Assembly: GCF_021026295.1 (NCBI RefSeq) | Contig: NZ_JAJNDA010000003.1 | Coordinates: 62,001 to 126,000, forward strand | Source of the DNA: Actinomycetospora soli | GTDB taxonomy: Bacteria > Actinomycetota > Actinomycetes > Mycobacteriales > Pseudonocardiaceae | Length of the DNA: 64,000 nt | Direction of reading: 5' to 3' | Shown here: positions 1 through 64,000 of the stretch, piece by piece | Numbering within the stretch: position 1 is the stretch's first letter | How the letters are laid out: each line of letters begins with the position of its first letter | Notes under the pieces: generated by a model | The model's input: only the letters and a program-made list of their open reading frames with translations | Told to the model about the DNA's origin: nothing | The model's database searches: none | Made by a program: the position numbers and the translations under genes

Positions 1-1
1 G

Positions 2-1030
2 CTCGGCCGCCCGGTGTCGATCGACCCCGACCCGACCACCGTCGTCGCCCGCGGCGCCACCTGGGCCGCCGCGGCCGCCTCCGGCGTCGTCCGCCCGCCC
101 TCCGGCGCCTTCCCGGCCGTCTCCGGTTCCTTCCCCGCCGTGTCGGGCCCCTTCCCGACGCCGGGTCGTGCCCCGATCTCCGGTCCCTTCGAGCGTCCCG
201 AGCCGCGCACCGAGTTCGTCGGTCCGGCCGCGGCCCTGCTCGCCCACGCCGAGGCGGACCCCCGCACCGAGTTCGTCGGCCCGGCCGCGGCGCTCCGTTC
301 CTTCGGCGACGACCCCGTGACCCGCCCCGTGCGCCTGCGCCCGCAGGTCGACGACGAGCCGGTCACCGACACGCTCGGCTCCGGCCTCCCGAGCCGCACC
401 CCGATGCCGACGAGCGCGCTGCCGCCCGCCGCGGTCGCCGCCCCGGCGCCGTGGCCCGGCCCGCTCGCGCCGCCGAGCAAGCCCGACACCCGCAAGCGCC
501 GCCTCGCCATCGGCGCCGGCGCGGCCGGGGTGCTGGTCGTCGCAGGTGTCGTGGCGGTGGCGGTCCCGATGGTCAAGAACACCAATGGCGAGGCCAGCAT
601 CGCCGCCACGCCGGCCCCCTCTGCCCCGGCCGCACCGGCCGCCGCCCCTGCCGTCGGCGACGCCGGCACCCTCCCGCCGAACACCCTCGGCGGTGGTGAG
701 CACGCGCGCGGTGCCACGCCCGTAGCCGCCTCGAAGAGCCGCGCTGCTGCGACTCCGGCGGTACCCGCCGCGGTGAAGCCCGTGGCACCCGTCGCGCCCG
801 CCGTCGTGCCGCCGCCCGCGGCCGCCCCGGCACCGGCGCCAGCTCCCGCACCGGTGGTGAACAACCCGCCCCCCGCTCCGGTTCCGTCACAGACCCAGCG
901 GGACGATCCGCCGCCGCAGCCGAAGCCCGACCCTGCTCCCCAGCCCAAGCCGTCGCCTCAGCCCTCGCCGACGCCGGGGAGCTCGACCGCCAATGCTCCG
1001 GCTGCGGGTGAGAAGACGGCGCAGGCGTGA
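2..1030 (+). CDS. Hsp70-family protein, C-terminal part (5' end outside window)
   Basis: The reading frame is open from the left edge. Its first residues (LGRPVSIDPDPTTVVARGA) match the end of an Hsp70/actin-type ATPase domain, where a DP..xVAxGAA motif closes the nucleotide site. A GTG at 14 is therefore probably internal. What follows is not a substrate-binding domain. It is a low-complexity linker with two copies of RTEFVGPAAAL, one membrane segment near residues 162-188 (counted from 14), and a long Pro/Ala-rich tail that should lie outside the membrane. The stop overlaps the next start (GTGA at 1027), so the two genes are translationally coupled. I infer a membrane-anchored Hsp70-like protein of unknown client. 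In some actinobacteria such genes sit beside dynamin-like genes, which cannot be checked here. Confidence 0.75.
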   Translation, partial: LGRPVSIDPDPTTVVARGATWAAAAASGVVRPPSGAFPAVSGSFPAVSGPFPTPGRAPISGPFERPEPRTEFVGPAAALLAHAEADPRTEFVGPAAALRSFGDDPVTRPVRLRPQVDDEPVTDTLGSGLPSRTPMPTSALPPAAVAAPAPWPGPLAPPSKPDTRKRRLAIGAGAAGVLVVAGVVAVAVPMVKNTNGEASIAATPAPSAPAAPAAAPAVGDAGTLPPNTLGGGEHARGATPVAASKSRAAATPAVPAAVKPVAPVAPAVVPPPAAAPAPAPAPAPVVNNPPPAPVPSQTQRDDPPPQPKPDPAPQPKPSPQPSPTPGSSTANAPAAGEKTAQA

Positions 1031-2574
1031 GCGCCCCCGAGCTCGAGCGCCCGATGACCACGGATCTCGTCGTCCTCGCGGAGCAGGCCGCCCTGACCGG
1101 CGAGCTCGTCGAGGCCGCCCGGTGCGCCGACGAGGTGCTGGCCACCGACGCGCCCGAACGCGACCTCGTCCGCGCCGCGCGCGTGCTCGCCGCGGTACAC
1201 GCCCACCGCGGGATGCTGACCGACGCCGCGGAGCTCCACGCCTGGGTCGCCGCCGTCGCCCCGGCCGGCGCCTCCCCCGCCGCCGCCGTCGCTCTCGTCG
1301 GCACCGGCCGCGAGCTCCCCGACTCCCCCGCCGACCTACGCCGTCCCGCGCCTCCGACCCTCCGGACCGGGGCCGACGGCCTCGTCGGGAAGGCGATCCG
1401 CGCGAGCGTGCGGCCCGGCGGGTCGGCGTCGGCGCTGTCCGAGCTGACCCGGGCCGCCGCCATGCTCGAGTGCTGCGCCACCCCGGTGCTGCACGACGAC
1501 TCCCCGGCCGCCCTCGGCGCCCTGGTCGCCCTGCACCGCGGGGAGCCCGACCTCGCCCGGACCCTCGTCGACCGCGCGATCGCCACCGACCTCGGTGGCG
1601 CGCCCTACCGCCGCCGGCACCTGCTGCTGCGCGCGTGGGCGGACATGGCGGGCGGCGACCTGCTCGCGGCCCGTGCCGGGCTCGACGCCGCGAACGCCCG
1701 CCCGGAGCCGGTGCACGCGCGGGACGAGCTGGTGGCGGTGGCGCTGGAGGCCGGCCTGGTCCGGCGCGCCGGCGACACCCGCGGCCTGCTCGCCGTGTGG
1801 TCCCGCGCGCGCGAGGCGGTGCTGCGGCACGCCGTCGACCTGTGGTCGCTCCTCCCGATCGGCGAGCTCGCCGTCGTGGCCGGACGCCTGGGCCAGCTGG
1901 GGTGGCTCGCCCCGCACCTGCAGGCCGGCGACGAGCTGCTCGCCGCTCTCGGCGAGCCGGTGCTCTGGGCCGCGCCGTGGCACTGGTGCGCCTTCCTCGC
2001 CGCCGTCGCCGCCGACTCCCCGCCCGCCGCCCAGCGCCACGCCGCCCACCTCGCCGAGGGCGCCGCGGACGTGGCGGCGCAGGCCGGCTCGCTCGCCGTG
2101 GTCCTGTCCCGTGCGGCCCGCACCTGGCTGCACGTGCTGGCCGGGGACGTCGACGCCGACGAGGTCACGGCCGTCGCGGGCTCGCTGTCCGAGGCCGGCA
2201 TGGCCTACGACGGGGCGCGCCTCGCGAAGGAGGCCGCGGTGCGCACCAGCGACAAGCGGGTCCTCGCCGCCATGCTGAACCTCGCCCGGGGCCTGCTCGC
2301 CGGGCCCACCGTGCTGCCCAGCGCCGAGGCCGCCGCCCCGGAGCCGGACGCACCCGCCGTCGTGACCCCGTCCCCGCGGCCCGGCGTGCTCTCCGACCGG
2401 GAGCGGGAGGTCGCCGAACTGCTCCTCGACGGCCTGACCTACCGCGAGATCGGCGACCGCCTGTTCATCACGGCCAAGACCGTCGAGCACCACGTCCGCG
2501 GCATGCGCCAGCGCCTGGGCTCGGAGTCCCGCACCGACCTGTTCGCCGACCTCCGGGCGTCCCTCTCCGGCTGA
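1027..2574 (+). CDS. LuxR-family transcriptional regulator
   Basis: This 515-residue protein has an Ala/Leu-rich helical body resembling TPR-like or MalT-like effector regions and ends in a clear LuxR/GerE helix-turn-helix from about residue 450 (LSDREREVAELLLDGLTYRE, then TAKTVEHHVRGMRQRLG). No Walker A motif is visible, so it is not a complete LAL/STAND ATPase. The GTG start lies inside the stop region of the upstream Hsp70-like gene (GTGA), which indicates one operon and coupled translation. It probably senses a signal linked to the membrane Hsp70-like protein and binds DNA through the C-terminal domain. The target genes are unknown. Confidence 0.88.
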   Translation: MSAPELERPMTTDLVVLAEQAALTGELVEAARCADEVLATDAPERDLVRAARVLAAVHAHRGMLTDAAELHAWVAAVAPAGASPAAAVALVGTGRELPDSPADLRRPAPPTLRTGADGLVGKAIRASVRPGGSASALSELTRAAAMLECCATPVLHDDSPAALGALVALHRGEPDLARTLVDRAIATDLGGAPYRRRHLLLRAWADMAGGDLLAARAGLDAANARPEPVHARDELVAVALEAGLVRRAGDTRGLLAVWSRAREAVLRHAVDLWSLLPIGELAVVAGRLGQLGWLAPHLQAGDELLAALGEPVLWAAPWHWCAFLAAVAADSPPAAQRHAAHLAEGAADVAAQAGSLAVVLSRAARTWLHVLAGDVDADEVTAVAGSLSEAGMAYDGARLAKEAAVRTSDKRVLAAMLNLARGLLAGPTVLPSAEAAAPEPDAPAVVTPSPRPGVLSDREREVAELLLDGLTYREIGDRLFITAKTVEHHVRGMRQRLGSESRTDLFADLRASLSG

Positions 2575-2649
2575 CCCGCTCGACACGCCGTCTCCTGCTG
2601 TTCCCGAACTCGATGGAACCGTTCGCGGTCCGGGTCAGTCCGAGCCCAT

Positions 2650-3540
2650 GTGAAGGCCGACCAGTTCATCGCGTCCCGTCACGGCGTCATCACCCGCTCC
2701 CAGGCAAAGCAGTGCGGGATGAGCGACGACCAGATCGCCAGGAAGATCGCGAGCGGCGAGTGGATCCGGCGCGCACCCGGTGTCTACTTCGTGACGGCCT
2801 GGCCCTGGACGGCCGAGGTGCGGGTACGGATTGCGGCGGAGTGGATCCGCCCCGTCGGGGCGCTGATCGGGATTTCCGCCGCCTGGTGGCTGGGCCTCGG
2901 CGTGGTCAACCCGCACCCGATCGTCGTCGCACTGCCGCCGGGGGACTCCCGCCGCGCTCCGAAGGGGCTGTCGGTGGTGCACCGGGACCTGCGGGGCGAC
3001 CGGCTGCTGCACCGGGATCTCTGGGTGACGACGAAGGCGTTGACGGTGCTCGACGCCGCCGTGGCCCTCGGTCGTGGTGGGCAGGCCTTCCTCGACCGTG
3101 TGCTCCAGCAGAAGGTGGTGTCCCTCGACGAGCTCCGGGCGACGCAGTCGCGTCACCTCGGCCGACGAGGGTCGCGGGCCGCCCACGAGCTCCTGGTCCA
3201 GGCCGCGGACCGTGCGGCGTCGAAGGCCGAGCGCCTGGTGATCGCCCTCCTCAAGGACGCCGGCATCACCGGGTGGGCGGTGAACCTGGCAGTCACGCTC
3301 TCGGACGGGCGCGAGGCGATCATCGACATCGCGTTCGTCGGCGCGAAGTTCGCCCTCGAGATCGACGGTTGGGCGTTCCACTCCGACCCGGAGCGCTTCA
3401 TCGACCGTCGAGCACGCACCCGGGCGCTGGTCGCCGACGGGTGGGTCGTCGCCGAGGTCGCCTGGCGGGACCTCGTGCAGCGCCCGCAGAAGGTGGTCAA
3501 CGAGATCCGCCGGACGCTCGCACTCCGCGGCACGCCCTGA
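2650..3540 (+). CDS. AbiEi-type antitoxin domain plus DUF559 nuclease-like protein
   Basis: The N-terminal third resembles the winged-helix domain annotated as type IV toxin-antitoxin AbiEi antitoxin (HGVITRSQAKQCGMSDDQI, then IRRAPGVYFV). The C-terminal part has a DUF559 (Vsr/PD-(D/E)XK-like) signature: IDIAFVGAKFALEIDGWAFH, with Asp226, Glu237 and Asp239 as likely metal ligands. At 296 residues it matches the family of stand-alone actinobacterial proteins of this type. No AbiEii nucleotidyltransferase gene is next to it, so a working toxin-antitoxin pair is not supported. The GTG start at 2650 has only a weak ribosome site. The gene is convergent with the peptidase gene, with a large inverted repeat between them. 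Confidence 0.75.
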   Translation: MKADQFIASRHGVITRSQAKQCGMSDDQIARKIASGEWIRRAPGVYFVTAWPWTAEVRVRIAAEWIRPVGALIGISAAWWLGLGVVNPHPIVVALPPGDSRRAPKGLSVVHRDLRGDRLLHRDLWVTTKALTVLDAAVALGRGGQAFLDRVLQQKVVSLDELRATQSRHLGRRGSRAAHELLVQAADRAASKAERLVIALLKDAGITGWAVNLAVTLSDGREAIIDIAFVGAKFALEIDGWAFHSDPERFIDRRARTRALVADGWVVAEVAWRDLVQRPQKVVNEIRRTLALRGTP

Positions 3541-3547
3541 CCCGGAC

Positions 3548-3614
3548 CAAGATCATCGGAACGTGGAGGATCTGGACGCCACGCGTACGAATCCTCCACG
3601 TTCCGATGATCTTG
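3548..3614. repeat. Perfect 24-bp inverted repeat with 19-nt loop
   Basis: Positions 3548-3571 and 3591-3614 are exact reverse complements over 24 bases, flanking a 19-base loop. The arms are notably AT-richer than the surroundings. The element lies between two convergent genes, so it could act as a bidirectional terminator, but a plain terminator rarely has so long a perfect stem and so large a loop. It is followed (about 3620-3690) by short imperfect direct repeats of GGGTGG/GGCCGAC type. A mobile palindromic repeat family is an alternative. Confidence 0.9.
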
Positions 3615-3718
3615 ATCGGGTGGGTGACCGAAGGCTGGGTGGGTGGCCGACGACCGGGCGGATGGCCGACGGCCGGGTGGCGCGCGCCAGAAACGGCCGG
3701 CGCCGCCGACCGGCCGAC

Positions 3719-5617
3719 CTACAGGTTCTCGATCTCCACCGGCGGGACGTCGACGGCGAGGTCGAACAACCGCGCGTAGAACGCCAGCTCCGCGTCCAGG
3801 GCGCGCTTGATGTTCTCGGCGGCGCGGAAGCCGTGCTGCTCCCCGGGGAAGAGCAGGTACGCCACGGGCACGCCCCGGTCCCGCAGCGCCGAGACGATCA
3901 TCTCCGACTGGTTCGGGGGCACGATCGCGTCCTCCTCGCCCTGGAGCACGATCAGCGGCGTCGAGAACTCGGCGACGTGCGTGAGCGGTGAGCGCTCCAC
4001 GTACACGTCGCGGGCCTCCGGGTACGGGCCGACCAGCCCGTCGAGGTAGCGCGACTCGAACTTGTGCGTGTCCCGGGCGAGCGCCTCGAGGTCGGCGACC
4101 CCGAAGTGGTCGGCTCCCGCGGCGAACGGGGTGTCCGGACGCGCCAGGGCCGCCAGCACCGTGAACCCGCCCGCCGAGCCGCCGCGGATCGCCAGGCGGG
4201 CGGGGTCGACCCGGCCCGACGAGGCGAGCGCCCGGGCCGCCGCGAGACAGTCGGCGACGTCGACCAGCCCCCAGGCGCCCTTCAGCTGCTCGCGGTAGGC
4301 GCGCCCGTAGCCGGTCGACCCGCCGTAGTTCACGTCGACCACGCCGAACCCGTGGCTCGTCCAGTACTGCAGGCCGACGGCGAGCACCGGGGACGCGGCG
4401 CCGGTCGGGCCGCCGTGGATGACGACGAGCAGCGGCGGCGGCCCGGAGACCGGTCCCGACGGCGGGTAGTACAGCGCGTGCGCGTCCCGCGCGCCGCCGT
4501 CGGGCGCCACCGACACGAACGTCAGCGGCTCGGGCACCGAGATCGTCGCCGGGTCGAGCCCGAGGTCGCGGGGCGGGCGGAGCGTGGTCACGGCACCGGC
4601 CACCGAGACGCGGTGCACGCCGGGTTCGGCCACCGGGCTCCCCGCGATGCACACCACCCCGTCGCCGTCCGCGCGCACGGAGCGGACCGCGCTGAAGCCG
4701 GTGTCCAGCTCGGTCAGCTCGCCGTCCGGGGAGCGCACCACGAGCGCGTCGAACCCGTCGGAGGACCGCGCGAACACCACCGACCCGTCGTCGAGCACGG
4801 CGTAGCGCGATCCGCCGAGCTGCCAGCCGGGCTCGCCGATCTCCGCCTCGAGCTCCACCAGCGGCTCGACGTGCGTGCCGTCCCAGCGGTAGAGGTTCCA
4901 CCAGCCGGTGCGGTCGGAGATGAAGGTGAGCGACCCGTCGTCGTGCCAGGCCGGTTCGGAGACCGACTCCCCCGGCCCGCCGGCGATCACCGTGTCGGCC
5001 CCGGACGACAGCGACCGCACCGTCAGCACGACGTCGTCCCAGGGCATCGACGGGTGGTCCCACGACAGCCACGCCAGCTGCCCACCGTCGCGCGACAGCC
5101 GGGGCGCGGCGACGAAGTCCGGGCCGCTGACCAGCACCTCCGGCTCCGACGGTGCGACCGCCGACAGGCGCACCACCTCGTTGACGACCTCGGTCGCGGG
5201 CGCACCCGCCGTCGGGTGGCGCTCGCGGACGCAGACCATCCAGGTCCCGTCGGCGGCCACGTCGCCGTCGGCGTAGCGGTCGCCGCGCGGCGCGGAGGGC
5301 TCCGGCGTCAGCACGGTCACCGCGCCGTCGGCCACCCGGCGCAGCCGCTGGTCGGACCAGTCGACGGTGAACACGACGCCGTCGTGGACCCACCAGGCGC
5401 CGCCGCCGTACTCGTGCACGGCGGTGCGGGCGTTGGAGCCCTCGGGCAGGAGGTCCCGCACCGTCCCGTCGGGCGCGCGGCGCACGAGCTGCACCCGCCC
5501 GCCGTCCGACGCGCGGCCCTCGCCCCAGACGACGCCGTCGCGGTCGGGCACCACCGCGTCGAGGCGGACGGCGGCGGTCACGACGAGGTCCGAGGTCACC
5601 GGGATCACGCCGTGCAC
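3719..5617 (-). CDS. S9-family prolyl oligopeptidase-like serine peptidase
   Basis: This 632-residue cytoplasmic enzyme has an N-terminal beta-propeller (about 20-370) with repeated blade-like segments and a C-terminal alpha/beta-hydrolase domain. The catalytic residues are visible: Ser481 in GGSAGG, Asp563 in LQGEEDAIVPP and His595 in GEQHGF. The oxyanion-side HGGP motif lies near residue 400. Members cleave short peptides after proline or act as acylaminoacyl peptidases, and the substrate cannot be told from sequence. Length is typical of the DPP-IV/acylaminoacyl branch. The GTG at 5617 is taken as start, with in-frame GTGs a few codons later as alternatives. It is monocistronic and divergent from a tiny ORF. 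Confidence 0.92.
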   Translation of the reverse strand: MHGVIPVTSDLVVTAAVRLDAVVPDRDGVVWGEGRASDGGRVQLVRRAPDGTVRDLLPEGSNARTAVHEYGGGAWWVHDGVVFTVDWSDQRLRRVADGAVTVLTPEPSAPRGDRYADGDVAADGTWMVCVRERHPTAGAPATEVVNEVVRLSAVAPSEPEVLVSGPDFVAAPRLSRDGGQLAWLSWDHPSMPWDDVVLTVRSLSSGADTVIAGGPGESVSEPAWHDDGSLTFISDRTGWWNLYRWDGTHVEPLVELEAEIGEPGWQLGGSRYAVLDDGSVVFARSSDGFDALVVRSPDGELTELDTGFSAVRSVRADGDGVVCIAGSPVAEPGVHRVSVAGAVTTLRPPRDLGLDPATISVPEPLTFVSVAPDGGARDAHALYYPPSGPVSGPPPLLVVIHGGPTGAASPVLAVGLQYWTSHGFGVVDVNYGGSTGYGRAYREQLKGAWGLVDVADCLAAARALASSGRVDPARLAIRGGSAGGFTVLAALARPDTPFAAGADHFGVADLEALARDTHKFESRYLDGLVGPYPEARDVYVERSPLTHVAEFSTPLIVLQGEEDAIVPPNQSEMIVSALRDRGVPVAYLLFPGEQHGFRAAENIKRALDAELAFYARLFDLAVDVPPVEIENL

Positions 5618-5743
5618 GGTAGACCGCGGTGCGTCTCGGGATCGGTCAGGTGCAGACCACTGGACGAAAGACGATTACCGTGCCTGGACACCGGGTACGC
5701 GGGAAACGAACTGGGCGTACGCCGAGCGCGTAGGGGGAACCGG

Positions 5744-5866
5744 ATGAGCCTGCTCCTGGGAAACCTGCGCGAACTCATCGGCGACCTCTGGCACGACGGC
5801 GAGGACCTCGAGCCCGAGCCCGTCGACGTCGTCGACGACGACTACGTGGTCGCCCCGCGGGAGTAG
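5744..5866 (+). CDS. Small acidic protein, 40 residues
   Basis: A 40-codon ORF starts with ATG at 5744, preceded by AGGGGGAA at ribosome-binding distance. The product begins with a short amphipathic helix (MSLLLGNLRELIGDLWHDG) and ends in a very acidic tail (EDLEPEPVDVVDDDYVV). Its last 25 bases overlap the 3' end of the convergent GGDEF-EAL gene. I do not recognise a family. The good ribosome site and biased composition favour a real peptide, but this is uncertain. Confidence 0.45.
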   Translation: MSLLLGNLRELIGDLWHDGEDLEPEPVDVVDDDYVVAPRE

Positions 5867-7749
5867 TCACCCGCCCGACGCAGCAGTGCCGCGCGCACCG
5901 CGTCGGCCGGCTGCGGCCGCGAGAACAGGTACCCCTGCGCGACGCGGCAGCCCAGCTCGACGAGCGTCGCGGCCGCCTCCTCGCTCTCCACGCCCTCGGC
6001 GATGAGGTCGAGCCCGAACGACTCGGCGAGCTTGATGATCGAGCGGACGATGGCGTGGTCGTCGGGGTTGTGCCCGAGGTCCTGGACGAAGCCGCGGTCG
6101 ATCTTCAGCGTGTTCACCGGGAACGCCTTGAGCTGGGCGAGCGAGCTGTAGCCGGTCCCGAAGTCGTCGATCGCGATCGCGACGCCCATGGCCCGCAGCC
6201 CGTGCAGCGTCCGCCGCGCCGCGACGTCGTCGCTGACCACGGCGTGCTCGGTGACCTCCAGGATGAGGTGGCGGCCGTCGAGGCCGTTGCGGTCGAGCAC
6301 CGCCGCCACCGTCGCCACGAAGTCCATCGCGATCAGCTGCACCGGCGAGATGTTCACCGACACGGCGAACCCGTCCAGGGCCCCGGCCGGGAGCTCCGCG
6401 CGCCACGCGGAAAACTGCCGGCACGCCTCGCCGAGCACCCAGTCCCCCAGCTCCCCGGCCAGGTTGGTGGCCTCCGCGACCCCGACGAACAGCTCCGGGG
6501 CCACCGGCCCGAGGGTCGGGTGGTTCCAGCGCACGAGGGTCTCCACGCCGACCGGCACGCGTGTGCGCAGGTCGACGATCGGCTGGTAGGCCACGGTCAG
6601 CGAGCCGTCGCGGATCGCCGTCAGGAGGTTCATCTCCACCGCCACGCGCACCTGCTCGCGCTTCTCCATCTCGGCGGTGAACACCACGACGTTGTTGCCG
6701 CCCCGGCTCTTGGCCACCAGCACGGCCTGGTCGGCCGAGCGCAGCCACTGCGCGAGCGACACGACCGCGGGCTCCATCACGGCGATGCCGACGCTCACCG
6801 TGCGCCCGAGCGACTGCCCGCCGAGCTGGATCGGCTGCGAGATCGCCCGCTGCACGCGCTCGGCGAGGGCGACGGCCCGGTCCTCGTCGCACGGGCCGTC
6901 GACCGACACGACGAGTTCGTCACCCCCGAGCCGCGCGACGACGTCGACCGGGTCGACCGCGTCGCGCAGCCGCGCGGCGATCTCGACGATGAACCGGTCC
7001 CCCGCCTCGTGGCCGAGGAAGTCGTTCATCGCCTTGAGCCGGTCGACGTCGAGGAACAACAGCGCGCGGGTGCCGGGCTCGGCCGCCGCGAGCACGCCCT
7101 TGAGGTGGTCCATGAGCGCGCGCCGGTTCGGCAGCCCGGTGAGCTCGTCGTGGTGGGCGATGTGGCGCAGCCGGTCCTCGGCGGCCATCCGGCCCTGCAT
7201 CTGCGCGATGAGCAGCGCGATCGTCGAGAGCGCCTGCAGCTCCTCGGCGGTCCAGCCGCGGTCGCTGTACTGGAGGAAGCCGAGGATGCCGGTGGTCTTC
7301 CCCGCCTCGCGCAGCGGGACGACGGCCAGCGAGGTCGGTGGCGCCCCCGCCCCCTCCCGCACCCGCTCCTGGTACTCCACGGCGTCCGACGGCCGGACGA
7401 TCATGATCTTCGAGAGGTGCTCGGCGGCGGCGAACACCGGGTCGGCGTCCGCGAACGGGACGACGCCGAGCGGGTCTGGGTCGGGCACGTGCTCGCGCGG
7501 CGGCCACTCCGCGATCAGCACGGTGGCGCGGCGGCGTTCGTCGTGGAACCGCACGAAGCTCTGGTCGACGCCGAGGTGCCGGACCATCATCGCCAGCACG
7601 GCCTCGGCCGCGTCGTGCAGCCCCGCCGAGTCGACCCCCATCAGGGTCGTCGCGACCGCCGTGACCAACGCGTCCAGCGTCGGCTCGGGGTCGGGATCCG
7701 GCTGCTCCACGTACAGAGCGTAACGAATGCTCGGCCATTCAGGCACCAC
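5842..7749 (-). CDS. GAF-GGDEF-EAL cyclic-di-GMP turnover protein
   Basis: The protein is 635 residues from the GTG at 7749, chosen because GGGGGAG lies about 7 bases upstream. Domain order is a GAF-like sensor (about 25-180), GGDEF (about 195-340, motif RLGGDELVV at 275-279) and EAL (about 370-625, with ETLVRW replacing EALxRW, DDFGTGYSSL near 528 and EGVE near 585). No RxxD inhibitory site precedes GGDEL. It should make and/or degrade cyclic di-GMP. GGDEL and ETL are conservative variants, so activity of both halves is plausible but unproven. No membrane segment is seen. The reading frame stays open upstream into an amidase remnant, so a longer automatic call would be a false fusion. Confidence 0.9.
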   Translation of the reverse strand: MVPEWPSIRYALYVEQPDPDPEPTLDALVTAVATTLMGVDSAGLHDAAEAVLAMMVRHLGVDQSFVRFHDERRRATVLIAEWPPREHVPDPDPLGVVPFADADPVFAAAEHLSKIMIVRPSDAVEYQERVREGAGAPPTSLAVVPLREAGKTTGILGFLQYSDRGWTAEELQALSTIALLIAQMQGRMAAEDRLRHIAHHDELTGLPNRRALMDHLKGVLAAAEPGTRALLFLDVDRLKAMNDFLGHEAGDRFIVEIAARLRDAVDPVDVVARLGGDELVVSVDGPCDEDRAVALAERVQRAISQPIQLGGQSLGRTVSVGIAVMEPAVVSLAQWLRSADQAVLVAKSRGGNNVVVFTAEMEKREQVRVAVEMNLLTAIRDGSLTVAYQPIVDLRTRVPVGVETLVRWNHPTLGPVAPELFVGVAEATNLAGELGDWVLGEACRQFSAWRAELPAGALDGFAVSVNISPVQLIAMDFVATVAAVLDRNGLDGRHLILEVTEHAVVSDDVAARRTLHGLRAMGVAIAIDDFGTGYSSLAQLKAFPVNTLKIDRGFVQDLGHNPDDHAIVRSIIKLAESFGLDLIAEGVESEEAAATLVELGCRVAQGYLFSRPQPADAVRAALLRRAGDYSRGATT

Positions 7750-7767
7750 GCCGTCGCTCCCCCCGAG

Positions 7768-8235
7768 CTCCGCGACCCCACCGTCCGGGTAGGTCAGCCT
7801 AGGCCGTCGGCACCTCCTGACCCAGCCCCGCGCGGCCGCCTCCAGCTCGAACGCGAGCTCCAGGAGGGTCGGCTCGTCGCCCCGCCGACCCGCCAGCTGC
7901 ACGCCCACGGGCAGCGTCCCGTCCCACCCGGCGGGCACGGCGACCGCCGGGGCGCCCGCGACGTTCTGCAGCGGGGTGAACCCGACGTCACGGACCAGGC
8001 GCTGCGCCAGCTCGTCGAAGGGCACGGCCGGGTGCAGCCACCCGAGGCGCGGCGTGCGGTGCGCGAGCAGCACGTCGTGGTGCGTGAACTCCTCCGCGTA
8101 GGCCAGGGCCCGGAGCCGCCGGAGGAACGCGGGGCGACGCGGACCCGCCGTCGCGAAGTGACGGGCGAGGCCGCGCGTGAGCGGGTCGAGGCGGGACCGG
8201 TCGAAGCTCGGCCCGAACGCCGCGCGCCCGTCGGG
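7768..8235 (-). pseudogene. Amidase C-terminal remnant
   Basis: Read on the minus strand, this stretch encodes about 150 residues typical of the end of amidase-signature (GatA-like) enzymes: RSRLDPLTRGLARH, a VLLAHRTPRLGW stretch, FTPLQNVAGAPAVAVP and LPVGVQLAGRRGDEPTLLEL. The N-terminal region with the Ser-Ser-Lys triad is missing, so it cannot be an active amidase. It is in the same frame as the downstream GGDEF-EAL gene without an intervening stop, which is chance in GC-rich DNA or a residual fusion. It looks like decay or an old deletion. Confidence 0.7.
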
Positions 8236-8249
8236 TGGTCCCACCCCTC

Positions 8250-8312
8250 GTGGCAGGAAAGCGTCGTTGCTGGCGTCCAGTGACAGGAACGCCACATCGT
8301 CGCTGACGTCAC
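8250..8312. repeat. Two imperfect tandem copies of a ~30-bp element
   Basis: Positions 8250-8279 and 8280-8312 align with a 3-base gap. Both begin GTGRCAGGAA, continue through CGTYGCTG, and end GCGTCCA or ACGTCAC. The pair lies at the broken 5' edge of the amidase remnant and may mark the junction of a rearrangement, or belong to an interspersed repeat family of this genome. Confidence 0.6.
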
Positions 8313-8349
8313 GGGGGCACGGCCGCACGTCACACCCGGTCGTCGTGGC

Positions 8350-8363
8350 GTACCCCGGGGTAC
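8350..8363. promoter_or_regulatory. 14-bp perfect palindrome upstream of small ORF
   Basis: GTACCCCGGGGTAC is a perfect palindrome about 48 bases before the ATG at 8412. It is well placed for an operator, but no regulator can be assigned. Confidence 0.35.
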
Positions 8364-8411
8364 CTACGGACCATCGGGGACTCATCGACCCACGCCGTCC
8401 CGGAGGGACCC

Positions 8412-8720
8412 ATGGACCCACAGGAACGCTTCGACCGCTTCCGCTCCGCACTCGGCTTCCGCGCCGACCTCGCCGACACGTCCCCGGGGCTCGCGCTGGC
8501 CGCCCTCGACGGCGAGCCGATCGACCCGCCCGTGCAGCTGCACGTCGACGCCGCGAGCCTCACCGAGCACCTCGGCGCCCCCGCCGACGACGACCACGAG
8601 GCGGCCCGCCTGCAGTCCCTGCTCGCGCAGATCGAGGAGGCCCTCCTGGTGCGCGAGCACGGCGAGGACCACCTCGTCCTCGACGGAGCCGGACTCCGGA
8701 CGGCGAGCTCGGCACCCTGA
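8412..8720 (+). CDS. Hypothetical protein, 102 residues
   Basis: The ATG at 8412 follows a good ribosome site (GGAGGG, about 5 bases upstream). The product is a soluble, acidic, helix-rich 102-residue protein starting MDPQERFDRFRSALGF, with a helical segment (EAARLQSLLAQIEEALLV) in the second half. It has no signal peptide, membrane segment or cysteine. I do not recognise a family. It is convergent with the alcohol dehydrogenase gene, with an 82-base gap holding a small hairpin. Confidence 0.7.
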   Translation: MDPQERFDRFRSALGFRADLADTSPGLALAALDGEPIDPPVQLHVDAASLTEHLGAPADDDHEAARLQSLLAQIEEALLVREHGEDHLVLDGAGLRTASSAP

Positions 8721-8762
8721 CACCCTCCGGGTGGCGGCAGAGCCCGATCGGCGTGCTCACCC

Positions 8763-8780
8763 GGCTCTCCGTGCAGAGCC
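8763..8780. terminator. Possible bidirectional hairpin
   Basis: GGCTCT and AGAGCC pair around a 6-base loop between two convergent genes. No U-tract is present, so termination is only inferred from position. Confidence 0.3.
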
Positions 8781-8802
8781 AGTGCCGGGAAGTCCGGCTT
8801 CG

Positions 8803-9936
8803 TCAGACCTCGGCCGGGGTCACGTCGACCTGCCGGGACACGTCCGCCGGCGCCGCCTTCGACGGGTCGACCAGGATCTTCGTGTCGACCGGACCCGACG
8901 ACAGGCGCGCGAACGTCTCGGGCACCTCGTCCAGCGAGACGCTCCGCGTGATCATCGGCGCGACGTCCAGCTTCCCGGCGCAGAGCTCGTCGAACACGGC
9001 GAAGAACTGGTCCGGCGAGTACATCAGCGAGAAGCGGACGTCGATCTCCTTGAGCACCGCCTCCGTCGGGGAGAAGGAGTCGGTGTTCATGCAGAGCCCG
9101 GCGACGACGATCCGCGACGCGGCGGGTGCACCGGCGATCACCTGCTGGATCATCCCCGGCACGCCGACACACTCGAAGGCGACGGTGGGCCGCAGCGGGA
9201 GCTGCCCGAGCACCGCGGTCGGCTCGGTCATCCGTTCCGCGTCGTCGGTCGCGGCGACCTCCGCCCACGCGGCGTAGGGCGAGCTCTGCGCCGGGTCCAC
9301 GACGACGTCGGCGCCCATCCGCCCCGCCAGCTCGCGGCGGGCGGCGGAGAAGTCGGCGGCGACGATCGGGTGCACGCCCCGGCTCCTGAGCACGGCGAGC
9401 ACCGCGAGGCCGATGGGGCCGCAGCCGACGACGAGCGCGACGTCGTCGGGACCGAGCTGCGCCTTCGCCACCGCCCGGGAGGCGACGGCCAGGGGCTCCG
9501 TGAGCGCGGCGACGGCGGTGTCGACGTGGTCGGGCACCGGCATGAGCAGCGGCTCCGAGAGCAGCATCCGCTCCGAGTAACCGCCGGGGATCTCGGGGCC
9601 GCAGAAGCCGACGAACGCGGGGGTCTCCCGCAGCAGCGCCGCCATCGACACCACGCGGGTGCCGATCGGCAGCGTCTGCTGCGTGCACGCGCCGTACTCG
9701 GAGATCGCACCGACGAACTCGTGGCCGAAGCTGACCGGGCGGGAGAGGTCCATCAGCTCGACGCCGAGGGCGTTGCGGGTGGCGGCGTTGAACTCCGCGC
9801 CGTGCGCGGCGCAGTGCAGGTCCGACCCGCACACCCCGCAGGCGAGGACGTCGACGACGACCTCCCCGGGACCGGGCTCGGGGTCGTCGACCTCGGCGAC
9901 CCGGACCTCCCGGTCCTGCATGAGGACGCTGCGCAT
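8803..9936 (-). CDS. Zinc-type alcohol dehydrogenase (MDR family)
   Basis: This 377-residue medium-chain dehydrogenase has the catalytic-zinc motifs CGVCGSDLH (near residue 35) and GHEFVG (near 70), and a Rossmann segment around VVGCGPIGLAVLAVL. The usual four-cysteine structural zinc lobe is absent, so it belongs to a branch lacking that site. It should oxidise an alcohol, or reduce a ketone, with NAD(P). The ATG at 9936 shares its A with the stop of the upstream cupin gene (TGATG), so the two are coupled. Co-transcription with a dihydroxyacetophenone-dioxygenase-like enzyme suggests a role with hydroxyaryl ketones or alcohols. That substrate is an inference. Confidence 0.88.
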   Translation of the reverse strand: MRSVLMQDREVRVAEVDDPEPGPGEVVVDVLACGVCGSDLHCAAHGAEFNAATRNALGVELMDLSRPVSFGHEFVGAISEYGACTQQTLPIGTRVVSMAALLRETPAFVGFCGPEIPGGYSERMLLSEPLLMPVPDHVDTAVAALTEPLAVASRAVAKAQLGPDDVALVVGCGPIGLAVLAVLRSRGVHPIVAADFSAARRELAGRMGADVVVDPAQSSPYAAWAEVAATDDAERMTEPTAVLGQLPLRPTVAFECVGVPGMIQQVIAGAPAASRIVVAGLCMNTDSFSPTEAVLKEIDVRFSLMYSPDQFFAVFDELCAGKLDVAPMITRSVSLDEVPETFARLSSGPVDTKILVDPSKAAPADVSRQVDVTPAEV

Positions 9937-10496
9937 CAGGACCGACCCGCGGGCGTGGCCTCGGTGAAGCCGGCCTCGCCGCCCTCGATGTAGTTCGGCG
10001 GCGTCGTCGCGAGGGCGTCCACCAGGTGGCGCAGCAGCAGGGTGTCGAGGATCGAGTGGAACGACCCGTCCTCGTTGAAGTTCACGTTCGAGCCGGTGAC
10101 CCGCACGTAGAGCACGGTGTCCTCGTCGGTGTCGTCGCAGGCGATCAACGTGTGCACCGAGCCGCCGGGCTCGTAGAGGTAGCCCCCGGCCCGCTGCACC
10201 TGGTCGGGGTACTCGGCGTAGTACCAGGCGCCGGCCGTCGTCCAGAGGTCGACCGGCCCCGTGTGGTAGTGCATCGGCAGGCTCCTGCCGGGCTCGAGAA
10301 CGGCCTTGACGACCCACTCGTTGCGCTCCAGGTCGAGCCGGAGCGGCTTGAAGTGGATGCCCTCGCCCAGCGCGTTCTCGATCAGCTCGACGTCGTGCTC
10401 GTTGACGGCCAGCAGCGCCTGCTGCGGCAGCGCGACGATCGGCAGGACCGCACCCGACGTCGTCTTCAGCTCGACCGGGCCCGTGCTCTTCGGCAT
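9936..10496 (-). CDS. 2,4'-dihydroxyacetophenone dioxygenase-like cupin
   Basis: The 186-residue single-domain cupin resembles 2,4'-dihydroxyacetophenone dioxygenase family proteins, with the metal-binding segment LPMHYHTGPVDLWTT and a second half PGGSVHTL. The family founder cleaves the C-C bond of 2,4'-dihydroxyacetophenone to 4-hydroxybenzoate and formate with one iron. The ATG at 10496 is preceded by GGAGAA at good spacing. The longer frame up to 10712 crosses the divergent promoter region and is rejected. It is first in a two-gene operon with the dehydrogenase and divergent from the AraC regulator. Confidence 0.8.
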   Translation of the reverse strand: MPKSTGPVELKTTSGAVLPIVALPQQALLAVNEHDVELIENALGEGIHFKPLRLDLERNEWVVKAVLEPGRSLPMHYHTGPVDLWTTAGAWYYAEYPDQVQRAGGYLYEPGGSVHTLIACDDTDEDTVLYVRVTGSNVNFNEDGSFHSILDTLLLRHLVDALATTPPNYIEGGEAGFTEATPAGRS

Positions 10497-10559
10497 CTCG
10501 TTCTCCTCGATGAGGACGTGGTGGTGTGATGGAGACAACCAGCAGGGGGCGCTGCAGGC

Positions 10560-10596
10560 TTGACTTTGAGCGACAGCTCTTTGACTCTTCGCGACA
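10560..10596. promoter_or_regulatory. Two direct repeats, 21-bp period, abutting the AraC start
   Basis: TTGACTTTGAGCGACA (10560-10575) and TTGACTCTTCGCGACA (10581-10596) are direct repeats, 12 of 16 identical, with a 21-base period (two helical turns). They lie in the divergent gap between the cupin operon and the AraC gene and end exactly at its ATG. This spacing is typical of AraC-family binding sites. Confidence 0.6.
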
Positions 10597-11601
10597 ATGG
10601 ACGCGCTCATCCGCTCGGCCTCGCTGCAGGGGTTCGACACCCTCGTCACCGAGCTCGGCGCCGACCCCGCGCCGCTGATGCGCGAGGCCGGCCTGCGCCC
10701 CGACCTCGCCACCGACCGCGAGGCCTACCTGCCCTACCGGTCGCTCGCGCACCTCGTCGAGAACGCCTCGCGGGAGCTGCGGTGCCCGGACTTCGGGTTG
10801 CGACTCGCGCAGTACCAGGGGATCGAGATCCTGGGAGCGGTCGCGATGATCGCGCGGCACGCGCCCACGGCGGCCGCCGCGATGGTCGGGCTCAACCGGT
10901 ACACGCAGTTCTACTCGACGGCCTTCGAGGTCGACCTGCAGCCGCTCGACGAGGGCCGGTCGCGATACACCTTCACGATCGTCGCGGCCCGGGTGCCCGA
11001 GCGCATCCAGGTCCTCGAGCTCTCGCTCGGGGTGTCGCTGGACCTCTTCCGCATCCTGCTCGGGGACGACTTCCGTCCCCGCCGCGCGCTGCTCCCCCAC
11101 CCGGCCGTCGCCCCGCCCGCCGTCTACCACGCCTTCTTCGACTGCCCGGTCACGTTCGACGCCGCGGTGTGCGGGTTCGACATCGACCAGGCCCAGCTCG
11201 ACCGGCCGCGCCGCGGCGACGACCCGGAGGTCCGCCGGCTCGCCGAGCGCTACCTGGAGACGACCGCGGTGCCGGTCGGGGCGGACCTGCACACGCACGT
11301 CCACGAGCTCGTCGACCGCCTGCTGCCCACCGGCCAGGCCACGATCGCCACCGTCGCCCAGCACCTCGGCCTGCACCCGCGGACGCTGCAGCGGCGGCTG
11401 CGTGACGAGGCGACGACGTTCGAGGCCGTGCTCGACGGGGTGCGCCGCGACCGGGCGGAGCAGTACGTCTGCTGGTCCGAGCGCCCGTTCCCCCAGATCG
11501 CGACGATGCTGGGCTACACCGAGCAGAGCACCCTCTCGCGGGCGTGCCGGCGGTGGTTCGGCGTCCCGCCGCAGCGGCTCCGTCGAGCGACGCCGGCCTA
11601 G
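10597..11601 (+). CDS. AraC-family regulator (Arabinose_bd/OruR type)
   Basis: The 334-residue protein has an N-terminal sensor region of the PF12625 type (about 15-200, including REAYLPYRSLAHLVENAS) and a C-terminal double helix-turn-helix (about 235-330: TIATVAQHLGLHPRTLQRRL, then FPQIATMLGYTEQSTLSRA). It is likely the activator of the divergent cupin-dehydrogenase operon, through the direct repeats just upstream. No ribosome site precedes the ATG, so the mRNA may be leaderless or the true start may lie downstream. Its stop overlaps that of the convergent NUDIX gene in a shared CTAG. Confidence 0.9.
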   Translation: MDALIRSASLQGFDTLVTELGADPAPLMREAGLRPDLATDREAYLPYRSLAHLVENASRELRCPDFGLRLAQYQGIEILGAVAMIARHAPTAAAAMVGLNRYTQFYSTAFEVDLQPLDEGRSRYTFTIVAARVPERIQVLELSLGVSLDLFRILLGDDFRPRRALLPHPAVAPPAVYHAFFDCPVTFDAAVCGFDIDQAQLDRPRRGDDPEVRRLAERYLETTAVPVGADLHTHVHELVDRLLPTGQATIATVAQHLGLHPRTLQRRLRDEATTFEAVLDGVRRDRAEQYVCWSERPFPQIATMLGYTEQSTLSRACRRWFGVPPQRLRRATPA

Positions 11602-12068
11602 GCGATCCGCGGCTCGGTGCCGTGCAGCGCGTCGGCGATGCGCTGCCGGTGGTTCGAGAACAGCGCGTACTCGTCGAGCCGGTCGGGCTCGACCCAGGCC
11701 ACGGCCGTCGTCTCCACCCCGTCCGCCCGCGCCTCGCCCCCGACCGGGCGGGCGTGGAAGCAGACCCCGAGGGGCTGGATCGCGCGGCCGTCGTCGAGGA
11801 GGGTCACGTGGCGCGGGTCGGTGTAGATCCCGACGAGGCCGGTCACCTCGATCTCGACGCCGGTCTCCTCGCGGGTCTCGCGCACCGCGCACTGCGCGAT
11901 CGTCTCGTCCAGCTCGAAGATGCCGCCCGGGAGCGCCCAGGTGCCGGTGTCCTCGCGGCGGATCAGCAGCAGTCGTCCCTGCTCGTCGCGCACGGCCGCC
12001 GAGGCGCCGGGGATGCGGGTGGTCGCCCGCGGCGCGGCGGGGTCGTCGAAGAAGTCCACGCGGGCCAC
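11598..12068 (-). CDS. NUDIX hydrolase
   Basis: The 156-residue protein contains a complete Nudix box (GGIFELDETIAQCAVRETRE, continuing ETGV), matching GX5EX7REUXEEXGU with all metal-binding glutamates. It should hydrolyse a nucleoside diphosphate linked to another moiety, with Mg2+. The substrate cannot be told. The tail contains SNHRQRIADAL, common in actinobacterial members of this group. It overlaps the convergent AraC gene by four bases and ends an apparent minus-strand run behind the TetR gene. Confidence 0.9.
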   Translation of the reverse strand: MARVDFFDDPAAPRATTRIPGASAAVRDEQGRLLLIRREDTGTWALPGGIFELDETIAQCAVRETREETGVEIEVTGLVGIYTDPRHVTLLDDGRAIQPLGVCFHARPVGGEARADGVETTAVAWVEPDRLDEYALFSNHRQRIADALHGTEPRIA

Positions 12069-12098
12069 GGGTGCGATGCTCCCAGGTCGCTCCGGCCC

Positions 12099-12713
12099 CT
12101 ACCGCTCGCCCAGCCCCGCGGCGAGCTGGTCGAACATCTCCCCCAGGCTCGCGCGCAGGACGTCCCGGTCGCGGGTGCCGCCGTCGGTCCAGCGCTGCAT
12201 CACGACCCGCACGCCCGCCATGACGACGGCCGCCGCGAGCGCGGCCCGCAAGCCCACCGACCCGTCGTCGGGAAGGCGCTCCCCGAGCCGCTCCGCGATC
12301 ACGACGGCGAGCTCGCGCTCGCGGGCGGCGTAGGCCGCCAGCTGGTGCGGCAGCAGCGACGGCGTGCGGCGCATCATCCGCAGGGCGTCGAGCTGGTCGT
12401 CGCCGGCGAGCTCGTCGACGTGCTCGACGACGGCCGTGCGCAGCGCGGTCAGCACGCTCTCCGCGGCCGGGCGCTCGCGCACCAGCTCCACCAGCGCGTC
12501 GCCGCGGGCGCTGTCCCCCGCGACGACGGCCTCCTCCTTGCTGGAGAAGTAGTTGAAGAAGGTGCGCAGCGAGACGTCGGCGGCGTCGGCGATCTGCTCG
12601 ATCGTCACGTGCTCGAGGCCGTGCTCGAGCGACAGCGCGACGGCGGCCTCGCTCAGCGCGGCCCGCGTGGCCAGCTTCTTCCGCTCCCGACGACCGAGCT
12701 CCACGGTGGTCAT
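12099..12713 (-). CDS. TetR-family regulator of the MFS exporter operon
   Basis: The 204-residue protein has an N-terminal TetR helix-turn-helix (about 12-60: VTIEQIADAADVSLRTFFNYFSSKE) and a helical ligand domain. Its ATG overlaps the stop of the MFS gene (ATGA at 12713-12710), so regulator and exporter are one coupled unit, exporter first. The promoter of that unit carries a 14-bp inverted repeat in its spacer, the obvious binding site. It should repress the operon until a toxic substrate or drug binds. Confidence 0.92.
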   Translation of the reverse strand: MTTVELGRRERKKLATRAALSEAAVALSLEHGLEHVTIEQIADAADVSLRTFFNYFSSKEEAVVAGDSARGDALVELVRERPAAESVLTALRTAVVEHVDELAGDDQLDALRMMRRTPSLLPHQLAAYAARERELAVVIAERLGERLPDDGSVGLRAALAAAVVMAGVRVVMQRWTDGGTRDRDVLRASLGEMFDQLAAGLGER

Positions 12714-14575
12714 CGTGTCACCGCCGACATGACCTCCGTGCTCGCGTCGAGCGCGTGCCGCCCGGTCGCCCCGGCGCCGAGCTGCAGGTCGCGTCGCTGG
12801 CGGCCGAGGGTGCCGCCGAGCATCTCGACGTGCGGGGTGCCGCGGTACTGCGCGATCAGCAGGTGCGGTGCGACCTCGTCGTCGACCGGGAGCCGGTAGC
12901 GGCCCTCGTCGTCGGCGGTGGCGCGGGCCAGCTGGCGGCCGGTGCGGTCGATCAGGGTGAGCACGGCGCGAGCGGCCGGACGGTCGCCGTCGCGGACGGT
13001 GCCCTCGACGAGCGAGGGGGAATCGTCCTCATCCGGGGCGGCCGGCGCCGTGGTCTCGATGTCGATCGTGTCGCGCAGCGGGACCTCGCGCAGGAACAGG
13101 ATCGCGACGAGCGCGACGAGGGCCAGCGGGGCCGCGACCAGGAACATCAGGGCGACCGAGTCGCCGTAGGCGTTCTCGACGATGCCGCGGATCGGCTCGG
13201 GCAGCGTCGCGACGTTCGGGATCTGGCCGCTCGACGACGAGGTGGCCGAGGCGGGGATGCCGACGGCGGTGAGCCCGGAGGTGATGGCCGCGGAGACGTG
13301 GCTCGAGAGCAGGGCGCCGAGCGCGGCGACGCCGGCGGCGCCCCCGAGCGAGCGGAAGAACGCGACGGTCGAGCTGGCGGCGCCCATGTCGCGCAGGGCG
13401 ACCTGGTTCTGGACGGCGAGCACGAGGTTCTGCTGCGTCGCACCGACGCCGACGCCGACCAGCAGCATCGCGACGGCGAGCTCCCAGTACGGGGTGTCCG
13501 CGCCCATGACGAGGCCCTGCATGAGCAGGCCGACGACCAGCGAGATGCCGCCGCCGACCAGGAAGCCCTTCCACTTCCCGGTGCGGGAGATGAGCTGCCC
13601 GACGATGGTCGAGGCGAGGAAGAGCCCGGCGATCATCGGCAGGGTCAGCAGGCCGGCCTCGGTGGCCGAGGCGCCGCGCGAGAGCTGGAAGAACTGCGAG
13701 AGGAACACCGAGGAGCCGAACATTGCGACGCCGACGAACAGCGCGGCGACGGTGGCGAGGGCGACGGTCCGGTTGCGGAAGAGCTGGAGCGGGACGACCG
13801 GCTCCTTCGCGCGGTTCTCGACGACGACGGCGAGCACCAGCGCGACGATCCCCACGGCGAGCCACACCAGCGAGGCCCACGAGATCCAGGCGAAGTTCTT
13901 GCCGCCGAGCGAGACCCAGACCAGCAGGGCGGAGACACCGCCGGCGACGAGCAGCGCGCCGAGGTAGTCGATGTGCACCTCGCGCTTCTCGGTGGGCACC
14001 GTCAGGGTCCGCTGGAGCACGACGAGGGCGATCACGGCGATCGGCACGGTGACGTAGAAGCACCAGCGCCAACCGATGGTGTCGACGATGACGCCGCCGA
14101 TGAGCGGGCCGCCGACGGTGGCCACGGCCATGATCGCGCCGAGGTAGCCGGAGTACCGGCCGCGCTCACGCGGCGGGATGATCGCGGCGATCACGACCTG
14201 CGCCAGGGCGGTCAGACCACCCATGCCCAGGCCCTGCAGGACGCGGAAGCCGATCAGCATCGGCGTCGACGTCGACAGGCCGGCGAGCATCGAGCCGACG
14301 ATGAAGACGCCGATCGCGAGCTGGACCAGCAGCTTCTTCGAGAACAGGTCGGCGAGCTTGCCCCAGATCGGGGTGGACGCGGTCATCGCCAGCAGCGACG
14401 CGGTGACCACCCAGGTGTACTGCGCCTGCGTGCCGCCCAGCTCGCCGATGATCCGGGGCAGGGCGTTGGACACGATCGTCGAGCTGAGGATCGCGACGAA
14501 CAGGGCCATCAGCAGGCCCGAGAGCGGGATGAGCACGGCGCGCCGGCTGGTGCGCGGCGGTGCGGCTGTCGTCAT
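12710..14575 (-). CDS. DHA2-type MFS multidrug exporter with C-terminal extension
   Basis: This 621-residue transporter has 14 hydrophobic segments of the EmrB/QacA type, with motif A-like GKLADLFSKK and motif C-like GPLIGGVIVDTIGWRW. After the last helix comes a cytosolic or extracellular domain of about 110 residues resembling a carboxypeptidase-regulatory fold (VEGTVRDGDRPAARAVLTLI, then DDEGRYRLPV). That domain is uncommon in plain EmrB proteins but recurs in actinobacteria. The ATG at 14575 was chosen because the longer frame passes through the operator and promoter. It is coupled with the downstream TetR gene and is probably a proton-driven drug or metabolite exporter. Confidence 0.92.
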   Translation of the reverse strand: MTTAAPPRTSRRAVLIPLSGLLMALFVAILSSTIVSNALPRIIGELGGTQAQYTWVVTASLLAMTASTPIWGKLADLFSKKLLVQLAIGVFIVGSMLAGLSTSTPMLIGFRVLQGLGMGGLTALAQVVIAAIIPPRERGRYSGYLGAIMAVATVGGPLIGGVIVDTIGWRWCFYVTVPIAVIALVVLQRTLTVPTEKREVHIDYLGALLVAGGVSALLVWVSLGGKNFAWISWASLVWLAVGIVALVLAVVVENRAKEPVVPLQLFRNRTVALATVAALFVGVAMFGSSVFLSQFFQLSRGASATEAGLLTLPMIAGLFLASTIVGQLISRTGKWKGFLVGGGISLVVGLLMQGLVMGADTPYWELAVAMLLVGVGVGATQQNLVLAVQNQVALRDMGAASSTVAFFRSLGGAAGVAALGALLSSHVSAAITSGLTAVGIPASATSSSSGQIPNVATLPEPIRGIVENAYGDSVALMFLVAAPLALVALVAILFLREVPLRDTIDIETTAPAAPDEDDSPSLVEGTVRDGDRPAARAVLTLIDRTGRQLARATADDEGRYRLPVDDEVAPHLLIAQYRGTPHVEMLGGTLGRQRRDLQLGAGATGRHALDASTEVMSAVTR

Positions 14576-14630
14576 GGATGTCCGGCCTTCGCGATAGGGG
14601 CCGCCACGGCCTGCCCGCGGCGACTCCTTC

Positions 14631-14658
14631 ACGATACGCATTCATGCGTGCCGTGCAA
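14631..14658 (-). promoter_or_regulatory. Promoter with operator in the spacer, MFS-TetR operon
   Basis: On the minus strand TTGCAC (14658-14653) and TATCGT (14636-14631) lie 16 bases apart. The spacer holds the inverted repeat ACGCAT-TC-ATGCGT (14636-14649, plus-strand reading), positioned so that a bound TetR dimer would block RNA polymerase. The start codon is about 55 bases downstream. Confidence 0.7.
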
Positions 14659-14694
14659 CTTTGCGCGCCATGCTGTGATGCACACCGCGCAGGA

Positions 14695-16341
14695 TCACTC
14701 CGCGAGGCGCCCCCGCAGCTCGATGGCGATCTCCGACGCGTCGAGGTTCGCGAGGGCCTCCTGCAGGACGTCGGCGTCGACGGTGCCGTCGTCCCGTGCG
14801 GTGAGCAGGGCGTCGCGCTGGGCGGCGAGGACGGCGAGCCGGTGGGCGACGGCGGCCGGCGCCGACCCGTCGTCGGGAACGTGGGGCGCCGGGACCGCCT
14901 CCGCGGTGCGACGCAGGAGCGCGACGAGCTCGGCCCGGTCGGCCTCGCGCGCCTGCACCACCGCCGGGTCGACGGGCCGGGCGAGTCGGCGCACGAGCGG
15001 ACCGGTCGTGCCGCCCTGGACGAGCAGCGAGAGGGTCGCGACGGTGAACGCGACGAGCACGAGAACCGAGCGCTGCGGGGCGGTCTCCGGGAGCGTCTGC
15101 GCCGCGGCGACCGTGACGGCGCCCCGCATGCCGGCCCAGACGACGACGGCGCCCTCGCGCCACCCGAGCGGCTCGCGCAGGAAGTAGCGGATCGTCGCGA
15201 GGCCGCGGGTGATGCGGAGCGCGAACCGTTCGAGCTGGTTCTCCGAGAGCCGGCGTCGGCTGCGGGCGGCGAGCTCCGCCTTGCCCTCGGGGGTGCCCAT
15301 CCGGTCCTGCATCCGCGTCAGACGGCCCTGCAGCGAGACGTGCTGCCGGGCCCGGGCGGCGAGGGCGCGCAGGAGCGGGGCGACGTAGGCGGCCCGGACG
15401 AGCACCGTCAGGACGAGGGCCCCGACCGCGATCAGCACGGCGGTCCCGACCCCCGCGTGGTCCCGCTCGACGGACTCGACGATCGACCGGATCTGCAGGC
15501 CCATCGTCAGGAAGACCGCGCCCTCCAGGACCAGCTCGACCGTGCGCCAGTTCTGGGAGTCCGAGAGGCGGTTGCGCGACGACAGGTCGCGCGGGGCCCG
15601 GACGCCCGTGACGAGGCCCGCGACGACCGCCGCGACGAGCCCGGACGCCTCGAGCAGCTCGGCGGGCACGGAGGCGAGGAAGGGCACCGCGAAGGAGATG
15701 ACGGTGCTGACCGTCGGGTCGGTGATCCGGCGACGGGCCAGGAGGGCGAGGCGACCGACGAGCGCCCCGACGACGACCGCGACCGCGACCGAGTACGCGA
15801 ACGTGCCGAGGGCTCCCCAGAAGGAGAAGGCCGCCGCGGTCGCGACGATCGCCGTGCGCAGGATGACGAGCGCCGTCGCGTCGTTGAGCAGGCTCTCGCC
15901 CTCGAGCATCGCGACGACCCGCGCCGAGGTCGGCGTGCGCCTGACGATCGACGTGGCGACGGCGTCGGTGGGGCTGACGATCGCGCCGAGGGCGACGCCC
16001 CAGGCGAAGCCGAGGCCGGGCACGACGAGCGCGAAGAACAGTCCGAGCACGAGCGAGCTGCCCACGACGAGGACCACCGACAGGCCGCTGATCGCCGCGA
16101 ACTCGCGGCGGAAGTTCATGGCCGGCATGGACACCGCGGAGGAGTACAGCAGCGGCGGGAGGACCCCCTCGAGGATCCACTCCGGCTCGATCTCCACGGC
16201 GGCGAACAGCGGGAGGAAGCTCGCGCCCACCCCGACCACGACGAGCAGGAGCGGGGCCGCGATCCCGAGGCGGGGACCGAGGACGGCCGCCACCGCGATC
16301 ACGAGGAAGCCGCTCACCAGGACGACGAGCATCTCCGTCAC
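14695..16341 (-). CDS. CPA1-family Na+/H+ antiporter
   Basis: The 548-residue membrane protein has about 11-12 hydrophobic segments and the CPA1 signature residues GAIVSPTDAVA and EGESLLNDATALV, which carry the ion-binding Asp and Asn-Asp. A GAVTVAAAQTLP segment lies near residue 420. The C-terminal 120 residues are soluble, charged and helical, probably a cytosolic regulatory tail. It would exchange sodium or potassium for protons across the plasma membrane for pH or salt homeostasis. The GTG at 16341 is used, with an ATG three codons on as the alternative. It is monocistronic. Confidence 0.92.
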   Translation of the reverse strand: MTEMLVVLVSGFLVIAVAAVLGPRLGIAAPLLLVVVGVGASFLPLFAAVEIEPEWILEGVLPPLLYSSAVSMPAMNFRREFAAISGLSVVLVVGSSLVLGLFFALVVPGLGFAWGVALGAIVSPTDAVATSIVRRTPTSARVVAMLEGESLLNDATALVILRTAIVATAAAFSFWGALGTFAYSVAVAVVVGALVGRLALLARRRITDPTVSTVISFAVPFLASVPAELLEASGLVAAVVAGLVTGVRAPRDLSSRNRLSDSQNWRTVELVLEGAVFLTMGLQIRSIVESVERDHAGVGTAVLIAVGALVLTVLVRAAYVAPLLRALAARARQHVSLQGRLTRMQDRMGTPEGKAELAARSRRRLSENQLERFALRITRGLATIRYFLREPLGWREGAVVVWAGMRGAVTVAAAQTLPETAPQRSVLVLVAFTVATLSLLVQGGTTGPLVRRLARPVDPAVVQAREADRAELVALLRRTAEAVPAPHVPDDGSAPAAVAHRLAVLAAQRDALLTARDDGTVDADVLQEALANLDASEIAIELRGRLAE

Positions 16342-16423
16342 GCGCGCAGCCTGGCAGCAAGTCGGGCGACGCTGTCGGACCCCGTCGCTACGCTCGCGCC
16401 GAATCGGACATCAGGGAGCTCGC

Positions 16424-17377
16424 ATGGACGTGGCGATCGAGGTCGCCGGGCTGGTCAAGCGGTACGGCGGCGTCACCGCCCTCGACGGGGTCGACCTGCA
16501 GGTGCCGCGAGGAACCGTGCTCGGGCTGCTCGGCCCGAACGGCGCGGGGAAGACGACGATCGTCCGCATCCTCACCACGCTGCTGCAGCCCGACGCGGGG
16601 CGCGCGTCGATCGACGGGGTCGACGTGCTCGCCGAGCCCCGCGAGGTCCGCCGCCGCCTGGGCCTGTCCGGGCAGTACGCGGCGGTCGACGAATACCTGA
16701 CGGGCTTCGAGAACCTCGACATGATCGGCCGGCTCTACCACCTGGGGCGGCGCCGCAGCCGCGAGCGGGCACGCGAACTGCTGGCGCAGTTCAGCCTCAC
16801 CGACGCCGGGGACCGGCCCGCGCGGACCTACTCCGGCGGCATGCGACGGCGGCTCGACCTCGCGGGGGCGCTGGTCGCGGCTCCCCCGGTGCTGTTCCTC
16901 GACGAGCCCACCACGGGCCTCGACCCGCGGAGCCGCACCGAGATGTGGGGCGTCATCCAGCAGCTCGTCGCGGGCGGCACCACGCTGCTGCTCACCACGC
17001 AGTACCTGGAGGAGGCCGACGTCCTGGCCGACGACATCGTGGTCATCGACCACGGCCGCGCCATCGCGCGCGGCACCGCCGACCAGCTCAAGGCCCAGAT
17101 CGGCGGCGAGCGCCTCGAGCTCACGGTCAGCGACGGGTCCCGCCTCGACGAGGCCGCCCGCCTGGTCACACCGCTCGGGGTCGCCCCGCCGGTCACCGAC
17201 GAGCACCGCCGGTCCCTGACGATGCCGGTGTCGGGCGGGGTGAAGGCGCTGCGGCAGGCCCTCGACCTGCTGGAGTCCGAGAGCCTCGACGTCGACGACG
17301 CCGGGGTCCGCCGCCCGACCCTCGACGACGTGTTCCTCACCCTGACCGGCTCCACCACCGAGGAGGACGCGACGTGA
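16424..17377 (+). CDS. ABC exporter ATP-binding protein (DrrA type)
   Basis: The 317-residue ATPase has Walker A GPNGAGKTT (near residue 40), a Q-loop, the signature YSGGMRRRLDLAGAL, Walker B VLFLDEPTTGLDP and a switch-region TTQYLEEAD. A C-terminal extension (about 225-317) is typical of DrrA-like daunorubicin-resistance ATPases. The ATG at 16424 follows GGGAG at good spacing. It powers the permease encoded next, with which it overlaps by GTGA. The exported substrate (drug, lipid or siderophore) cannot be deduced. Confidence 0.93.
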   Translation: MDVAIEVAGLVKRYGGVTALDGVDLQVPRGTVLGLLGPNGAGKTTIVRILTTLLQPDAGRASIDGVDVLAEPREVRRRLGLSGQYAAVDEYLTGFENLDMIGRLYHLGRRRSRERARELLAQFSLTDAGDRPARTYSGGMRRRLDLAGALVAAPPVLFLDEPTTGLDPRSRTEMWGVIQQLVAGGTTLLLTTQYLEEADVLADDIVVIDHGRAIARGTADQLKAQIGGERLELTVSDGSRLDEAARLVTPLGVAPPVTDEHRRSLTMPVSGGVKALRQALDLLESESLDVDDAGVRRPTLDDVFLTLTGSTTEEDAT

Positions 17378-18186
17378 GCACGCTCGACGTCGTGAACGAC
17401 GCCGCCGTCGTCGCGAAGCGGAACCTCATCAAGATCAAGCGGGTGCCCGACCTGCTGGTCTTCACCACGCTCTCGCCGATCATGTTCGTGCTGCTGTTCG
17501 CCTACGTGTTCGGCGGCGCGATCGACCCGACCGGCGGCGGTGCGGCCTACCGCGAGTTCCTCATCGCGGGGATCTTCGCCCAAACCGTCGTGTTCGGGGC
17601 GACCAACACCGGCGCGGGCCTGGCCGAGGACGTGAAGAAGGGGATCATCGACCGGTTCCGGTCGCTGCCGATGGCGCCGTCGGCGGTGCTGACCGGGCGC
17701 ACACTGTCCGACGTCGTGAACAACGTGCTCGTGCTGATCGTCATGTCGATCACGGGGCTGCTCGTCGGGTGGCGCATCAACACGGGGCCGCTCGAGGCGC
17801 TGTGGGGCTTCGTGCTGCTGCTCGTCTTCGCCTACGCGATCTCGTGGATCATGGCGTGGCTCGGCCTGCTGATCCCGAGCCCCGAGGTCATCAACAACGC
17901 CTCGTTCATCGTGATCTTCCCGCTGACGTTCGTGGCGAACACGTTCGTCCCGCTCGACACGCTGCCGGGGCCGCTGCGGGTGTTCGCGGAGTGGAACCCG
18001 GTGTCCGCGGTGACGCAGGCGGCGCGGGAGCTCTTCGGCAACCCCGACCCGAACCCGGCGGCGGCCGTCTCGCAGGCGTGGTCGCTGCAGCACCCGCAGC
18101 TCTACACGCTGATCTGGGCCGTGGCCGTCGTCGCGGTGTTCGCGCCGCTCGCGAGCGCGCAGTACCGGCGGGCGGCGAGCCGCTAG
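17374..18186 (+). CDS. ABC-2 type permease (DrrB type)
   Basis: The 270-residue integral membrane protein has six hydrophobic segments and the ABC2-membrane family hallmark ISWIMAWLGLLIPSPEVINN, followed by FPLTFVANTFVPLDTLP and WNPVSAVTQAARELFGN. Its start overlaps the stop of the ATPase gene, so the two form one exporter. Its TAG stop sits in a CTAGCTAG palindrome directly against the stop of the convergent gene. Confidence 0.93.
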   Translation: MSTLDVVNDAAVVAKRNLIKIKRVPDLLVFTTLSPIMFVLLFAYVFGGAIDPTGGGAAYREFLIAGIFAQTVVFGATNTGAGLAEDVKKGIIDRFRSLPMAPSAVLTGRTLSDVVNNVLVLIVMSITGLLVGWRINTGPLEALWGFVLLLVFAYAISWIMAWLGLLIPSPEVINNASFIVIFPLTFVANTFVPLDTLPGPLRVFAEWNPVSAVTQAARELFGNPDPNPAAAVSQAWSLQHPQLYTLIWAVAVVAVFAPLASAQYRRAASR

Positions 18187-18567
18187 CTAGCGCTTCACCG
18201 CGGAGATGATCCCGGCGACCAGCAGGCCCACGAGCAGGAGCAGGAGCGCGACCGGGCTGAGGACGCCGAGCAGCACGAGCCCCACGATGATCGCGATCTT
18301 CGGCCCGACGCCGAGGGCGCCCCACGCGCCCTTCATCGCGCCGAAGAGCGGGTTCTTGCCCGCCATCAGGGCGTTGCCGGCGCCGAAGATCGCGCCCAGC
18401 TTCAGGCCGCCGCCGGACGCCATCTTCTCGACCTGGTCGGAGAGGTCGTCGACCTTGTCGGCGGCGACACCGGCGAGCCGGTCGATCACCGCCACCGCCA
18501 ACCGCTGGCCGCAGATGCGCAGACGTTCGCCGGCGTTCAGCTCTGCGACGGCGGTGGAGACGGTCAT
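18187..18567 (-). CDS. Hypothetical membrane-anchored protein, 126 residues
   Basis: The first 50 residues form an amphipathic helical region (AGVAADKVDDLSDQVEKMAS), then come a Gly-rich stretch and a strongly hydrophobic C-terminus (IAIIVGLVLLGVLSPVALLL) with room for one or two membrane passes. I do not recognise a family. The ATG at 18567 is preferred to an upstream ATG at 18606 because the extra residues look non-coding, though no strong ribosome site is visible for either. Confidence 0.65.
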   Translation of the reverse strand: MTVSTAVAELNAGERLRICGQRLAVAVIDRLAGVAADKVDDLSDQVEKMASGGGLKLGAIFGAGNALMAGKNPLFGAMKGAWGALGVGPKIAIIVGLVLLGVLSPVALLLLLVGLLVAGIISAVKR

Positions 18568-18653
18568 GGAATCGGACGCTATCCGTTGGTGGTCTCCGTG
18601 GAACATCCGCCGACTGCCGGTACCTCCACCGCGACCGGCGCAACGGTGTCGGG

Positions 18654-19025
18654 GTGTCGTGCCAGGGTGTCGGCGTGGGTGAGCGGCCGGACGTCCCCGA
18701 GGAGATGGTGGAGCGCATCGACGCCGTCCTGCGCGGGTGGCAGGGCGTGACGCAGGAGCGCGCCTGGGTCGGGACCCGGTGGAGGGTCCGCGGGGCGACC
18801 GTCGCGCACGTGTTCGGCGGCGAGGACGGGCTCTTCCGCATCACCTTCCGCGGCGAACCCGACGAGGTCGCGGCGTTCGGACACATGGGCCCGCCCTACT
18901 TCACGGTCTCGTGGGGCTCGAACGTGATCGGCCTGGTTCTCGACGAGGACAGCGACTGGGAGGAGCTCGCCGAGCTGCTCCAGGACTCGTACCGCATCCA
19001 GGCGCCGGCAGCGTGGTCGCCATAG
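18654..19025 (+). CDS. MmcQ/YjbR-family protein
   Basis: The 123-residue protein matches the MmcQ/YjbR fold (CyaY-like, sometimes annotated DNA-binding): TRWRVRGATVAHVFGGEDG, FRGEPDEVAAF, PPYFTVSWGSNVIGLVL, then DWEELAELLQDSYRIQAP. The biochemical role of the family is not settled. The GTG at 18654 is the longest start, and GTGs at 18672 or 18678 fit the usual family length better. It is divergent from the membrane protein gene. Confidence 0.8.
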   Translation: MSCQGVGVGERPDVPEEMVERIDAVLRGWQGVTQERAWVGTRWRVRGATVAHVFGGEDGLFRITFRGEPDEVAAFGHMGPPYFTVSWGSNVIGLVLDEDSDWEELAELLQDSYRIQAPAAWSP

Positions 19026-19055
19026 TTGTTTTTCAGGACCACTGTGTTAGTTTTC
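19025..19055 (+). promoter_or_regulatory. AT-rich direct repeat before SMP-30 gene
   Basis: GTTGTTTTTC (19025-19034) and GTTAGTTTTC (19046-19055) are direct repeats, 8 of 10 identical, with a 21-base period. They form an AT-rich patch just before the ATG at 19060, where no ribosome site is seen. They are a likely operator and/or leaderless promoter. Confidence 0.4.
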
Positions 19056-19059
19056 CGGC

Positions 19060-19881
19060 ATGGAGACGCTGCTCGACGACCTGGCCATGGTGGAAGGCGC
19101 CCGGTGGCACGACGGCCGCCTGTGGTTCGCGCACTGGGGTGTCGGCGAGGTGATCGCGGTCGACCTCGATGGGAAGGCCGAGGTCGTCGCGCCGGGACCG
19201 GAGCAGATGGGCTGGGCGTTCGACTGGCTGCCCGACGGGCGGCGCGTCACGACCGCCGAGGACACCGTGACCGTCGACGGGGACGTCCTCCGCGACGGCG
19301 GCGGCAACGAGGTCGTCGTCGACCCACAGGGCCGGGTGTACGTGAACGGCTTCGACGGCTCGTTCACCGCCGAGGGCTTCCCCGAGCCCGGCTGGATCGA
19401 CCTCGTCTCCCCGGACGGAACCTCGCGCCGGGTCGCCGAGGACATCCACTTCCCCAACGGCATGGTGGTGACCCCTGACGGCAGCACTCTCGTGGTCGCC
19501 GAGTCGGTCGCCGGGCGGCTCAGCGCCTTCGACATCGCCGCGGACGGCTCGTTGACCGGCCGCCGGGTCTGGGCTGACGGGCTGGGCCCGGACGGCATCG
19601 CCATCGACGCCGACGGCGCCATCTGGGCCCAGACCGCCGACACCTTCGCCCACAGCGGCGACCCGTCCGCCCCGGCCGGCGCGGTCGTCCGGGTGCTCGA
19701 CGGCGGGAAGATCACACACCGTATCGAGACACCGATGCCGTGCTTCGCGTGCGCTGTGGGCGACGGGAAGCTGTTCCTGCTCTGCAACGAGTGGGAGGGC
19801 ATCGAGAAGGCCGGCGAGGTCCTGGCGCGTCGGTCGTCGCGCGTGTTCGTCGTCGACCTGGACGACGTCCCGCGCGTCTGA
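19060..19881 (+). CDS. SMP-30/gluconolactonase-family hydrolase
   Basis: The 273-residue protein is a six-bladed beta-propeller of the SMP-30/Gnl/LRE family. Expected metal sites appear in order: the N-terminal Glu in MVEGARWHDGRLWFA, the Asn in FPNGMVVTPDGSTLVV and the Asp in LGPDGIAIDADGAIWA. Members hydrolyse sugar lactones or other lactones with a divalent metal. No signal peptide is present, so it acts in the cytosol. The start fits the family N-terminus exactly. It appears monocistronic. Confidence 0.9.
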   Translation: METLLDDLAMVEGARWHDGRLWFAHWGVGEVIAVDLDGKAEVVAPGPEQMGWAFDWLPDGRRVTTAEDTVTVDGDVLRDGGGNEVVVDPQGRVYVNGFDGSFTAEGFPEPGWIDLVSPDGTSRRVAEDIHFPNGMVVTPDGSTLVVAESVAGRLSAFDIAADGSLTGRRVWADGLGPDGIAIDADGAIWAQTADTFAHSGDPSAPAGAVVRVLDGGKITHRIETPMPCFACAVGDGKLFLLCNEWEGIEKAGEVLARRSSRVFVVDLDDVPRV

Positions 19882-19932
19882 TCCTCCGAAACCGCCCATG
19901 ACGGCGGGGTCGGGCGGCTAGCGTGGTCGGTC

Positions 19933-20391
19933 GTGACCGAGCCTGTGCCGCCCGGGCTGTCCGCGCAGCCCTCACCGGGCCCGCCGCCGTGGTCGCCCGA
20001 GCGTCCGCTCCAGGCCTCGGACCCGACCGTCCTCACCACCGGCCAGGTCGTCCCCCGCCAGATGATGCCCGTCGCCGCGACCGGTGACGCCTTCTCGATC
20101 GACCTCGCCGCCGCCCCGAGAGCGCTCGAGGACCTCTACGCCGCGCGCGAGGAACTGCAACTGGTCCGCCTCGATGCCGTGCGCCTCGGTCGCGTCGAGC
20201 CAGGAACCGCGGACGAGGTCAGTCGCGACGCTGCCACCGTGTTGGGCGCGGTCGCCACCGGCGGGCAAGGCTCATTGCTGCAAGCCATCGACGGGGGCCT
20301 CGCGAGGATCGGAAGCCTGATCGACGCACTCGAGACAGAGCTGGCCGATTACCGGGCGGCCGAGCAGGAGAACAGTGGGCGCATGGCGTAG
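19933..20391 (+). CDS. PE-like helical protein with a type VII secretion motif
   Basis: After a Pro-rich N-terminal tail of about 50 residues comes a two-helix region (about 55-150) like the PE-type proteins of Pseudonocardiales. It ends with ADYRAAEQEN, which contains the YxxxE pattern used by ESX/type VII secretion. I infer an exported or partner-bound PE-like protein, but no PPE or ESX partner is adjacent. The GTG at 19933 is chosen. The 3' end overlaps the start of a DUF3558-like lipoprotein by 17 bases, implying co-expression at the cell envelope. Confidence 0.6.
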   Translation: MTEPVPPGLSAQPSPGPPPWSPERPLQASDPTVLTTGQVVPRQMMPVAATGDAFSIDLAAAPRALEDLYAAREELQLVRLDAVRLGRVEPGTADEVSRDAATVLGAVATGGQGSLLQAIDGGLARIGSLIDALETELADYRAAEQENSGRMA

Positions 20392-20938
20392 CGCGATCCC
20401 GCTGTTCTTCATGGTCGCGCTCGCGGGTTGCGCGTCCAGTTCTCCGCCGCCTCCCCAGGCTCCCATCTCGACCTCACCACGTTACGGGGCACCAACGGTC
20501 AGTCGGCCGCTTGACGTGACGACGCCATTCGACGCGCCGTGCCGACAACTGTCTCCAGAGGAGCTCGGAACATTGGGAGTGCGGGACGAAGGATCGGGCC
20601 GTAGCTACATGGGCAGCAACCAGTGCAGGTGGACAACTCAGAGCGGCGCCATCCTGAGTCTGTCCGTCGACCGCGATCGAGACCTGCTCGTTGACACCTA
20701 CCGGGCTCGACTCCTGCCGATCTTCCAGCCGGTGCAGGTCGCCGGCTATCCCGCCGTGCGTCAGCAGACCGCGCCGGAGAACAACATCTGCACCGTCACG
20801 ATCGGCCTCGGACCGAAGCAGGCTCTCGAAGCCGACTGGACCGGGCTCGGCACCCTGAAGCCCGGCGACCCCGACCCGTGCGAGCGCGCCGAGACCGCCG
20901 CCGCGATGGTGATCCGCAAGCTGCCTCCCCAGCGCTGA
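20375..20938 (+). CDS. DUF3558-type lipoprotein
   Basis: The 187-residue protein has a lipoprotein signal peptide (AIPLFFMVALAGC, modified Cys19), a Ser/Pro-rich spacer and a DUF3558-like domain with the typical FDAPCRQLSPEELGTLGV and SNQCRWTT segments. The conserved cysteines could form disulfides. It would be anchored on the outer face of the plasma membrane. The function of DUF3558 is unknown, though such proteins are common in Pseudonocardiales next to PE/ESX-like genes. Third-position GC is lower here than in the metabolic genes. Confidence 0.85.
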   Translation: MGAWRSAIPLFFMVALAGCASSSPPPPQAPISTSPRYGAPTVSRPLDVTTPFDAPCRQLSPEELGTLGVRDEGSGRSYMGSNQCRWTTQSGAILSLSVDRDRDLLVDTYRARLLPIFQPVQVAGYPAVRQQTAPENNICTVTIGLGPKQALEADWTGLGTLKPGDPDPCERAETAAAMVIRKLPPQR

Positions 20939-21204
20939 CCGCGCCCCTCGAACCGAGTCATCACGACTCGGTTGCGCGGACCGAACTCGCCCGGCCGGGT
21001 CTGAGCCAGAGTGGTCGACGACCGAGCCGGCTCCTCGGCGCCGGACGAAGGCGCGCCCGGCCGCCGGTCGGCTCGAAGATCCCAACCAGCGGAGCGAAGT
21101 GCTCGCTCACCGATCACCTCGCGCGGCGCGACGAGATCTTGCAGGCGCGACGTCATGGTGAGCCCGTGCCTCATGGACCGACGCGAGCCCGCCAGCAGAC
21201 GGAG

Positions 21205-21609
21205 ATGGGCGAGGGCCTCGCCGTCGGGTGCCTCGTCGAGGGCGTCACCGGACTCGACCCGGCCACCGCCGATCAAGCACTCCGTGCAGCCCTCGAGACC
21301 TGGCCCTGGGCGACGCGCTACCCCTCGCTCCGCCGGAACCCCGCCGTCCGGGACACCATGCGGACCAGCCCCGGCCGCCGCGGACTCAAGATCGCGCGGT
21401 GGGTGTTCTCCCGTGGCCTCGCCGTGCCCCAACTGCGCGACGACGACTGGGACCTGCCGGGCGCCTGCATCCGGCTCGAGGAGGGAACAGACGTGCCGGC
21501 CCGGCGATGGCTCGACCTCACGCGAGCCTTCCTCGACCGCGTTCCCGACGCCGCCATCTGGCGCGCACCGGCCGGCACGGGTGAGACCGGGGCGTTCCTC
21601 GAGCTCTGA
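21205..21609 (+). CDS. Hypothetical protein, 134 residues
   Basis: The product starts MGEGLAVGCLVEGVTGLDPA and has a middle segment LETWPWATRYPSLRRNPAVR. I do not recognise it. The frame stays open upstream to 20878, but that part (Arg/Pro-rich) looks non-coding, so the ATG at 21205 is preferred. Support for reality comes from its stop, which abuts the stop of the convergent Wzz-like gene exactly in TGATCA (21607-21612). The 266 bases before it (20939-21204) hold nothing else that I can support. Confidence 0.5.
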   Translation: MGEGLAVGCLVEGVTGLDPATADQALRAALETWPWATRYPSLRRNPAVRDTMRTSPGRRGLKIARWVFSRGLAVPQLRDDDWDLPGACIRLEEGTDVPARRWLDLTRAFLDRVPDAAIWRAPAGTGETGAFLEL

Positions 21610-22279
21610 TCAGGGGCGGACGGTGTCCGCCTGATCGTCGAACACGAAGGCGTCGAGGCGACGGCCCGCCCGCTGCACGACGCCCGAGCCCCACACCACG
21701 GCGCCGAGGAGCACCAGCAGCCCCCCCGACCAGCGCTCCGAGCACGCTGACGACGCCGAGCGGTGGAACCGTGCGCGCGTCGGGCAGGTTCGGCGGCGAC
21801 ACCGTGCTCACGACCACCCGCGACGGGCCCGTCCCCACCGTCTCCGCCGACGTGATCGCCGCTGTCAGCGCCCGGTCGACCACGCCGTCCGCGGTCGCGG
21901 CCTCGGCCGGCGTCGCAGCGTGGACGGCGATCGACAGCACCGTCGTGTCGGGCACCGGCGTCACGCGCACCACCTGTCGCAACGCGTCGACCGTGGTCCC
22001 GAGCTGGACGGCGGCGGGCGCGAGGACGGTGTCGTCGGTCGCCAACTGGGCGTACGTGTCCATGCGCGCCGCGATGTACTGGTCCTCGGTCGATGCGGCG
22101 TCGGACGAGGCGAGCCCGAGCGGACCGTCGGAGACCAGCACCTGCGACGTCGAACTGACCGGGGTGTGGTCGAGATGCAGGTCGGCGAACAACCCGACCG
22201 CGGCGCCCACCACCAGCCCCACCAGCACGATCCACCGAGCCCCGCGGACGCTCCGCGCCACACCTGGTCGTTGACCCAT
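21610..22279 (-). pseudogene. Wzz/YveK-like polysaccharide co-polymerase, frameshifted
   Basis: The N-terminal part has one membrane helix (RWIVLVGLVVGAAVGLFADL), then a periplasmic-type domain with STSQVLVSDGPLGL and DTYAQLATDDTVLAPAA, as in chain-length determinant proteins. The second membrane helix begins VVSVLGALVGG and then the frame breaks at a run of seven Gs (plus strand C7, 21721-21727). With six Gs the frame continues LLVLLGAVVWGSGVV...RRLDAFVFDDQADTVRP to a stop at 21610-21612, exactly beside the convergent gene's stop. So a single-base insertion disrupts the last about 40 codons. It could be real, phase-variable or a read error. No tyrosine-kinase part is present. Confidence 0.7.
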
Positions 22280-22482
22280 GCGAACGATTGTCCGCGCCAC
22301 GAGTGATCGTCGCGTGAGTCCGGAGCTGCGGCTCTGGGCGTCGAGGCGACGGCGCGCGGGACAGCTGCGGCGTCCGCATCAACCCGGGGAAGCACCCGTG
22401 GGCCGATCGCTCACGCCGCGTTCGCCGATGCCCTGCCCTGGCTCGGGCTGCCGACGGGGGCGGGTGCTCCTACGGTGCGATC

Positions 22483-22923
22483 ATGAGCGACACGGACGGG
22501 CCGACCGAGACTCCCGGGCTCGCACGACGTCCTCTGCTGCAGGGCTGCCTCGCGGGCGGGGCGTCTCTCGTCGGGCTCGGGGCGATCTCCGCGTGCGGCG
22601 GTCCGCAGACCACGCCGACCGTTCCGGCGCCCGGGCCACTGGCCTCGCTGAACGACGTGCCGGTCGGCGGCACCGTCGTCGTGACCAGCCCCAACGGCGC
22701 TCCGGTCGCGCTCACCCGACCGAACGCCGGGACCGTCGTCGCGCACAGCGCCGTCTGCACCCACCAGGGCTGCGCGGTCTCCGGACGCGGCCCGACGCTC
22801 AGCTGCCCGTGCCACGGGTCGGTGTTCGACGCTGCCACCGGAGCGGTGCAGCAGGGACCGGCGGACCGGCCCCTGCCGGCGATCGCCGTGCAGGTTCAGG
22901 GCCAGTCCGTCGTCGTGCTGTAG
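22483..22923 (+). CDS. Exported Rieske [2Fe-2S] protein
   Basis: The 146-residue protein has a twin-arginine-like leader (ARRPLLQGCLAGGASLVGLG) with a possible lipobox at ISACGG, then a compact Rieske domain. Cluster ligands are Cys92, His94, Cys108 and His111. Cys97 and Cys110 form the disulfide typical of high-potential Rieske proteins. It should be folded with its cluster in the cytosol, exported by Tat and act as an electron carrier on the outer face of the membrane. No partner oxidoreductase is adjacent, so its donor and acceptor are unknown. Confidence 0.92.
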   Translation: MSDTDGPTETPGLARRPLLQGCLAGGASLVGLGAISACGGPQTTPTVPAPGPLASLNDVPVGGTVVVTSPNGAPVALTRPNAGTVVAHSAVCTHQGCAVSGRGPTLSCPCHGSVFDAATGAVQQGPADRPLPAIAVQVQGQSVVVL

Positions 22924-22927
22924 ACCG

Positions 22928-24178
22928 TCAGTTCTTCTCCGTCAGGGTCACCAGCTTCGTCGACCCGCCGCCCGAGTCCGTGCTGCCACCCGAGTCCTTG
23001 CTGCCGGACGAGTCCTTGCTGCCGGACGAGTCCTTGCTGTCGGACGAGCCCTTTACCGACGGCGACTCCTTGGCGCGCGAGGAGTCCTTGCTCGGGGACT
23101 GCTCGGTGCTGCTCGACGTCTTCTGCACCGTCGACGAGGACGTCTTCTTCGGTGGTGTGGTCGGCAGGTCGAGCGTCAGGTCCACCTTGTTCGGCGCGTA
23201 GGTGAACGAGTAGTACTTCCCGCTCACGCAGAACGTCCGGCCATTCTGGTTGGCCGCGTAGGCGTTCCCGCCCCCGCAGGACACCGATGCCGGTGCCCCG
23301 TTCTGCGCGCTCGACGCGGTCGCCGTCGCGTTCTTCCCCGCCCACGCGACGGACCTGTCCTGATCGATCGCTGTCGCCCGCGCGAACGAGTTGTCCCCAG
23401 CCGCCGTCGCCTTCGCGGTGCTGCCCTTCGAGGCCGCCGAGCCGGCCACCGAGTTCGCACCCTTCGCCGTCGACGTGGCCGTCGAGTCGGTCGACGCCGC
23501 CGCCGCGGCCGCCGACGAGGCTCCCGACGCCGTGGACGTGGCCCTCGAGTCGTTGGCCGCCATGGCGGACGCTAGCGCGGCGTCACCCGACGAGGTGGCC
23601 CCGGCCGTCGAGCCGCGCACGGCGGACGTCGCGGCGGCCCCGGAGGCGCTCACGACCCGCGACGTCGCCGTCGACGCCTCGTCCGGCTGACCATCTCCGG
23701 TCGCTGCGCTCGACGCGGGGCCACCTCCGATCGTGGTCGCGGTGGCCGACGACCGAGGAATCCCGGTGCCGTCGGACGGCGAGGCGGACGAAGCCCTCGT
23801 CTGCTGGGCCTCACCGTTCGCGCCCTGCCCCAGCGGGCCCGCCACCGCCTCGCCCTGTGTGTCGGGACCGCTGGACTCCGAAACGAGGGTGAGGGTCGGC
23901 CCCTGGTAGTTCGTACCGGCGATCGTGCCGCCGCCGGCCACGGCGGCCGACTGCGCAAGTCCCGGACCGGTGTAGGCGTATCCCCCGGCCGGGCTCGTCC
24001 CGTCACCGATGGCCGTGCTCCTCGCACCGGGGATGTCGACGCAGGACGCCCTCTCAGGGGTAGCGGTGCACGACTCCCCCATCGCGGACAGCGGAGCGCC
24101 CATCGTCGCCGTCACGGCCAGCGCGAATGCGCCCAGCCCCATCACAGTCCGGCGTCGGGCCGGATTCCAGGCAGCCAT
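22928..24178 (-). CDS. Secreted repeat-rich surface protein (DUF6764-like)
   Basis: The 416-residue protein has a signal peptide with an RRR start (RRRTVMGLGAFALAVTATMG). The central part (about 170-290) is made of short Ala/Ser/Thr-rich periodic units (STATSTAKGANSVAGSAAS, then NSFARATAIDQDRSVAWAG) that resemble the left-handed beta-roll of YadA-type heads and mycobacterial DUF6764 proteins. A Cys pair (VSCGGGNAY, GRTFCVSG) follows. The C-terminus is a Ser/Lys/Asp repeat tail encoded by 18-bp tandem repeats. GGGGGA precedes the ATG at 24178. It is probably a cell-surface or matrix protein, and no anchor motif is seen. Confidence 0.7.
   Translation of the reverse strand: MAAWNPARRRTVMGLGAFALAVTATMGAPLSAMGESCTATPERASCVDIPGARSTAIGDGTSPAGGYAYTGPGLAQSAAVAGGGTIAGTNYQGPTLTLVSESSGPDTQGEAVAGPLGQGANGEAQQTRASSASPSDGTGIPRSSATATTIGGGPASSAATGDGQPDEASTATSRVVSASGAAATSAVRGSTAGATSSGDAALASAMAANDSRATSTASGASSAAAAAASTDSTATSTAKGANSVAGSAASKGSTAKATAAGDNSFARATAIDQDRSVAWAGKNATATASSAQNGAPASVSCGGGNAYAANQNGRTFCVSGKYYSFTYAPNKVDLTLDLPTTPPKKTSSSTVQKTSSSTEQSPSKDSSRAKESPSVKGSSDSKDSSGSKDSSGSKDSGGSTDSGGGSTKLVTLTEKN
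22974..23045. repeat. 18-bp tandem repeats (four copies) in coding sequence
   Basis: Four 18-base units of the form GAGTCCTTGCTGCCGGAC run from 22974 to 23045, the first and last with changes. They encode the SSGSKD-type tail of the secreted protein on the minus strand. Copy number could vary by slippage. Confidence 0.85.
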
Positions 24179-24271
24179 CGGTCGTCCCCCAGCGGATCGT
24201 CGTCATCGAAGGGCTCGAGACGTCCCCGCGCGACCTCGGCGCTCGGAGTCTGACGGAGCAGGACCGACGCC

Positions 24272-24294
24272 GACCTAGGTGAAAGACCTAGGTC
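24272..24294 (-). terminator. Hairpin terminator of the hydrolase operon
   Basis: GACCTAGGT and ACCTAGGTC form a 9-bp stem around the loop GAAAG. The hairpin overlaps the stop of the alpha/beta hydrolase gene, the last gene of a three-gene minus-strand operon. Each arm is itself a palindrome (ACCTAGGT), so a protein site is an alternative. Confidence 0.5.
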
Positions 24295-25538
24295 TGCGGC
24301 GGAGCCAGCTCGTGTCGCTCCGAGAGCCAGTCGACGATCTGCCGGGCCGCGAGCTCGTTGCCCGTCGGTTCGTCCGCAGCGATCGCCCCGCCGAAGTGCG
24401 TCCCACGAACCGCAACGTGCATCAGGTCGGATGCCCCCAGGGCCGCCACCATCCGTTGCGAGTCCGCCGGGAACGCCGCCTGGTCGCCGGTGAGCTCGAC
24501 GAACAGCGTCGGCACCTGCACGCCCGGCGCGCACCGCACGAAGTCGGCGTTCGACGACAGCCCCGACCAGGTCGAGAGCCACGCCTCCGGCGTCGTCAGC
24601 CGGCAGAACCCGACCTGCCCGTAGTTGATGAGATCGGGACGGGCGCCGAACAGCGACCCGTACGGCCGGTCGCTCGGATCGATCGACAGGTCGACGCACC
24701 GCGGGTCGGCGTCCGTCCGGAACACGGTGATGATCTCCGGCGCCAGGGCGCGGCGACGGTCCGCGGGTGCACCCGTGCGCTTGTGCACAGCGCGCGCCTC
24801 GGCCGCTCGGGCCAGCGCCGCGTGGGCCCGCGCGTCGATCCGCGCCACCCGGTCGCGCTGCGCGGCCCGGAACCGCTCGAGGAAGTCGGGCGAGTACGAC
24901 GAACTCGTGGGCGGCTCGGCGAAGCCGTTGCGCGGGTCGAACGGGTCCAGGTCGGGCACCGCCGCGAGCGGGTCGGTCTCGTCGGCGACCGACGGGTCGA
25001 TGCACCCGAGCAGCAGCCGCCCCTGCCCCGGGTGCGGTGCGAGGAACACCGCCGCGTCCACCGGCGGCAGGAGAGCCTCACCGAGCTTCGTCGGGCGCCC
25101 ACCCGGCGTCGTCGCGATCCGCTCGGGACCCGCAAGCCCCGCCTGCTCGACGTAGAACGCGAAGAGCGTGCCGCCACCGGAGTGGCCGAGCGTCACGACC
25201 GACTCGAACCCGCGATCGCGCAGGAACGCGAGCCCGGCCGCGACGTCGAGCAGCGCCTGCTCGTGCACGAGCGTCAGGTCGTTGTTGACCGACCGCGTGT
25301 GCTGCGTCCACACCGCCGCGCCCGCCTGCAACAGCGGCGGCACGAGCGGGTGGTGCGTGACGTCCTGCCGCGGGTGCATGAGGACCACGACGGTGCGCGC
25401 GCCCGGCACCGTCGCGAGCACCCCGCGGACCGACGCGCCGTCGGCCGTCGCCAGCTCGTGCACGCTCGTCGTCGTGACCGCGGGGCGCTCGTCGGCCGCG
25501 ATGTACCGCCCCGCGCCGAGCCGGGTGGGCGCGCTCAT
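24288..25538 (-). CDS. Alpha/beta hydrolase
   Basis: The 416-residue protein has an alpha/beta-hydrolase core with nucleophile Ser in LGHSGGGTLF (near residue 119), an acid-loop candidate in LFVELTGDQAAFP and a C-terminal His in RGTHFGG. A large insertion (about 160-300) would form a lid. Its start overlaps the stop of the 80-residue gene (ATGA). It is third in the operon VOC protein - small protein - hydrolase, so it probably cleaves an ester or a ring-fission product formed by the VOC enzyme. The actual substrate is unknown. Confidence 0.8.
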   Translation of the reverse strand: MSAPTRLGAGRYIAADERPAVTTTSVHELATADGASVRGVLATVPGARTVVVLMHPRQDVTHHPLVPPLLQAGAAVWTQHTRSVNNDLTLVHEQALLDVAAGLAFLRDRGFESVVTLGHSGGGTLFAFYVEQAGLAGPERIATTPGGRPTKLGEALLPPVDAAVFLAPHPGQGRLLLGCIDPSVADETDPLAAVPDLDPFDPRNGFAEPPTSSSYSPDFLERFRAAQRDRVARIDARAHAALARAAEARAVHKRTGAPADRRRALAPEIITVFRTDADPRCVDLSIDPSDRPYGSLFGARPDLINYGQVGFCRLTTPEAWLSTWSGLSSNADFVRCAPGVQVPTLFVELTGDQAAFPADSQRMVAALGASDLMHVAVRGTHFGGAIAADEPTGNELAARQIVDWLSERHELAPPQT

Positions 25539-25777
25539 GCCGGGTCGACCTGCAGGGCGTTCTTGTCGTGCTGCACGATCCGCCCGCCGGCGACGCCCGC
25601 GATGCAGCTGTACCAGACCGCGTGCCGGCAGCCGGTCGCCCGACGGTCGATGACGATCGAGCCGTCGGAAGTGATCTCGAAGTACGGCCCGACCTTCCCG
25701 ACCGTCGCGCCGGCCTCCGCGGCCACCTTCGCCACCGTGGTGTTCTCGGGGACGTCGAGGACGTACAGGGCGGTCAT
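25535..25777 (-). CDS. Conserved-context small protein, 80 residues
   Basis: The product (MTALYVLDVPENTTVAKVAA at its start) has two cysteines (ATGCRHAVWYSCIAGVAGG) and no signal or membrane segment. It looks like a compact alpha/beta domain. I do not recognise the family. It is coupled at both ends by ATGA overlaps, to the VOC gene before and the hydrolase gene after. This strongly supports a real gene and a joint role, perhaps as an enzyme subunit or a small metal- or cofactor-binding partner. Confidence 0.75.
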   Translation of the reverse strand: MTALYVLDVPENTTVAKVAAEAGATVGKVGPYFEITSDGSIVIDRRATGCRHAVWYSCIAGVAGGRIVQHDKNALQVDPA

Positions 25778-26394
25778 ACCTGCGCCGCTTCCCAGTCGGC
25801 CGCCCGCTCGACGATCAGCTCCGCCTTGCGCGCGAGGAGCTTCCCGAACGACGGGTCCGGCTCGGCCACCACGTCGAGGAGCGCGTCGATCGTCAGGTTC
25901 GCGTCGAGGTCCTCCTGCGGCGTCACGGGACGCATCGCGCGGGTGAACTCGACCATGTAGCCGTTGGGGTCGTGCGTGTAGATCGACTCGATCGTCTCGT
26001 GCTGGATCTGCATCTCGACCGGCCACGTGGACTCGTCCAGCCGGCGCCGGTACTCCAGCAGGTCGGCCTCGTCGTCGACGTGGATGGCGAGGTGGCGCGA
26101 GCGCACGAAGAACTCCGGCACCTCCGGCCCGAAGCCGGCGTAGGCGTCCCCGCGCTCGTGGGTGTGCTGCGGCTCGAGACCGAAGTAGTAGAAGAACGCG
26201 ATCCGGTCGTCGTTGCCGATGTCGAAGAAGAAGTGGATGAAGTCCGGGTGGTTCTCCGGACCCCAGCCCGCGGCGCAGATCGAGTGCACCACCGGGAAGC
26301 CGAGGACGTCGCGGTAGAAGCGGACGGTCCCTGCGGGATCGAACGTCGGGAACGCCGCGTGGTCGACACCGCGGACCTTGTGCTCCAGTGCCAT
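25774..26394 (-). CDS. VOC-superfamily metalloenzyme (extradiol/glyoxalase type)
   Basis: The 206-residue protein has paired beta-alpha-beta modules of the vicinal-oxygen-chelate fold. Likely metal ligands are His in VRGVDHAAFP, His in SRHLAIHVDD and Glu in NGYMVEFTRAM. A C-terminal helical tail of about 50 residues follows. It may be a ring-cleaving dioxygenase, isomerase or related lyase. The ATG at 26394 lies six bases after a -10 element, so the transcript may be leaderless. It is first gene of a coupled three-gene operon controlled from an operator next to the tetR gene. Confidence 0.85.
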   Translation of the reverse strand: MALEHKVRGVDHAAFPTFDPAGTVRFYRDVLGFPVVHSICAAGWGPENHPDFIHFFFDIGNDDRIAFFYYFGLEPQHTHERGDAYAGFGPEVPEFFVRSRHLAIHVDDEADLLEYRRRLDESTWPVEMQIQHETIESIYTHDPNGYMVEFTRAMRPVTPQEDLDANLTIDALLDVVAEPDPSFGKLLARKAELIVERAADWEAAQV

Positions 26395-26400
26395 GCCTCA

Positions 26401-26429
26401 AGCGTAGAAGCTGTCTACGCCAACGTCAA
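26401..26429 (-). promoter_or_regulatory. Promoter with 19-bp operator, VOC operon
   Basis: On the minus strand TTGACG (26429-26424) and TACGCT (26406-26401) are 17 bases apart. The spacer holds the perfect inverted repeat GCGTAGA-AGCTG-TCTACGC (26402-26420, plus strand), a classical TetR-type operator. The A of the ATG at 26394 falls at the expected transcription start, so the mRNA is predicted leaderless. Confidence 0.75.
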
Positions 26430-27160
26430 TCTTTCGACGGCGTCGTCGTGATGATGCGCTCGAGATAGTCCAGATCCTGTCGGAGCAGGCTCAGCGCAGC
26501 CGCCGGGTCGTCGGGCCGCGGGGACTCCGGCAGCCGGTCGGGCGCCTGCGCCACCATCGCGACGGCCATCTCCGCCATCTGCTCGGCGACCTCCTCGGGC
26601 GTCTGCGCCCCGCCCGGCCGGAACCACCACGCGACCCAGTTGCACATGCCGATCAGCGCCAGCGCCGTCGTCCGCACCTCGCGCGGCCGGAACTCGCCGC
26701 TGCGGATGCCCTGGTCCACGACCCGCGCGAACCCGTCCAGCACCCGTCGCTTCGCGGCCTGGTGGGCGACGGCGAGGTCGTCGGGCAGTTCCGACTCCGA
26801 GCGGATGACCAGCTGGAAGCGTGCCGCGTGCCGCGCCTGCTGACCGGCGATCAGCCCGACGAGCTCGCGCAGCTTGGTGGTGGCGTCGAGCTCCCGGCCG
26901 GCGATCTCCTCGGTCGCCGCCGCCGGCGCCTCGGTGATCTCGGTGACGAGCCGCGCGAGCAGCTCGTCCTTGTTCTTCACGTAGTAGTAGAGCGACGGCC
27001 GGGTCATGCCCATCGCGTCGGCGATGTCCTGCAGGCTCGTGCCCGCGAAGCCGCGCTCGGCGAACAGGCGGGTCGCCTGCTCGTAGATCTGCGCTTCGAC
27101 CAGTTCCCGACGAGGCCGCCGGGCGGGGGTCCCGTCCGGGGCAGGTTCCGCCGCGCTCAT
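26426..27160 (-). CDS. TetR-family regulator of the VOC operon
   Basis: The 244-residue protein has an N-terminal helix-turn-helix (about 25-70: GTSLQDIADAMGMTRPSLYY, then YVKNKDEL) and a ligand domain ending in TTTPSKD. The palindrome just beyond its 3' end lies in the promoter of the next three genes, so it is their probable repressor. The ATG at 27160 overlaps the stop of an upstream amidohydrolase fragment (ATGA), a relic of an older operon. Confidence 0.9.
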   Translation of the reverse strand: MSAAEPAPDGTPARRPRRELVEAQIYEQATRLFAERGFAGTSLQDIADAMGMTRPSLYYYVKNKDELLARLVTEITEAPAAATEEIAGRELDATTKLRELVGLIAGQQARHAARFQLVIRSESELPDDLAVAHQAAKRRVLDGFARVVDQGIRSGEFRPREVRTTALALIGMCNWVAWWFRPGGAQTPEEVAEQMAEMAVAMVAQAPDRLPESPRPDDPAAALSLLRQDLDYLERIITTTPSKD

Positions 27161-27330
27161 GGCCGGGACGATAGAGGTGCCGCGCTCTGCACACCCCCTC
27201 GCCACACGGCCGCGATCGACAGGCTGTCGCCGATCGTCGTGGTCGGGTCGCCGTCGACCAGGAGCAGATCGGCGCGCAGCCCCGGAGCGATCCGTCCCCG
27301 GTCGTCGAGGCCGTCCACAGGAACCCTGCG
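27157..27330 (-). pseudogene. Amidohydrolase C-terminal remnant
   Basis: About 55 codons encode a typical metal-dependent amidohydrolase end: GRIAPGLRADLLLVDGDPTT followed by SIAAVWRGG. Nothing upstream in this frame resembles the TIM-barrel, and a different gene starts within about 25 bases. The remnant still ends in an ATGA overlap with the tetR start. It seems that the 5' part of an amidohydrolase gene was lost by deletion or replaced. Confidence 0.7.
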
Positions 27331-27353
27331 CACCACACACCCGACTCGGCGTC

Positions 27354-27761
27354 CTAGCGATCCGCCGTCCACCCGTAGGGACCGCCCGGCGGAAGGAACG
27401 GAGCGCCACTCTCGAGGCGCGTCTCGTGCAGCCCGAGCCGACCCTCGTGTCCGCGCCTCAGCTCGACCTCGGTCACCAGGTTGTTCTCGCCGTCGTGGAC
27501 CGTGCTCAGCGCCTCGACGAGGAGCATCACCAGCATGCCGAACGCGTACTCGTCCGGGTCGTCGCCGGTCCACCCCGCCTTGAGCTCCTCCAGGTAGGTC
27601 CAGCCGTCGGTGGGCGCGATACGCACACGGGCCGGCTCGGCGAGTTCTCCGCGGTGGATCGTGCCGACGAGGAACTGGTCGGGGCTCTCAGCCGACTGGG
27701 CGTCGAGGCCCTCCTGTCGGAGGGCCGTCACCAGCTCGTCGAGCAGGTCGCCTCGGCTCAC
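27354..27761 (-). CDS. Hypothetical protein, 135 residues
   Basis: A soluble, mixed alpha/beta protein starts from the GTG at 27761, chosen because it overlaps the upstream stop as GTGA. It contains GDDPDEYAFGMLVMLLVEALS and ends PGGPYGWTADR. I do not recognise a domain, though the size and context resemble small immunity-type or housekeeping unknowns of actinobacteria. It is third in a run with a DUF4253 protein and a secreted protein. Confidence 0.6.
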   Translation of the reverse strand: MSRGDLLDELVTALRQEGLDAQSAESPDQFLVGTIHRGELAEPARVRIAPTDGWTYLEELKAGWTGDDPDEYAFGMLVMLLVEALSTVHDGENNLVTEVELRRGHEGRLGLHETRLESGAPFLPPGGPYGWTADR

Positions 27762-28249
27762 AACGGCCCACACTGGCGATTACTGGGGAACACGGTGTTG
27801 ATCCTGTTCGCTCCGTTCTGGGTGTACATGGTGAAGACGACCTGCCGCACCACCTGGTTGGTCCGCAGATTCTTCAGGAACAGCACCCGGGATCGGCAGG
27901 TCTGGTCTCCGCGCGCAGGGTACGTCGCGTCCGGGTCCGCAGCGATGGTGCGCATCGCGAGATCGGCGACGTCGCGCCAGTTCTGATGGGTCCCGCCTGC
28001 GGCTCCTTCGAAGTCGGACTTGTGCCTCCAGAGGAGATGGCGGTAGCCCCACGTCGGCGCGGGGTTGAAGCGCGGTCCCCCGCACAGCAGCGCCAGCTGT
28101 CCGCCAGGGGCGGGAAAGGTCTGCACCGTCTTCTGTTCGTCGGTACCTCGGCCACACGCTCCCCACGGACCGGCCACCTGCGCAGCCGCGAAGGCGGGAG
28201 CGCCGAGCAGCAGAGCGACGGCTGCACACACGACGGCGGCCGCTCGCAT
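27758..28249 (-). CDS. Secreted protein of unknown function, 163 residues
   Basis: It has a clear signal peptide (MRAAAVVCAAVALLLGAPAF, cleavage after AFAAA). The mature part is about 135 residues with four cysteines that could form disulfides (ACGRG, LLCGG, QTCRS, RQCGP). It has no known domain that I can name. The ATG at 28249 fits the signal peptide. It is coupled to the following gene (GTGA) and 11 bases behind the DUF4253 gene. Confidence 0.65.
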   Translation of the reverse strand: MRAAAVVCAAVALLLGAPAFAAAQVAGPWGACGRGTDEQKTVQTFPAPGGQLALLCGGPRFNPAPTWGYRHLLWRHKSDFEGAAGGTHQNWRDVADLAMRTIAADPDATYPARGDQTCRSRVLFLKNLRTNQVVRQVVFTMYTQNGANRINTVFPSNRQCGPL

Positions 28250-28260
28250 GACGCCCGACG

Positions 28261-28974
28261 TCAGTCCCACCAGAACCGCCACAGGGTCTCACCGCTGATG
28301 GACTCCGCGTACTCCGAGAGCGGGATCGGGCCGGTCCGGAGCTCGACCTGCGGGTCGACCTGATCGGGACAGAACGCGAAGTGCTCCGCGGCGACCGACG
28401 TACATTCCTCGACGCTGCGGGGTGGTCGTGCGACCGAGAGCAGCAGCGTGTCCGGCCCGACGAACGCCACCACGGCTCCGAAGCGCTCCTCCCAGCTCCG
28501 CAGGACGGCGGTCGCTCGCGGCAGGTCGCGGTCCCGGTAGTTGCACATCCCGGACCACCGCAGCGCCAGCGGGACGTCGGCGGGGCGCGCCGCGTCGACC
28601 ACGCCCATGCGCGCGATGCCCTGGGCCGCCCGGGCGAATCGCGTGGCGGACGCGATGGTGGCGTGGTGCCGGGACAGGTCCTGCTGGGAGCCGACCGGCG
28701 CGGGGAGCGCCGCGGCCAGAGGCTCGTCGCACGGGCAGTCCGGCAGACACGGCCCCGACCACCACTCGGAGAGCACGGTGTGCGGGTCGAGGTCGACGAG
28801 CGCCGGATCCTCGTCGACCGCCGGGAGGCCACAGCGATGGAGCGCCCCGTCGTTCAGCAGGACGGGACACCGGTGTGACGTCCGCGCGTCGCGCAGGAGC
28901 CGCCGGTACGACGACGGGTCGGGCTCGTCGAGGAGTTCGAGCAGGTTCGGAACGGTTTCGTGTTCGGTCTTCAC
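28261..28974 (-). CDS. DUF4253 protein
   Basis: The 237-residue protein ends with the DUF4253 pattern: a VAAEHFAFCPDQ helix, LSEYAESISG and a terminal WRFWWD. The first half has cysteine-rich segments (HRCPVLLND, HRCGLPAV, GPCLPDCPCDEP) suggesting a metal site, with a TFCG-like hydrophobic core after it. Function of the family is unknown. The GTG at 28974 is used. The open frame beyond it to 29682 is antisense-like low-quality sequence over another gene. Confidence 0.65.
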   Translation of the reverse strand: MKTEHETVPNLLELLDEPDPSSYRRLLRDARTSHRCPVLLNDGALHRCGLPAVDEDPALVDLDPHTVLSEWWSGPCLPDCPCDEPLAAALPAPVGSQQDLSRHHATIASATRFARAAQGIARMGVVDAARPADVPLALRWSGMCNYRDRDLPRATAVLRSWEERFGAVVAFVGPDTLLLSVARPPRSVEECTSVAAEHFAFCPDQVDPQVELRTGPIPLSEYAESISGETLWRFWWD

Positions 28975-29045
28975 ACTCGTTCTGACTGACCCCGGCGCCG
29001 ATCGGTTCCACTTTTCTGCGCCGCCCCCGGGGCCGACGGACGACG

Positions 29046-29080
29046 CCGCAGAACCGGTGCCACCGGCACCGGTGCTGCGG
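29046..29080 (-). terminator. Strong hairpin after the HyuAB operon
   Basis: ACCGGTGCC and GGCACCGGT form a 9-bp stem around a 3-base loop, extended by CCGCA/TGCGG after a 2-base internal loop. It starts 19 bases past the last stop of the five-gene minus-strand operon. It has no U-tract, as is usual in actinobacteria. Confidence 0.6.
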
Positions 29081-29099
29081 CATGGTCCGGAGGCCCACG

Positions 29100-29858
29100 T
29101 CACCCGGCGTGAGCGACCTCCGACCGCGCCGTCAGCAGCGACCCGGCGTCGGGAAGTTCCGGTGGCAGGCCGAGCGAGCGGAGCAGGCAGAACGCCCCCG
29201 CCGTCGCGGCGGAGAGCACGGGCAGGCCCAGCTCCTGCTCGACGACCGGGATCAGCGGGAGCGACGGCATCTGCACGCAGCAGGAGAGCACCAGCGCGTC
29301 CGCGCGCGACAGGTCCAGAGAACGCGCCGCCTCGACGACCCGAGAGCCCGGGATGCACCCGACCTCGGTGTTGTCGCCGACCTCGAGCGCCACCCAGTCG
29401 ACGATCTCCAGACCCTCGGCCTCGAGATACGCCACGACCTGGCGAGCCAGCGGCTTCATGTACGGCATCACCAGCGCGACCCGCCCCCATGACCGGGCCG
29501 CCAGCGCGTCGACCAACGCACCCGCCGAGGACACCAGCCCCGCCGGCAGCCCACGCTCCGCGAGCTGCGCGGCGACCGCCGTCTCCACCCGACGGTGCTC
29601 CCCCGGCCCCTGCGCCATCACGGCGACGAGGCAGGCGTAGAGCAGGGCGTCGACGCCGGCGTCGGCGAGCTCGTCGACGCACCGGCCGCGCTGCGCGTTC
29701 ATGGCGACGAGCTCCTCGGGCGTCACCTTGTGCATGCGCATGCGGCTGCCGTGGAAGGAGAACGTCTCGCTCGGGTGCCGGGCGAGCAGGGCCGGGATCT
29801 CGGTCTCGACGGTGACGTTCGAGCTCGGGACGATCATCCCGATGCGGTGGTGGCTCAC
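29100..29858 (-). CDS. Maleate isomerase-like (Asp/Glu racemase superfamily)
   Basis: The 252-residue protein belongs to the arylmalonate decarboxylase/maleate isomerase group, with the N-terminus HHRIGMIVPSSNVTVETEIP and the two catalytic cysteines in YACLVAVMAQGP (near 75) and LSCCVQMPSLP (near 193). It closely resembles the maleate isomerase of the nicotinate cluster at 49503-50285, including VTPEELVAMNAQ and MPYMKPL. It would convert maleate, or a substituted maleate, to the fumarate isomer. The GTG start overlaps the ligase stop (GTGA). It is last in the HyuAB operon. Confidence 0.85.
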   Translation of the reverse strand: MSHHRIGMIVPSSNVTVETEIPALLARHPSETFSFHGSRMRMHKVTPEELVAMNAQRGRCVDELADAGVDALLYACLVAVMAQGPGEHRRVETAVAAQLAERGLPAGLVSSAGALVDALAARSWGRVALVMPYMKPLARQVVAYLEAEGLEIVDWVALEVGDNTEVGCIPGSRVVEAARSLDLSRADALVLSCCVQMPSLPLIPVVEQELGLPVLSAATAGAFCLLRSLGLPPELPDAGSLLTARSEVAHAG

Positions 29859-31414
29859 GGGTTCTCCCCCGACAGGCGTGCGGTGATGTCGGCCGTCATG
29901 GCCTTCTTGTCGAGCTTCCCGACCTTCGTGCGCGGCAGGGCCTCCACCAGCTCCACGCGCTCGGGCCACTTGAACTTCGCGACGTCGAGCCGGTGCAGGT
30001 GATCCCGGAGGTCCTGCAGCGTCACCGGCGTGCCGTCCGTGGACAGGTAGGCGCAGCCGCGCTCGCCGAGGCGGGGGTCGGGCATCGCGACGAGGGCCGC
30101 CTCGACCACGTGCGGGTGCGACAGGAGGAGCAGCTCGACCTCCTCGGCGTTGATCTTCTCGCCGCCGCGGTTGATGAGGTCCTTGATGCGGCCCTCGATG
30201 GAGATCGCACGATGCCCGTCGAGCAGACGGACGGCCGCGAGGTCGCCCGTGCGGTAGAAGCCGTCGGACGTGAACGCCTCGGGCCGGTCGATGCCGTAGT
30301 AGGCGCGCAGGGTGTACGGGCCCCGGCAGCAGAGCTCACCGACCCCGCCGTCGGGAACCTCCTCCTCGCTCCCCGGCTCGAGGATCCGCACCTCGTCCTC
30401 CGGCGAGATCGGCACGCCGACCGTCTCCCGGCGCAGCTCGACGGACGTCCCGCGTGGTGTCACCAGGAACATGCCCTCGGCCATACCGAAGAGCTGCCCC
30501 ACCCAGGCCCCACCGCGACCCGTCGTCGCGAAGAGTTCCTCGGAGACCTTGGCGCCGGAGAGCAGGACGACGCGCAACGACCGCGCGAGCTGGTCGTAGA
30601 GCGGGTGCTCGGGCGCGCGGTAGTGGACGTGGCCGAAGAGCACCGAGGTGGTGCGCTCGGCCACGAGGAGGGGCATCGCGGCGTCGAGGTCGTGGTCGGT
30701 GAGGACCAGGCACGCGCCGACGCTGTGTGGAGCGTGCACGCCGCAAACCACGCCGGCGTTGTGGATGACGGGGATGAGGTGGCCGACGCGGTCGTCGGCG
30801 GTCCAGCCGAGGACGTCGGCGTAGGCGCGGGCGTTGTACCAGTACTCGGTGTGGTGCCGCGGGATCAGCTTCGGGACGCCCGTGGTGCCGCCGGAGAGCT
30901 GGAACACCGCGATGCTGCCCGGGTCGATGCCGCGCTGGATCTCCTCGACGCGCTTGCGGGCCTCGTCGGGATCGATGTCGGCGGCGGGGAGGTCGTCGAG
31001 GACGAGGACGTGGTGCATCGTCGGGTGGTCGCGGCCCTGCTCGTGGGCGAACGCCACCAGGTCGATGCCGCGCGTCCCCGCCTCGACGAGGTGCGCGCGA
31101 GCCCCGACCGCCCGGCTGATGTGGGCGATCTCGTGGCCGCGGTGGGCAGCGAGGGTCGCGACCGGGACGAGCCCGGCCTTGAGCATCGCGTACCAGGCGA
31201 CGACGGTCTCGAGCCGGTTCGTCACCTGCACGATCACCGGGTCGCCCGGCCGCAGCCCCAGCTCGGCGAGCCCGACGGCGATGCGGTCGGTCTCGACGTC
31301 CAGCTCGGCGTAGGTGCGGCGGCCCTGGGCGGCGACGACGGCGTCGCGGTCGGGATGCGCCAGGGCGACCGTGTGGAACTCGTCGGCGATCGTCTTCGTC
31401 CCGAGCAGACTCAT
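29855..31414 (-). CDS. Acyl/aryl-CoA ligase (ANL superfamily)
   Basis: The 519-residue enzyme has the AMP-binding P-loop LSGGTTGVPKL (near 172), an adenylation motif FGMAEGMFLVTP, the hinge region YRTGDL, then GRIKDLINRGGEKINAEEVE and the C-terminal catalytic Lys in PRTKVGKLDKK (near 500). It is most like 2,3-dihydroxybenzoate-AMP ligase and benzoate/salicylate-CoA ligases, so an aromatic or heteroaromatic acid is a good guess. It probably makes the CoA thioester used by the flavin monooxygenase encoded just before it. It overlaps neighbours on both sides by four bases. Confidence 0.9.
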   Translation of the reverse strand: MSLLGTKTIADEFHTVALAHPDRDAVVAAQGRRTYAELDVETDRIAVGLAELGLRPGDPVIVQVTNRLETVVAWYAMLKAGLVPVATLAAHRGHEIAHISRAVGARAHLVEAGTRGIDLVAFAHEQGRDHPTMHHVLVLDDLPAADIDPDEARKRVEEIQRGIDPGSIAVFQLSGGTTGVPKLIPRHHTEYWYNARAYADVLGWTADDRVGHLIPVIHNAGVVCGVHAPHSVGACLVLTDHDLDAAMPLLVAERTTSVLFGHVHYRAPEHPLYDQLARSLRVVLLSGAKVSEELFATTGRGGAWVGQLFGMAEGMFLVTPRGTSVELRRETVGVPISPEDEVRILEPGSEEEVPDGGVGELCCRGPYTLRAYYGIDRPEAFTSDGFYRTGDLAAVRLLDGHRAISIEGRIKDLINRGGEKINAEEVELLLLSHPHVVEAALVAMPDPRLGERGCAYLSTDGTPVTLQDLRDHLHRLDVAKFKWPERVELVEALPRTKVGKLDKKAMTADITARLSGENP

Positions 31415-33093
31415 CGCAGGGCCACCAGGTGCGTGCGGTCGGCCGCGAGGCCGTCGGCGAAGTCCTCGCGGAACGCCTCCGGACCGGCGACGACGACGAG
31501 CGCGGGCGTCCGTCGCCGCAACCGCTCCGCGACCTCGAGCCGGGTGAGGACCGACGGCCGGTCGTCGGCACCGGTCAGCCAGATGACGTCCATCGTCCGC
31601 TCCCCCTGCCGCACGGCCTTCTCGACGACGTCCTCACGACCCGACGGCCGGTCGTCGGCGCCGAGGTCGAACACGGTCGCGTCGAGCGCGGCCGGGTCGT
31701 CGGCGACGACGCGGGAGTCGAAGCCGCGCGTGCCGACGGTCGGGTCGGCGACCTCCGGTTCCTGGCCGGGTGTCGACGGCCGCAGCGACCGGCTCAGGAC
31801 CCACTCGGCCAGGGAGTCGACCGTGTCCCGCTGCTGACGTCCAGCGTCAGCGGTGGGCCACGGCTGGCTCGGCGCGCTCCCGGGCGCCGGCTCCACCGTG
31901 TCCGGCTGCTGACGTCCAGCGTCAGCGGTGGGCCACGGCTGACCACCAGAAGGCGGCGACTCCCCCGCCCACTGCTGCAGGGCCGCGTCCACGACGTCGG
32001 GTGTGCCCGCGGCGAAGCGGTCCAGCGGCACGTTCCCGGCCCGGCTCATGTACGCGACGAGCAGCTGCTCGACCGGCAGCTCCAGGCGCTCCGGGAACGT
32101 CTCCCACCAGCGTCGGGAGCGCTCGGCGATGTCCTGCAGCCGCTCCACGGAAGGTCGGCGGGCGGCCTCGTACTCGGTCAGCGCCGTGTCGAGATCGGGG
32201 CCGTCCAGGGCGTTCACCAGCGCGATCGCGTCCTCCATCGCCAGCTTCGTCCCCGACCCGACCGAGTAGTGCGCCGTGTGCGCCGCATCCCCGAGCAGCA
32301 CGGTCCGGTCGTCGTGCCAGCGCGAGCACCGCACCGTCCGGAACTGCAGCCAGCGCGTGCGGTTGCCGATCAGTCGATGCCCGTCGAGATGGCGGGCGAA
32401 CACGTCCGACAGGTACTCCAACGCCTCGTCGTCCGACGTGTCCGCCGGCACCTCACGGTCGAAGCCGGCCGCCCGCAGCGTCGCGGGATCCGTCTCGACC
32501 AGGAACGTGCTCCGGTCGGCCGCATAGGGGTAGGCGTGCGTCACGAACACCCCGTGCTCGGTCCGTTCCGGGGCGAACAACGCGTGCGGCAGCGCCGTGT
32601 CGACGCCCGCCCACAGGTACCACCCGCTCCCGACCTCGACGTCCTCGCCGAAGTCGCCGCCCGACCGGGTCGCGCTCCCGACCCCGTCCGCCGCGATCAC
32701 CAGGTCCGCGTCCAGGTCGTCGACGGTGCGCCGCACCCCGAACTCGAGCTTCACACCGGCGTTCTCGGCATGCCGCTGCAGCACCCGCAGCAGCTCGGCC
32801 CGACCGACCGCGACCAGCGACGACACGCTCATCCCGGCCGACCGGTCGCCCACGGTCATCCGCATGTCGTGCGACCAGGCGCCGGCGAGGATGTCGTCGA
32901 GCGAGGCGGGGTCGGCCTCGGCGAGCCGGCGCTGCGTCCGCGCGGCGAGCCCGACCCCGAACCCGAACGTCTGGTCCGGTACGCCCTGCTCGTGCACCAC
33001 GACCTCGCAGTCGGGAGAAGCGAGCTTGATCAGCCGTGCGGCGTAGAGACCACCCGGTCCCCCGCCCAGCACGGCCACTCGGTTCAGCTTCAC
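31411..33093 (-). CDS. FAD monooxygenase, salicylyl-CoA hydroxylase type
   Basis: The 560-residue flavoprotein has a Rossmann start (RVAVLGGGPGGLYAARLIKL) and a second FAD motif GDAAHTAHYSVGSGTKLAME. That motif is characteristic of salicylyl-CoA 5-hydroxylase and 2-aminobenzoyl-CoA monooxygenase rather than free-acid hydroxylases. This agrees with the coupled CoA-ligase gene. After about residue 385 comes a low-complexity linker holding a duplicated 47-bp DNA repeat, then a short C-terminal domain (RTMDVIWLTGADDRPS to the end). The old-yellow-enzyme half of the bifunctional relatives is missing. The GTG at 33093 overlaps the HyuB stop. Confidence 0.85.
   Translation of the reverse strand: MKLNRVAVLGGGPGGLYAARLIKLASPDCEVVVHEQGVPDQTFGFGVGLAARTQRRLAEADPASLDDILAGAWSHDMRMTVGDRSAGMSVSSLVAVGRAELLRVLQRHAENAGVKLEFGVRRTVDDLDADLVIAADGVGSATRSGGDFGEDVEVGSGWYLWAGVDTALPHALFAPERTEHGVFVTHAYPYAADRSTFLVETDPATLRAAGFDREVPADTSDDEALEYLSDVFARHLDGHRLIGNRTRWLQFRTVRCSRWHDDRTVLLGDAAHTAHYSVGSGTKLAMEDAIALVNALDGPDLDTALTEYEAARRPSVERLQDIAERSRRWWETFPERLELPVEQLLVAYMSRAGNVPLDRFAAGTPDVVDAALQQWAGESPPSGGQPWPTADAGRQQPDTVEPAPGSAPSQPWPTADAGRQQRDTVDSLAEWVLSRSLRPSTPGQEPEVADPTVGTRGFDSRVVADDPAALDATVFDLGADDRPSGREDVVEKAVRQGERTMDVIWLTGADDRPSVLTRLEVAERLRRRTPALVVVAGPEAFREDFADGLAADRTHLVALR
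31820..31941. repeat. Two 47-bp direct repeats with internal hairpin
   Basis: Positions 31820-31866 and 31895-31941 are identical except for one base, 75 bases apart. Each contains the hairpin GCTGACG-TCCAG-CGTCAGC. They sit inside the linker of the flavin monooxygenase gene in frame, encoding QPWPTADAGRQQ twice. The shape suggests a small palindromic repeat element that landed in a tolerant linker and duplicated. Confidence 0.85.
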
Positions 33094-35393
33094 GACCGCG
33101 CGTCCGCGAGCACCCGGCTCGTCCGGGTCACGTCGTCGACGTGGTCGACGGGCACCACCGCCGTCGACACCGCCGTGAAGCACCCCGGGCAGCAGTACTG
33201 CCGGAAGTGCACCGCGCCGTCGACGTACTCCCCCGCGTTGTCCACGACCTGCGGGCCCGCGTCGCTGACCGGCCCCTCGTAGCGGACGAGGTCGAGCTCG
33301 CCCACCGCGCCGGCCCCGAGCACCGTCGCGCAGTGGACACACGCCACCCGGTCGCCGACCGCGACGAGGTTGTCGTCCAGCCGCCGCGCGTCGGTCAGGT
33401 CGACCGTCTCGCGCGTGCCCTCGCTGGTGCCCCGGGCTCGTCGTGCATCCCGGAGTTCCCGACGACGGGTCTCGGTCGCGTCGGCATCGACGGTCCCGTC
33501 GACGACGACCACGCCGTACGCCTGCGCGGCGGCCGCCGCGGTCACCTTCTCCTCGCGTATGTCCCGGGCCACGTCCTCGGGCGCGCGGGTGAGCGGGTCG
33601 CCGTAGCCCCCGCCGCCCTGCCAGAACATCGTGAACACCTCGCCGGGCGCCACGTACGTCTCGCCGTAGCAGGGCTGCAACTCGGCCGTCCCGCCGATCT
33701 CGGACAGATCGCCGGGCAGCTGACCCGCACCGAGCATCGTCGTGACCTCGCTGCCGCGTGCGATGTACTCGACGCCGGTGTTGCCGGGGTAGCCGCCGGC
33801 GAGCCCGTTGTTCTGGCTGACCGCCTTGCCGTTGGAGGCGAGGACGAGGCCGATCGGGAAGCTCGTGCCGTGCGGGGTGACCGCCATCGACGCCGAGACC
33901 CCGCCCCGACGTCGTCCGGGACCACCCGAGTCGGGCTCCTCCCGCCGCCAGAGCGCGAGGACCGGGTAGAGGAACTCGGTCATCTCGACGTCGGGCACGC
34001 GGCCCATCGGGATGCAGAACAGCCCGCCGGTGTCCATGCCGTCGGCCTGCGGCTGGGCGCCGTAGCCGCCGGCCATGGGGTCCATCAGAATGGAGAGGAA
34101 CGGCGTCGGGACCGCGCCGCGCTGGTCGAGCCCGGCGATGACGGCGGTGTCCCACGTACCGCAGCAGGCCGACTGGACGTGCGCGTCGAGCTCCGGCGCC
34201 TGGTCGAGCATCTGCGAGAGGCACTCGGCGACGAGGTTGCCGGTGAGCCACGCCGGTCCGATCGGTCCGCGCCCGACGGCGGCCGGGAAGCTCGCGTTGT
34301 TGATCGTGCCTTCCTCGGCGACGAGGTCGAAGCAGCGCATGAGCCCGCCGGCCGACCACGGGATGTCGCCCGCCAGGATCGGCAGCAGGGCAAGCATGAC
34401 GCCGCCGCGCATGCCGGCGTAGGTGCAGTTCACGACGCCGGACTGCGGGTCGGTGCCGGTGAAGTCGAAGGTCAGGTGGTCGCCGGCCTTGCGCATCTCC
34501 ACGGTGATCTTGTGCAGGCCGCGGTCGCCGGAGTGGGACTGGTCCTGGTAGCCGGTGGCGCGCCACCTGCCGTCGGGAAGGTCGGTCAGCTTGCCCCGCA
34601 GGCGCGACTCGGCGTCGGACATCATCCGCTTCATCACGGCCTTGACCGTGTCGGCGCCGTACTGCTCGATGACGGCGAGGAGGCGGTCGCGGCCGACGGT
34701 GTTGGAGCCGATCTCGGCGCGCAGGTCGAGCCCGATCATCATCGGGACGCGGGAGCGGCGGACCCAGACGTCGGCGACGTCCTCCTGCAGCACGCCGTCA
34801 CGGACGACCTTGATCGGCGGGGTGGGCAGCGACTCGGAGAAGACGTCCTGCGCGGCCGGGGAGAAGGAGCCGAGGCCGACACCGCCGAGGTCGGGCTGGT
34901 GGGCGATCGCGGAGGTCCAGCCGAAGAGCTTCCCCTCCCAGAACACGGGCTGGTAGACCATCGCGTCGTTCTGGTGCAGCCCGCCGCCGACCCACGGGTC
35001 GTTGGTGAGGAACATGTCGCCCTCGGCGATGCCGGGGTTCGTCGCGCGGTGCTGCAGGGTCCAGTAGATGGCGAGGTCGACGGCGCCGACGAGCATCGTG
35101 TTGTAGAGCCCGACCTGCACCTCCTGGCCGAGTTCGTCGGAGACGGCGAAGTCGAAGTCGTTGGCGTCGGTGACGATCGGCGAGCCGGACATGCGCTTGA
35201 GCGCCTCGCCCATCTCGTCGGTGACCGACCAGAGGCGGTGCCGGATGACCTCGTAGGTCAGCGGGTCGAGCGCGTCGATCTGCTCCTGGGTGACGGTGTG
35301 GATCGGCAGGCTCTCCGGGAGCTGCGCGGCGAGCGTGGCGGGGTCGATCGGGCGGCTCGAGAAGCGCTCGGAGCCGGGGACGGCCATCGTCAT
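33090..35393 (-). CDS. HyuB-type hydantoinase/carboxylase subunit with CxxC tail
   Basis: The 767-residue protein matches the hydantoinase B/oxoprolinase family, related to acetone and acetophenone carboxylase subunits: GDMFLTNDPWVGGGLHQNDA, HQPDLGGVG and TGTDPQSGVVNCTYAGMRGG. The C-terminal about 90 residues add two cysteine pairs (CVHC near 684, CCPGC near 734), a zinc-ribbon-like region that in some carboxylases is a separate small subunit. With HyuA it should drive an ATP-dependent ring opening or carboxylation. The ATG at 35393 lies 3 bases after the HyuA stop. The exact reaction is not deducible. Confidence 0.88.
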   Translation of the reverse strand: MTMAVPGSERFSSRPIDPATLAAQLPESLPIHTVTQEQIDALDPLTYEVIRHRLWSVTDEMGEALKRMSGSPIVTDANDFDFAVSDELGQEVQVGLYNTMLVGAVDLAIYWTLQHRATNPGIAEGDMFLTNDPWVGGGLHQNDAMVYQPVFWEGKLFGWTSAIAHQPDLGGVGLGSFSPAAQDVFSESLPTPPIKVVRDGVLQEDVADVWVRRSRVPMMIGLDLRAEIGSNTVGRDRLLAVIEQYGADTVKAVMKRMMSDAESRLRGKLTDLPDGRWRATGYQDQSHSGDRGLHKITVEMRKAGDHLTFDFTGTDPQSGVVNCTYAGMRGGVMLALLPILAGDIPWSAGGLMRCFDLVAEEGTINNASFPAAVGRGPIGPAWLTGNLVAECLSQMLDQAPELDAHVQSACCGTWDTAVIAGLDQRGAVPTPFLSILMDPMAGGYGAQPQADGMDTGGLFCIPMGRVPDVEMTEFLYPVLALWRREEPDSGGPGRRRGGVSASMAVTPHGTSFPIGLVLASNGKAVSQNNGLAGGYPGNTGVEYIARGSEVTTMLGAGQLPGDLSEIGGTAELQPCYGETYVAPGEVFTMFWQGGGGYGDPLTRAPEDVARDIREEKVTAAAAAQAYGVVVVDGTVDADATETRRRELRDARRARGTSEGTRETVDLTDARRLDDNLVAVGDRVACVHCATVLGAGAVGELDLVRYEGPVSDAGPQVVDNAGEYVDGAVHFRQYCCPGCFTAVSTAVVPVDHVDDVTRTSRVLADARS

Positions 35394-35396
35394 GAA

Positions 35397-37505
35397 TCAG
35401 GCTCCGGTCTTCTCGGTGCGACGGATGTGGAGGTTGCCGAGCTCGTCGACGGTGCCGGTGCGGCCCTCGGGGACGACCACGGTCGTCGTCGGGACCTCGA
35501 TGACGGCGGGGCCGGTGATGACGTGGCCGGCGCGCAGTGCGGGGTAGTCGTAGATCGGGGTGTCGACGAAGCCCTGGCCGATCTCGAGGTAGACGGGCCT
35601 CGTTCCCGACGACGGGGCCGGTCCGTCTGCTCGGTCGAGCGGCGGGAGCTCCGGGCTGAACGGGAGGACGCCGCGGCCGCGTACGCGGTAGGTGATGGCC
35701 TGGATGCCGGCGGCGGAGAAGCCGGTGCCCTTGCCGTAGAGGTCGGCGTACTTCTGCTCGAACCGGTTCGCCGCGTCCTGCATCGCACCGGTGTCGACGG
35801 GCCCGTCGGCGACCGGGACCGTGACCTCGGCCAGCTGCATGGCATAGCGCATGTCGATCTCGCGGACGATCTCGACACGGTCGAACTTCAGGCCCTGCCG
35901 GTCGAGGCCCTGGCGGACCTGGTCCTCGAGGAGCGCGAAGTTCTTCTCGGCGCGGACGGCGTCGACGGGGAGCTGGGCCGGGTCGGAGAGCTCCTGGGCG
36001 AGCGCGATGTCGGACGCGGCGAGGCCGTAGGCGGAGAACGCGGAGGCGACCGGGCCGAGCGGGACGACGACCTCGTTCACGCCGAGGTGCGTCGCGTACT
36101 TCGCGCAGAACGCGGGCCCGGAGCCGCCGAAGGCGTAGAGGACGAAGTCGCGCGGGTCGTGCCCGGCCTCGACGACGCTCTTGCGCAGCAGGTCGCCGGT
36201 CTGGGCGTTCTGCGCCGCGTGGATAGCGGCCGCGGCGTCCTCGACGGACAACCCGAGCGGATCGGCGACCTTGGCCTTGATGGCCTCCCGCGCCTTCTCC
36301 AGGTTCAGCGCCTTGCGACCGCCGAGCAGACCCGTCGTCGGGAGGATGCCGAGGACGAGGTTGGCGTCGGTGTTGGTGGGCTCGGTGCCGCCCTGGTCGT
36401 AGCAGGCGGGGCCGGGGACGGCCTGCGCGCTGTGGGGCCCGATGCGGAGGTTGCCGCCGGCGTCGACCCACGCGATCGCGCCGCCGCCCGAGCCGATGGC
36501 GTGGACCTTGAGCGTGGGGACGTTGATCGGGTGGTGGTTGATGACGGTGGTGGTGTCGCGCTCGGGCTCGCCGTCGACGATGAGCCCGACGAGGAACGTG
36601 GTGCCGCCGACGTCGGTGGAGATGATGTTCCGGTGGCCGAGGCGCTGGCCCAACTGCACGGAGCCGATGACGCCACCCGTGAGGACGGAGCCGACCGTGC
36701 TGATCGCCTGCTGCGGGGCCTCGCTCGCGGCGACCGCTCCCCCGTTGGACTGCATGACGAGCAGCGGCCCGCCGAGGCCCTTCTGCTTGAGGCTCGACTC
36801 GAGGGTGGCGAGGTAGTCCCGCAGACCGGGCCCGACCTGCGTCGACATGATCGTCGTGGAGTTGCGGGCGAACTCGCGGATGCGGGGGCTGACCTCGCTG
36901 GAGAGCGCGACGTAGATGTCGGGGTCGATCTCGGCGACGATCTCGCGGATGCGGCGCTCGTGGGTCGGGTTGCGGAAGGCCCAGAGCAGGGAGACCGCGA
37001 TGGCCTGGACGCCGTCGGCCCGGAGCTCGGCGACCTGGGTGCGGACCTCGTCCTCGTCGAGGGCGACGATGACGTTGCCGTCGCGGTCGATGCGCTCGGT
37101 GACCTCGAGGGCGTGCCGCTTGGGCAGCAGGTAGTGGTCCTTGTCCTGCGCGAGGACGTGCTGCAGCTCGTGCGGCGAGCGACCGAGGTAGCGGCCCTCG
37201 ACGTTCATGATGAAGATCGAGTCGCGGTGGCCCTTGGTGGTCAGGAACCCGACCTCGGGGACCTTGCGCTGCACCAGGGCGTTCAGGCTCGAGGTGGTGC
37301 CGTGGGCGATGTGGTGGGTCTCGGCCAGCATCTCCTCCAGCGACCGCCCGAGCTGCTCGGCCAGCAGCTCCAGGACGTCGAGCACGCCCCGGGAGTAGTC
37401 CGGAGGCGTCGACGGGGCCTTCGCGGCGATGACCGAGCCGGAGTCGTCATCCAGCACCGCGTCGGTGAAGGTCCCGCCCACGTCCACGCCGATCACGTAG
37501 GCCAT
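35397..37505 (-). CDS. HyuA-type ATP-dependent hydantoinase/carboxylase subunit
   Basis: The 702-residue ATP-binding subunit has the ASKHA phosphate motif GVDVGGTFTDAV at its N-terminus, a second ISTDVGGTTFLVGLI, GSGGGAIAWVDAGGN and LYAFGGSGPAFC. It is the partner of HyuB in ATP-dependent hydantoinases, 5-oxoprolinase and acetone/acetophenone carboxylases. ATP activates the substrate as a phosphate ester. The ATG at 37505 is preceded by GAGGAG. It is first gene of the five-gene operon, behind a good promoter next to an AraC gene. Confidence 0.92.
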   Translation of the reverse strand: MAYVIGVDVGGTFTDAVLDDDSGSVIAAKAPSTPPDYSRGVLDVLELLAEQLGRSLEEMLAETHHIAHGTTSSLNALVQRKVPEVGFLTTKGHRDSIFIMNVEGRYLGRSPHELQHVLAQDKDHYLLPKRHALEVTERIDRDGNVIVALDEDEVRTQVAELRADGVQAIAVSLLWAFRNPTHERRIREIVAEIDPDIYVALSSEVSPRIREFARNSTTIMSTQVGPGLRDYLATLESSLKQKGLGGPLLVMQSNGGAVAASEAPQQAISTVGSVLTGGVIGSVQLGQRLGHRNIISTDVGGTTFLVGLIVDGEPERDTTTVINHHPINVPTLKVHAIGSGGGAIAWVDAGGNLRIGPHSAQAVPGPACYDQGGTEPTNTDANLVLGILPTTGLLGGRKALNLEKAREAIKAKVADPLGLSVEDAAAAIHAAQNAQTGDLLRKSVVEAGHDPRDFVLYAFGGSGPAFCAKYATHLGVNEVVVPLGPVASAFSAYGLAASDIALAQELSDPAQLPVDAVRAEKNFALLEDQVRQGLDRQGLKFDRVEIVREIDMRYAMQLAEVTVPVADGPVDTGAMQDAANRFEQKYADLYGKGTGFSAAGIQAITYRVRGRGVLPFSPELPPLDRADGPAPSSGTRPVYLEIGQGFVDTPIYDYPALRAGHVITGPAVIEVPTTTVVVPEGRTGTVDELGNLHIRRTEKTGA

Positions 37506-37565
37506 GCGCCTGCTCCTCGTTGAAACTCGCTCGTGACCCGCGCCACGACTTTGACGGTCGTGTCG

Positions 37566-37594
37566 ACTATCTGACAAGAGCGAAGGTTCGTCAA
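37566..37594 (-). promoter_or_regulatory. Promoter of the HyuA operon
   Basis: On the minus strand TTGACG (37594-37589) and GATAGT (37571-37566) are separated by 17 bases. The start would be about 55 bases before the HyuA ATG. The -35 overlaps the stop of the upstream AraC gene, so an activator site would lie within that gene's 3' end or be absent. Confidence 0.65.
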
Positions 37595-38541
37595 GGGCGA
37601 GGGGTGGCCGACTCCCGTCGCTCCGTGGGCGTCATGCCGAACGCGTCCTTGAACCGTCGGGAGAAGTGCGCCGGGTCGCGGAAGCCCCACTCCGCGGCGA
37701 CGGCGGCGATCGTCTTGTGCCTCGCGGCGGGGTGGCCGAGCTCGTCGTGGGCGGCCTCGAGGCGCCGCGTGATGATGAACTGCTCCAGGCTGGTGCCCGA
37801 GCGCGCGAAGAGCGCGAACACCTGTCGTCGGGACATGGAGTGGACCGCCGCGATCCGGTCCGAGCCGAGGCCGGGATCGCGGAGGTGCTGGCGGACGTAC
37901 TCCTGGATGCGCGCCAGGAGCGTCTCGTGGCGGACGGCGCGGGCGTTCGTGTCGTCGCCGGGAGACGAGGCGATGAGCGCCCGGACGAGGTCGATGCTCG
38001 CCGCTCCCACCGTGGCGGCCTGGGGGCTCGCGGCGACGCGGTCGGCGACCTGGAACAGGTCGACGACGTGGCGCGCGACGAGGGCGGCGAGCGGCCCGTC
38101 CTGGAGCCGCGGGGCGGCCGACCGCAGGGTCTCCGGCGGGAGTCCGAGCACGTCGAGGGGGATCTGGAGCGCCCGGGACGCCCCGGTGGTCGCCCAGGAG
38201 AAGGCGAAGGGCGCGGTGAGGTCCACGAGCATCAGTTCGCCGGCGGCGACGTGCCGTCGATGCCCGAACTGCTCGTGTCGCGCCGTGCTCCGTTCCTGCA
38301 CGGCGAGCGCGACGATCGGCGCGCCGTCGCTGCGGGCCCGGCGCGCGTCGCGGGACATGGCCATGCCGGACGAGGCGCTGCGGAACAGGTGCAGGCGGCC
38401 GAGCTGCCAGAGCTCCATCCGGGCGTGGAGGTCGTCGTGCGGCGCGAGCCGGACGGTGGCGGCACTGGCCTCGGCCATCAGCGTCGTCACGCGCTCGGCG
38501 CGGTCCTCGACCGGGATGTCCCGGGAGTCGAGCAGGAGCAT
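37591..38541 (-). CDS. AraC-family regulator (AraC-binding-like sensor)
   Basis: The 316-residue protein has an N-terminal cupin-like sensor of the PF14525 kind and a C-terminal AraC domain (about 215-310: LGSDRIAAVHSMSRRQVFALF and TIAAVAAEWGFRDPAHFSRRF). Relatives control aromatic-acid or alkane catabolism. It is directly upstream of, and on the same strand as, the HyuAB operon, so it is the likely activator in response to the pathway substrate. The ATG at 38541 fits the family. Confidence 0.9.
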   Translation of the reverse strand: MLLLDSRDIPVEDRAERVTTLMAEASAATVRLAPHDDLHARMELWQLGRLHLFRSASSGMAMSRDARRARSDGAPIVALAVQERSTARHEQFGHRRHVAAGELMLVDLTAPFAFSWATTGASRALQIPLDVLGLPPETLRSAAPRLQDGPLAALVARHVVDLFQVADRVAASPQAATVGAASIDLVRALIASSPGDDTNARAVRHETLLARIQEYVRQHLRDPGLGSDRIAAVHSMSRRQVFALFARSGTSLEQFIITRRLEAAHDELGHPAARHKTIAAVAAEWGFRDPAHFSRRFKDAFGMTPTERRESATPRP

Positions 38542-38691
38542 GGCGTCACTCCTCCGGCCAGCTGCTGCTCACCGAGCGTAGAGCGATGCCTGGCCGGACG
38601 GAACGTCGCTCGCCGCAGAATCCGCACTCGGAGGCAAGAAGCCGACATCGAGGGTCAAGAGCGGGGCACTCTGACTACTTATCGTCACGCC

Positions 38692-39549
38692 ATGACCGCT
38701 GCGCCCGACACCATCGTCCTCGTCCACGGCTTCTGGGTGACCCCGCGCTCCTGGGAGAACTGGATCGCCCGCTACGAGAGCCGGGGGTACCGGGTGATCG
38801 CGCCCGCCTACCCCGGCTTCGAGGTGGAGGTCGAGGCGCTGAACGCCGACCCCTCCCCCGTCGAGGCGATCTCGGCGGCCTCGATCGTCGAGCGGCTCGA
38901 GGAGGTCGTCCGGGGGCTGCCGACGCCGCCGATCATCATCGGCCACTCCGCGGGCGGGGCGTTCACGCAGATCCTGCTCGACCACGGGCTCGGCGCGGTC
39001 GGCGTCGCCCTGAACTCGGCACCGACCGAGGGCGTGCCGGTCGTGCCGCTCTCGCAGGTCAAGGCCACGTTCCCGGTGCTGAGGAACCCGGCCAACCGGC
39101 ACCGCGCGATCCGCTACGACTTCGAGCACTGGAACTACGCCTTCACCAACACCTTCCCCGAGGACGAGGCCCGCGCGCTGTACGAGCGGTACGCCGTGCC
39201 GGTGTCGGGCAGCATCATTTTCGAGAGCGCGCTGGCCAACTTGACGCCCGGCCACCAGGGCACCTGGGTCGACTACCACAACGAGAACCGCGCGCCGCTG
39301 CTGTTCGTCGCCGGCAGCCGCGACAACATCATGCCGCCCAAGGTCCAGTGGTCGAACGCCGCGCACTACAAGGCCACGTCGACGATCACCGACGTCGTCG
39401 AGTTCGGCGGTATGCCCCACCTGCTGCCCGCGGCCCCGGGGTGGGAGGAGATCGCGGACCACGTCCTCGCCTGGGCCGTCCGCCACGCGACCGCTCCGCC
39501 GACCGTCGTCACCGAGCCCCCGGCGCCCGTGGAGGCGATCACCGTGTGA
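38692..39549 (+). CDS. Alpha/beta hydrolase
   Basis: The 285-residue enzyme has an oxyanion motif VLVHGFWVTPRSW, nucleophile Ser in IIGHSAGGAFTQ (near 86), an acid-loop FVAGSRDNIMPPK and a His in GGMPHLLP. The protein resembles lysophospholipase/esterase-type hydrolases of actinobacteria. It is monocistronic and divergent from the AraC gene, and a link to the neighbouring catabolic operon is possible but unproven. No ribosome site is evident before the ATG at 38692. Confidence 0.85.
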   Translation: MTAAPDTIVLVHGFWVTPRSWENWIARYESRGYRVIAPAYPGFEVEVEALNADPSPVEAISAASIVERLEEVVRGLPTPPIIIGHSAGGAFTQILLDHGLGAVGVALNSAPTEGVPVVPLSQVKATFPVLRNPANRHRAIRYDFEHWNYAFTNTFPEDEARALYERYAVPVSGSIIFESALANLTPGHQGTWVDYHNENRAPLLFVAGSRDNIMPPKVQWSNAAHYKATSTITDVVEFGGMPHLLPAAPGWEEIADHVLAWAVRHATAPPTVVTEPPAPVEAITV

Positions 39550-39625
39550 CGGTTGGGGCTCGTGTGTCGACGCTCCGTGCAGCATCATCGACGCGTTCCC
39601 GTCGGGAGGCTGACCGGAGGCGCGG

Positions 39626-40024
39626 GTGCACGTCGAACTGCTGGCTCACCGGGTGGTCGAGCTCGTCGAGGGTGCGACCCTCCCCCACCTCGACCACCGG
39701 TCGGTCGTGGCCGCCCTCGCGGCGGTGCTGCTGGGCGCCGGGCTGGTGATCGTGCGCGACTACGCGCTGGACGGCGGCGACCGGCTCCCCCTCCTCGTCG
39801 CCGAGCCCTTCCCCCGCGTCGAGGCGTCGCTCGGGGTGGTGCCGGCGCCGTCGGGTGTCGACGATGCCCTCACCGCGCGACTCCTGCGCTACGCCCAGCA
39901 CCCGGCCGTGGACGGGCTCGTCGTCGTGAATGCCTCCCCGGACCTGATCCCCCGACCTCGGACGCTCGGCGGCGTGCCGGTGCACGCAGCCGTCGCCGGG
40001 GCACGTGCCGGCAGTGACCGCTGA
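39626..40024 (+). CDS. Hypothetical protein, 132 residues
   Basis: The GTG at 39626 follows GGAGG at good spacing. The product has one hydrophobic segment (VVAALAAVLLGAGLVIV) and an Asp-Gly rich middle. The second half (LLRYAQHPAVDGLVVVNAS) looks like a beta-alpha unit. I do not recognise the family. It is 60 bases before the MarR gene of the nicotinate cluster and the operator lies between them, so it is probably separate. Confidence 0.6.
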   Translation: MHVELLAHRVVELVEGATLPHLDHRSVVAALAAVLLGAGLVIVRDYALDGGDRLPLLVAEPFPRVEASLGVVPAPSGVDDALTARLLRYAQHPAVDGLVVVNASPDLIPRPRTLGGVPVHAAVAGARAGSDR

Positions 40025-40036
40025 GCGGTCCCGCTC

Positions 40037-40060
40037 GTTCCGAACACGTACGATTCGGGG
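40037..40060. promoter_or_regulatory. Putative operator before the MarR gene
   Basis: CCGAA (40040) and TTCGG (40058) flank CACGTACGA. Aligned with the reverse complement of the 30-bp operator found at both ends of the nicotinate cluster, 16 of 22 bases agree, including all of the CACGTAC core. It probably allows autoregulation of the MarR gene. Confidence 0.5.
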
Positions 40061-40087
40061 CCGAGGGGTCATGGCGCGAGGGACGGG

Positions 40088-40627
40088 GTGAGCGTGGTGG
40101 CGTCGAGGACCGGTCCGGTCGCAGGCGACCAGGCGCACGACGAGCACCGCGCGAGCACGCGGCGCCGTGCCCGGGTCGAGCCGCCGCCCGACATCGTGGC
40201 CGCTCCCGGCTTCGGCGCCCGCCGCCTCTACCAGGCCTACCTCGCGGCGTGGAACCGCCACGTCGACGCCGTGATCACCGGGCCGCAGTTCGCCGTGCTC
40301 TCCGCGGTGCGGGCCTACCCGGACGCCGACCAGACGGCGCTGGCCGGCGCGGCGGCCCTGGACACGTCCACGATGGCCGACGTCTGCCGCCGGCTCGAAC
40401 GCCGCGGGCTCATCTCCCGGGCGCCGGCACCCCACGACGCCCGCGCCAAGGTCCTCGTCCTCACCGACGAGGGCAACGAGGCCCTGGCCGAGACCTTCCG
40501 CCGGACCCGAGCCCTCGACGAGGCCCTGCTCGCCGACTGCCCCGCCGAGCAGCGACCGCATCTCGCCGCCCTGCTCAACGACCTCGGCCAGCAGTGGGAG
40601 CAGGTCGCGGAGCGCGACGCGCTGTAG
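40088..40627 (+). CDS. MarR-family regulator of the nicotinate cluster
   Basis: The 179-residue protein has a winged helix (about 70-140: PDADQTALAGAAALDTSTMA, then DVCRRLERRGLISRAPAPHD) with a disordered N-terminal tail. It corresponds in position and family to NicR, the MarR-type repressor of nicotinate genes in Pseudomonas. Related sequences are found upstream of its own gene and at both catabolic promoters. 6-hydroxynicotinate is the inducer for NicR, and whether the same holds here is unknown. GTG start at 40088. Confidence 0.85.
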   Translation: MSVVASRTGPVAGDQAHDEHRASTRRRARVEPPPDIVAAPGFGARRLYQAYLAAWNRHVDAVITGPQFAVLSAVRAYPDADQTALAGAAALDTSTMADVCRRLERRGLISRAPAPHDARAKVLVLTDEGNEALAETFRRTRALDEALLADCPAEQRPHLAALLNDLGQQWEQVAERDAL

Positions 40628-40716
40628 AACGCGCGGCAGGCCCACCGGCGTGACCCGGTCGGGCTAGACGGGCGCCTGCACTCTGTTACATCCGTGTCTC
40701 GGGACACAGGAGGATA

Positions 40717-40746
40717 TTGCGTATTCGGATAGTACGTGCTCGGATT
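40717..40746 (+). promoter_or_regulatory. Shared nic operator, left arm
   Basis: A 30-base element upstream of the NicC-like gene reads TTGCGTATTCGGATAGTACG then TGCTCGGATT. It is 28 of 30 identical to the element before nicX (51335-51364, opposite strand). Inside, CGTNYTCGGAT-type units repeat with a 15-base period. An additional GTGTC-TCGG-GACAC hairpin lies just upstream (40694-40707). Confidence 0.8.
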
Positions 40747-40786
40747 TACCCGGTCGGAGGCAACACCACACCGGGAGGGCGGCCAG

Positions 40787-42055
40787 ATGGCGAGCCAGTC
40801 GTTCGAGGTCACCATCGTCGGAGGAGGTCTGGGCGGCCTCTGCGCGGCGCTGTCGCTGCGCCAGCGCGGCATGCGCGTCACCGTCGTCGAGGCGGCGCCC
40901 GAGCTCGGCGAGATCGGCGCCGGCATCCAGACCGCGCCGAACGCCAGCCGCATCCTCATCGGGCTCGGGCTCCGCGCCCAGCTCGAGGCGATCCGCACCC
41001 AGCCCGAGGACCAGGTCCGCCGCCGCTGGGCCGACGGCAGCATCATCGCCCAGCTCCCCCTGGGGCAGCGGGTCATCGACCAGTACGGCGCCCCGTACTG
41101 GCACTATCACCGCGCCGACCTGCACCGGGTCCTGCTGGACGCCTGCACCGACCCCGAGGGGCCCGGCCCGGTCGTCGCGCTCCACACGGGCGCGAAGGTC
41201 GTCGAACTCGACCGCACCGACTCGACGCGGCCCGTCGCGGTCGCCGAGGACGGCCGCCGCTTCGCCGGCGACGTGCTGGTCGGCGCCGACGGGATCCGCT
41301 CCGCGGTCCGCGACCTCGCGGGCTTCGACGACTCGCTCGTCTTCTCCGGCGAGATGGCCTACCGCGCGCTGATCCCCGGCGAACTGGTCGCCGCGGACCC
41401 GGCGACCCGCTTCCTCATGGACCGCTACCACTCGACGATCTGGTACGGCCCGGACAAGCACCTCGTGCACTACGTCATCCGTGGCGGGCAGTACCTCAAC
41501 GTCGTCGCGATCGTGCCGTGCACCGACACCATCGCCGCCGACTGGAGCGGACCCGCCACGCCCGAGCAGCTCGCCGCGGACTTCGCGGACTGGGACGACC
41601 GGGTCCCGACGGTGCTCTCGAAGGCGAAGCCCGAGGACGTCTCCCTGTGGGCGATGTACCGGCGCCGACGCGACCCGGTATGGGTCGACGGCCGGGTCGC
41701 GCTGCTCGGCGACGCCTGCCACGCGATGCTCCCCTACCAGGCCCAGGGCGCCTCCCAGTCGATGGAGGACGCCGCCGTGCTCGCCGAGGAACTCGGCCGG
41801 GTGACCCGCGACGACATCGACGGCGCGCTCGTGCGCTACGTCGACCGCCGCGCCAAGCACGCCGGCATGGTCCAGGACGCCTCGCTGCAGAACATGGCGT
41901 TCTACCACCTGCCCGACGGCCCCGAGCAGCGCGAGCGCGACGAGAAGCTGCGTCGTTTCGACGGCGAGTCCGACGTCTCCTACGACTGGCTGTGGAACGG
42001 CAGCCCGTTGCGGGACCACGACACCGAGTCCATCCACTACCAGTTCGCCCGCTGA
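40787..42055 (+). CDS. nicC: 6-hydroxynicotinate 3-monooxygenase-like FAD enzyme
   Basis: The 422-residue group A flavin monooxygenase has GGGLGGLCAALSLRQRG (FAD Rossmann), a DG motif in VGADGIRSAV and GDACHAMLPYQAQGASQSMED. Free-acid aromatic hydroxylases such as salicylate, 3-hydroxybenzoate and 6-hydroxynicotinate enzymes share this form. In this cluster it should convert 6-hydroxynicotinate to 2,5-dihydroxypyridine by oxidative decarboxylation, as NicC does. The assignment rests on context, since sequence alone does not separate it from other hydroxylases. The ATG at 40787 follows GGGAGG. The frame upstream (40736) crosses the operator and is rejected. Confidence 0.8.
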   Translation: MASQSFEVTIVGGGLGGLCAALSLRQRGMRVTVVEAAPELGEIGAGIQTAPNASRILIGLGLRAQLEAIRTQPEDQVRRRWADGSIIAQLPLGQRVIDQYGAPYWHYHRADLHRVLLDACTDPEGPGPVVALHTGAKVVELDRTDSTRPVAVAEDGRRFAGDVLVGADGIRSAVRDLAGFDDSLVFSGEMAYRALIPGELVAADPATRFLMDRYHSTIWYGPDKHLVHYVIRGGQYLNVVAIVPCTDTIAADWSGPATPEQLAADFADWDDRVPTVLSKAKPEDVSLWAMYRRRRDPVWVDGRVALLGDACHAMLPYQAQGASQSMEDAAVLAEELGRVTRDDIDGALVRYVDRRAKHAGMVQDASLQNMAFYHLPDGPEQRERDEKLRRFDGESDVSYDWLWNGSPLRDHDTESIHYQFAR

Positions 42056-42105
42056 TGCGCGGACCGAGCGATCCCCCCACACCACCCGCGACGGGAGCGA
42101 ACTCC

Positions 42106-43506
42106 ATGCGCACCGGAGACCAGATCGTCCAGGACCTCCCCTGGCGCTGGGGCGTCCAAGGGAAGATCTTCCTCATCGGCGGCCTCGGCTACATGTTCGA
42201 CGCGTGGGACGTCGCCCTCAACGGGTTCCTCACCCCGCTGATCGGCACCGAGTTCGGGCTCTCCCCGGCCCAGCGCGGACTCGTCGCCACCGCCAACCTC
42301 ATCGGCATGGCGGTCGGCGCCGTCGCCTGGGGCACGGTGGCCGACCGCATCGGGCGGAAGAAGGCCTTCAGCATCACCCTGCTGATCTTCGCGCTGTTCT
42401 CGGTGGTGGGCGCCCTCTCGCCGAACATCGAGATCTTCCTGCTGCTGCGTTTCCTCGCCGGCGTCGGCCTCGGTGGCTGCATCCCGGTCGACTACGCGAT
42501 CGTCAGCGAGTTCTCGCCGAAGAAGCACCGCGGCCGCGTGCTCGCCGCGATGGACGGGTGGTGGCCGATCGGCGCCACGCTCGCCGGCGTGTCGGCGACG
42601 CTGCTCGTCCCCGTCGACGGCAACTGGCGCTGGATGCTCGTCCTGATGATCCTGCCGGCGCTCTTGCTGTTCTGGGTCCGCCGCGGGGTGCCGGAGTCGC
42701 CGCTCTACCTCTCCCGCATGGGTCGCGAGGCCGAGGCCCGCCTGGTCATCGACGACATGGTGACCCGGACCGGCGCCACCCCCGAGCCCTACGTCATCCC
42801 GGCCCCCGTCGCCGAGGACAAGCGCGGTGGCGCCGCGGCCGCCGCCGTCGACCAGCTGCGCCGCGTCTGGGCGTTCAACCCGACGATCACCGGCGTCGCC
42901 TGGTCGCTGTTCATCGCCGTCATGCTCGTCTACTACGCCGCGCTGAGCTGGATGCCCTCGATCCTGCGGGCGCAGGGCTTCGGCGAGATCGCCGCGTTCG
43001 CCTCGACCACGCTGATGAACGCGCTCGGCATCGTCGGTGTCGCCATCTCGGTGCTCGTGGTCGACCGATACGGCCGCAAGCGCGTCATCGCGATCGCCGG
43101 CCCGCTGGCCTCCGCGACCCTGGTGGCGTTCTCGCTCCTGCTGGGCACGCCGACCCTCGCGGTCGTCGCCATCGGGGCCTTCGGCATGTTCGCGCTGATC
43201 GTCATCCCGGTCATGTACGCCTACGTCTCGGAGCTCTACCCCACCGAGCTGCGCGCCTCGGGCTTCGGCTGGGCGTCGTCGTCGAGCCGCGCGATCACCG
43301 GTTTCGCCCCGCTGCTGTTCGGCAGCGTGCTCTGGCCGGTGCTGGGTCTGCCGCTGACGTTCACCCTGCTCGGCGTGCTCGTCGTCGGGGCCGTGATCTT
43401 CATGTGGATGGGCGCGCCGGAGACGGCGGGCCGCGAGCTCGACCGGATCACCACGGACGTGCCGGACGAGGCGGCCGTGACCGATTCGGAGCGCACGCGC
43501 GCCTGA
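42106..43506 (+). CDS. MFS importer, probably nicotinate (aromatic acid:H+ symporter type)
   Basis: The 466-residue transporter has twelve hydrophobic segments. Motif A-like GTVADRIGRKKAF and the sugar/aromatic acid-type GCIPVDYAIVSEFSPKKHRG and YPTELRASGFGWASSSSR are visible. It belongs to the aromatic-acid symporter branch. Between the FAD enzyme and the Mo hydroxylase genes, it is the probable nicotinate uptake protein, the position of NicT. The ATG at 42106 (GGGAG upstream) is preferred to the ATG at 42055, which overlaps the previous stop. Confidence 0.88.
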   Translation: MRTGDQIVQDLPWRWGVQGKIFLIGGLGYMFDAWDVALNGFLTPLIGTEFGLSPAQRGLVATANLIGMAVGAVAWGTVADRIGRKKAFSITLLIFALFSVVGALSPNIEIFLLLRFLAGVGLGGCIPVDYAIVSEFSPKKHRGRVLAAMDGWWPIGATLAGVSATLLVPVDGNWRWMLVLMILPALLLFWVRRGVPESPLYLSRMGREAEARLVIDDMVTRTGATPEPYVIPAPVAEDKRGGAAAAAVDQLRRVWAFNPTITGVAWSLFIAVMLVYYAALSWMPSILRAQGFGEIAAFASTTLMNALGIVGVAISVLVVDRYGRKRVIAIAGPLASATLVAFSLLLGTPTLAVVAIGAFGMFALIVIPVMYAYVSELYPTELRASGFGWASSSSRAITGFAPLLFGSVLWPVLGLPLTFTLLGVLVVGAVIFMWMGAPETAGRELDRITTDVPDEAAVTDSERTRA

Positions 43507-43524
43507 CCAGCCCGTTCCGGACGA

Positions 43525-43552
43525 GGGCACCCGCGGTCGACCGCGGGTGCCC
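43525..43552. terminator. 28-bp perfect palindrome
   Basis: GGGCACCCGCGGTC and its exact reverse complement form a 28-base palindrome 19 bases after the importer stop. It could fold into a long GC-rich hairpin and may attenuate transcription between the importer and the Mo hydroxylase genes. Confidence 0.6.
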
Positions 43553-43594
43553 TTCGCCGACTCCCACGACGCACCAGGACAGGAGGCCCGCGAC

Positions 43595-44470
43595 GTGAAG
43601 CCCGCCGCGTTCACCTACCACCGCGCGCACGACGTCGCCGACGCCGTCGGCCTGCTCTCCGACCTCGCCGCGGCGGGCGGCGACCCCAAGGTCATCGCGG
43701 GCGGACAGAGCCTCATGCCGATGATGACCTTCCGCCTCGCCCGCCCCTCCGCGCTCGTCGACCTCGGCCCGCTGCGCCGGATGCCGTCGATGACGACGAT
43801 CCGCGCCGAGGGCGACCACCTCACCCTCGGTGCCCTCGTCACCCACCACGCCGTCGAGACCGCTGCGCTGCCCGACGGTTTCGCCGTCCTCGCCCGCGCC
43901 ATGCGCTGGGTCGGGCACCTGCCCATCCGCAGCCGCGGGACGGTGGCCGGGAGCCTCGTGCACGGCGACGCGACCGCCGAGTGGTGCCTGCTCGCGCTGC
44001 TGCTCGACGCCGTCGTCGTCGCCGAGGGCCCGTCCGGGCGCCGCGAGATCCCCGCCGGCGAGCTCTTCCACGGCTTCTACGCCACGGCCGTCGATCACGA
44101 CGAGGTCGTGGTCGAGGTCCGCTTCACCCGTCCCGCCCCGCACGCCGCGCTGACCGAGTTCGCCCGTCGCCACGGCGACTTCGCGATCGTCGACGCCGCG
44201 GTCGCCCTCGACCTCGACGGCGGGTCCGTGACCGGCGGGCGGGTCGTCCTGGGCGGCGTCGCACCCGCTCCCGTGCGGGTGCCCGAGGCGGAGGCGGTGC
44301 TCGCTTCCGGTGGCGTGGCCGGCGACGCGCTCTGGGCCGCCGTCGCCGATGCTGCGGCTGCTGCGGTCGACCCTCCGGACGACGCCGCCACCACCGCCGC
44401 GTACCGACGACGGCTGACGCGCACGTTGGTCGCGGACGCGTGCCGCGACGCAGCGGGGGGCCTCCGATGA
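43595..44470 (+). CDS. Molybdenum hydroxylase FAD subunit (CoxM type)
   Basis: The 291-residue protein has the FAD-binding signature of the xanthine oxidase/CO dehydrogenase middle subunit: PKVIAGGQSLMPMMTFRLA and IRSRGTVAGSLVHGDATAEW. A C-terminal CO-dehydrogenase flavoprotein domain follows. It passes electrons from the iron-sulfur subunit to the acceptor. The GTG at 43595 has AGGAGG upstream. The stop overlaps the large-subunit ATG (ATGA). In Pseudomonas the nicotinate dehydrogenase has no such FAD subunit, so this is a different type of enzyme. Confidence 0.92.
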   Translation: MKPAAFTYHRAHDVADAVGLLSDLAAAGGDPKVIAGGQSLMPMMTFRLARPSALVDLGPLRRMPSMTTIRAEGDHLTLGALVTHHAVETAALPDGFAVLARAMRWVGHLPIRSRGTVAGSLVHGDATAEWCLLALLLDAVVVAEGPSGRREIPAGELFHGFYATAVDHDEVVVEVRFTRPAPHAALTEFARRHGDFAIVDAAVALDLDGGSVTGGRVVLGGVAPAPVRVPEAEAVLASGGVAGDALWAAVADAAAAAVDPPDDAATTAAYRRRLTRTLVADACRDAAGGLR

Positions 44471-46863
44471 CCGCCACCGACGTGCCCGGGCTCGAGGTCC
44501 GCACCGCCGAGCCACGGTTCGAGGGACGACGGGGCCGCTGGGTCGGCGCCTCGATCCCGCGCCACGAGGACCCCCGCCTGCTCACCGGGCGCGGCCGCTT
44601 CGTCGACGACATCGCCCTGACCGGGATGCTGCACGCGGGCTTCGTCCGCGCGACCGTCGCGCACGCGCGCGTGACGGGGATCGACCTGTCCGCCACCCGC
44701 GCGGTCGCGGGCGTCGTCGCCGCCTACGACGCCGCGGACCTGGCGCTCGGCGACATCGTCGCCCTGCTCGACCGGCCCGCCGAGGAGTTCACGCCGACGG
44801 CGATGCCGATCCTCGCCAAGGACAAGGTCCGGTTCGTCGGCGAGCCGCTGGCGATCGTCATCGCGCGCGACCCCTACGCCGTCGAGGACGGCATCGAGGC
44901 CGCCGTGGTCGAGCACGAGGTCCTCGACGCGATCGTCGACGAGGCGACCGCGCTGCGCGCGAGCACCCGGGTCCACGACGAGGCGCCGGACAACGTCCTG
45001 CTCGACGTGTCGATGTTCGACACCCCGGGCGTCGACGAGGCCTTCTCCCATGCTCACGTGACCGTCGAGGTGACCACGCGCAGCGGCCGGCAGAACGCGC
45101 TCCCGCTCGAGACGCGGGGCGTCGTCGCGTCGTGGGACGCGCGCGACGACCAGCTGCTCGTCCAGACGTGCACCCAGGTCCCCCACCAGGTCCGCACGCT
45201 CGTCGCGCGCTGCCTCGACGTCCCCGAGCGCACCGTCCGCGTCACCGTGCCGGACATGGGCGGCGGCTTCGGCCAGAAGTGCGTGGTGGGCCGCGAGGAG
45301 GTCGCCGTGGCGGCCGTCGCGCGGCGGCTGCACCGTCCCGTGAAGTGGATCGAGGACCGTCGCGAGGCGCTGACCGCGGGGTTCCTGGCCCGCGAGCAGA
45401 CCTACCGCACGCGTGCCGCCTTCGACGCCGACGGGCACATCACCGCGCTCGACGTCGACGTCGTCTGCGACATGGGCGCCTACTCCTGCTACCCCTTCAC
45501 CGCGGGCATCGAGCCGCTGATGGCGTCCGCGGAGATGCCGAGCGTCTACCGCGTCCCCGCCTACCGCGTGCGCGGCCGGGCGCTGACCAGCAACAAGGCA
45601 CCGACCGCTCCGTACCGCGGGGTGAGCCGCCCGCAGTACGTGATGGCGATCGAGCGGGTCATGGAGAAGGCCGCACGGGCGCTGGACCTCGACCCGGTCG
45701 AGGTGCGCCGACGCAACGTCATCACCGAGTTCCCGTACACCGGCGTCAACGCCGTCACGTACGACCCGGGCACCTACCGCGAGTCCCTCGACCTCGCGGA
45801 GGCGACGATCCGGGAGGAGGGCTGGTACGACGTCCGCGCGTCCGACGACCGCGCGATCGGCATCGGCTTCTGCTGCTTCTCCGAGCGCACCGGCTACGGG
45901 TCCGAGGCGTTCGCGAAGCGGAAGATGACCGTCGTCCCCGGGTTCGACCTCTCCGAGATCCGGATGGACACCACCGGCGCGGTCGTCGTCACCAGCGGCA
46001 CGATGAACCACGGCCAGTCCCACGAGACGACGTTCGCGCAGATCGTGGCCGACCGCCTGAGCATCGACGTCGACCGGGTCAAGCTGCGCCAGGGCGACAC
46101 CGAGCGGATCGCCTACGGCTGGGGGACGTTCGCATCCCGGTCGGTCACGATCGGCGGCTCGGCGGTCGCGCTGGCCTCGGAGCGGCTCGGCGAGCTGCTC
46201 TGCCGGGTCGCCGCACACCTGCTCGAGACCCGGCCGGAGAACGTCGCCATGGATGGCGACGGCGGGGTGGTCCAGCTCGACGACCCGACGCGGCGCCTGA
46301 CCTACGAGGAGATCGCCGACGTCGCCTACCTGCGGAGCCACCTGCTGCCCAAGGACGTCGAACCGGCCCTCACCGCAACGGCGAGCTTCGACGTCCCCGG
46401 CGACGGGACGTTCTCGAACGCCACGCACGCCGTGGTCGTCGAGGCGGACCGGGGCACCGGGGCGATCCGCATCCTGCGCTACGTCTGCGTCGAGGACTGC
46501 GGGGTGGTGATCCACCCGCAGGTCGTCGACGGGCAGTGCCGCGGCGGGATCGCGCAGGGCATCGCCGGGGCCCTGTTCGAGGAGGTCACCTACGACGAGC
46601 ACGGCGAGCCGTCGGCGGCGTCGTTCATCGACTACCTCGTGCCCACCGTGACCGAGATCCCCGACGTGTCGATCTCGCACCTCGAGACGCCGTGCGCGTT
46701 CACCGAGAACGGGGCGAAGGGCGCCGGTGAGGGCGGCACGATCGGTGCCCCCGCCGCGGTGCTCAACGCCGTCAACGACGCGCTGCGCCACACCGGCGTC
46801 GAGCTCGACGTCACCCCGATCCATCCCCGGACCGTGCTGAGTGCTCTGGAGGGCGGGCTGTGA
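44467..46863 (+). CDS. Molybdenum hydroxylase large subunit (nicotinate hydroxylase, inferred)
   Basis: The 798-residue molybdopterin subunit of the xanthine dehydrogenase/CoxL family has motifs GGGFGQK, KAPTAPYRGVSRPQ and the catalytic Glu in KGAGEGGTIGAP near the C-terminus. The CO-dehydrogenase-specific VAYRCSFR active loop is absent, and TAPYRGVSRP stands there instead. Water-derived hydroxylation of an N-heteroaromatic fits, and the context points to nicotinate to 6-hydroxynicotinate. It is coupled to both partner subunits by four-base overlaps. Confidence 0.88.
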   Translation: MTATDVPGLEVRTAEPRFEGRRGRWVGASIPRHEDPRLLTGRGRFVDDIALTGMLHAGFVRATVAHARVTGIDLSATRAVAGVVAAYDAADLALGDIVALLDRPAEEFTPTAMPILAKDKVRFVGEPLAIVIARDPYAVEDGIEAAVVEHEVLDAIVDEATALRASTRVHDEAPDNVLLDVSMFDTPGVDEAFSHAHVTVEVTTRSGRQNALPLETRGVVASWDARDDQLLVQTCTQVPHQVRTLVARCLDVPERTVRVTVPDMGGGFGQKCVVGREEVAVAAVARRLHRPVKWIEDRREALTAGFLAREQTYRTRAAFDADGHITALDVDVVCDMGAYSCYPFTAGIEPLMASAEMPSVYRVPAYRVRGRALTSNKAPTAPYRGVSRPQYVMAIERVMEKAARALDLDPVEVRRRNVITEFPYTGVNAVTYDPGTYRESLDLAEATIREEGWYDVRASDDRAIGIGFCCFSERTGYGSEAFAKRKMTVVPGFDLSEIRMDTTGAVVVTSGTMNHGQSHETTFAQIVADRLSIDVDRVKLRQGDTERIAYGWGTFASRSVTIGGSAVALASERLGELLCRVAAHLLETRPENVAMDGDGGVVQLDDPTRRLTYEEIADVAYLRSHLLPKDVEPALTATASFDVPGDGTFSNATHAVVVEADRGTGAIRILRYVCVEDCGVVIHPQVVDGQCRGGIAQGIAGALFEEVTYDEHGEPSAASFIDYLVPTVTEIPDVSISHLETPCAFTENGAKGAGEGGTIGAPAAVLNAVNDALRHTGVELDVTPIHPRTVLSALEGGL

Positions 46864-47345
46864 ACGATCCGCATCTGCTGTCGCTGACGGTGAACGGCAC
46901 CGAGGAGGAGGTCCTCGTCGAGCCGCGCCGGACGCTCGCCGACGTCCTGCGCCACGACCTGCGCCTGACCGGCACCCACGTCGGCTGCGAGCACGGGGTG
47001 TGCGGGGCGTGCACGGTGCTCGTCGACGACGCCCCGGTGCGCGCCTGCCTGATGTTCGCCGTGCAGGCCGAGGGCGCCGACGTGCGCACGGTGGAGTCGC
47101 TGGACGACGGGGTCCGGCTCTCGGACCTGCAGCAGTCGTTCTCCGAGCACCACGCCCTGCAGTGCGGGTTCTGCACGCCCGGGTTCCTCATGCTGGCCGA
47201 GGGGGTGCTCGCCGAGTCGCCCGATGCCGAGCGCGAGGAGATCCGCGAGGCGCTCTCGGCGAACCTGTGCCGCTGCACCGGCTACCAGACCATCGTCGAC
47301 GCGGTGCACGCGACGGCGACGTCCCGACGGGAGACCACCGCGTGA
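46860..47345 (+). CDS. Molybdenum hydroxylase [2Fe-2S] subunit (CoxS type)
   Basis: The 161-residue iron-sulfur protein has all eight cluster cysteines: a plant-ferredoxin set in GCEHGVCGACTVLVDD with RAC, and the helical-domain set in LQCGFCTPGF and NLCRCTGYQT. It carries electrons from the molybdenum centre to FAD. It starts with GTG, overlapping the large-subunit stop, and is followed by another GTGA overlap. Confidence 0.95.
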   Translation: MNDPHLLSLTVNGTEEEVLVEPRRTLADVLRHDLRLTGTHVGCEHGVCGACTVLVDDAPVRACLMFAVQAEGADVRTVESLDDGVRLSDLQQSFSEHHALQCGFCTPGFLMLAEGVLAESPDAEREEIREALSANLCRCTGYQTIVDAVHATATSRRETTA

Positions 47346-47998
47346 TCCTGGACAACCACCTCGCCGTGCCGGCCCCGCCGGACGACGTCTTCGCCCTGCT
47401 CAACGACGTCGAGCGGGTCGCGGGCTGCCTGCCCGGCGCCACGCTCGAGGGCCGCGACGGCGAGGCCTACCGCGGGCGCGTGAAGGTCAAGGTCGGCCCG
47501 ATCAGCGCCGCCTACGCGGGGACGCTGCGGTTCACCGAGGTCGTGCCCGACCGGCGCACGCTGCGCCTGTCGGCGCGGGCCAGCGACGCGCACGGCGCGG
47601 GCGACGCGGAGGCCGACGTCGTGCTCTCGGTGGCCGAGGCCGACGGCGGCTCGACCCTCGACCTGCACACCGACCTGCTGATCCGGGGCAAGATCGCGCA
47701 GTTCGGGAAGGGCGCGATCACGACGGTCTCGAGCCGCCTGCTCGACCAGTTCGCCCGCAACCTCGCCGGTGAGCTGGCCGACGGCGTCGCGGCCACCCCG
47801 GAGCGTGCAACACCGCAGCCCGCCGCCTCGTCGTCGTCGGGCGAGTCCCTCGACGGGCTCGCCATGCTGCTGCCGCCGAACGCCGGGCGATGGGCCGCGC
47901 TCGCCGGCGCCGCCGTGGTCGGCGTCGTCCAGGGCTACCTGCTCGGGCGACTGCGCGGCCAGCGGATGCTCATCGAGGAGCTGCGCCGTGACCGCTGA
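47342..47998 (+). CDS. CoxG-type SRPBCC protein with C-terminal membrane anchor
   Basis: The 218-residue protein has an SRPBCC domain (about 1-150: FALLNDVERVAGCLPGATLE, then YRGRVKVKVGPISAAYAGTL), a Ser/Pro linker and a hydrophobic C-terminal segment (WAALAGAAVVGVVQGYLLG). In CO dehydrogenase systems CoxG tethers the enzyme to the membrane and helps electron transfer to quinone. It likely does the same for the nicotinate hydroxylase, replacing the cytochrome-type link of Pseudomonas NicB. The GTG overlaps the upstream stop, and the end overlaps the next gene by 11 bases. Confidence 0.88.
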   Translation: MILDNHLAVPAPPDDVFALLNDVERVAGCLPGATLEGRDGEAYRGRVKVKVGPISAAYAGTLRFTEVVPDRRTLRLSARASDAHGAGDAEADVVLSVAEADGGSTLDLHTDLLIRGKIAQFGKGAITTVSSRLLDQFARNLAGELADGVAATPERATPQPAASSSSGESLDGLAMLLPPNAGRWAALAGAAVVGVVQGYLLGRLRGQRMLIEELRRDR

Positions 47999-48656
47999 GC
48001 CCCTGCACGGCGAGGAGACCGACGCCGTCTACGACCGCGCCGGGTTCGGCGCCCCGGTCCCCCGCGGTCCCCGGCCCGCGCTGGTCGTCGTCGACCTCAC
48101 GCGCGGCTTCACCGAGCCCGCGTTCCCGTCGGGATCGGACCTGACCGCCCAGGTCGCGGCGACGTCGCGGCTGGTCGCCGCCGCCCGCGCGGGCGGGGTC
48201 CCGGTCGTCTGGACCGTCATCAGCTTCTCCCCCGCCGAGGCCGACGGCGACGCGGTCGCCTGGCTGCGCAAGGCGCCGGGGATGCGCGCGTTGCGCGACG
48301 GCAGCGCGGCGGTCGACCTCGACCCGCGCCTCGACGCCCGGCCGACCGACCCCGTCGTCGTCAAGAAGGGGGCCTCGGCGTTCCACGGCTCGTCGCTGGC
48401 GACGCTACTGACGAGCCTGCGCGTCGACACCGCCGTCGTCTGCGGCGCGACGACGTCCGGCTGCGTGCGCGCGACCGCCGTCGACGCCGTGCAGTCCGGG
48501 TTCGACACGCTCGTCGTCGCCGAGGCCTGCGGCGACCGCGCGCGGGGACCGCACGACGCCGCCCTGTTCGACCTGCAGGCGAAGTACGCCGACGTCGTCA
48601 CCCTCGACGACGCCGTGACCTATCTCGACGACCCCTTCCGGAAGGCCGACCGGTGA
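47988..48656 (+). CDS. nicF: Maleamate amidohydrolase (isochorismatase superfamily)
   Basis: The 222-residue cysteine hydrolase of the N-carbamoylsarcosine amidase group has Asp36 in VVVDLTRGF, Lys126 or Lys127 in VVVKKGASAF and catalytic Cys159 in GATTSGCVRATAVDA. It should hydrolyse maleamate to maleate and ammonia. Position between the Mo hydroxylase genes and the deformylase supports NicF. The GTG at 47988 overlaps the end of the CoxG gene, and its own stop overlaps the next start (GTGA). Confidence 0.88.
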   Translation: MTAEPLHGEETDAVYDRAGFGAPVPRGPRPALVVVDLTRGFTEPAFPSGSDLTAQVAATSRLVAAARAGGVPVVWTVISFSPAEADGDAVAWLRKAPGMRALRDGSAAVDLDPRLDARPTDPVVVKKGASAFHGSSLATLLTSLRVDTAVVCGATTSGCVRATAVDAVQSGFDTLVVAEACGDRARGPHDAALFDLQAKYADVVTLDDAVTYLDDPFRKADR

Positions 48657-49501
48657 CCGAACCCACCTCGCAGCGCGTCCTGACCCAGCCCGCGCTGGCC
48701 GACCTCGCCGACACCGCGGCCGTGAGCCGCTGGGTCCGGTCCGGGGACGTGCGCCTGCACGTGCTCGATCACGGTCCCGACGACGGGGTCCCGCTGGTGA
48801 TCGTCCCGGGCATCACGAGCCCGGCGATCGCGATGGACTTCGTCGCCCGCGAACTCACCGACCTGGTGCGTCCGCTGGTGCTCGACGTCCGCGGCCGCGG
48901 GCTCTCCGACTCCGGCGACGCCTACGACCTCGACACCTACGCGGCGGACGTCGCCGCCGTGATCGACGGGCTCGGCCTCGAGCGCCCGCTCGTGCTCGGT
49001 CACTCGATGGGCGCCCGGATCGCCGCCATGGCCGCCACCCGTCTGGCCCTGCGCGGGTCGGTGCTCGTCGACCCGCCGATGAGCGGGCCGGGCCGCGGCC
49101 CCTACCCGACGACGCTCGAGGCGTTCCTGGGCCAGCTCGACCAGGCCCGCCGCGGCACCGACGCCGACGAGGTCGCGCGGTCGTGGCCGCGGTGGCCCCG
49201 CCGCGAGCAGGAGCTGCGGGCCCGGTGGATGAGCTCGATCTCGCGCGACGCCGTCATCGCGACGCACGCGGGCTTCGAGTCCGAGGACTTCTTCGCCACC
49301 TGGCCCGCGGTGCCCGCCCCGACCGTGCTGATCCACGGCGGTGACAGCCCGGTGGTGACCGCCGCCGGCGCGAAGGAGGCGGCGGAGACCAATCCGCAGG
49401 CGTCCGTCGTCGAGGTCCCGGGCACGGGGCACATGGTGTTCTGGGACGACCCCGCGGCCGCGCTCGCCGCGACGCGCGGGGCCCTGCAGTCCCTGCTCTG
49501 A
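48653..49501 (+). CDS. nicD: N-formylmaleamate deformylase (alpha/beta hydrolase)
   Basis: The 282-residue alpha/beta hydrolase has nucleophile Ser118 in LGHSMGARIA, an acidic residue at Asp140 in VLVDPPMSGPGRGPYP and the His in PGTGHMVFWD. The DPPMSGPGRGPYP segment is typical of NicD relatives. It should remove formate from N-formylmaleamate, the ring-cleavage product. It is last in the plus-strand arm, with its stop one base from that of the convergent maleate isomerase gene. Confidence 0.88.
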   Translation: MTEPTSQRVLTQPALADLADTAAVSRWVRSGDVRLHVLDHGPDDGVPLVIVPGITSPAIAMDFVARELTDLVRPLVLDVRGRGLSDSGDAYDLDTYAADVAAVIDGLGLERPLVLGHSMGARIAAMAATRLALRGSVLVDPPMSGPGRGPYPTTLEAFLGQLDQARRGTDADEVARSWPRWPRREQELRARWMSSISRDAVIATHAGFESEDFFATWPAVPAPTVLIHGGDSPVVTAAGAKEAAETNPQASVVEVPGTGHMVFWDDPAAALAATRGALQSLL

Positions 49502-49502
49502 C

Positions 49503-50285
49503 CTACGCGGCGCGGGCGACGTCTCCGGGGTCGGCGACGGCCCCGGAGAGCAGCGCGCCGGCGCCCGGCACCCGGGTCTCGAGGCCCAGCGAGGACAGGA
49601 TCCGGAACGTCGTCGCGGTGGCCGCCGAGAGGACCGGGATGCCGACCTCGTCCTGCACGGCCTCGATGGCCGGCAGGGACGGCATCTGCACGCAGGCCGA
49701 GAGCACGAGGGCGTCGGCACCGGTGAGGTCGAGCTTCTTGTAGTGCTCCCGCAGGTCGGCGGGGTCGAGCCGGGCGACCGCGAGGTTGTCGGGGACCTCG
49801 AGCGACAGGGAGTCGACGACGTCGATCCCGGCGTCGACGATGTAGTCGGCGACGGCCTGCGTCAGCGGCTTCATGTACGGCGTCACGATCGCCACCCGCT
49901 TCGCCCCGAGCGCGGCGATCCCGGACAGCAGCGCCCCCGCGGACGAGACGACCGGCGCCTGCGAACCCTCCGCGCGCAGGGCGGCGGTGATGTCGTCCTC
50001 GGCGGTGCAGTGGTAGCCCGGTCCCTGCGCCATGATCGCCACGAGGCAGGCGGTGGCGACGACGTCGGGGCGCGCGTCGGCGAGCTCGGTCGCCGCTCGG
50101 GTCGCCTGTGCGTTCATGGCCACGAGCTGCTCGGGCGTCACGTGCTGCATGCGCGCGCGGGCGGCGTGGAAGACGAACCTGTCGTCGGGAAGCACCTGCT
50201 CCCGTGCGGCCAGCATGCGCGGGAGCTCGGTCTCCATCGTGAGGTTGGAGCTCGGGACGATCATCCCGACGTGATGGTCGGTCAT
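49503..50285 (-). CDS. nicE: Maleate isomerase
   Basis: The 260-residue Asp/Glu racemase-superfamily enzyme has the N-terminus HHVGMIVPSSNLTMETELP and catalytic cysteines in TACLVAIMAQGP (near 79) and LSACVQMPSLP (near 197), spaced as in known maleate isomerases (Cys82/Cys200). It converts maleate to fumarate for the citric acid cycle. The ATG at 50285 overlaps the nicX stop (ATGA). A paralogue lies at 29100-29858. Confidence 0.92.
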   Translation of the reverse strand: MTDHHVGMIVPSSNLTMETELPRMLAAREQVLPDDRFVFHAARARMQHVTPEQLVAMNAQATRAATELADARPDVVATACLVAIMAQGPGYHCTAEDDITAALRAEGSQAPVVSSAGALLSGIAALGAKRVAIVTPYMKPLTQAVADYIVDAGIDVVDSLSLEVPDNLAVARLDPADLREHYKKLDLTGADALVLSACVQMPSLPAIEAVQDEVGIPVLSAATATTFRILSSLGLETRVPGAGALLSGAVADPGDVARAA

Positions 50286-51313
50286 CGCGTCGCCACCGGC
50301 TTCATCTCGGGGATGGTCAGCTCCCCCTGGTCGACGACGAGCTCGTCGTCCAGGTAGAGCGAGTTGCCGCGCATCGGGATGTCGAAGTGGCACGGCGTGT
50401 CGTTGGGGCCACCGAGCTCGTTGTTCGGGCCGATCGAGAACATGACGTTGCCGTAGAAGCTGCGCAGCTCCATGCCCATCCCGCCGGGGAACTGGGTGAG
50501 CCCGTGCCAGTGGGCGCGCTCGTCGAGGCCCCAGCCGACGTGGCTCATGCCGTAGCCGCGGGGGTCGTCGAAGCTCCGGATGTAGCTCGACAGCAGTTCG
50601 GCGTCGAGGCCCCCACGGATGTCGCGGATGAACCCCTGCTCGATCGTCAGGGTCACCGGCGTCTGCACGTAAGTGTTGAACGGCAGCAGCACGTCGCCCG
50701 GGGAGAGCACGATCTGCCCGTCGACGCCGTCGTCGGCGCCGCCGGTGAAGACGAACGCGGCCGGCCAGTGGTCCCAGCGGCCGGGGGTGTCGGTGTAGCC
50801 GTACTCGCTCATCGTCGGATAGACACCGAGGCGGTAGGTGACGTCGGTGCCCGCGGGGCTGGTGATGCGCATCGACTGCGCCTTCGCCAGCAGGTCGGCG
50901 CCGTACTCGACCCGTTCACGCAGCTCGGTGGTCGGCATCAGGCGCGCGAGCAGCTCGGGCGGCTCGACGGCGGTGAGGATGCGCGTGCCGGCGTCCTGGA
51001 TCGCGAACTGCTCCGGGGAGAAGAGCAGGAACGTGCAGTCGACGAGCATGTCGACCGACTTCAGGGCCTCGACCGCCAGCGGGATGTTCCCCAGTCCCGA
51101 GTCGCCCACCGCCCAGGCTCCGGACGCGCTCGCCGGGGGCGGGAGGCGCAGGTGGAAGGTCGCCGCCCCGAGCTGCTGCGCAGCCCACAGGAACGCATCG
51201 GCGTACTCCCCGCGCTCGGCGCCGCGGGTCAGCACCGCCACCGTCTCGCCCTCGTGCACCCCGGAGAGCCGCAGCTGCTGCAGGCAGATGTCGTTGAACA
51301 GGTTCTGGTCCAT
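50282..51313 (-). CDS. nicX: 2,5-dihydroxypyridine 5,6-dioxygenase
   Basis: The 343-residue enzyme is of the NicX type, with an M29 aminopeptidase-like fold used for an iron dioxygenase. The expected His/His/Asp iron ligands are visible in MSHVGWGLDERAHW (His near 257) and NDTPCHFDIPMRGN (His near 308, Asp near 310), and SIGPNNELGGPND is conserved. It opens 2,5-dihydroxypyridine to N-formylmaleamate. The ATG at 51313 has GGAGGTGG upstream and sits just after the shared operator. It is first of the two-gene right arm. Confidence 0.93.
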   Translation of the reverse strand: MDQNLFNDICLQQLRLSGVHEGETVAVLTRGAERGEYADAFLWAAQQLGAATFHLRLPPPASASGAWAVGDSGLGNIPLAVEALKSVDMLVDCTFLLFSPEQFAIQDAGTRILTAVEPPELLARLMPTTELRERVEYGADLLAKAQSMRITSPAGTDVTYRLGVYPTMSEYGYTDTPGRWDHWPAAFVFTGGADDGVDGQIVLSPGDVLLPFNTYVQTPVTLTIEQGFIRDIRGGLDAELLSSYIRSFDDPRGYGMSHVGWGLDERAHWHGLTQFPGGMGMELRSFYGNVMFSIGPNNELGGPNDTPCHFDIPMRGNSLYLDDELVVDQGELTIPEMKPVATR

Positions 51314-51334
51314 GGGTCGACCACCTCCTGCCTC

Positions 51335-51364
51335 AATCCGAGCACGTACTATCCGAGCACGCAA
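51335..51364 (-). promoter_or_regulatory. Shared nic operator, right arm
   Basis: On the minus strand the element reads TTGCGTGCTCGGATAGTACG then TGCTCGGATT, 28 of 30 identical to 40717-40746. CGTGCTCGGAT occurs twice with a 15-base period. It ends 21 bases before the nicX ATG. Confidence 0.8.
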
Positions 51365-51403
51365 GGTCTGCAACGGAATCGTCATCGCCGAATCGGACCC
51401 TGC

Positions 51404-52219
51404 CTACGTGCTCCCGCCGCGACGTGACTCCACCCAGTTCTGGTGGTGCTGCTCCCACGCCGGCGCACGCTGCCCGGGGTGCTTCAGCGGCAGCCACCGC
51501 GCCGCTCGGCCTCGCGCGCGGACGCGACGTTCGAGTCCGTAGCTCATGTCCCGACGCAGGACGGGGCGCGCAGCGCCGGTCACCGCTGCCAGAACGTCCG
51601 CGGCAGGCTGGCCCAACGTCACGACGAGGTCGGCTCCCGACTCCTCGAGTTGGGCCACGATGTCGCCGGCGTCCTCGGCGATCGCCATCCGCACCAATGC
51701 GCTGTCACTGGGCCGCTCCGGCAGCGCCGCAGGCGGTAGACCCCTGGCCGCCGCGAACGGCGTGTAGGCGCGCTCCATAGCGGCACCTTGCGACCCTGTT
51801 CCGTGCTTGACCAGGTAACGGCGATAGCAGTCCGTGAAGTACGCCTGCTCCGGCGGGATGCCGAGCGGGTCCAGGACGTCGCGCTGGACACCGCGCCCCG
51901 AGGTCCCGTTGCCCGACGAGGTGGCGGAGCCCCACGAGCGCTGCCAGCCGACCTGCTCCTTCCACCACTCGACACGATCTGCGGCGTCGGCCCCGTCCCA
52001 GAACACCTCAGGCTCGTCGTCGACGGCGAGAGACTGGACGTGCACCTTCCCGTCGGGACGGGCCCAGCGGACGTGGAGCGCGCTCGGATAGACGCCGAGG
52101 ACGAACACTCGCGCTGAGCCTGCCGCAGCCGGACGCGGTGGGCGGACGGTCGCGGGCCGGCCGAATGGGAAGACTTCGGTCACCCGCCTGATTCTGGAGC
52201 CTCGTCCGGCGCGACCCAT
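51404..52219 (-). CDS. Uracil-DNA glycosylase-superfamily-like protein
   Basis: The 271-residue protein has a segment ARVFVLGVYPSALHVRW that resembles the nucleobase-pocket motif of the uracil-DNA glycosylase fold, and a later LVVTLGQPAADVL segment in the position of the second core strand. It also has DPLGIPPEQAYFTDCYRRYL and a C-terminal LKHPGQRAPAW, which could be the leucine-loop counterpart. It may process DNA or act on a nucleotide, and activity is uncertain. ATG at 52219, with a GTG at 52183 (VTEVFPFGRP) as alternative. It sits between the nic cluster and the defence-like island. Confidence 0.55.
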   Translation of the reverse strand: MGRAGRGSRIRRVTEVFPFGRPATVRPPRPAAAGSARVFVLGVYPSALHVRWARPDGKVHVQSLAVDDEPEVFWDGADAADRVEWWKEQVGWQRSWGSATSSGNGTSGRGVQRDVLDPLGIPPEQAYFTDCYRRYLVKHGTGSQGAAMERAYTPFAAARGLPPAALPERPSDSALVRMAIAEDAGDIVAQLEESGADLVVTLGQPAADVLAAVTGAARPVLRRDMSYGLERRVRARGRAARWLPLKHPGQRAPAWEQHHQNWVESRRGGST

Positions 52220-52409
52220 CAGCCGCCCTCCGACGGCGATGCCATCAGGTCCACGCTGTCTAGGGTGGATGCATTGGGATCTTCGATCGACGCAGCGGCT
52301 CTGTCCGGAAAGCACCCTCCCGTCGATGCTGTCCGTCTCAGGGGCCCTCACGGAGCCTGCCAATCGGTTCGGCATGATCGAGCACGCCACTGAACGAGGG
52401 GGACGCACA

Positions 52410-53144
52410 GTGACGGACGACGATGTACGCGACGACTCAACTCCGGACGACGAGTCAACTCCGGACGACGAGCAGCAGAACGGACGAGCGCTCCGGCTGC
52501 TCGACCGCGCGATCGATCTCCAGCAACCGCTCGTAGCAGCTCACGTCCGCAAGCTCAGGGAGCGCCACCCCGACGAGTCCACACGTGAGATCTGCAAGAG
52601 ACTCGAGCGCCAGTACCTCGCGGCAGTCACGGGGTCGGGCGCGGCTGTGGGCGCCGCGGCCGCGGCGCCCGGCGTGGGAACCGCTGCGTCCCTCGCCATG
52701 AGCGCGGGCGAGACCGTCACTTCACTCGAGGCGGCAGCGCTCTTCGCGCTGTCCTACGCGGAGGTACACGGCGTCCAGATCGTCGACATCGAACGGCGGC
52801 GAACCCTGCTCCTCTCTCTACTTCTCGGCGACGGCGGCTCGACGTTCGTCTCGAAGGCGGCAGGGCGGACCGGCAAGCACTGGGGTCGGCTCCTGGTCGA
52901 CGCGATCCCCATGACGAAGATCAACCAGGTCAACCGCGTGCTTGGCGGACGATTCATCACGAAGTACGGCCAGAAGCAGGGGATCCTCGTGCTCGGTCGG
53001 ACCGCGCCCTTCGGCATCGGCGCGGGCATCGGCGCGGCCGGGAACGCCGCCGTCGGGTGGACGGTGGTCAAGGGGGTGCGGCGAGCGTTCGGTGACGTTC
53101 CCGAAGGCCCGGAGCACCCGAAGAGCCGTCACTCGAAGGAGTGA
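52410..53144 (+). CDS. Hypothetical protein with Gly/Ala-rich hydrophobic core
   Basis: The 244-residue protein starts at GTG 52410, preceded by GAGGGGG. After an acidic repeat (DDSTPDDESTPDDE) comes a helical segment ending in REICKRLERQYLAAVTGSGA and a hydrophobic Gly/Ala region (GAAAAAPGVGTAASLAMSAG). A second glycine-rich hydrophobic stretch lies near the C-terminus (GIGAGIGAAGNAAVGWTVV). The pattern is like EcsC-type proteins, but I cannot assign the family. It lies just before the defence-like island with the same style of ribosome site. Confidence 0.6.
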   Translation: MTDDDVRDDSTPDDESTPDDEQQNGRALRLLDRAIDLQQPLVAAHVRKLRERHPDESTREICKRLERQYLAAVTGSGAAVGAAAAAPGVGTAASLAMSAGETVTSLEAAALFALSYAEVHGVQIVDIERRRTLLLSLLLGDGGSTFVSKAAGRTGKHWGRLLVDAIPMTKINQVNRVLGGRFITKYGQKQGILVLGRTAPFGIGAGIGAAGNAAVGWTVVKGVRRAFGDVPEGPEHPKSRHSKE

Positions 53145-53211
53145 CCCCGCGACGGACCGCCGGGGGGTGATCGGGCAGCATCGCGAGCGAGATCCACCGA
53201 GGGGGTACGGC

Positions 53212-55527
53212 GTGACGAAGCTGTCGACGGTGCTGGACCAGGTCGACGCCGGGGTGATGCTCCTGCCGGAGTTCCAGCGCGGGTACGTCTGGAACCGGGA
53301 CCAGGTGCGCGGATTGATGAAGTCGGTGTACCGGGAGTTCCCGGTAGGCGCGCTGCTCGTGTGGGAGACCGAGGTCAGCGCCGATCAGACCCGCGGGGGC
53401 GGAGTGTTGGCGCAGGCCGGCGGACAGCGCCACCTACTGCTCGATGGCCAGCAGCGTGTGACGACGCTGTACGGCGTCATCCGCGGCCGCGCGCCCGGCT
53501 TCTTCGACGGTGATGCGAGCGCCTTCACCGGTCTGTACTTCAACGTGGAGACCGAGGACTTCGCCTTCTACGCGCCGATGAAGATGAAGAACGACGCCCG
53601 CTGGCTCGACGTCACGAATCTTTTCTTGGAGGGCACGGCGCCAGCCATCGGCCGCCTCATGGGCGTGACCACCGACCCGCAGCAACTGTCGGACTATATG
53701 GCGCGAGTCGCCCGGCTGCACAACGTCCTGAACCGCGACTTCCACATCGAGCAGATCACCGGTCCGGACAAGACGATCGACGTGGTCGTCGACATCTTCA
53801 ACCGCGTCAACTCGGGCGGGACGAAGCTCTCGAAGGGCGACCTCGCGCTCGCCCGTATCTGCTCGGAATGGGACCAGGCCCGGCCCTGGATGCGGCACTA
53901 CCTCGACGAGTGGCGCAAGCGCGACTACGTCTTCAACCTCGATTGGCTCTTGCGAACGGTAACAGCGGTCGCAGTTGGTCGCTCGCAGTTCTCCAACCTT
54001 GAAGACGTCTCGGCCGAGCAGTTCGAACACGCCCTCAAGGGCACCCGCGAGCACGTCGACCACCTGCTGGGCGTCGCGGTCGAACGCCTCGGCATCGACC
54101 ACGACCGCGTGCTCTTCGGCCGCTACGCCTTCCCGGTTCTCGCCCGGGTCCTGAGTCGGCGCGACGACGGACGCTTCCTGGACGGCGTCGAGGCGAACAA
54201 GGCGATGGCGTGGTACGTGCAGGCCGCGATCCGTGGGCGGTTCACCGGCCCGACGGAGACGAACCTGAACAAGGATCTCCAGATCGCGGACCGGGAGGGC
54301 GTCGACGGCCTCCTCGACTCCTTGCGCAAGCTCCACAAGGGATCGCTCGCCGTGCGCGCCGAGGACTTCGAAGGCGTCGGACGCGGCGCACGGTCCTATC
54401 CCCTGCTCTACCTCCTGACGCGCAGTGTCTCCGGCCTCGACCTGGTCGACGGGGCGCCGTTCGCAGGTCGGACGACGTCCCTCCACGTCCAAGAGATCTT
54501 CCCGCGCGCCGAGCTGCGGAAGGCCCGCTACAGCACCGGTGAGATCAACGCGATCGCCAACTTCGCGTTCGTCACGCAGGACTCCGGACGTCGGCTCGGG
54601 ACCCGCCTCCCCGAGGACCACCTTCCGGAGTGTTCGATCGAGGGCCTGCGGGCCCAATGGATCCCGGAGGACCGCACCCTGTGGCGGGTCGACCGCTACC
54701 GCGAGTTCCTGGCCGCCCGACGTCAGCTCCTCGCCGAAGCAGCCGACGGATTCCTCGGTGAGCTCGCGGCCGGCACGGCGGCCTGGCCCTCACCTCCCCT
54801 GTACGTGTTGGGCCCCGTCGAAGAGGACGAGAAAGGCCCGCGGGCGTCGCAGATCAGGGCGCTCCTCGCCGAGTTCGCCGAGCTCGGGTTCGCGACGCCG
54901 GCCGTCGACTGCGAGATCCCCGACCCGGACACTGGACGCACCCTGGCCGTCGCGGAGGCCTTCTGGGCGGACGGGTTGCAGGCGGGACTCGGTAACCCCG
55001 TCGTGCTCGAGTTGGACCCTGAGGAGGCCGATCTCGCCCGGCTCTCCGAGCTCGGCTGCGAGGTCTTCACCTCGGTCGACGCGCTGCTCGCGCACGCCCG
55101 ACGGCGTGGCGAGGTGGCCGGGGGCGACCGCACCGACGAGGGGACGGTGCACGCGAGCACGGAGTCCGAGACCGCGGTCGAGGCGGCCCACGATCAAGAG
55201 CCGGAGCCCGAAGCGGAGCCGCCGGTCGAGGGCGAGTTCGGGCGCGCTGTGCAGGCCGTGATCGACCGGTGCACGAAGGAGCTGAGGTACAACCCCCGCT
55301 ACTTCCGGGTGATGATCTCCCAGCACGGAGCGCTCGGGGCCACTCAGCGGCTGCTCTCGGCACCGGCCGTCAGCGACGGGTTCGTGAAGCTCTGGGAACA
55401 CCAGCGCCTCGACCTCACCGCGGAGGCTCTCGTGCTCGACCCCCGGTTCGCAGCCCTCTTCACGGATTCGGAGCGGAAGGTGGCACGGGCCCGGCTGGAC
55501 GATTTCGGCTACTCGGGCGCTGCGTAA
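53212..55527 (+). CDS. GmrS-like DUF262 protein with degenerate HNH region and island-specific module
   Basis: The 771-residue protein starts at GTG 53212 (GAGGGGG upstream). The N-terminal DUF262 domain has LLPEFQRGYVWNRDQ and the nucleotide-handling DGQQRVTTLY motif (near 77), as in GmrS of type IV restriction. A later stretch (about 420-500: EIFPRAELRKARYSTGEINA then IANFAFVTQ) aligns with the DUF1524 HNH region, but the usual HHIFP histidines read QEIFP, so nuclease activity may be lost. Residues about 545-633 are a module also found at the end of the SF1 helicase. A charged linker and a small helical domain close the protein. Confidence 0.85.
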   Translation: MTKLSTVLDQVDAGVMLLPEFQRGYVWNRDQVRGLMKSVYREFPVGALLVWETEVSADQTRGGGVLAQAGGQRHLLLDGQQRVTTLYGVIRGRAPGFFDGDASAFTGLYFNVETEDFAFYAPMKMKNDARWLDVTNLFLEGTAPAIGRLMGVTTDPQQLSDYMARVARLHNVLNRDFHIEQITGPDKTIDVVVDIFNRVNSGGTKLSKGDLALARICSEWDQARPWMRHYLDEWRKRDYVFNLDWLLRTVTAVAVGRSQFSNLEDVSAEQFEHALKGTREHVDHLLGVAVERLGIDHDRVLFGRYAFPVLARVLSRRDDGRFLDGVEANKAMAWYVQAAIRGRFTGPTETNLNKDLQIADREGVDGLLDSLRKLHKGSLAVRAEDFEGVGRGARSYPLLYLLTRSVSGLDLVDGAPFAGRTTSLHVQEIFPRAELRKARYSTGEINAIANFAFVTQDSGRRLGTRLPEDHLPECSIEGLRAQWIPEDRTLWRVDRYREFLAARRQLLAEAADGFLGELAAGTAAWPSPPLYVLGPVEEDEKGPRASQIRALLAEFAELGFATPAVDCEIPDPDTGRTLAVAEAFWADGLQAGLGNPVVLELDPEEADLARLSELGCEVFTSVDALLAHARRRGEVAGGDRTDEGTVHASTESETAVEAAHDQEPEPEAEPPVEGEFGRAVQAVIDRCTKELRYNPRYFRVMISQHGALGATQRLLSAPAVSDGFVKLWEHQRLDLTAEALVLDPRFAALFTDSERKVARARLDDFGYSGAA

Positions 55528-56009
55528 CCCCTGCGGACGAGGGCGAGGATCAGCTCACGCACAGCGGCGTCGTTCAACACGCGGTGTCCGGTGTCGAGCG
55601 CGCTGCGCCGTTCGGCGAACTGCGTGACGAGGTCGGCGATCGCGCGCTGCGGGACAGGCAACCCACGAGTCACGCCCGCCGTGAATCGAGCTGCCCTCGC
55701 CCGCATCCGTTGAGCTTCGAGACTAAGCGGAGTCGGCGATATTGAGGCTCTGACGACCGAACTCGCAGGCGTTGGCCAACTCCGCTGGAGCTCGCGACGA
55801 GCCTCGTCGAGCTCGCGCCGCTTCCACACCGGCATCGTCGTCGTGCTGCGCGGGATGGCGGCGATCTCGTCGCACACCGCACTCACCTCATCGGCGGCGG
55901 GCCGTCGACCGGCGTCAATCTCGCGCAGCAGCGTGTCGACGCGGCGCTCCAACGTGAGGGTCACATGGGAGGTATCGGAGCCACCGACGACGCCGTATCC
56001 GCGGACCAT
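55509..56009 (-). CDS. Hypothetical helical protein, about 166 residues
   Basis: An antisense-oriented gene lies between the two big island genes and overlaps the 3' end of the DUF262 gene by 19 bases. The product is mainly helical (LERRVDTLLREIDAGRRPAA, then ISPTPLSLEAQRMRARAARF) with no signal or membrane segment. I do not recognise it. ATG at 56009 is used, with a GTG at 56033 also possible. Being the only minus-strand gene there, it could be a small regulator or immunity-type factor, or unrelated. Confidence 0.5.
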   Translation of the reverse strand: MVRGYGVVGGSDTSHVTLTLERRVDTLLREIDAGRRPAADEVSAVCDEIAAIPRSTTTMPVWKRRELDEARRELQRSWPTPASSVVRASISPTPLSLEAQRMRARAARFTAGVTRGLPVPQRAIADLVTQFAERRSALDTGHRVLNDAAVRELILALVRRGYAAPE

Positions 56010-56142
56010 TGACCTATTCGGGTGGATCTCCACCCGCCTCGGCGCGACTGGGTCGCGGACGGGGCGCGACAGTGTCAGACCCGTCGCCTACGGTGATCCG
56101 CGGCGCCCACCCGTGGTGAGCGCCGGGCCGCGAAGGGGGACC

Positions 56143-59100
56143 GTGGACGCCGACTCGTCACGCTGGCACGAGATCACGCCGTCGGCGTTCGACCACGAGA
56201 AGCGCGCGCTCGAGCACCTCCGAGGGCTGCTCCCTGACCGACAGCCCTTCCAGGTCTGGACGAACTTCACCTTCACCTCGGACCAGGGCCATGTGCGCGA
56301 GGTCGACGCGTTGGTCGTCTGCCCGGCCGGCGTCCACCTGATCGAGATCAAGAACTTCCGCGGACGGCTCCATAACCGGGGCTCGATCTGGATGCTCGAC
56401 GGCGAGATGGGCACGAGCCGAGACAACCCGATCGGCCTGGCCATGCAAAAGGCGAAGGAGCTGCGGTCCCGTCTCCGTGTGGCAGCACGAGCGGAGCGCG
56501 TCGACATCCCCTACATCGGTGCGGCCATCTTCCTCGCCGAGCCCGGGATGCGGTGCGAGCTCGACGAGGCGGAGCGACACCACGTGTACGCGCCGAACGA
56601 TGCCGTCAACGACCTCCCGAAGCTCGGCCGCGACCTCCTGCTTGCCACACCGGGCCATCGCGCCCCGCAGCCCGACTTCTTCCGGCGCGTGCAAGGGCTC
56701 CTCGGCAAGGTCGGCATCGCCCGAACACGGCGCAGCGTGACCGTCGGGGTCTGGGAGATCGAGCCTCGCCCGTTCGACTCCGGGCCCACGTGGGGCGACC
56801 ACCACGCCACCCGTCCCGACATCCCCGGCGACTACCGCCGCATCCGCATCTATCTCTATCAACGCCAGACCGACCAGGAGTCGCGGGAGTCGGTCAAGAA
56901 CGCGGCCTACCGTGAATACCAGGCGACCCGCGCCATCAGCCACCCCGGCATTCTGGCGCCGAGTGAGGTCCTGGAGCACGAGATGGGTCCGGCGCTGCTC
57001 ATCGAGCAGCACCGCGACGCCATGCGGCTCGACCACTGGGTCGCGGAGCACAACGACGCCCTGACCCTCCCCCAGCGGCTCGGCCTCATCCGGCAGCTCG
57101 CCGAGGCAGTCGGCTACGCCCACGAGCGGCGCCTCGTCCACCGCGCGCTCTCACCGCGCGCGGTGATCGTCCAGCCGGACGGCCGGCTGCGCGTCGGGGA
57201 GTGGCAGGTCGCCGAGCGGGGACGATCGTCGACCAAGACCGCGCACCGGGTGCTCGCCACCAGTCACGCCGGCAACCACGTCGAGGCCGCGGCGTCCGGC
57301 TACCTCGCGCCCGAGTTCACGAACGGTGCCGACGGCACCGTCGCGATCGACGTCTTCGGTCTCGGTGCTGTCTCCTACCTCCTTCTCACGGGCAAGCCGC
57401 CCGCCACGGGGCGCATCCCGCTCATGGAGCGGCTCGCGACCGAGGACGGGCTCCGCCCGTCGACGGACGTCGCGGACCTCCCGCCCGCTCTCGACGAGTT
57501 GGTGGCCTTCGCGACGGCGCCGCGGGTCGCGTCGCGGCACAGCGATGTTGACGAGTTCCTCGCCTTCCTGGCCCAGATCGAGGCCGAGAACTCCCCCGCC
57601 GTCGAGACCTTCGATCCGCTGGATGCACGAGCAGGCGACGGGTTGCCGGGCGGCTATCGCGTGGTGCGGCCCCTCGGTAGTGGAGCGTCGTCGCGCGGGT
57701 TCCTGGTCGAACGCCACGGCCACGAGTCCGTCCTGAAGATCGGTCGCACCGCCGAGGCGGACGAGTGGCTCGTCGGCGAAGCCATTGCCCTCGACGAGCT
57801 ACGTCACGAGCACGTCGTGGCCCTTCGGCAGGGCATGTTCGCGCTCGGGAACCGCTCAGCCATCGAGCTCTCCTTCGCCGGGGATCGTACGCTGGCGCAG
57901 CTCCTCCACGAGGACGGCAGCCCCGACGTGGAGACCGCGGAACGGCTCGGTACTCAGCTCGCCAATGCACTCGCCTACGTGCACGACCACGACACGTTCC
58001 ACCGGGACATCAAGCCGGACAACGTGGGTCTGCAAGCCCACGCCCGACGCGGCCTGTCAGCGACGCTGTTCGACTTCTCGCTCGCCGGCGCCTCGACCGC
58101 CGACGTCCTCGTCGGGACTTACGGGTACCGCGACCCCTTCGTCGGGGGCACCGATCGCCCGACGTTCGACCGGGCGGCCGACCTCTACTCCCTGGCGGTG
58201 ACGCTGCACGAAGTGCTCACCGGCGAGATGCCGCGGTGGGGAGACGACGGCACCGACCCGCGCTTCGTCGACGAGGTCACGCTGTCGGAGGAGCACTTCC
58301 CGGGGGAGCATCGAGCGGCCCTGTCCACGTTCTTCCGCACCGCGCTGCACCGCTCCGCGACGAGTCGTCACCGAAACGCCTCGCACTTCGCGCAAGCGTG
58401 GCGGGAGGTCTTCCACGGCCGGCCCGAGGAACCCGAGATCGAGGACGAGACGGCCGAGCGCACGGCGCGTCTCGTCGTCCACGTCGACGCCCTCGCCGAG
58501 GTGCGGCGGATGGACCGCACACTTCAAGACGCTGTCCTGGACGCCGTGCGCTCCTTCCCGCGTCGTCTTCCCGCGTTAGTGCCGCCGCCCGGGGCGGCGG
58601 ATCCGCGCATGCGGACGCTATCCATCTCCGACACCCATAGCGGAGCGGTCCTCGCGCCCGCATCAGAGGGCGACGACCTCTTCCTTCTCCTGCGCGTTCT
58701 CCCGCACGACGAAGCGCGTTCCTGGGCCACGAAGCACGGCGTCACGATCAACGGCGTCTCCGGCGCGATCGAGCTACGCGACGTCGTCGAACTCGACCGT
58801 CTCGAGGCCGAACTCGAAGCGGCAGCGCACCGTGCCCCCGCTCTCCTGTTCGACAGCATCGACGACGCCGACCTGGAGCGGCTCGGGATCGACGAGCAGG
58901 TCCGGGGCGTCGCTCGCAGTCTCACCAACGAGGCCACGCTCCGCACCCTCCAGGGTTACCTCCCTGAGGAACAGTTCAGCGTCCTGCTCGCACTGGCCGC
59001 CGGTCGCACGCCCGACGAGGTATGGACCGACATCGTCGCGCCGCGCAGCGCGCCCGATCCGGTTGATCCCGACGACGTCGAAGCTGCGGTCGAACGCACG

Positions 59101-60558
59101 CAAGGCAAGCTGCTGCGCGTCGACGACACCTCCCTCGGCGACTACCTGGAACGCCCGATCTCCGCGTGGCGAACCTTCCTCCACCCCTCGCAGGAACGCA
59201 TCGCCTACCGGCCGTCCTTCTGGGGCAGCGCCCAGGTCACCGGCGGTCCAGGCACCGGAAAGACGGTTGCGGCACTGCACCGCGTCAAGTACTTGACGCA
59301 GCGCAAGCCGCTGCCTCCGAAGTCAATCCTCGTCACGACGTACACCAACTCGCTCGAGGCCGCGCTCGAACGCGACCTCCGGCAGATGGACCTCACTCTC
59401 GACGAGCTCGAGGCGGTGCAGGTCCAGAACATCGACTCGTGGACCCGCAGCATCGTCGAGGATGCGCTCGGCCGCGCCCCAACGATCGTGAAACCGGGGG
59501 ACTCCAACCAGCGTTGGAAGCGTGCTGCGCAGCGTGCGGGGGTGTCCGAGTCGCCGTCGTTCCTCGAGGCGGAGCTCAAGAACGTCGTACTCGCGCAGCG
59601 CCTGGACGACGAGGACGCCTACCTCTCGTGCATCCGCCACGGCCGCGGCCGCCCGGTGCGGCGCGGCGAGCGACGAGGGCTGTGGGCCGCGATGACCGCG
59701 TACCAGCAGGGCCTCGCAAGCGACCGGCTCTGGACGTGGGCCGGTCTCGCCGACAAGGCGGCCCAGCTCCTCGAGCACCGGGCGGCGCCACCCTTCCAGC
59801 ATGTCGTCGTCGATGAGGTACAGGACCTCCACCCCGCGCAGCTCCGCGTCCTGCGCGCCGCCTGCAAGCGAGGAACGGACGACATCTTCCTGACTGGCGA
59901 CCCCCACCAGCGGATCTGGAGCAACCGGGTTTCGCTGAAGCAGGTCGGGATCAGTGTCGCGAACCGCTCGTTCAAGTTGAAGATCAACTATCGAACCAGT
60001 GCCGAGATCCTCGACTGGGCCCTCGGCATCCTGGGACCAGGCGAACACGAGAACTTCGACGGCACACGCGACTCGCTCGCGGAGTACCGCGCGAGCTTCC
60101 ACGGCCGTCCGCCGGTTCTGGTCGGCTACGACTCCGAGTCCGCCGAAATGGACGCTCTGGCCGACGCTGTCCGTGGGTGGGAGAAGGACGGAGTCGCCGG
60201 CGAGGACATCGCCGTGCTCGGCCGCACGCGCGACATCCGAGACCGTGCGCGAGCCGCCCTCGACGCCGCAGGCATATCGACTCGGGGGGTCACCGACGAC
60301 GCCACCGACGGTCGAGTCTGCTGCGCCACGATGCACGGGGTGAAAGGCCTCGAATTCCGGGCGGTCGTGCTGGTCGGGGTGTCGCAGGACGCCGTGCCAA
60401 ACCGCTTCGCTGTCACGTCCGAGAGCCAGGACCCCACTCAGCACGAGCAGGACCTGCAGCAGGAGCGGAACGTCTTGTTCGTCGCGGCGACGCGAGCGCG
60501 AGAGGAGCTCCGTGTGACGTGGTCAGGCGAGCCCAGCCGTTTCCTCGGTCAGCGCTGA
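56143..60558 (+). CDS. NERD - pseudokinase - Ser/Thr kinase - UvrD-type helicase fusion
   Basis: The product is 1471 residues from GTG 56143 (AAGGGGGA upstream). Domain order: NERD nuclease-like domain (about 10-130; Asp55 in VREVDALVV and Glu68-x-Lys70 in LIEIKNFRG keep the catalytic pattern); a kinase-like domain (about 225-490) whose HRD reads HRA (333) and whose DFG is GEW, so a pseudokinase; a second kinase (about 504-770) with GSGASSRG loop, Lys532, HRDIKPDN (620) and DFS (644), probably active; a spacer; and a complete SF1 UvrD-like helicase (GGPGTGKT at 1034, DEVQD at 1224, GDPHQRIW, NYRTS, TMHGVKGLEF, VAATRAREEL). NERD plus kinase recalls PglW of BREX, and the helicase fusion sets it apart. 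Confidence 0.92.
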   Translation: MDADSSRWHEITPSAFDHEKRALEHLRGLLPDRQPFQVWTNFTFTSDQGHVREVDALVVCPAGVHLIEIKNFRGRLHNRGSIWMLDGEMGTSRDNPIGLAMQKAKELRSRLRVAARAERVDIPYIGAAIFLAEPGMRCELDEAERHHVYAPNDAVNDLPKLGRDLLLATPGHRAPQPDFFRRVQGLLGKVGIARTRRSVTVGVWEIEPRPFDSGPTWGDHHATRPDIPGDYRRIRIYLYQRQTDQESRESVKNAAYREYQATRAISHPGILAPSEVLEHEMGPALLIEQHRDAMRLDHWVAEHNDALTLPQRLGLIRQLAEAVGYAHERRLVHRALSPRAVIVQPDGRLRVGEWQVAERGRSSTKTAHRVLATSHAGNHVEAAASGYLAPEFTNGADGTVAIDVFGLGAVSYLLLTGKPPATGRIPLMERLATEDGLRPSTDVADLPPALDELVAFATAPRVASRHSDVDEFLAFLAQIEAENSPAVETFDPLDARAGDGLPGGYRVVRPLGSGASSRGFLVERHGHESVLKIGRTAEADEWLVGEAIALDELRHEHVVALRQGMFALGNRSAIELSFAGDRTLAQLLHEDGSPDVETAERLGTQLANALAYVHDHDTFHRDIKPDNVGLQAHARRGLSATLFDFSLAGASTADVLVGTYGYRDPFVGGTDRPTFDRAADLYSLAVTLHEVLTGEMPRWGDDGTDPRFVDEVTLSEEHFPGEHRAALSTFFRTALHRSATSRHRNASHFAQAWREVFHGRPEEPEIEDETAERTARLVVHVDALAEVRRMDRTLQDAVLDAVRSFPRRLPALVPPPGAADPRMRTLSISDTHSGAVLAPASEGDDLFLLLRVLPHDEARSWATKHGVTINGVSGAIELRDVVELDRLEAELEAAAHRAPALLFDSIDDADLERLGIDEQVRGVARSLTNEATLRTLQGYLPEEQFSVLLALAAGRTPDEVWTDIVAPRSAPDPVDPDDVEAAVERTQGKLLRVDDTSLGDYLERPISAWRTFLHPSQERIAYRPSFWGSAQVTGGPGTGKTVAALHRVKYLTQRKPLPPKSILVTTYTNSLEAALERDLRQMDLTLDELEAVQVQNIDSWTRSIVEDALGRAPTIVKPGDSNQRWKRAAQRAGVSESPSFLEAELKNVVLAQRLDDEDAYLSCIRHGRGRPVRRGERRGLWAAMTAYQQGLASDRLWTWAGLADKAAQLLEHRAAPPFQHVVVDEVQDLHPAQLRVLRAACKRGTDDIFLTGDPHQRIWSNRVSLKQVGISVANRSFKLKINYRTSAEILDWALGILGPGEHENFDGTRDSLAEYRASFHGRPPVLVGYDSESAEMDALADAVRGWEKDGVAGEDIAVLGRTRDIRDRARAALDAAGISTRGVTDDATDGRVCCATMHGVKGLEFRAVVLVGVSQDAVPNRFAVTSESQDPTQHEQDLQQERNVLFVAATRAREELRVTWSGEPSRFLGQR

Positions 60559-63500
60559 CGCCTCAGCTCCGCCCGCATCGTCGTCCGGAGGTCCGCTGAG
60601 GACGTGAACACCCGGCATCCAAGCGCCGTCAGACGCGGGATGTCGGCCTCTTCGGGGTCGAGCTCCAGGACGACGGGCTTACCACCGGTGGGGTGGATGC
60701 CGTCGGCCCAGAAGAGTTCCGCGATGCAGAGCAGCGCCCCGCCCTCCGGGTCCAGGACCTCCTGGTCCACGGCCGGCTCGACCGCGCCGAGCGAGCGCAG
60801 CTCCTCCGTCAGCCGCCGGACCTGGGCACGGCGACTCGCCTCGGACGCGACGTGCCCCGACGGCGGGGTCACGGGCCTCCGCTCCGCCGGCGTCGGCGAC
60901 ATGCGCGACTCGGCCGGGCCACCCGCGAGCTTGGTGTGCCGCGGACGAGGAAGGCTGAAGACCGGGTCCTTCGTTCCGGCCTTGCTCAACCGCCCCGCCA
61001 CCGACAGGTCGCTGAGCAGGCCGCGCGCCTCCATCTTGGGAACGCCGATCAGGTCTGCGAGCGCCGGAGCAGTCAGCGACCCTCGCGACGCCACGAGGTC
61101 AACGACCACACCCCGCACCTCGTCCGTTGTCATCCCGTTGATCGAGACCTCGGGCTCCAGTTCGACGAAAGGAGCCTCATCCTCCGGGGCGCGTGCCACC
61201 GGAGCTGATGGTGCCCGCGGCGGATCAGGAGTCTCGACGACGTGTTCAGTGCTCGGACGCGGGGCGGGCTTCGGCGTCGAGGAGGAGGTCGGCGGCGCAG
61301 GCGTGGTCGGGTCGGCGACGTCAGGCAGAGCGCCTGCGGACAAGACCTCGAGCACGTCCAGCGGTTCCTCCGCAATCGCGATCGACGAGTCGGTCGTCGG
61401 CGCGCGGTCGATCACTCGCACCGGCGTGAGCTCGGCACCGTCGGCGAGCAGGGGACGGATTCCGGCGGCCTCGAGGTCCCGGGCCACCCGACGTCGCACC
61501 CCGGCGCGGTCGAGGACATAGCTCGACTCCCGCACTCGGAAAAACCGCCATCCCGCCCGCTTCAGCTCCTGCTCGCGGTCGAGCTCGGCGCGCCGCTCTT
61601 CGTCGCTCGCACGGTAGGTGTCCGCATCGCACTCAACCGCGACCCGGCCGCCGGGGCCGGTCACCACGAGGTCCAGACGGCGGCCGTTGATCTCGAGCTG
61701 CGGCGTGACGTGGTGCCCTGACCATGCCAGGTCGCGGAAGACGTTCTGCTCCAGCAGCGAGTCGAAGCCGGGCACCCGCTCGTAACGGCTGATCCCCTCC
61801 GGCATGGCTGCCAGGGCCTGGTCGTCCGTACTCGTCATGTACTCCAGCAGCGAGCGGCGAAGGTCCTTCCCGCCGAGCTGCTCGACCGACATCGAGTGCA
61901 CGATCCAGAGCTGGTCCTGAGCACGCGAGGCGGCCACGTTGAACCGCTGGCGGTACATCTCGTTGCTCAGCGCGATGGAGCGGTAATCCGGCGCGAGCAC
62001 CATCGACAGCCAGATGACGTTGCGCTCGTCGCCCTGGAAGTCAGGCGGGCTGCCGACCCGCAGCTTGCGCTTCGTCCACTCCTCGTCTCCGATGCGGCCC
62101 CGCAGCACGTTCTCGATCAACGTGACCTGTGCGTGGCCCTGCAGGACGACGACACCGAAGGTGCGGCCGTCGTAGGCAGGATCGGCTACGCACTGCTCGA
62201 CGAGGTCCGCGATCACCTCGGCCTCGCGGCGGTTCGCGATCTTCTCGCGTCCGCCCGTCTGCACCGCGTCGGGCACGTGGGTGGCGCGCAGCGGTGGCAG
62301 GCGGTCGGCACCGAACTGGCGGAGCGGCACGAGCGGGGCGTCCGCGTAGAACTCGCCCGACGACCATTCGATGATCTCGGGCATGCAGCGGAAGTGCTCC
62401 TGCAACCGGATCACCTGTGGGAAGCACGACCGGAGCAGCGAGAACACGCTCGACTTCGAGGTGAACTGGAGCCGCCGGTGCGCCGGGAGGTCGGGCAGCT
62501 CGTTGTCGAGGCGGTCGAAGATCGGAGCGAGTGCGCCCATCGTCACCTCGGCCGGGGTGCACTGCTTGTCGTCCCCGACGACGATCATCCGCGGGGCGAG
62601 CCAGAGCAGGAATGCGCTCGTCAACTCCGCTTGGCTGGCCTCGTCGACGATGACGACGTCGAACACGTCCTTTTCCGGCGCAACGGAGGCCAGGACCTGC
62701 TGGATCGGCATGATCCACGCAGGCACCGCGTGCTGGGCCTCGGTCATGGCCGCCCGCGCGGCCTGCCGGAAGCGCTCGGCGTACTTCCCGGTGCCCTTCC
62801 CGACCTGACTCGCCCGCTCCCGGTACATCTGGAGCGCTTGCATCTCCTGGGCCGACATGCCCTCCAGGCACGCCTTCCATGCCTTGTCCGCCGCCAGCTC
62901 GGCCGTGACCTGACCCAGGTCGTACGTCGCGGTTGCCAGCTCCCGCTCGAGGGTCTGTTCACGCCCGGGAGCCTGGTGGCGCTCCATCCATGCGGCGGCG
63001 CGGGCGCGGGCCCACGCCTGTGGCAGCCGAGCGAGGCGTCCGTCCCAGTGGCTCGCGTCGGACTCATCCCACAGCTCGTCCGCGAGTTGCGGCGCGGCCG
63101 CACGCAGCCGGCCCATCAGGTCGTCGCACCGCCGCTGGTCCTGCTGCTCCGACGCCGCGACGTCGAGCGACTCGACAGCCTGTCGGTACCGGTCCGGGTC
63201 GGCCGCTCGCCACGCCGCGAGGAGTTCGACGTGCTCCGGGGACCGCTCCCCACCCGCGTCGACGTCCAGAGTGTCCGCGACCGTCGTGATCTCGTGTCGG
63301 GCGACACGAGCGCGCCGGGCGTCGGTCACCTGAAGCGCGACCCCCGCCACCCGATGGAGCCCGGCGAGGCTATCGATGCGCGGGCGTCGAGCCGCCGGGA
63401 GGGGCGAGAGGAGCCGGCCGATCTCCTGCTGGCACTCCATCACGGCGGAGACGGCGCGACACACATCCGCGGTGTCGGCCATCTGGTCGATGAGATCGGC

Positions 63501-64000
63501 TCGATAGTTGCTCGGGCGCACACCGATTCCCAGCGGCTCGAAGACCCGGTGCAGGTGGATTGCCGTTTCGACGACGCGCAGGTGCCCGGCGGCGATCCGA
63601 GCAGCACCCGGCGAGTCGACCTTGGCGCCATTGACGAGGACGCGGTCGCCGTACGATTCGATCTTCTTCTGCTCGGGACTCTTCATCCACGGCCAGAAGC
63701 TCGAACCGTTCTGCTCCTGATCGAGGGCGTACGCCTCGAGGGAGGCTGCGTCCGGAACGGGAACCGTCACGAGGTCGACCGCCACCTCGGCATTCTGCGC
63801 CGCGCGGTCACCCTCCTGTGCCTGCGGGATCGACGCGAGCTGCGCGATCGCGCTCTGCCAGGCGTGCCGTCGGCCGCCGCGCAGTTGCTCCTGCGCCATG
63901 GCCATGCCCCACTGGCGGTTGCCAGGGCCGTGCTCCAGCTCCGCCAGGGCGTTGCCGACCCGCCGCGCTGCCGGATCCAGCCGAGCGAGCTCGTCGTCGG
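60549..64000 (-). CDS. SF1 (Upf1/DNA2-type) helicase with MTES_1575 nuclease domain, partial
   Basis: The frame is open to the right edge, so the N-terminus and Walker A are outside. Seen in order: a long helical region; DEAxQ box VIVDEASQAELTSAF with GDDKQCTP; EHFRCMPEIIEW; FQGDERNVIWLSM; and RFNVAASRAQDQLW, all SF1B motifs. Then a PD-(D/E)XK-like domain of the MTES_1575 type (LEINGRRLDLVVTGPGGRVA, then VECDADTYRASDEERRAELD), a linker, a winged helix (LTAPALADLIGVPKMEARGL), and the module shared with the DUF262 protein (VVLELDPEEADIPRL). It is convergent with the kinase-helicase gene, overlapping 10 bases at a GTCAGCGCTGAC palindrome. Confidence 0.9.
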   Translation of the reverse strand, partial: DDELARLDPAARRVGNALAELEHGPGNRQWGMAMAQEQLRGGRRHAWQSAIAQLASIPQAQEGDRAAQNAEVAVDLVTVPVPDAASLEAYALDQEQNGSSFWPWMKSPEQKKIESYGDRVLVNGAKVDSPGAARIAAGHLRVVETAIHLHRVFEPLGIGVRPSNYRADLIDQMADTADVCRAVSAVMECQQEIGRLLSPLPAARRPRIDSLAGLHRVAGVALQVTDARRARVARHEITTVADTLDVDAGGERSPEHVELLAAWRAADPDRYRQAVESLDVAASEQQDQRRCDDLMGRLRAAAPQLADELWDESDASHWDGRLARLPQAWARARAAAWMERHQAPGREQTLERELATATYDLGQVTAELAADKAWKACLEGMSAQEMQALQMYRERASQVGKGTGKYAERFRQAARAAMTEAQHAVPAWIMPIQQVLASVAPEKDVFDVVIVDEASQAELTSAFLLWLAPRMIVVGDDKQCTPAEVTMGALAPIFDRLDNELPDLPAHRRLQFTSKSSVFSLLRSCFPQVIRLQEHFRCMPEIIEWSSGEFYADAPLVPLRQFGADRLPPLRATHVPDAVQTGGREKIANRREAEVIADLVEQCVADPAYDGRTFGVVVLQGHAQVTLIENVLRGRIGDEEWTKRKLRVGSPPDFQGDERNVIWLSMVLAPDYRSIALSNEMYRQRFNVAASRAQDQLWIVHSMSVEQLGGKDLRRSLLEYMTSTDDQALAAMPEGISRYERVPGFDSLLEQNVFRDLAWSGHHVTPQLEINGRRLDLVVTGPGGRVAVECDADTYRASDEERRAELDREQELKRAGWRFFRVRESSYVLDRAGVRRRVARDLEAAGIRPLLADGAELTPVRVIDRAPTTDSSIAIAEEPLDVLEVLSAGALPDVADPTTPAPPTSSSTPKPAPRPSTEHVVETPDPPRAPSAPVARAPEDEAPFVELEPEVSINGMTTDEVRGVVVDLVASRGSLTAPALADLIGVPKMEARGLLSDLSVAGRLSKAGTKDPVFSLPRPRHTKLAGGPAESRMSPTPAERRPVTPPSGHVASEASRRAQVRRLTEELRSLGAVEPAVDQEVLDPEGGALLCIAELFWADGIHPTGGKPVVLELDPEEADIPRLTALGCRVFTSSADLRTTMRAELRRQR

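Follow-up and report, generated by a model that had tools for sequence, protein, structure and literature searches.

A PglW-type kinase half fused to a RelE-UvrD helicase in Actinomycetospora soli, and its relation to a gene pair that recurs with DISARM and ARMADA

Introduction

Do three large neighbouring genes of Actinomycetospora soli, all built from defence-type domains, belong to one system? They lie at the end of the stretch of 64,000 nucleotides analyzed here (the window; contig NZ_JAJNDA010000003.1, positions 62,001 to 126,000). An earlier note had described a DUF262 protein (gene 1), a fusion of NERD, pseudokinase, kinase and UvrD helicase (gene 2) and an SF1 helicase with an MTES_1575 domain (gene 3), and had proposed a single undescribed defence system. 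The domains were confirmed, defence-type parts were present in all three proteins, and the surroundings proved to be a defence island with many further genes of this kind. The note had overlooked that gene 2 contains a RelE-like domain and that gene 1 resembles BrxU over a long part of its sequence. It had also missed a module common to genes 1 and 3 and a small fourth gene, as well as a smaller unit of DUF262 and RelE-UvrD genes which recurs elsewhere. The near-identical ribosome sites it had seen at genes 1 and 2 did not hold as a sign of co-regulation, since the motif RAGGGGG was rarer in the window than in shuffles (13 occurrences, 24.5 expected); in gene 2 it lies just 2-3 nt from the GTG.

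Results and discussion

Gene 1 is related to BrxU

Gene 1 (53212..55527, forward strand, GTG start) encodes 771 aa. Its GmrSD_N/DUF262 domain (Pfam, 5e-27) covers aa 5-216 with an intact DGQQR motif and is followed by an HNH-like middle part, a C-terminal module and a helical tail. BrxU (PDB 7p9k) was the only solved relative of the gene 1 family at 0.001 in profile comparison (3e-25), with an alignment over residues 4-512 that spans the DUF262 and the HNH-like parts. It was the top fold match of the family as well (1e-14), though the TM-score was low (0.3-0.4). Gene 1 differs from BrxU and GmrSD by the additional module and tail and by the histidine of the HNH motif, which is replaced by glutamate in the lineage of gene 1. 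The PADLOC model HEC-05 was matched, too.

The loci of the best 80 of at least 544 confirmed gene 1 relatives were surveyed, 79 of them actinobacterial according to the record titles. The DGQQR motif was found in all 80, but this count is circular because the locus scan itself used the motif, and it was left out as evidence. HH precedes [IVLM]FP in 53 of these best 80 relatives, where gene 1 carries the degenerate HNH motif QEIFP (aa 427-431; 54490..54504, forward strand), as comparison with the relatives revealed. The DUF1524 motif of GmrD is given as DHIYP in an excerpt of the source (PMC10952713). None of 35 members of the gene 1 family matched the Pfam DUF1524 model.

Gene 2 joins half of PglW to a RelE-UvrD helicase

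Gene 2 (56143..60558, forward strand, GTG start, 1471 aa) consists of the N-terminal half of PglW (NERD, pseudokinase and kinase; about aa 1-770) and a RelE-like/UvrD helicase (about aa 773-1471). Domain searches placed the NERD nuclease domain at aa 17-123 (56191..56511), the second kinase domain at aa 505-705 (57655..58257) and the N- and C-terminal UvrD helicase domains at aa 1021-1466 (59203..60540), all on the forward strand. Of two Pkinase stretches, the first reads without the HRD aspartate and without a DFG motif; the second retains HRD and DF and is apparently active.

The RelE-like domain (about aa 773-882; 58459..58788, forward strand) was recognized by fold search and alignment. 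No PDB entry matched this region at 0.001; the first three matches were YafQ, YoeB/ParE and HP0894, the last presumably a RelE-family toxin (probability 0.98-0.99, E 0.03). A stretch G-x-[HN]-[LM]-E-[KR], present in 19 aligned relatives, is missing here, and judged by this loss the domain may be inert.

Residues 7-787 align with positions 2-800 of 1391 of the NCBIfam model BREX_PglW at 871.6 bits, below the cut-off of 990, so that the full-length PglW of BREX type 2 was not matched. Gene 2 shares the NERD-pseudokinase-kinase half with PglW, whereas the C-terminal half, according to an excerpt of the source a wHTH and an iSTAND (PMC12839542), is replaced by RelE-UvrD. The nearest relatives of the PglW half were 51-60% identical. 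The excerpted sources describe an ArmD of ARMADA type II in which a RelE-like domain is fused to a GajB-like UvrD helicase (PMC12458937), and DndF variants with NERD-pseudokinase-kinase on a P-loop kinase core (PMC10853773, PMC12839542). ArmD has the architecture of aa 773-1471 of gene 2, but in gene 2 this part is fused to a kinase half and YprA, PglX and RapA do not adjoin. The DndF variants carry the identical N-terminal domain set, with a P-loop kinase as the core instead of the helicase.

A second full-length gene 2 was found neither among 394 genomes of the class nor among 150 of the family and 18 of the genus (own genome included), and the flanks of the best 80 gene 1 relatives held no PglW-type gene. 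Within the genomes and loci searched, the NERD-kinase-RelE-UvrD fusion is a singleton. In these searches the number of first-look candidates scored in each genome was small (2-3 in the samples for genes 1 and 2, 13 for the module described below), so that weak or extra copies may escape them.

Gene 3 carries a copy of the gene 1 module

Gene 3 is oriented in the opposite direction (60549..64000 in the window, reverse strand, stop at 60549). The frame continues about 1.8 kb beyond the window to window-equivalent position 65804 (L006:8549-13804), and the whole gene encodes 1751 aa with an AAA_11/AAA_12 SF1 helicase and, by domain search, an MTES_1575 nuclease domain (9e-22; aa 1352-1443; 61476..61751, reverse strand). 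Sequence comparison revealed at its C-terminus (about aa 1658-1743; 60576..60824, reverse strand) a copy of the C-terminal module of gene 1 (aa 538-635; 54823..55116, forward strand), with 58% identity over 78 residues. In the 394 genomes this module of about 90 residues was confined to gene 1 relatives, one remnant and gene 3. Its predicted order of helix, three strands, helix, strand and helix would fit a restriction-endonuclease-like core. No solved structure matched it significantly, the best being a receptor (E 0.03); a protein of the restriction-endonuclease fold reached 0.15. A copy of the MTES_1575 nuclease was rejected as its identity (profile comparison probability about 1%).

The helicase and nuclease of gene 3 match models of the Hhe, ProA and PDC-S37 types, the latter a PADLOC candidate whose "S" we take to denote a single gene. 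Gene 3 differs from all of these by the module, and its NCBIfam scores are far below the cut-offs (ProA 158 of 1500 bits, Hhe 104.9 of 2000). The search for gene 3 covered 16 genomes, the 80 loci and plasmids. Helicase matches were present at only five of the best 80 loci, two of which extend over a long stretch at 38-44% identity. A Tsukamurella plasmid carries a gene 3 relative without an annotated gene 1 relative nearby.

A DUF262/RelE-UvrD pair recurs with DISARM and ARMADA

A RelE-UvrD match was located within 150 bp of the gene 1 relative at 51 of the best 80 loci, in 46 cases on the same strand. The same adjacency was seen in 10 of 13 other genomes of the class sample with full or near full-length gene 1 relatives and, in the family sample, in 9 of 11; the 80 loci include many of the same genomes. 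No RelE-UvrD helicase was found within 300 bp of the remaining 29 of the best 80 relatives, nine of which are from Nocardia; some of the 29 lie near contig ends.

At 21 of the 51 paired loci a kinase gene lies within 2.5 kb upstream of the helicase, and at 17 of the 51 homologs of DrmA, DrmB or DrmC are present, in a flank of about 8 kb or less in view on this side. A further 12 paired loci had matches of the DrmD/DrmMI type only, four at 39% or more; the other eight are so weak that different methyltransferases or helicases could account for them. Gene 1 and the gene 2 helicase both have many relatives at the end of DISARM operons, and operons resembling ARMADA were found near relatives on two plasmids, one from Paracoccus and one from Aulosira. 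Breadth beyond the actinobacteria rests on such plasmid matches, because 79 of the 80 loci are actinobacterial. The DISARM-linked kinases are only 25-32% alike to those of gene 2, so that what the two have in common is their position and type. Judged by gene neighbourhood, the unit that recurs attached to DISARM or ARMADA consists of a DUF262 gene and a RelE-UvrD helicase and in part of the cases includes a kinase gene. The open-access literature searched contained no description of this pair or of the NERD-kinase-RelE-UvrD fusion.

The lineage of this pair to which gene 1 belongs is also that of gene 2's helicase half. In its own tree gene 1 clustered with nine loci (support 1.0). Three of these nine, L243, L186 and L180, supply the helicases with which the gene 2 half clustered (support 0.98); in L180 the helicase is 2.9 kb away from its gene 1 relative. 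The helicase half fell into the branch paired with DUF262 and away from the ARMADA copies. Over 49 pairs of gene 1 relative and helicase, that of the window included, tree distances correlated with r=0.84, a value reached by none of 2000 permutations and to which species history contributes. The module copy of gene 3 fell into the same lineage (support 0.86) in a tree that rests on about 90 residues.

Locus structure and the sister species

A small gene of 174 aa (55509..56033, reverse strand) is located between genes 1 and 2. Among the best 80 loci only the sister species (genome G466) had a counterpart. A DrmC remnant was considered and rejected, as the PADLOC DrmC match is confined to 41 residues (5e-5) and the alignment with four DrmC proteins was unconvincing.

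In G466 a stretch of about 14 kb is missing from the matching locus, from 56030 to 64000 in the window and on to about window-equivalent 70037, and with it genes 2 and 3. Both flanking halves are contiguous there (81% and 80% nucleotide identity). The gene 1 of G466, with 89% identity, lacks a neighbouring RelE-UvrD gene and adjoins AddAB-like genes, so gene 1 can exist without genes 2 and 3; L177, the surveyed locus of this genome, has the same gene order. In A. soli the corresponding block of AddAB-like, nuclease, DpdE-like and HmaA-like genes extends from window-equivalent 70038 to 84209, and its final gene matches HmaA with 1136 bits. A separate operon (window-equivalent 85238-101272) has the order RapA-PglX-YprA followed by a UvrD protein according to PADLOC matches and BLAST.

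Comparison with named systems

The earlier note had argued against BREX from the lack of a methyltransferase or PglZ. For PglZ this was borne out, as no PglZ (PF08665) scored above the cut-off in the whole genome; another contig has a single partial match (positions 110-174 of 179; 23.6 bits, cut-off 25), which is only 1.4 bits short, and the absence is therefore not beyond doubt. DrmA, DrmB and DrmC of G267 had no match at 1e-5 from the window start to window-equivalent 152000, and within this range DrmD/DrmMI-like matches occurred only at 82-101 kb. By their relatives at operon ends, gene 1 and the gene 2 helicase resemble DISARM class 1; the lack of DrmA/B/C sets them apart from it. The fixed order of ARMADA type II, RapA-PglX-YprA and then RelE-UvrD, is not that of the trio. 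From Mokosh type I, a kinase fused to an MkoA-type SF1 helicase, gene 2 has the kinase part only, among the best 25 of 81 families listed. The three proteins match models of different systems in PADLOC and NCBIfam, none above an NCBIfam cut-off, in agreement with the note, which knew of no system with this combination. A recurrence of the trio as neighbours, which the note had proposed as a check, found no support in the genomes, flanks and plasmids searched.

Explanations for the locus

We consider it somewhat probable that genes 1 and 2 derive, by fusion and detachment, from the recurring (kinase)/RelE-UvrD/BrxU-like accessory unit that accompanies DISARM and ARMADA, and that gene 3 was recruited by way of the captured module. 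The NERD-pseudokinase-kinase half of PglW, joined to the helicase, would have replaced the separate kinase. That the genes came together by chance, in a defence island that changes fast, is rather unlikely in our judgement. In this case gene 2 would have arisen by a single recombination between a BREX PglW and a DISARM/ARMADA-type helicase, gene 3 would be a separate helicase-nuclease of defence type with an acquired tail, and the genes would have no joint function. Much fits this: genes 2 and 3 lie inside the stretch missing from the sister species, the island holds many other defence-type genes, a second fusion never appeared in the genomes searched, and gene 3 matches PDC-S37 and has a relative with neither gene 1 nor gene 2 annotated close by. 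Yet a single lineage of the pair accounts for gene 1, for the helicase half of gene 2 and for the gene 3 tail. To draw from this lineage three times independently by chance would be unlikely, even though local recombination between neighbours could yield this result. The idea of one system thus kept the shared module and lineages as its links; it lost the recurrence of the trio and, in the closest relative, the presence of genes 2 and 3 at the locus.

Gene 1 might instead work with the small gene and the AddAB-like block, genes 2 and 3 being an insertion that splits them. The contiguous halves in G466, the HEC-05 match of gene 1 and the strong HmaA match of the last gene point in this direction; against it, AddA/AddB accompanied gene 1 relatives at just 3 of the best 80 loci (two by short matches) as compared to 51 with RelE-UvrD. 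We regard this as plausible though short of probable. It is compatible with the derivation from the accessory unit, as gene 1 could serve both. Very improbable, in contrast, is a Mokosh-like gene 2 acting alone beside unrelated genes 1 and 3: the PADLOC MkoA model matches its NERD/kinase part (2e-37), but among the matches listed the helicase part of MkoA corresponds to gene 3 and not to the UvrD half of gene 2.

If genes 1 and 2 derive from the accessory unit, the DUF262 protein may sense non-self or modified DNA in an NTP-dependent manner, the helicase of gene 2 would load onto the DNA so sensed and its kinase would switch the complex, to the detriment of phages. Because gene 1 is without the HNH histidine, cutting would fall to the NERD domain of gene 2 and to the helicase-nuclease of gene 3, which may dock to the partner of gene 1 by its copy of the module. 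A more specific version, in our view distinctly doubtful, is a three-protein complex: a BrxU-like sensor that has lost its nuclease activity would share the docking module with an SF1 helicase-nuclease, and both would plug into a NERD-kinase-RelE-UvrD hub, cutting having moved from the sensor to the recruited nuclease.

Conclusions

The full combination of a fused kinase half and a module-bearing gene 3 was seen in no other genome examined, and the core pair recurs across actinobacteria. From our comparison, DISARM and ARMADA seem to share a mobile accessory unit made up of a RelE-UvrD helicase, a BrxU-like type IV protein and, in many cases, a kinase. The fusion in gene 2 ties this unit to PglW of BREX. 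Furthermore, partner choice in such proteins could be tested directly through the small module that a neighbouring nuclease has captured.

Gene layout of the locus

The three genes that the earlier note had proposed as one undescribed defence system were confirmed, with their claimed domains, on the window and the DNA downstream of it. Gene 1 (53212-55527, plus strand) encodes a DUF262 protein of 771 aa and gene 2 (56143-60558, plus strand) a protein with a NERD domain, a pair of kinase domains and UvrD. Gene 3 (60549 to window-equivalent 65804, that is, continued past the window end; minus strand) encodes an SF1 helicase of 1751 aa with an MTES_1575 nuclease. Genes 1 and 2 are separated by a small gene of 174 aa on the strand opposite to both. 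The similar ribosome sites of genes 1 and 2 were uninformative. The window covers positions 62001-126000 of contig C33 in a genome of 6.5 Mb.

Gene 1 and its HNH motif

The structure model of gene 1, built from 35 sequences (mean pLDDT 83, pTM 0.60), matched BrxU best (E 1e-14), at a TM-score of only 0.3-0.4; SspE was weaker. BrxU was also the sole match of the family profile against solved sequences at 0.001 (3e-25, residues 4-512).

PMC10952713 gives the DUF1524 motif of GmrD as DHIYP; gene 1 carries QEIFP. Most relatives have HHIFP or a near variant. Among the best 80 of 544 relatives the second His was present in 54 (53 HH, 1 RH) and absent in 26 (25 another residue, 1 without readable motif). 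The sister species, Actinomycetospora sp. NBRC 106378, which belongs to the genus of the window's genome, likewise has QE; it is the closest relative by gene 1 within these 80 (89% identity). HE was found in eight relatives whose titles name Pseudonocardia or Pseudonocardiaceae. Since QEIFP replaces the HH-type motif, gene 1 is probably no longer a nuclease itself. This loss predates the gene arrangement found here, as it is common to relatives without genes 2 and 3.

Nine Nocardia relatives (loci L246, L248-L254, L256) had the HNH pair replaced by HY or HF, a gene-1 match ending at about residue 640 and no RelE-UvrD neighbour. The Nocardiopsis and Thermobifida loci L231 and L233-L237 retained this neighbour and had a degenerate or unreadable HNH (HT, HM, HK, QT).

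The DUF262/RelE-UvrD pair

Gene 1 was matched in 17/394 class genomes at 1e-30 and in 23/150 family genomes at 1e-15. A RelE-UvrD gene directly adjoined in 10 of the 13 other class genomes with full or near full-length relatives, in 9 of the 11 other family genomes with strong relatives and in 51/80 gene-1 loci (best 80 of 544), a set overlapping both samples with many identical genomes. Within the 51, gaps between matches ranged from -12 to 150 bp and 46 pairs shared a strand.

A kinase gene lay within 2.5 kb in 21/51 and DrmA/B/C in 17/51 (about 8 kb or less visible); any Drm-type match was found in 29/51, 8 of them weak DrmMI/DrmD matches that are possibly not DISARM. Full DISARM cases had the order DrmD-DrmMI-DrmA-DrmB-DrmC, in some a methyltransferase, Ser/Thr kinase, RelE-UvrD, DUF262. 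In 2/80 loci (L185, L190) the kinase directly preceded DUF262 and the helicase was absent. ARMADA-like genes were located near gene-1 relatives on plasmids of Paracoccus (type I order) and Aulosira (type II order). At L167 and L210 (same genome as L170) the relative adjoined an SF1 helicase of about 1900-2000 aa together with a DpdE-like gene, so that the gene-1 protein also occurs beside a different helicase.

Gene 2 as a fusion

Residues 7-787 of gene 2 matched the PglW model with 871.6 bits, short of its 990-bit cut-off, and covered profile positions 2-800 of 1391. The first kinase is seemingly inactive and the second seemingly active, as described for PglW in PMC12839542. Only the N-terminal half resembles PglW; the remainder is a RelE-like domain and a UvrD helicase (structure model, pLDDT 92), the architecture of the last ARMADA type II gene according to PMC12458937. 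RelE-superfamily toxins were the best matches of the second-half model (first three: prob 0.98-0.99), but only at E 0.03, with none at 0.001. This RelE part may be inert, because the G-x-[HN]-[LM]-E-[KR] stretch present in 19 other aligned sequences is absent.

Gene 2 is a fusion of a PglW-type half with a RelE-UvrD helicase. Matches were found in at least 108 of 394 class genomes (its own included), 70 of 150 family genomes and 3 of 18 genus genomes; among the matches listed for class and family no second protein spanned both halves, nor did any other match in the genus. None in 27 plasmid records covered 80% of gene 2. Where DISARM operons of this kind carry a separate kinase gene ahead of RelE-UvrD and DUF262, gene 2 has its kinase half, fused to the helicase, even though DISARM-linked kinases and those of gene 2 are only 25-32% alike.

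Gene 1 clustered with nine loci (support 1.0), the HE or QE carriers, and the helicase half of gene 2 with helicases of three of these (0.98), apart from the ARMADA copies. At L180, one of the three, 2.9 kb separate the helicase and its gene 1; G429 in the tree and L243 are one record. Tree distances correlated over 49 pairs, the window's included (r 0.84; 0/2000 permutations as high), a correlation to which species history by itself could contribute.

The module common to genes 1 and 3

Genes 1 and 3 share a C-terminal module of 78 residues (58% identity). Its profile hit 16 places in 394 genomes, of which 14 were gene-1 proteins, one was a remnant and one was gene 3. A set of 257 sequences gave 11 matches outside DUF262-motif stretches, all of them either pieces of gene-1 relatives or gene 3 itself. 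The gene 3 copy clustered within the gene-1 lineage described above (support 0.86), and gene-3-like matches in 4/16 genomes (G161, G110, G267, G384) stopped short of the module.

Downstream region

Past gene 3 follow further genes resembling nucleases. Two of 325 and 261 aa (downstream DNA, L006:15393-17116; window-equivalent 67393-69116), nuclease-like by eye and without PADLOC match at 1e-8, lie within the 14 kb stretch of genes 2 and 3. The next block (window-equivalent 70038-84209; G466:C2 91403-105573 in the sister species) comprises AddB-like, AddA-like, PDC-S11-type nuclease, 158-aa, DpdE/DrmD-like and HmaA-like genes, has 80% nucleotide identity across the two genomes and is possibly an independent system. 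Starting about 19 kb beyond gene 3 comes an operon whose RapA, PglX, YprA and UvrD genes follow the ARMADA II order (window-equivalent 84375-101272); the corresponding end in the sister species (G466:C2 71895-91307) carries BREX type 2-like genes, PglW by match and the others by size and order, as if the two had been exchanged for one another. As to the lack of PglZ, earlier held against BREX, no PglZ passed the cut-off in the window's genome, though one partial match fell 1.4 bits below.

One system or not

In the sister species the stretch with gene 1 and the small gene (81% identity to the window) is contiguous with the downstream block of AddB-like, AddA-like, nuclease, DpdE-like and HmaA-like genes (80%). 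Missing between them are the approximately 14 kb carrying genes 2 and 3, either by insertion here or by loss there. No PglW-type match occurred in the flanks of the best 80 of 544 gene-1 relatives, and any match to gene 3 in only 5 of these 80 loci. Therefore the trio as a unit was seen once only, and the proposal of a three-gene system is partly right. All functions we assign to genes 1-3 are predicted from sequence. The core of genes 1 and 2 appears to be a defence unit of a known kind, here newly met as a fusion, to which the putatively captured module ties gene 3.
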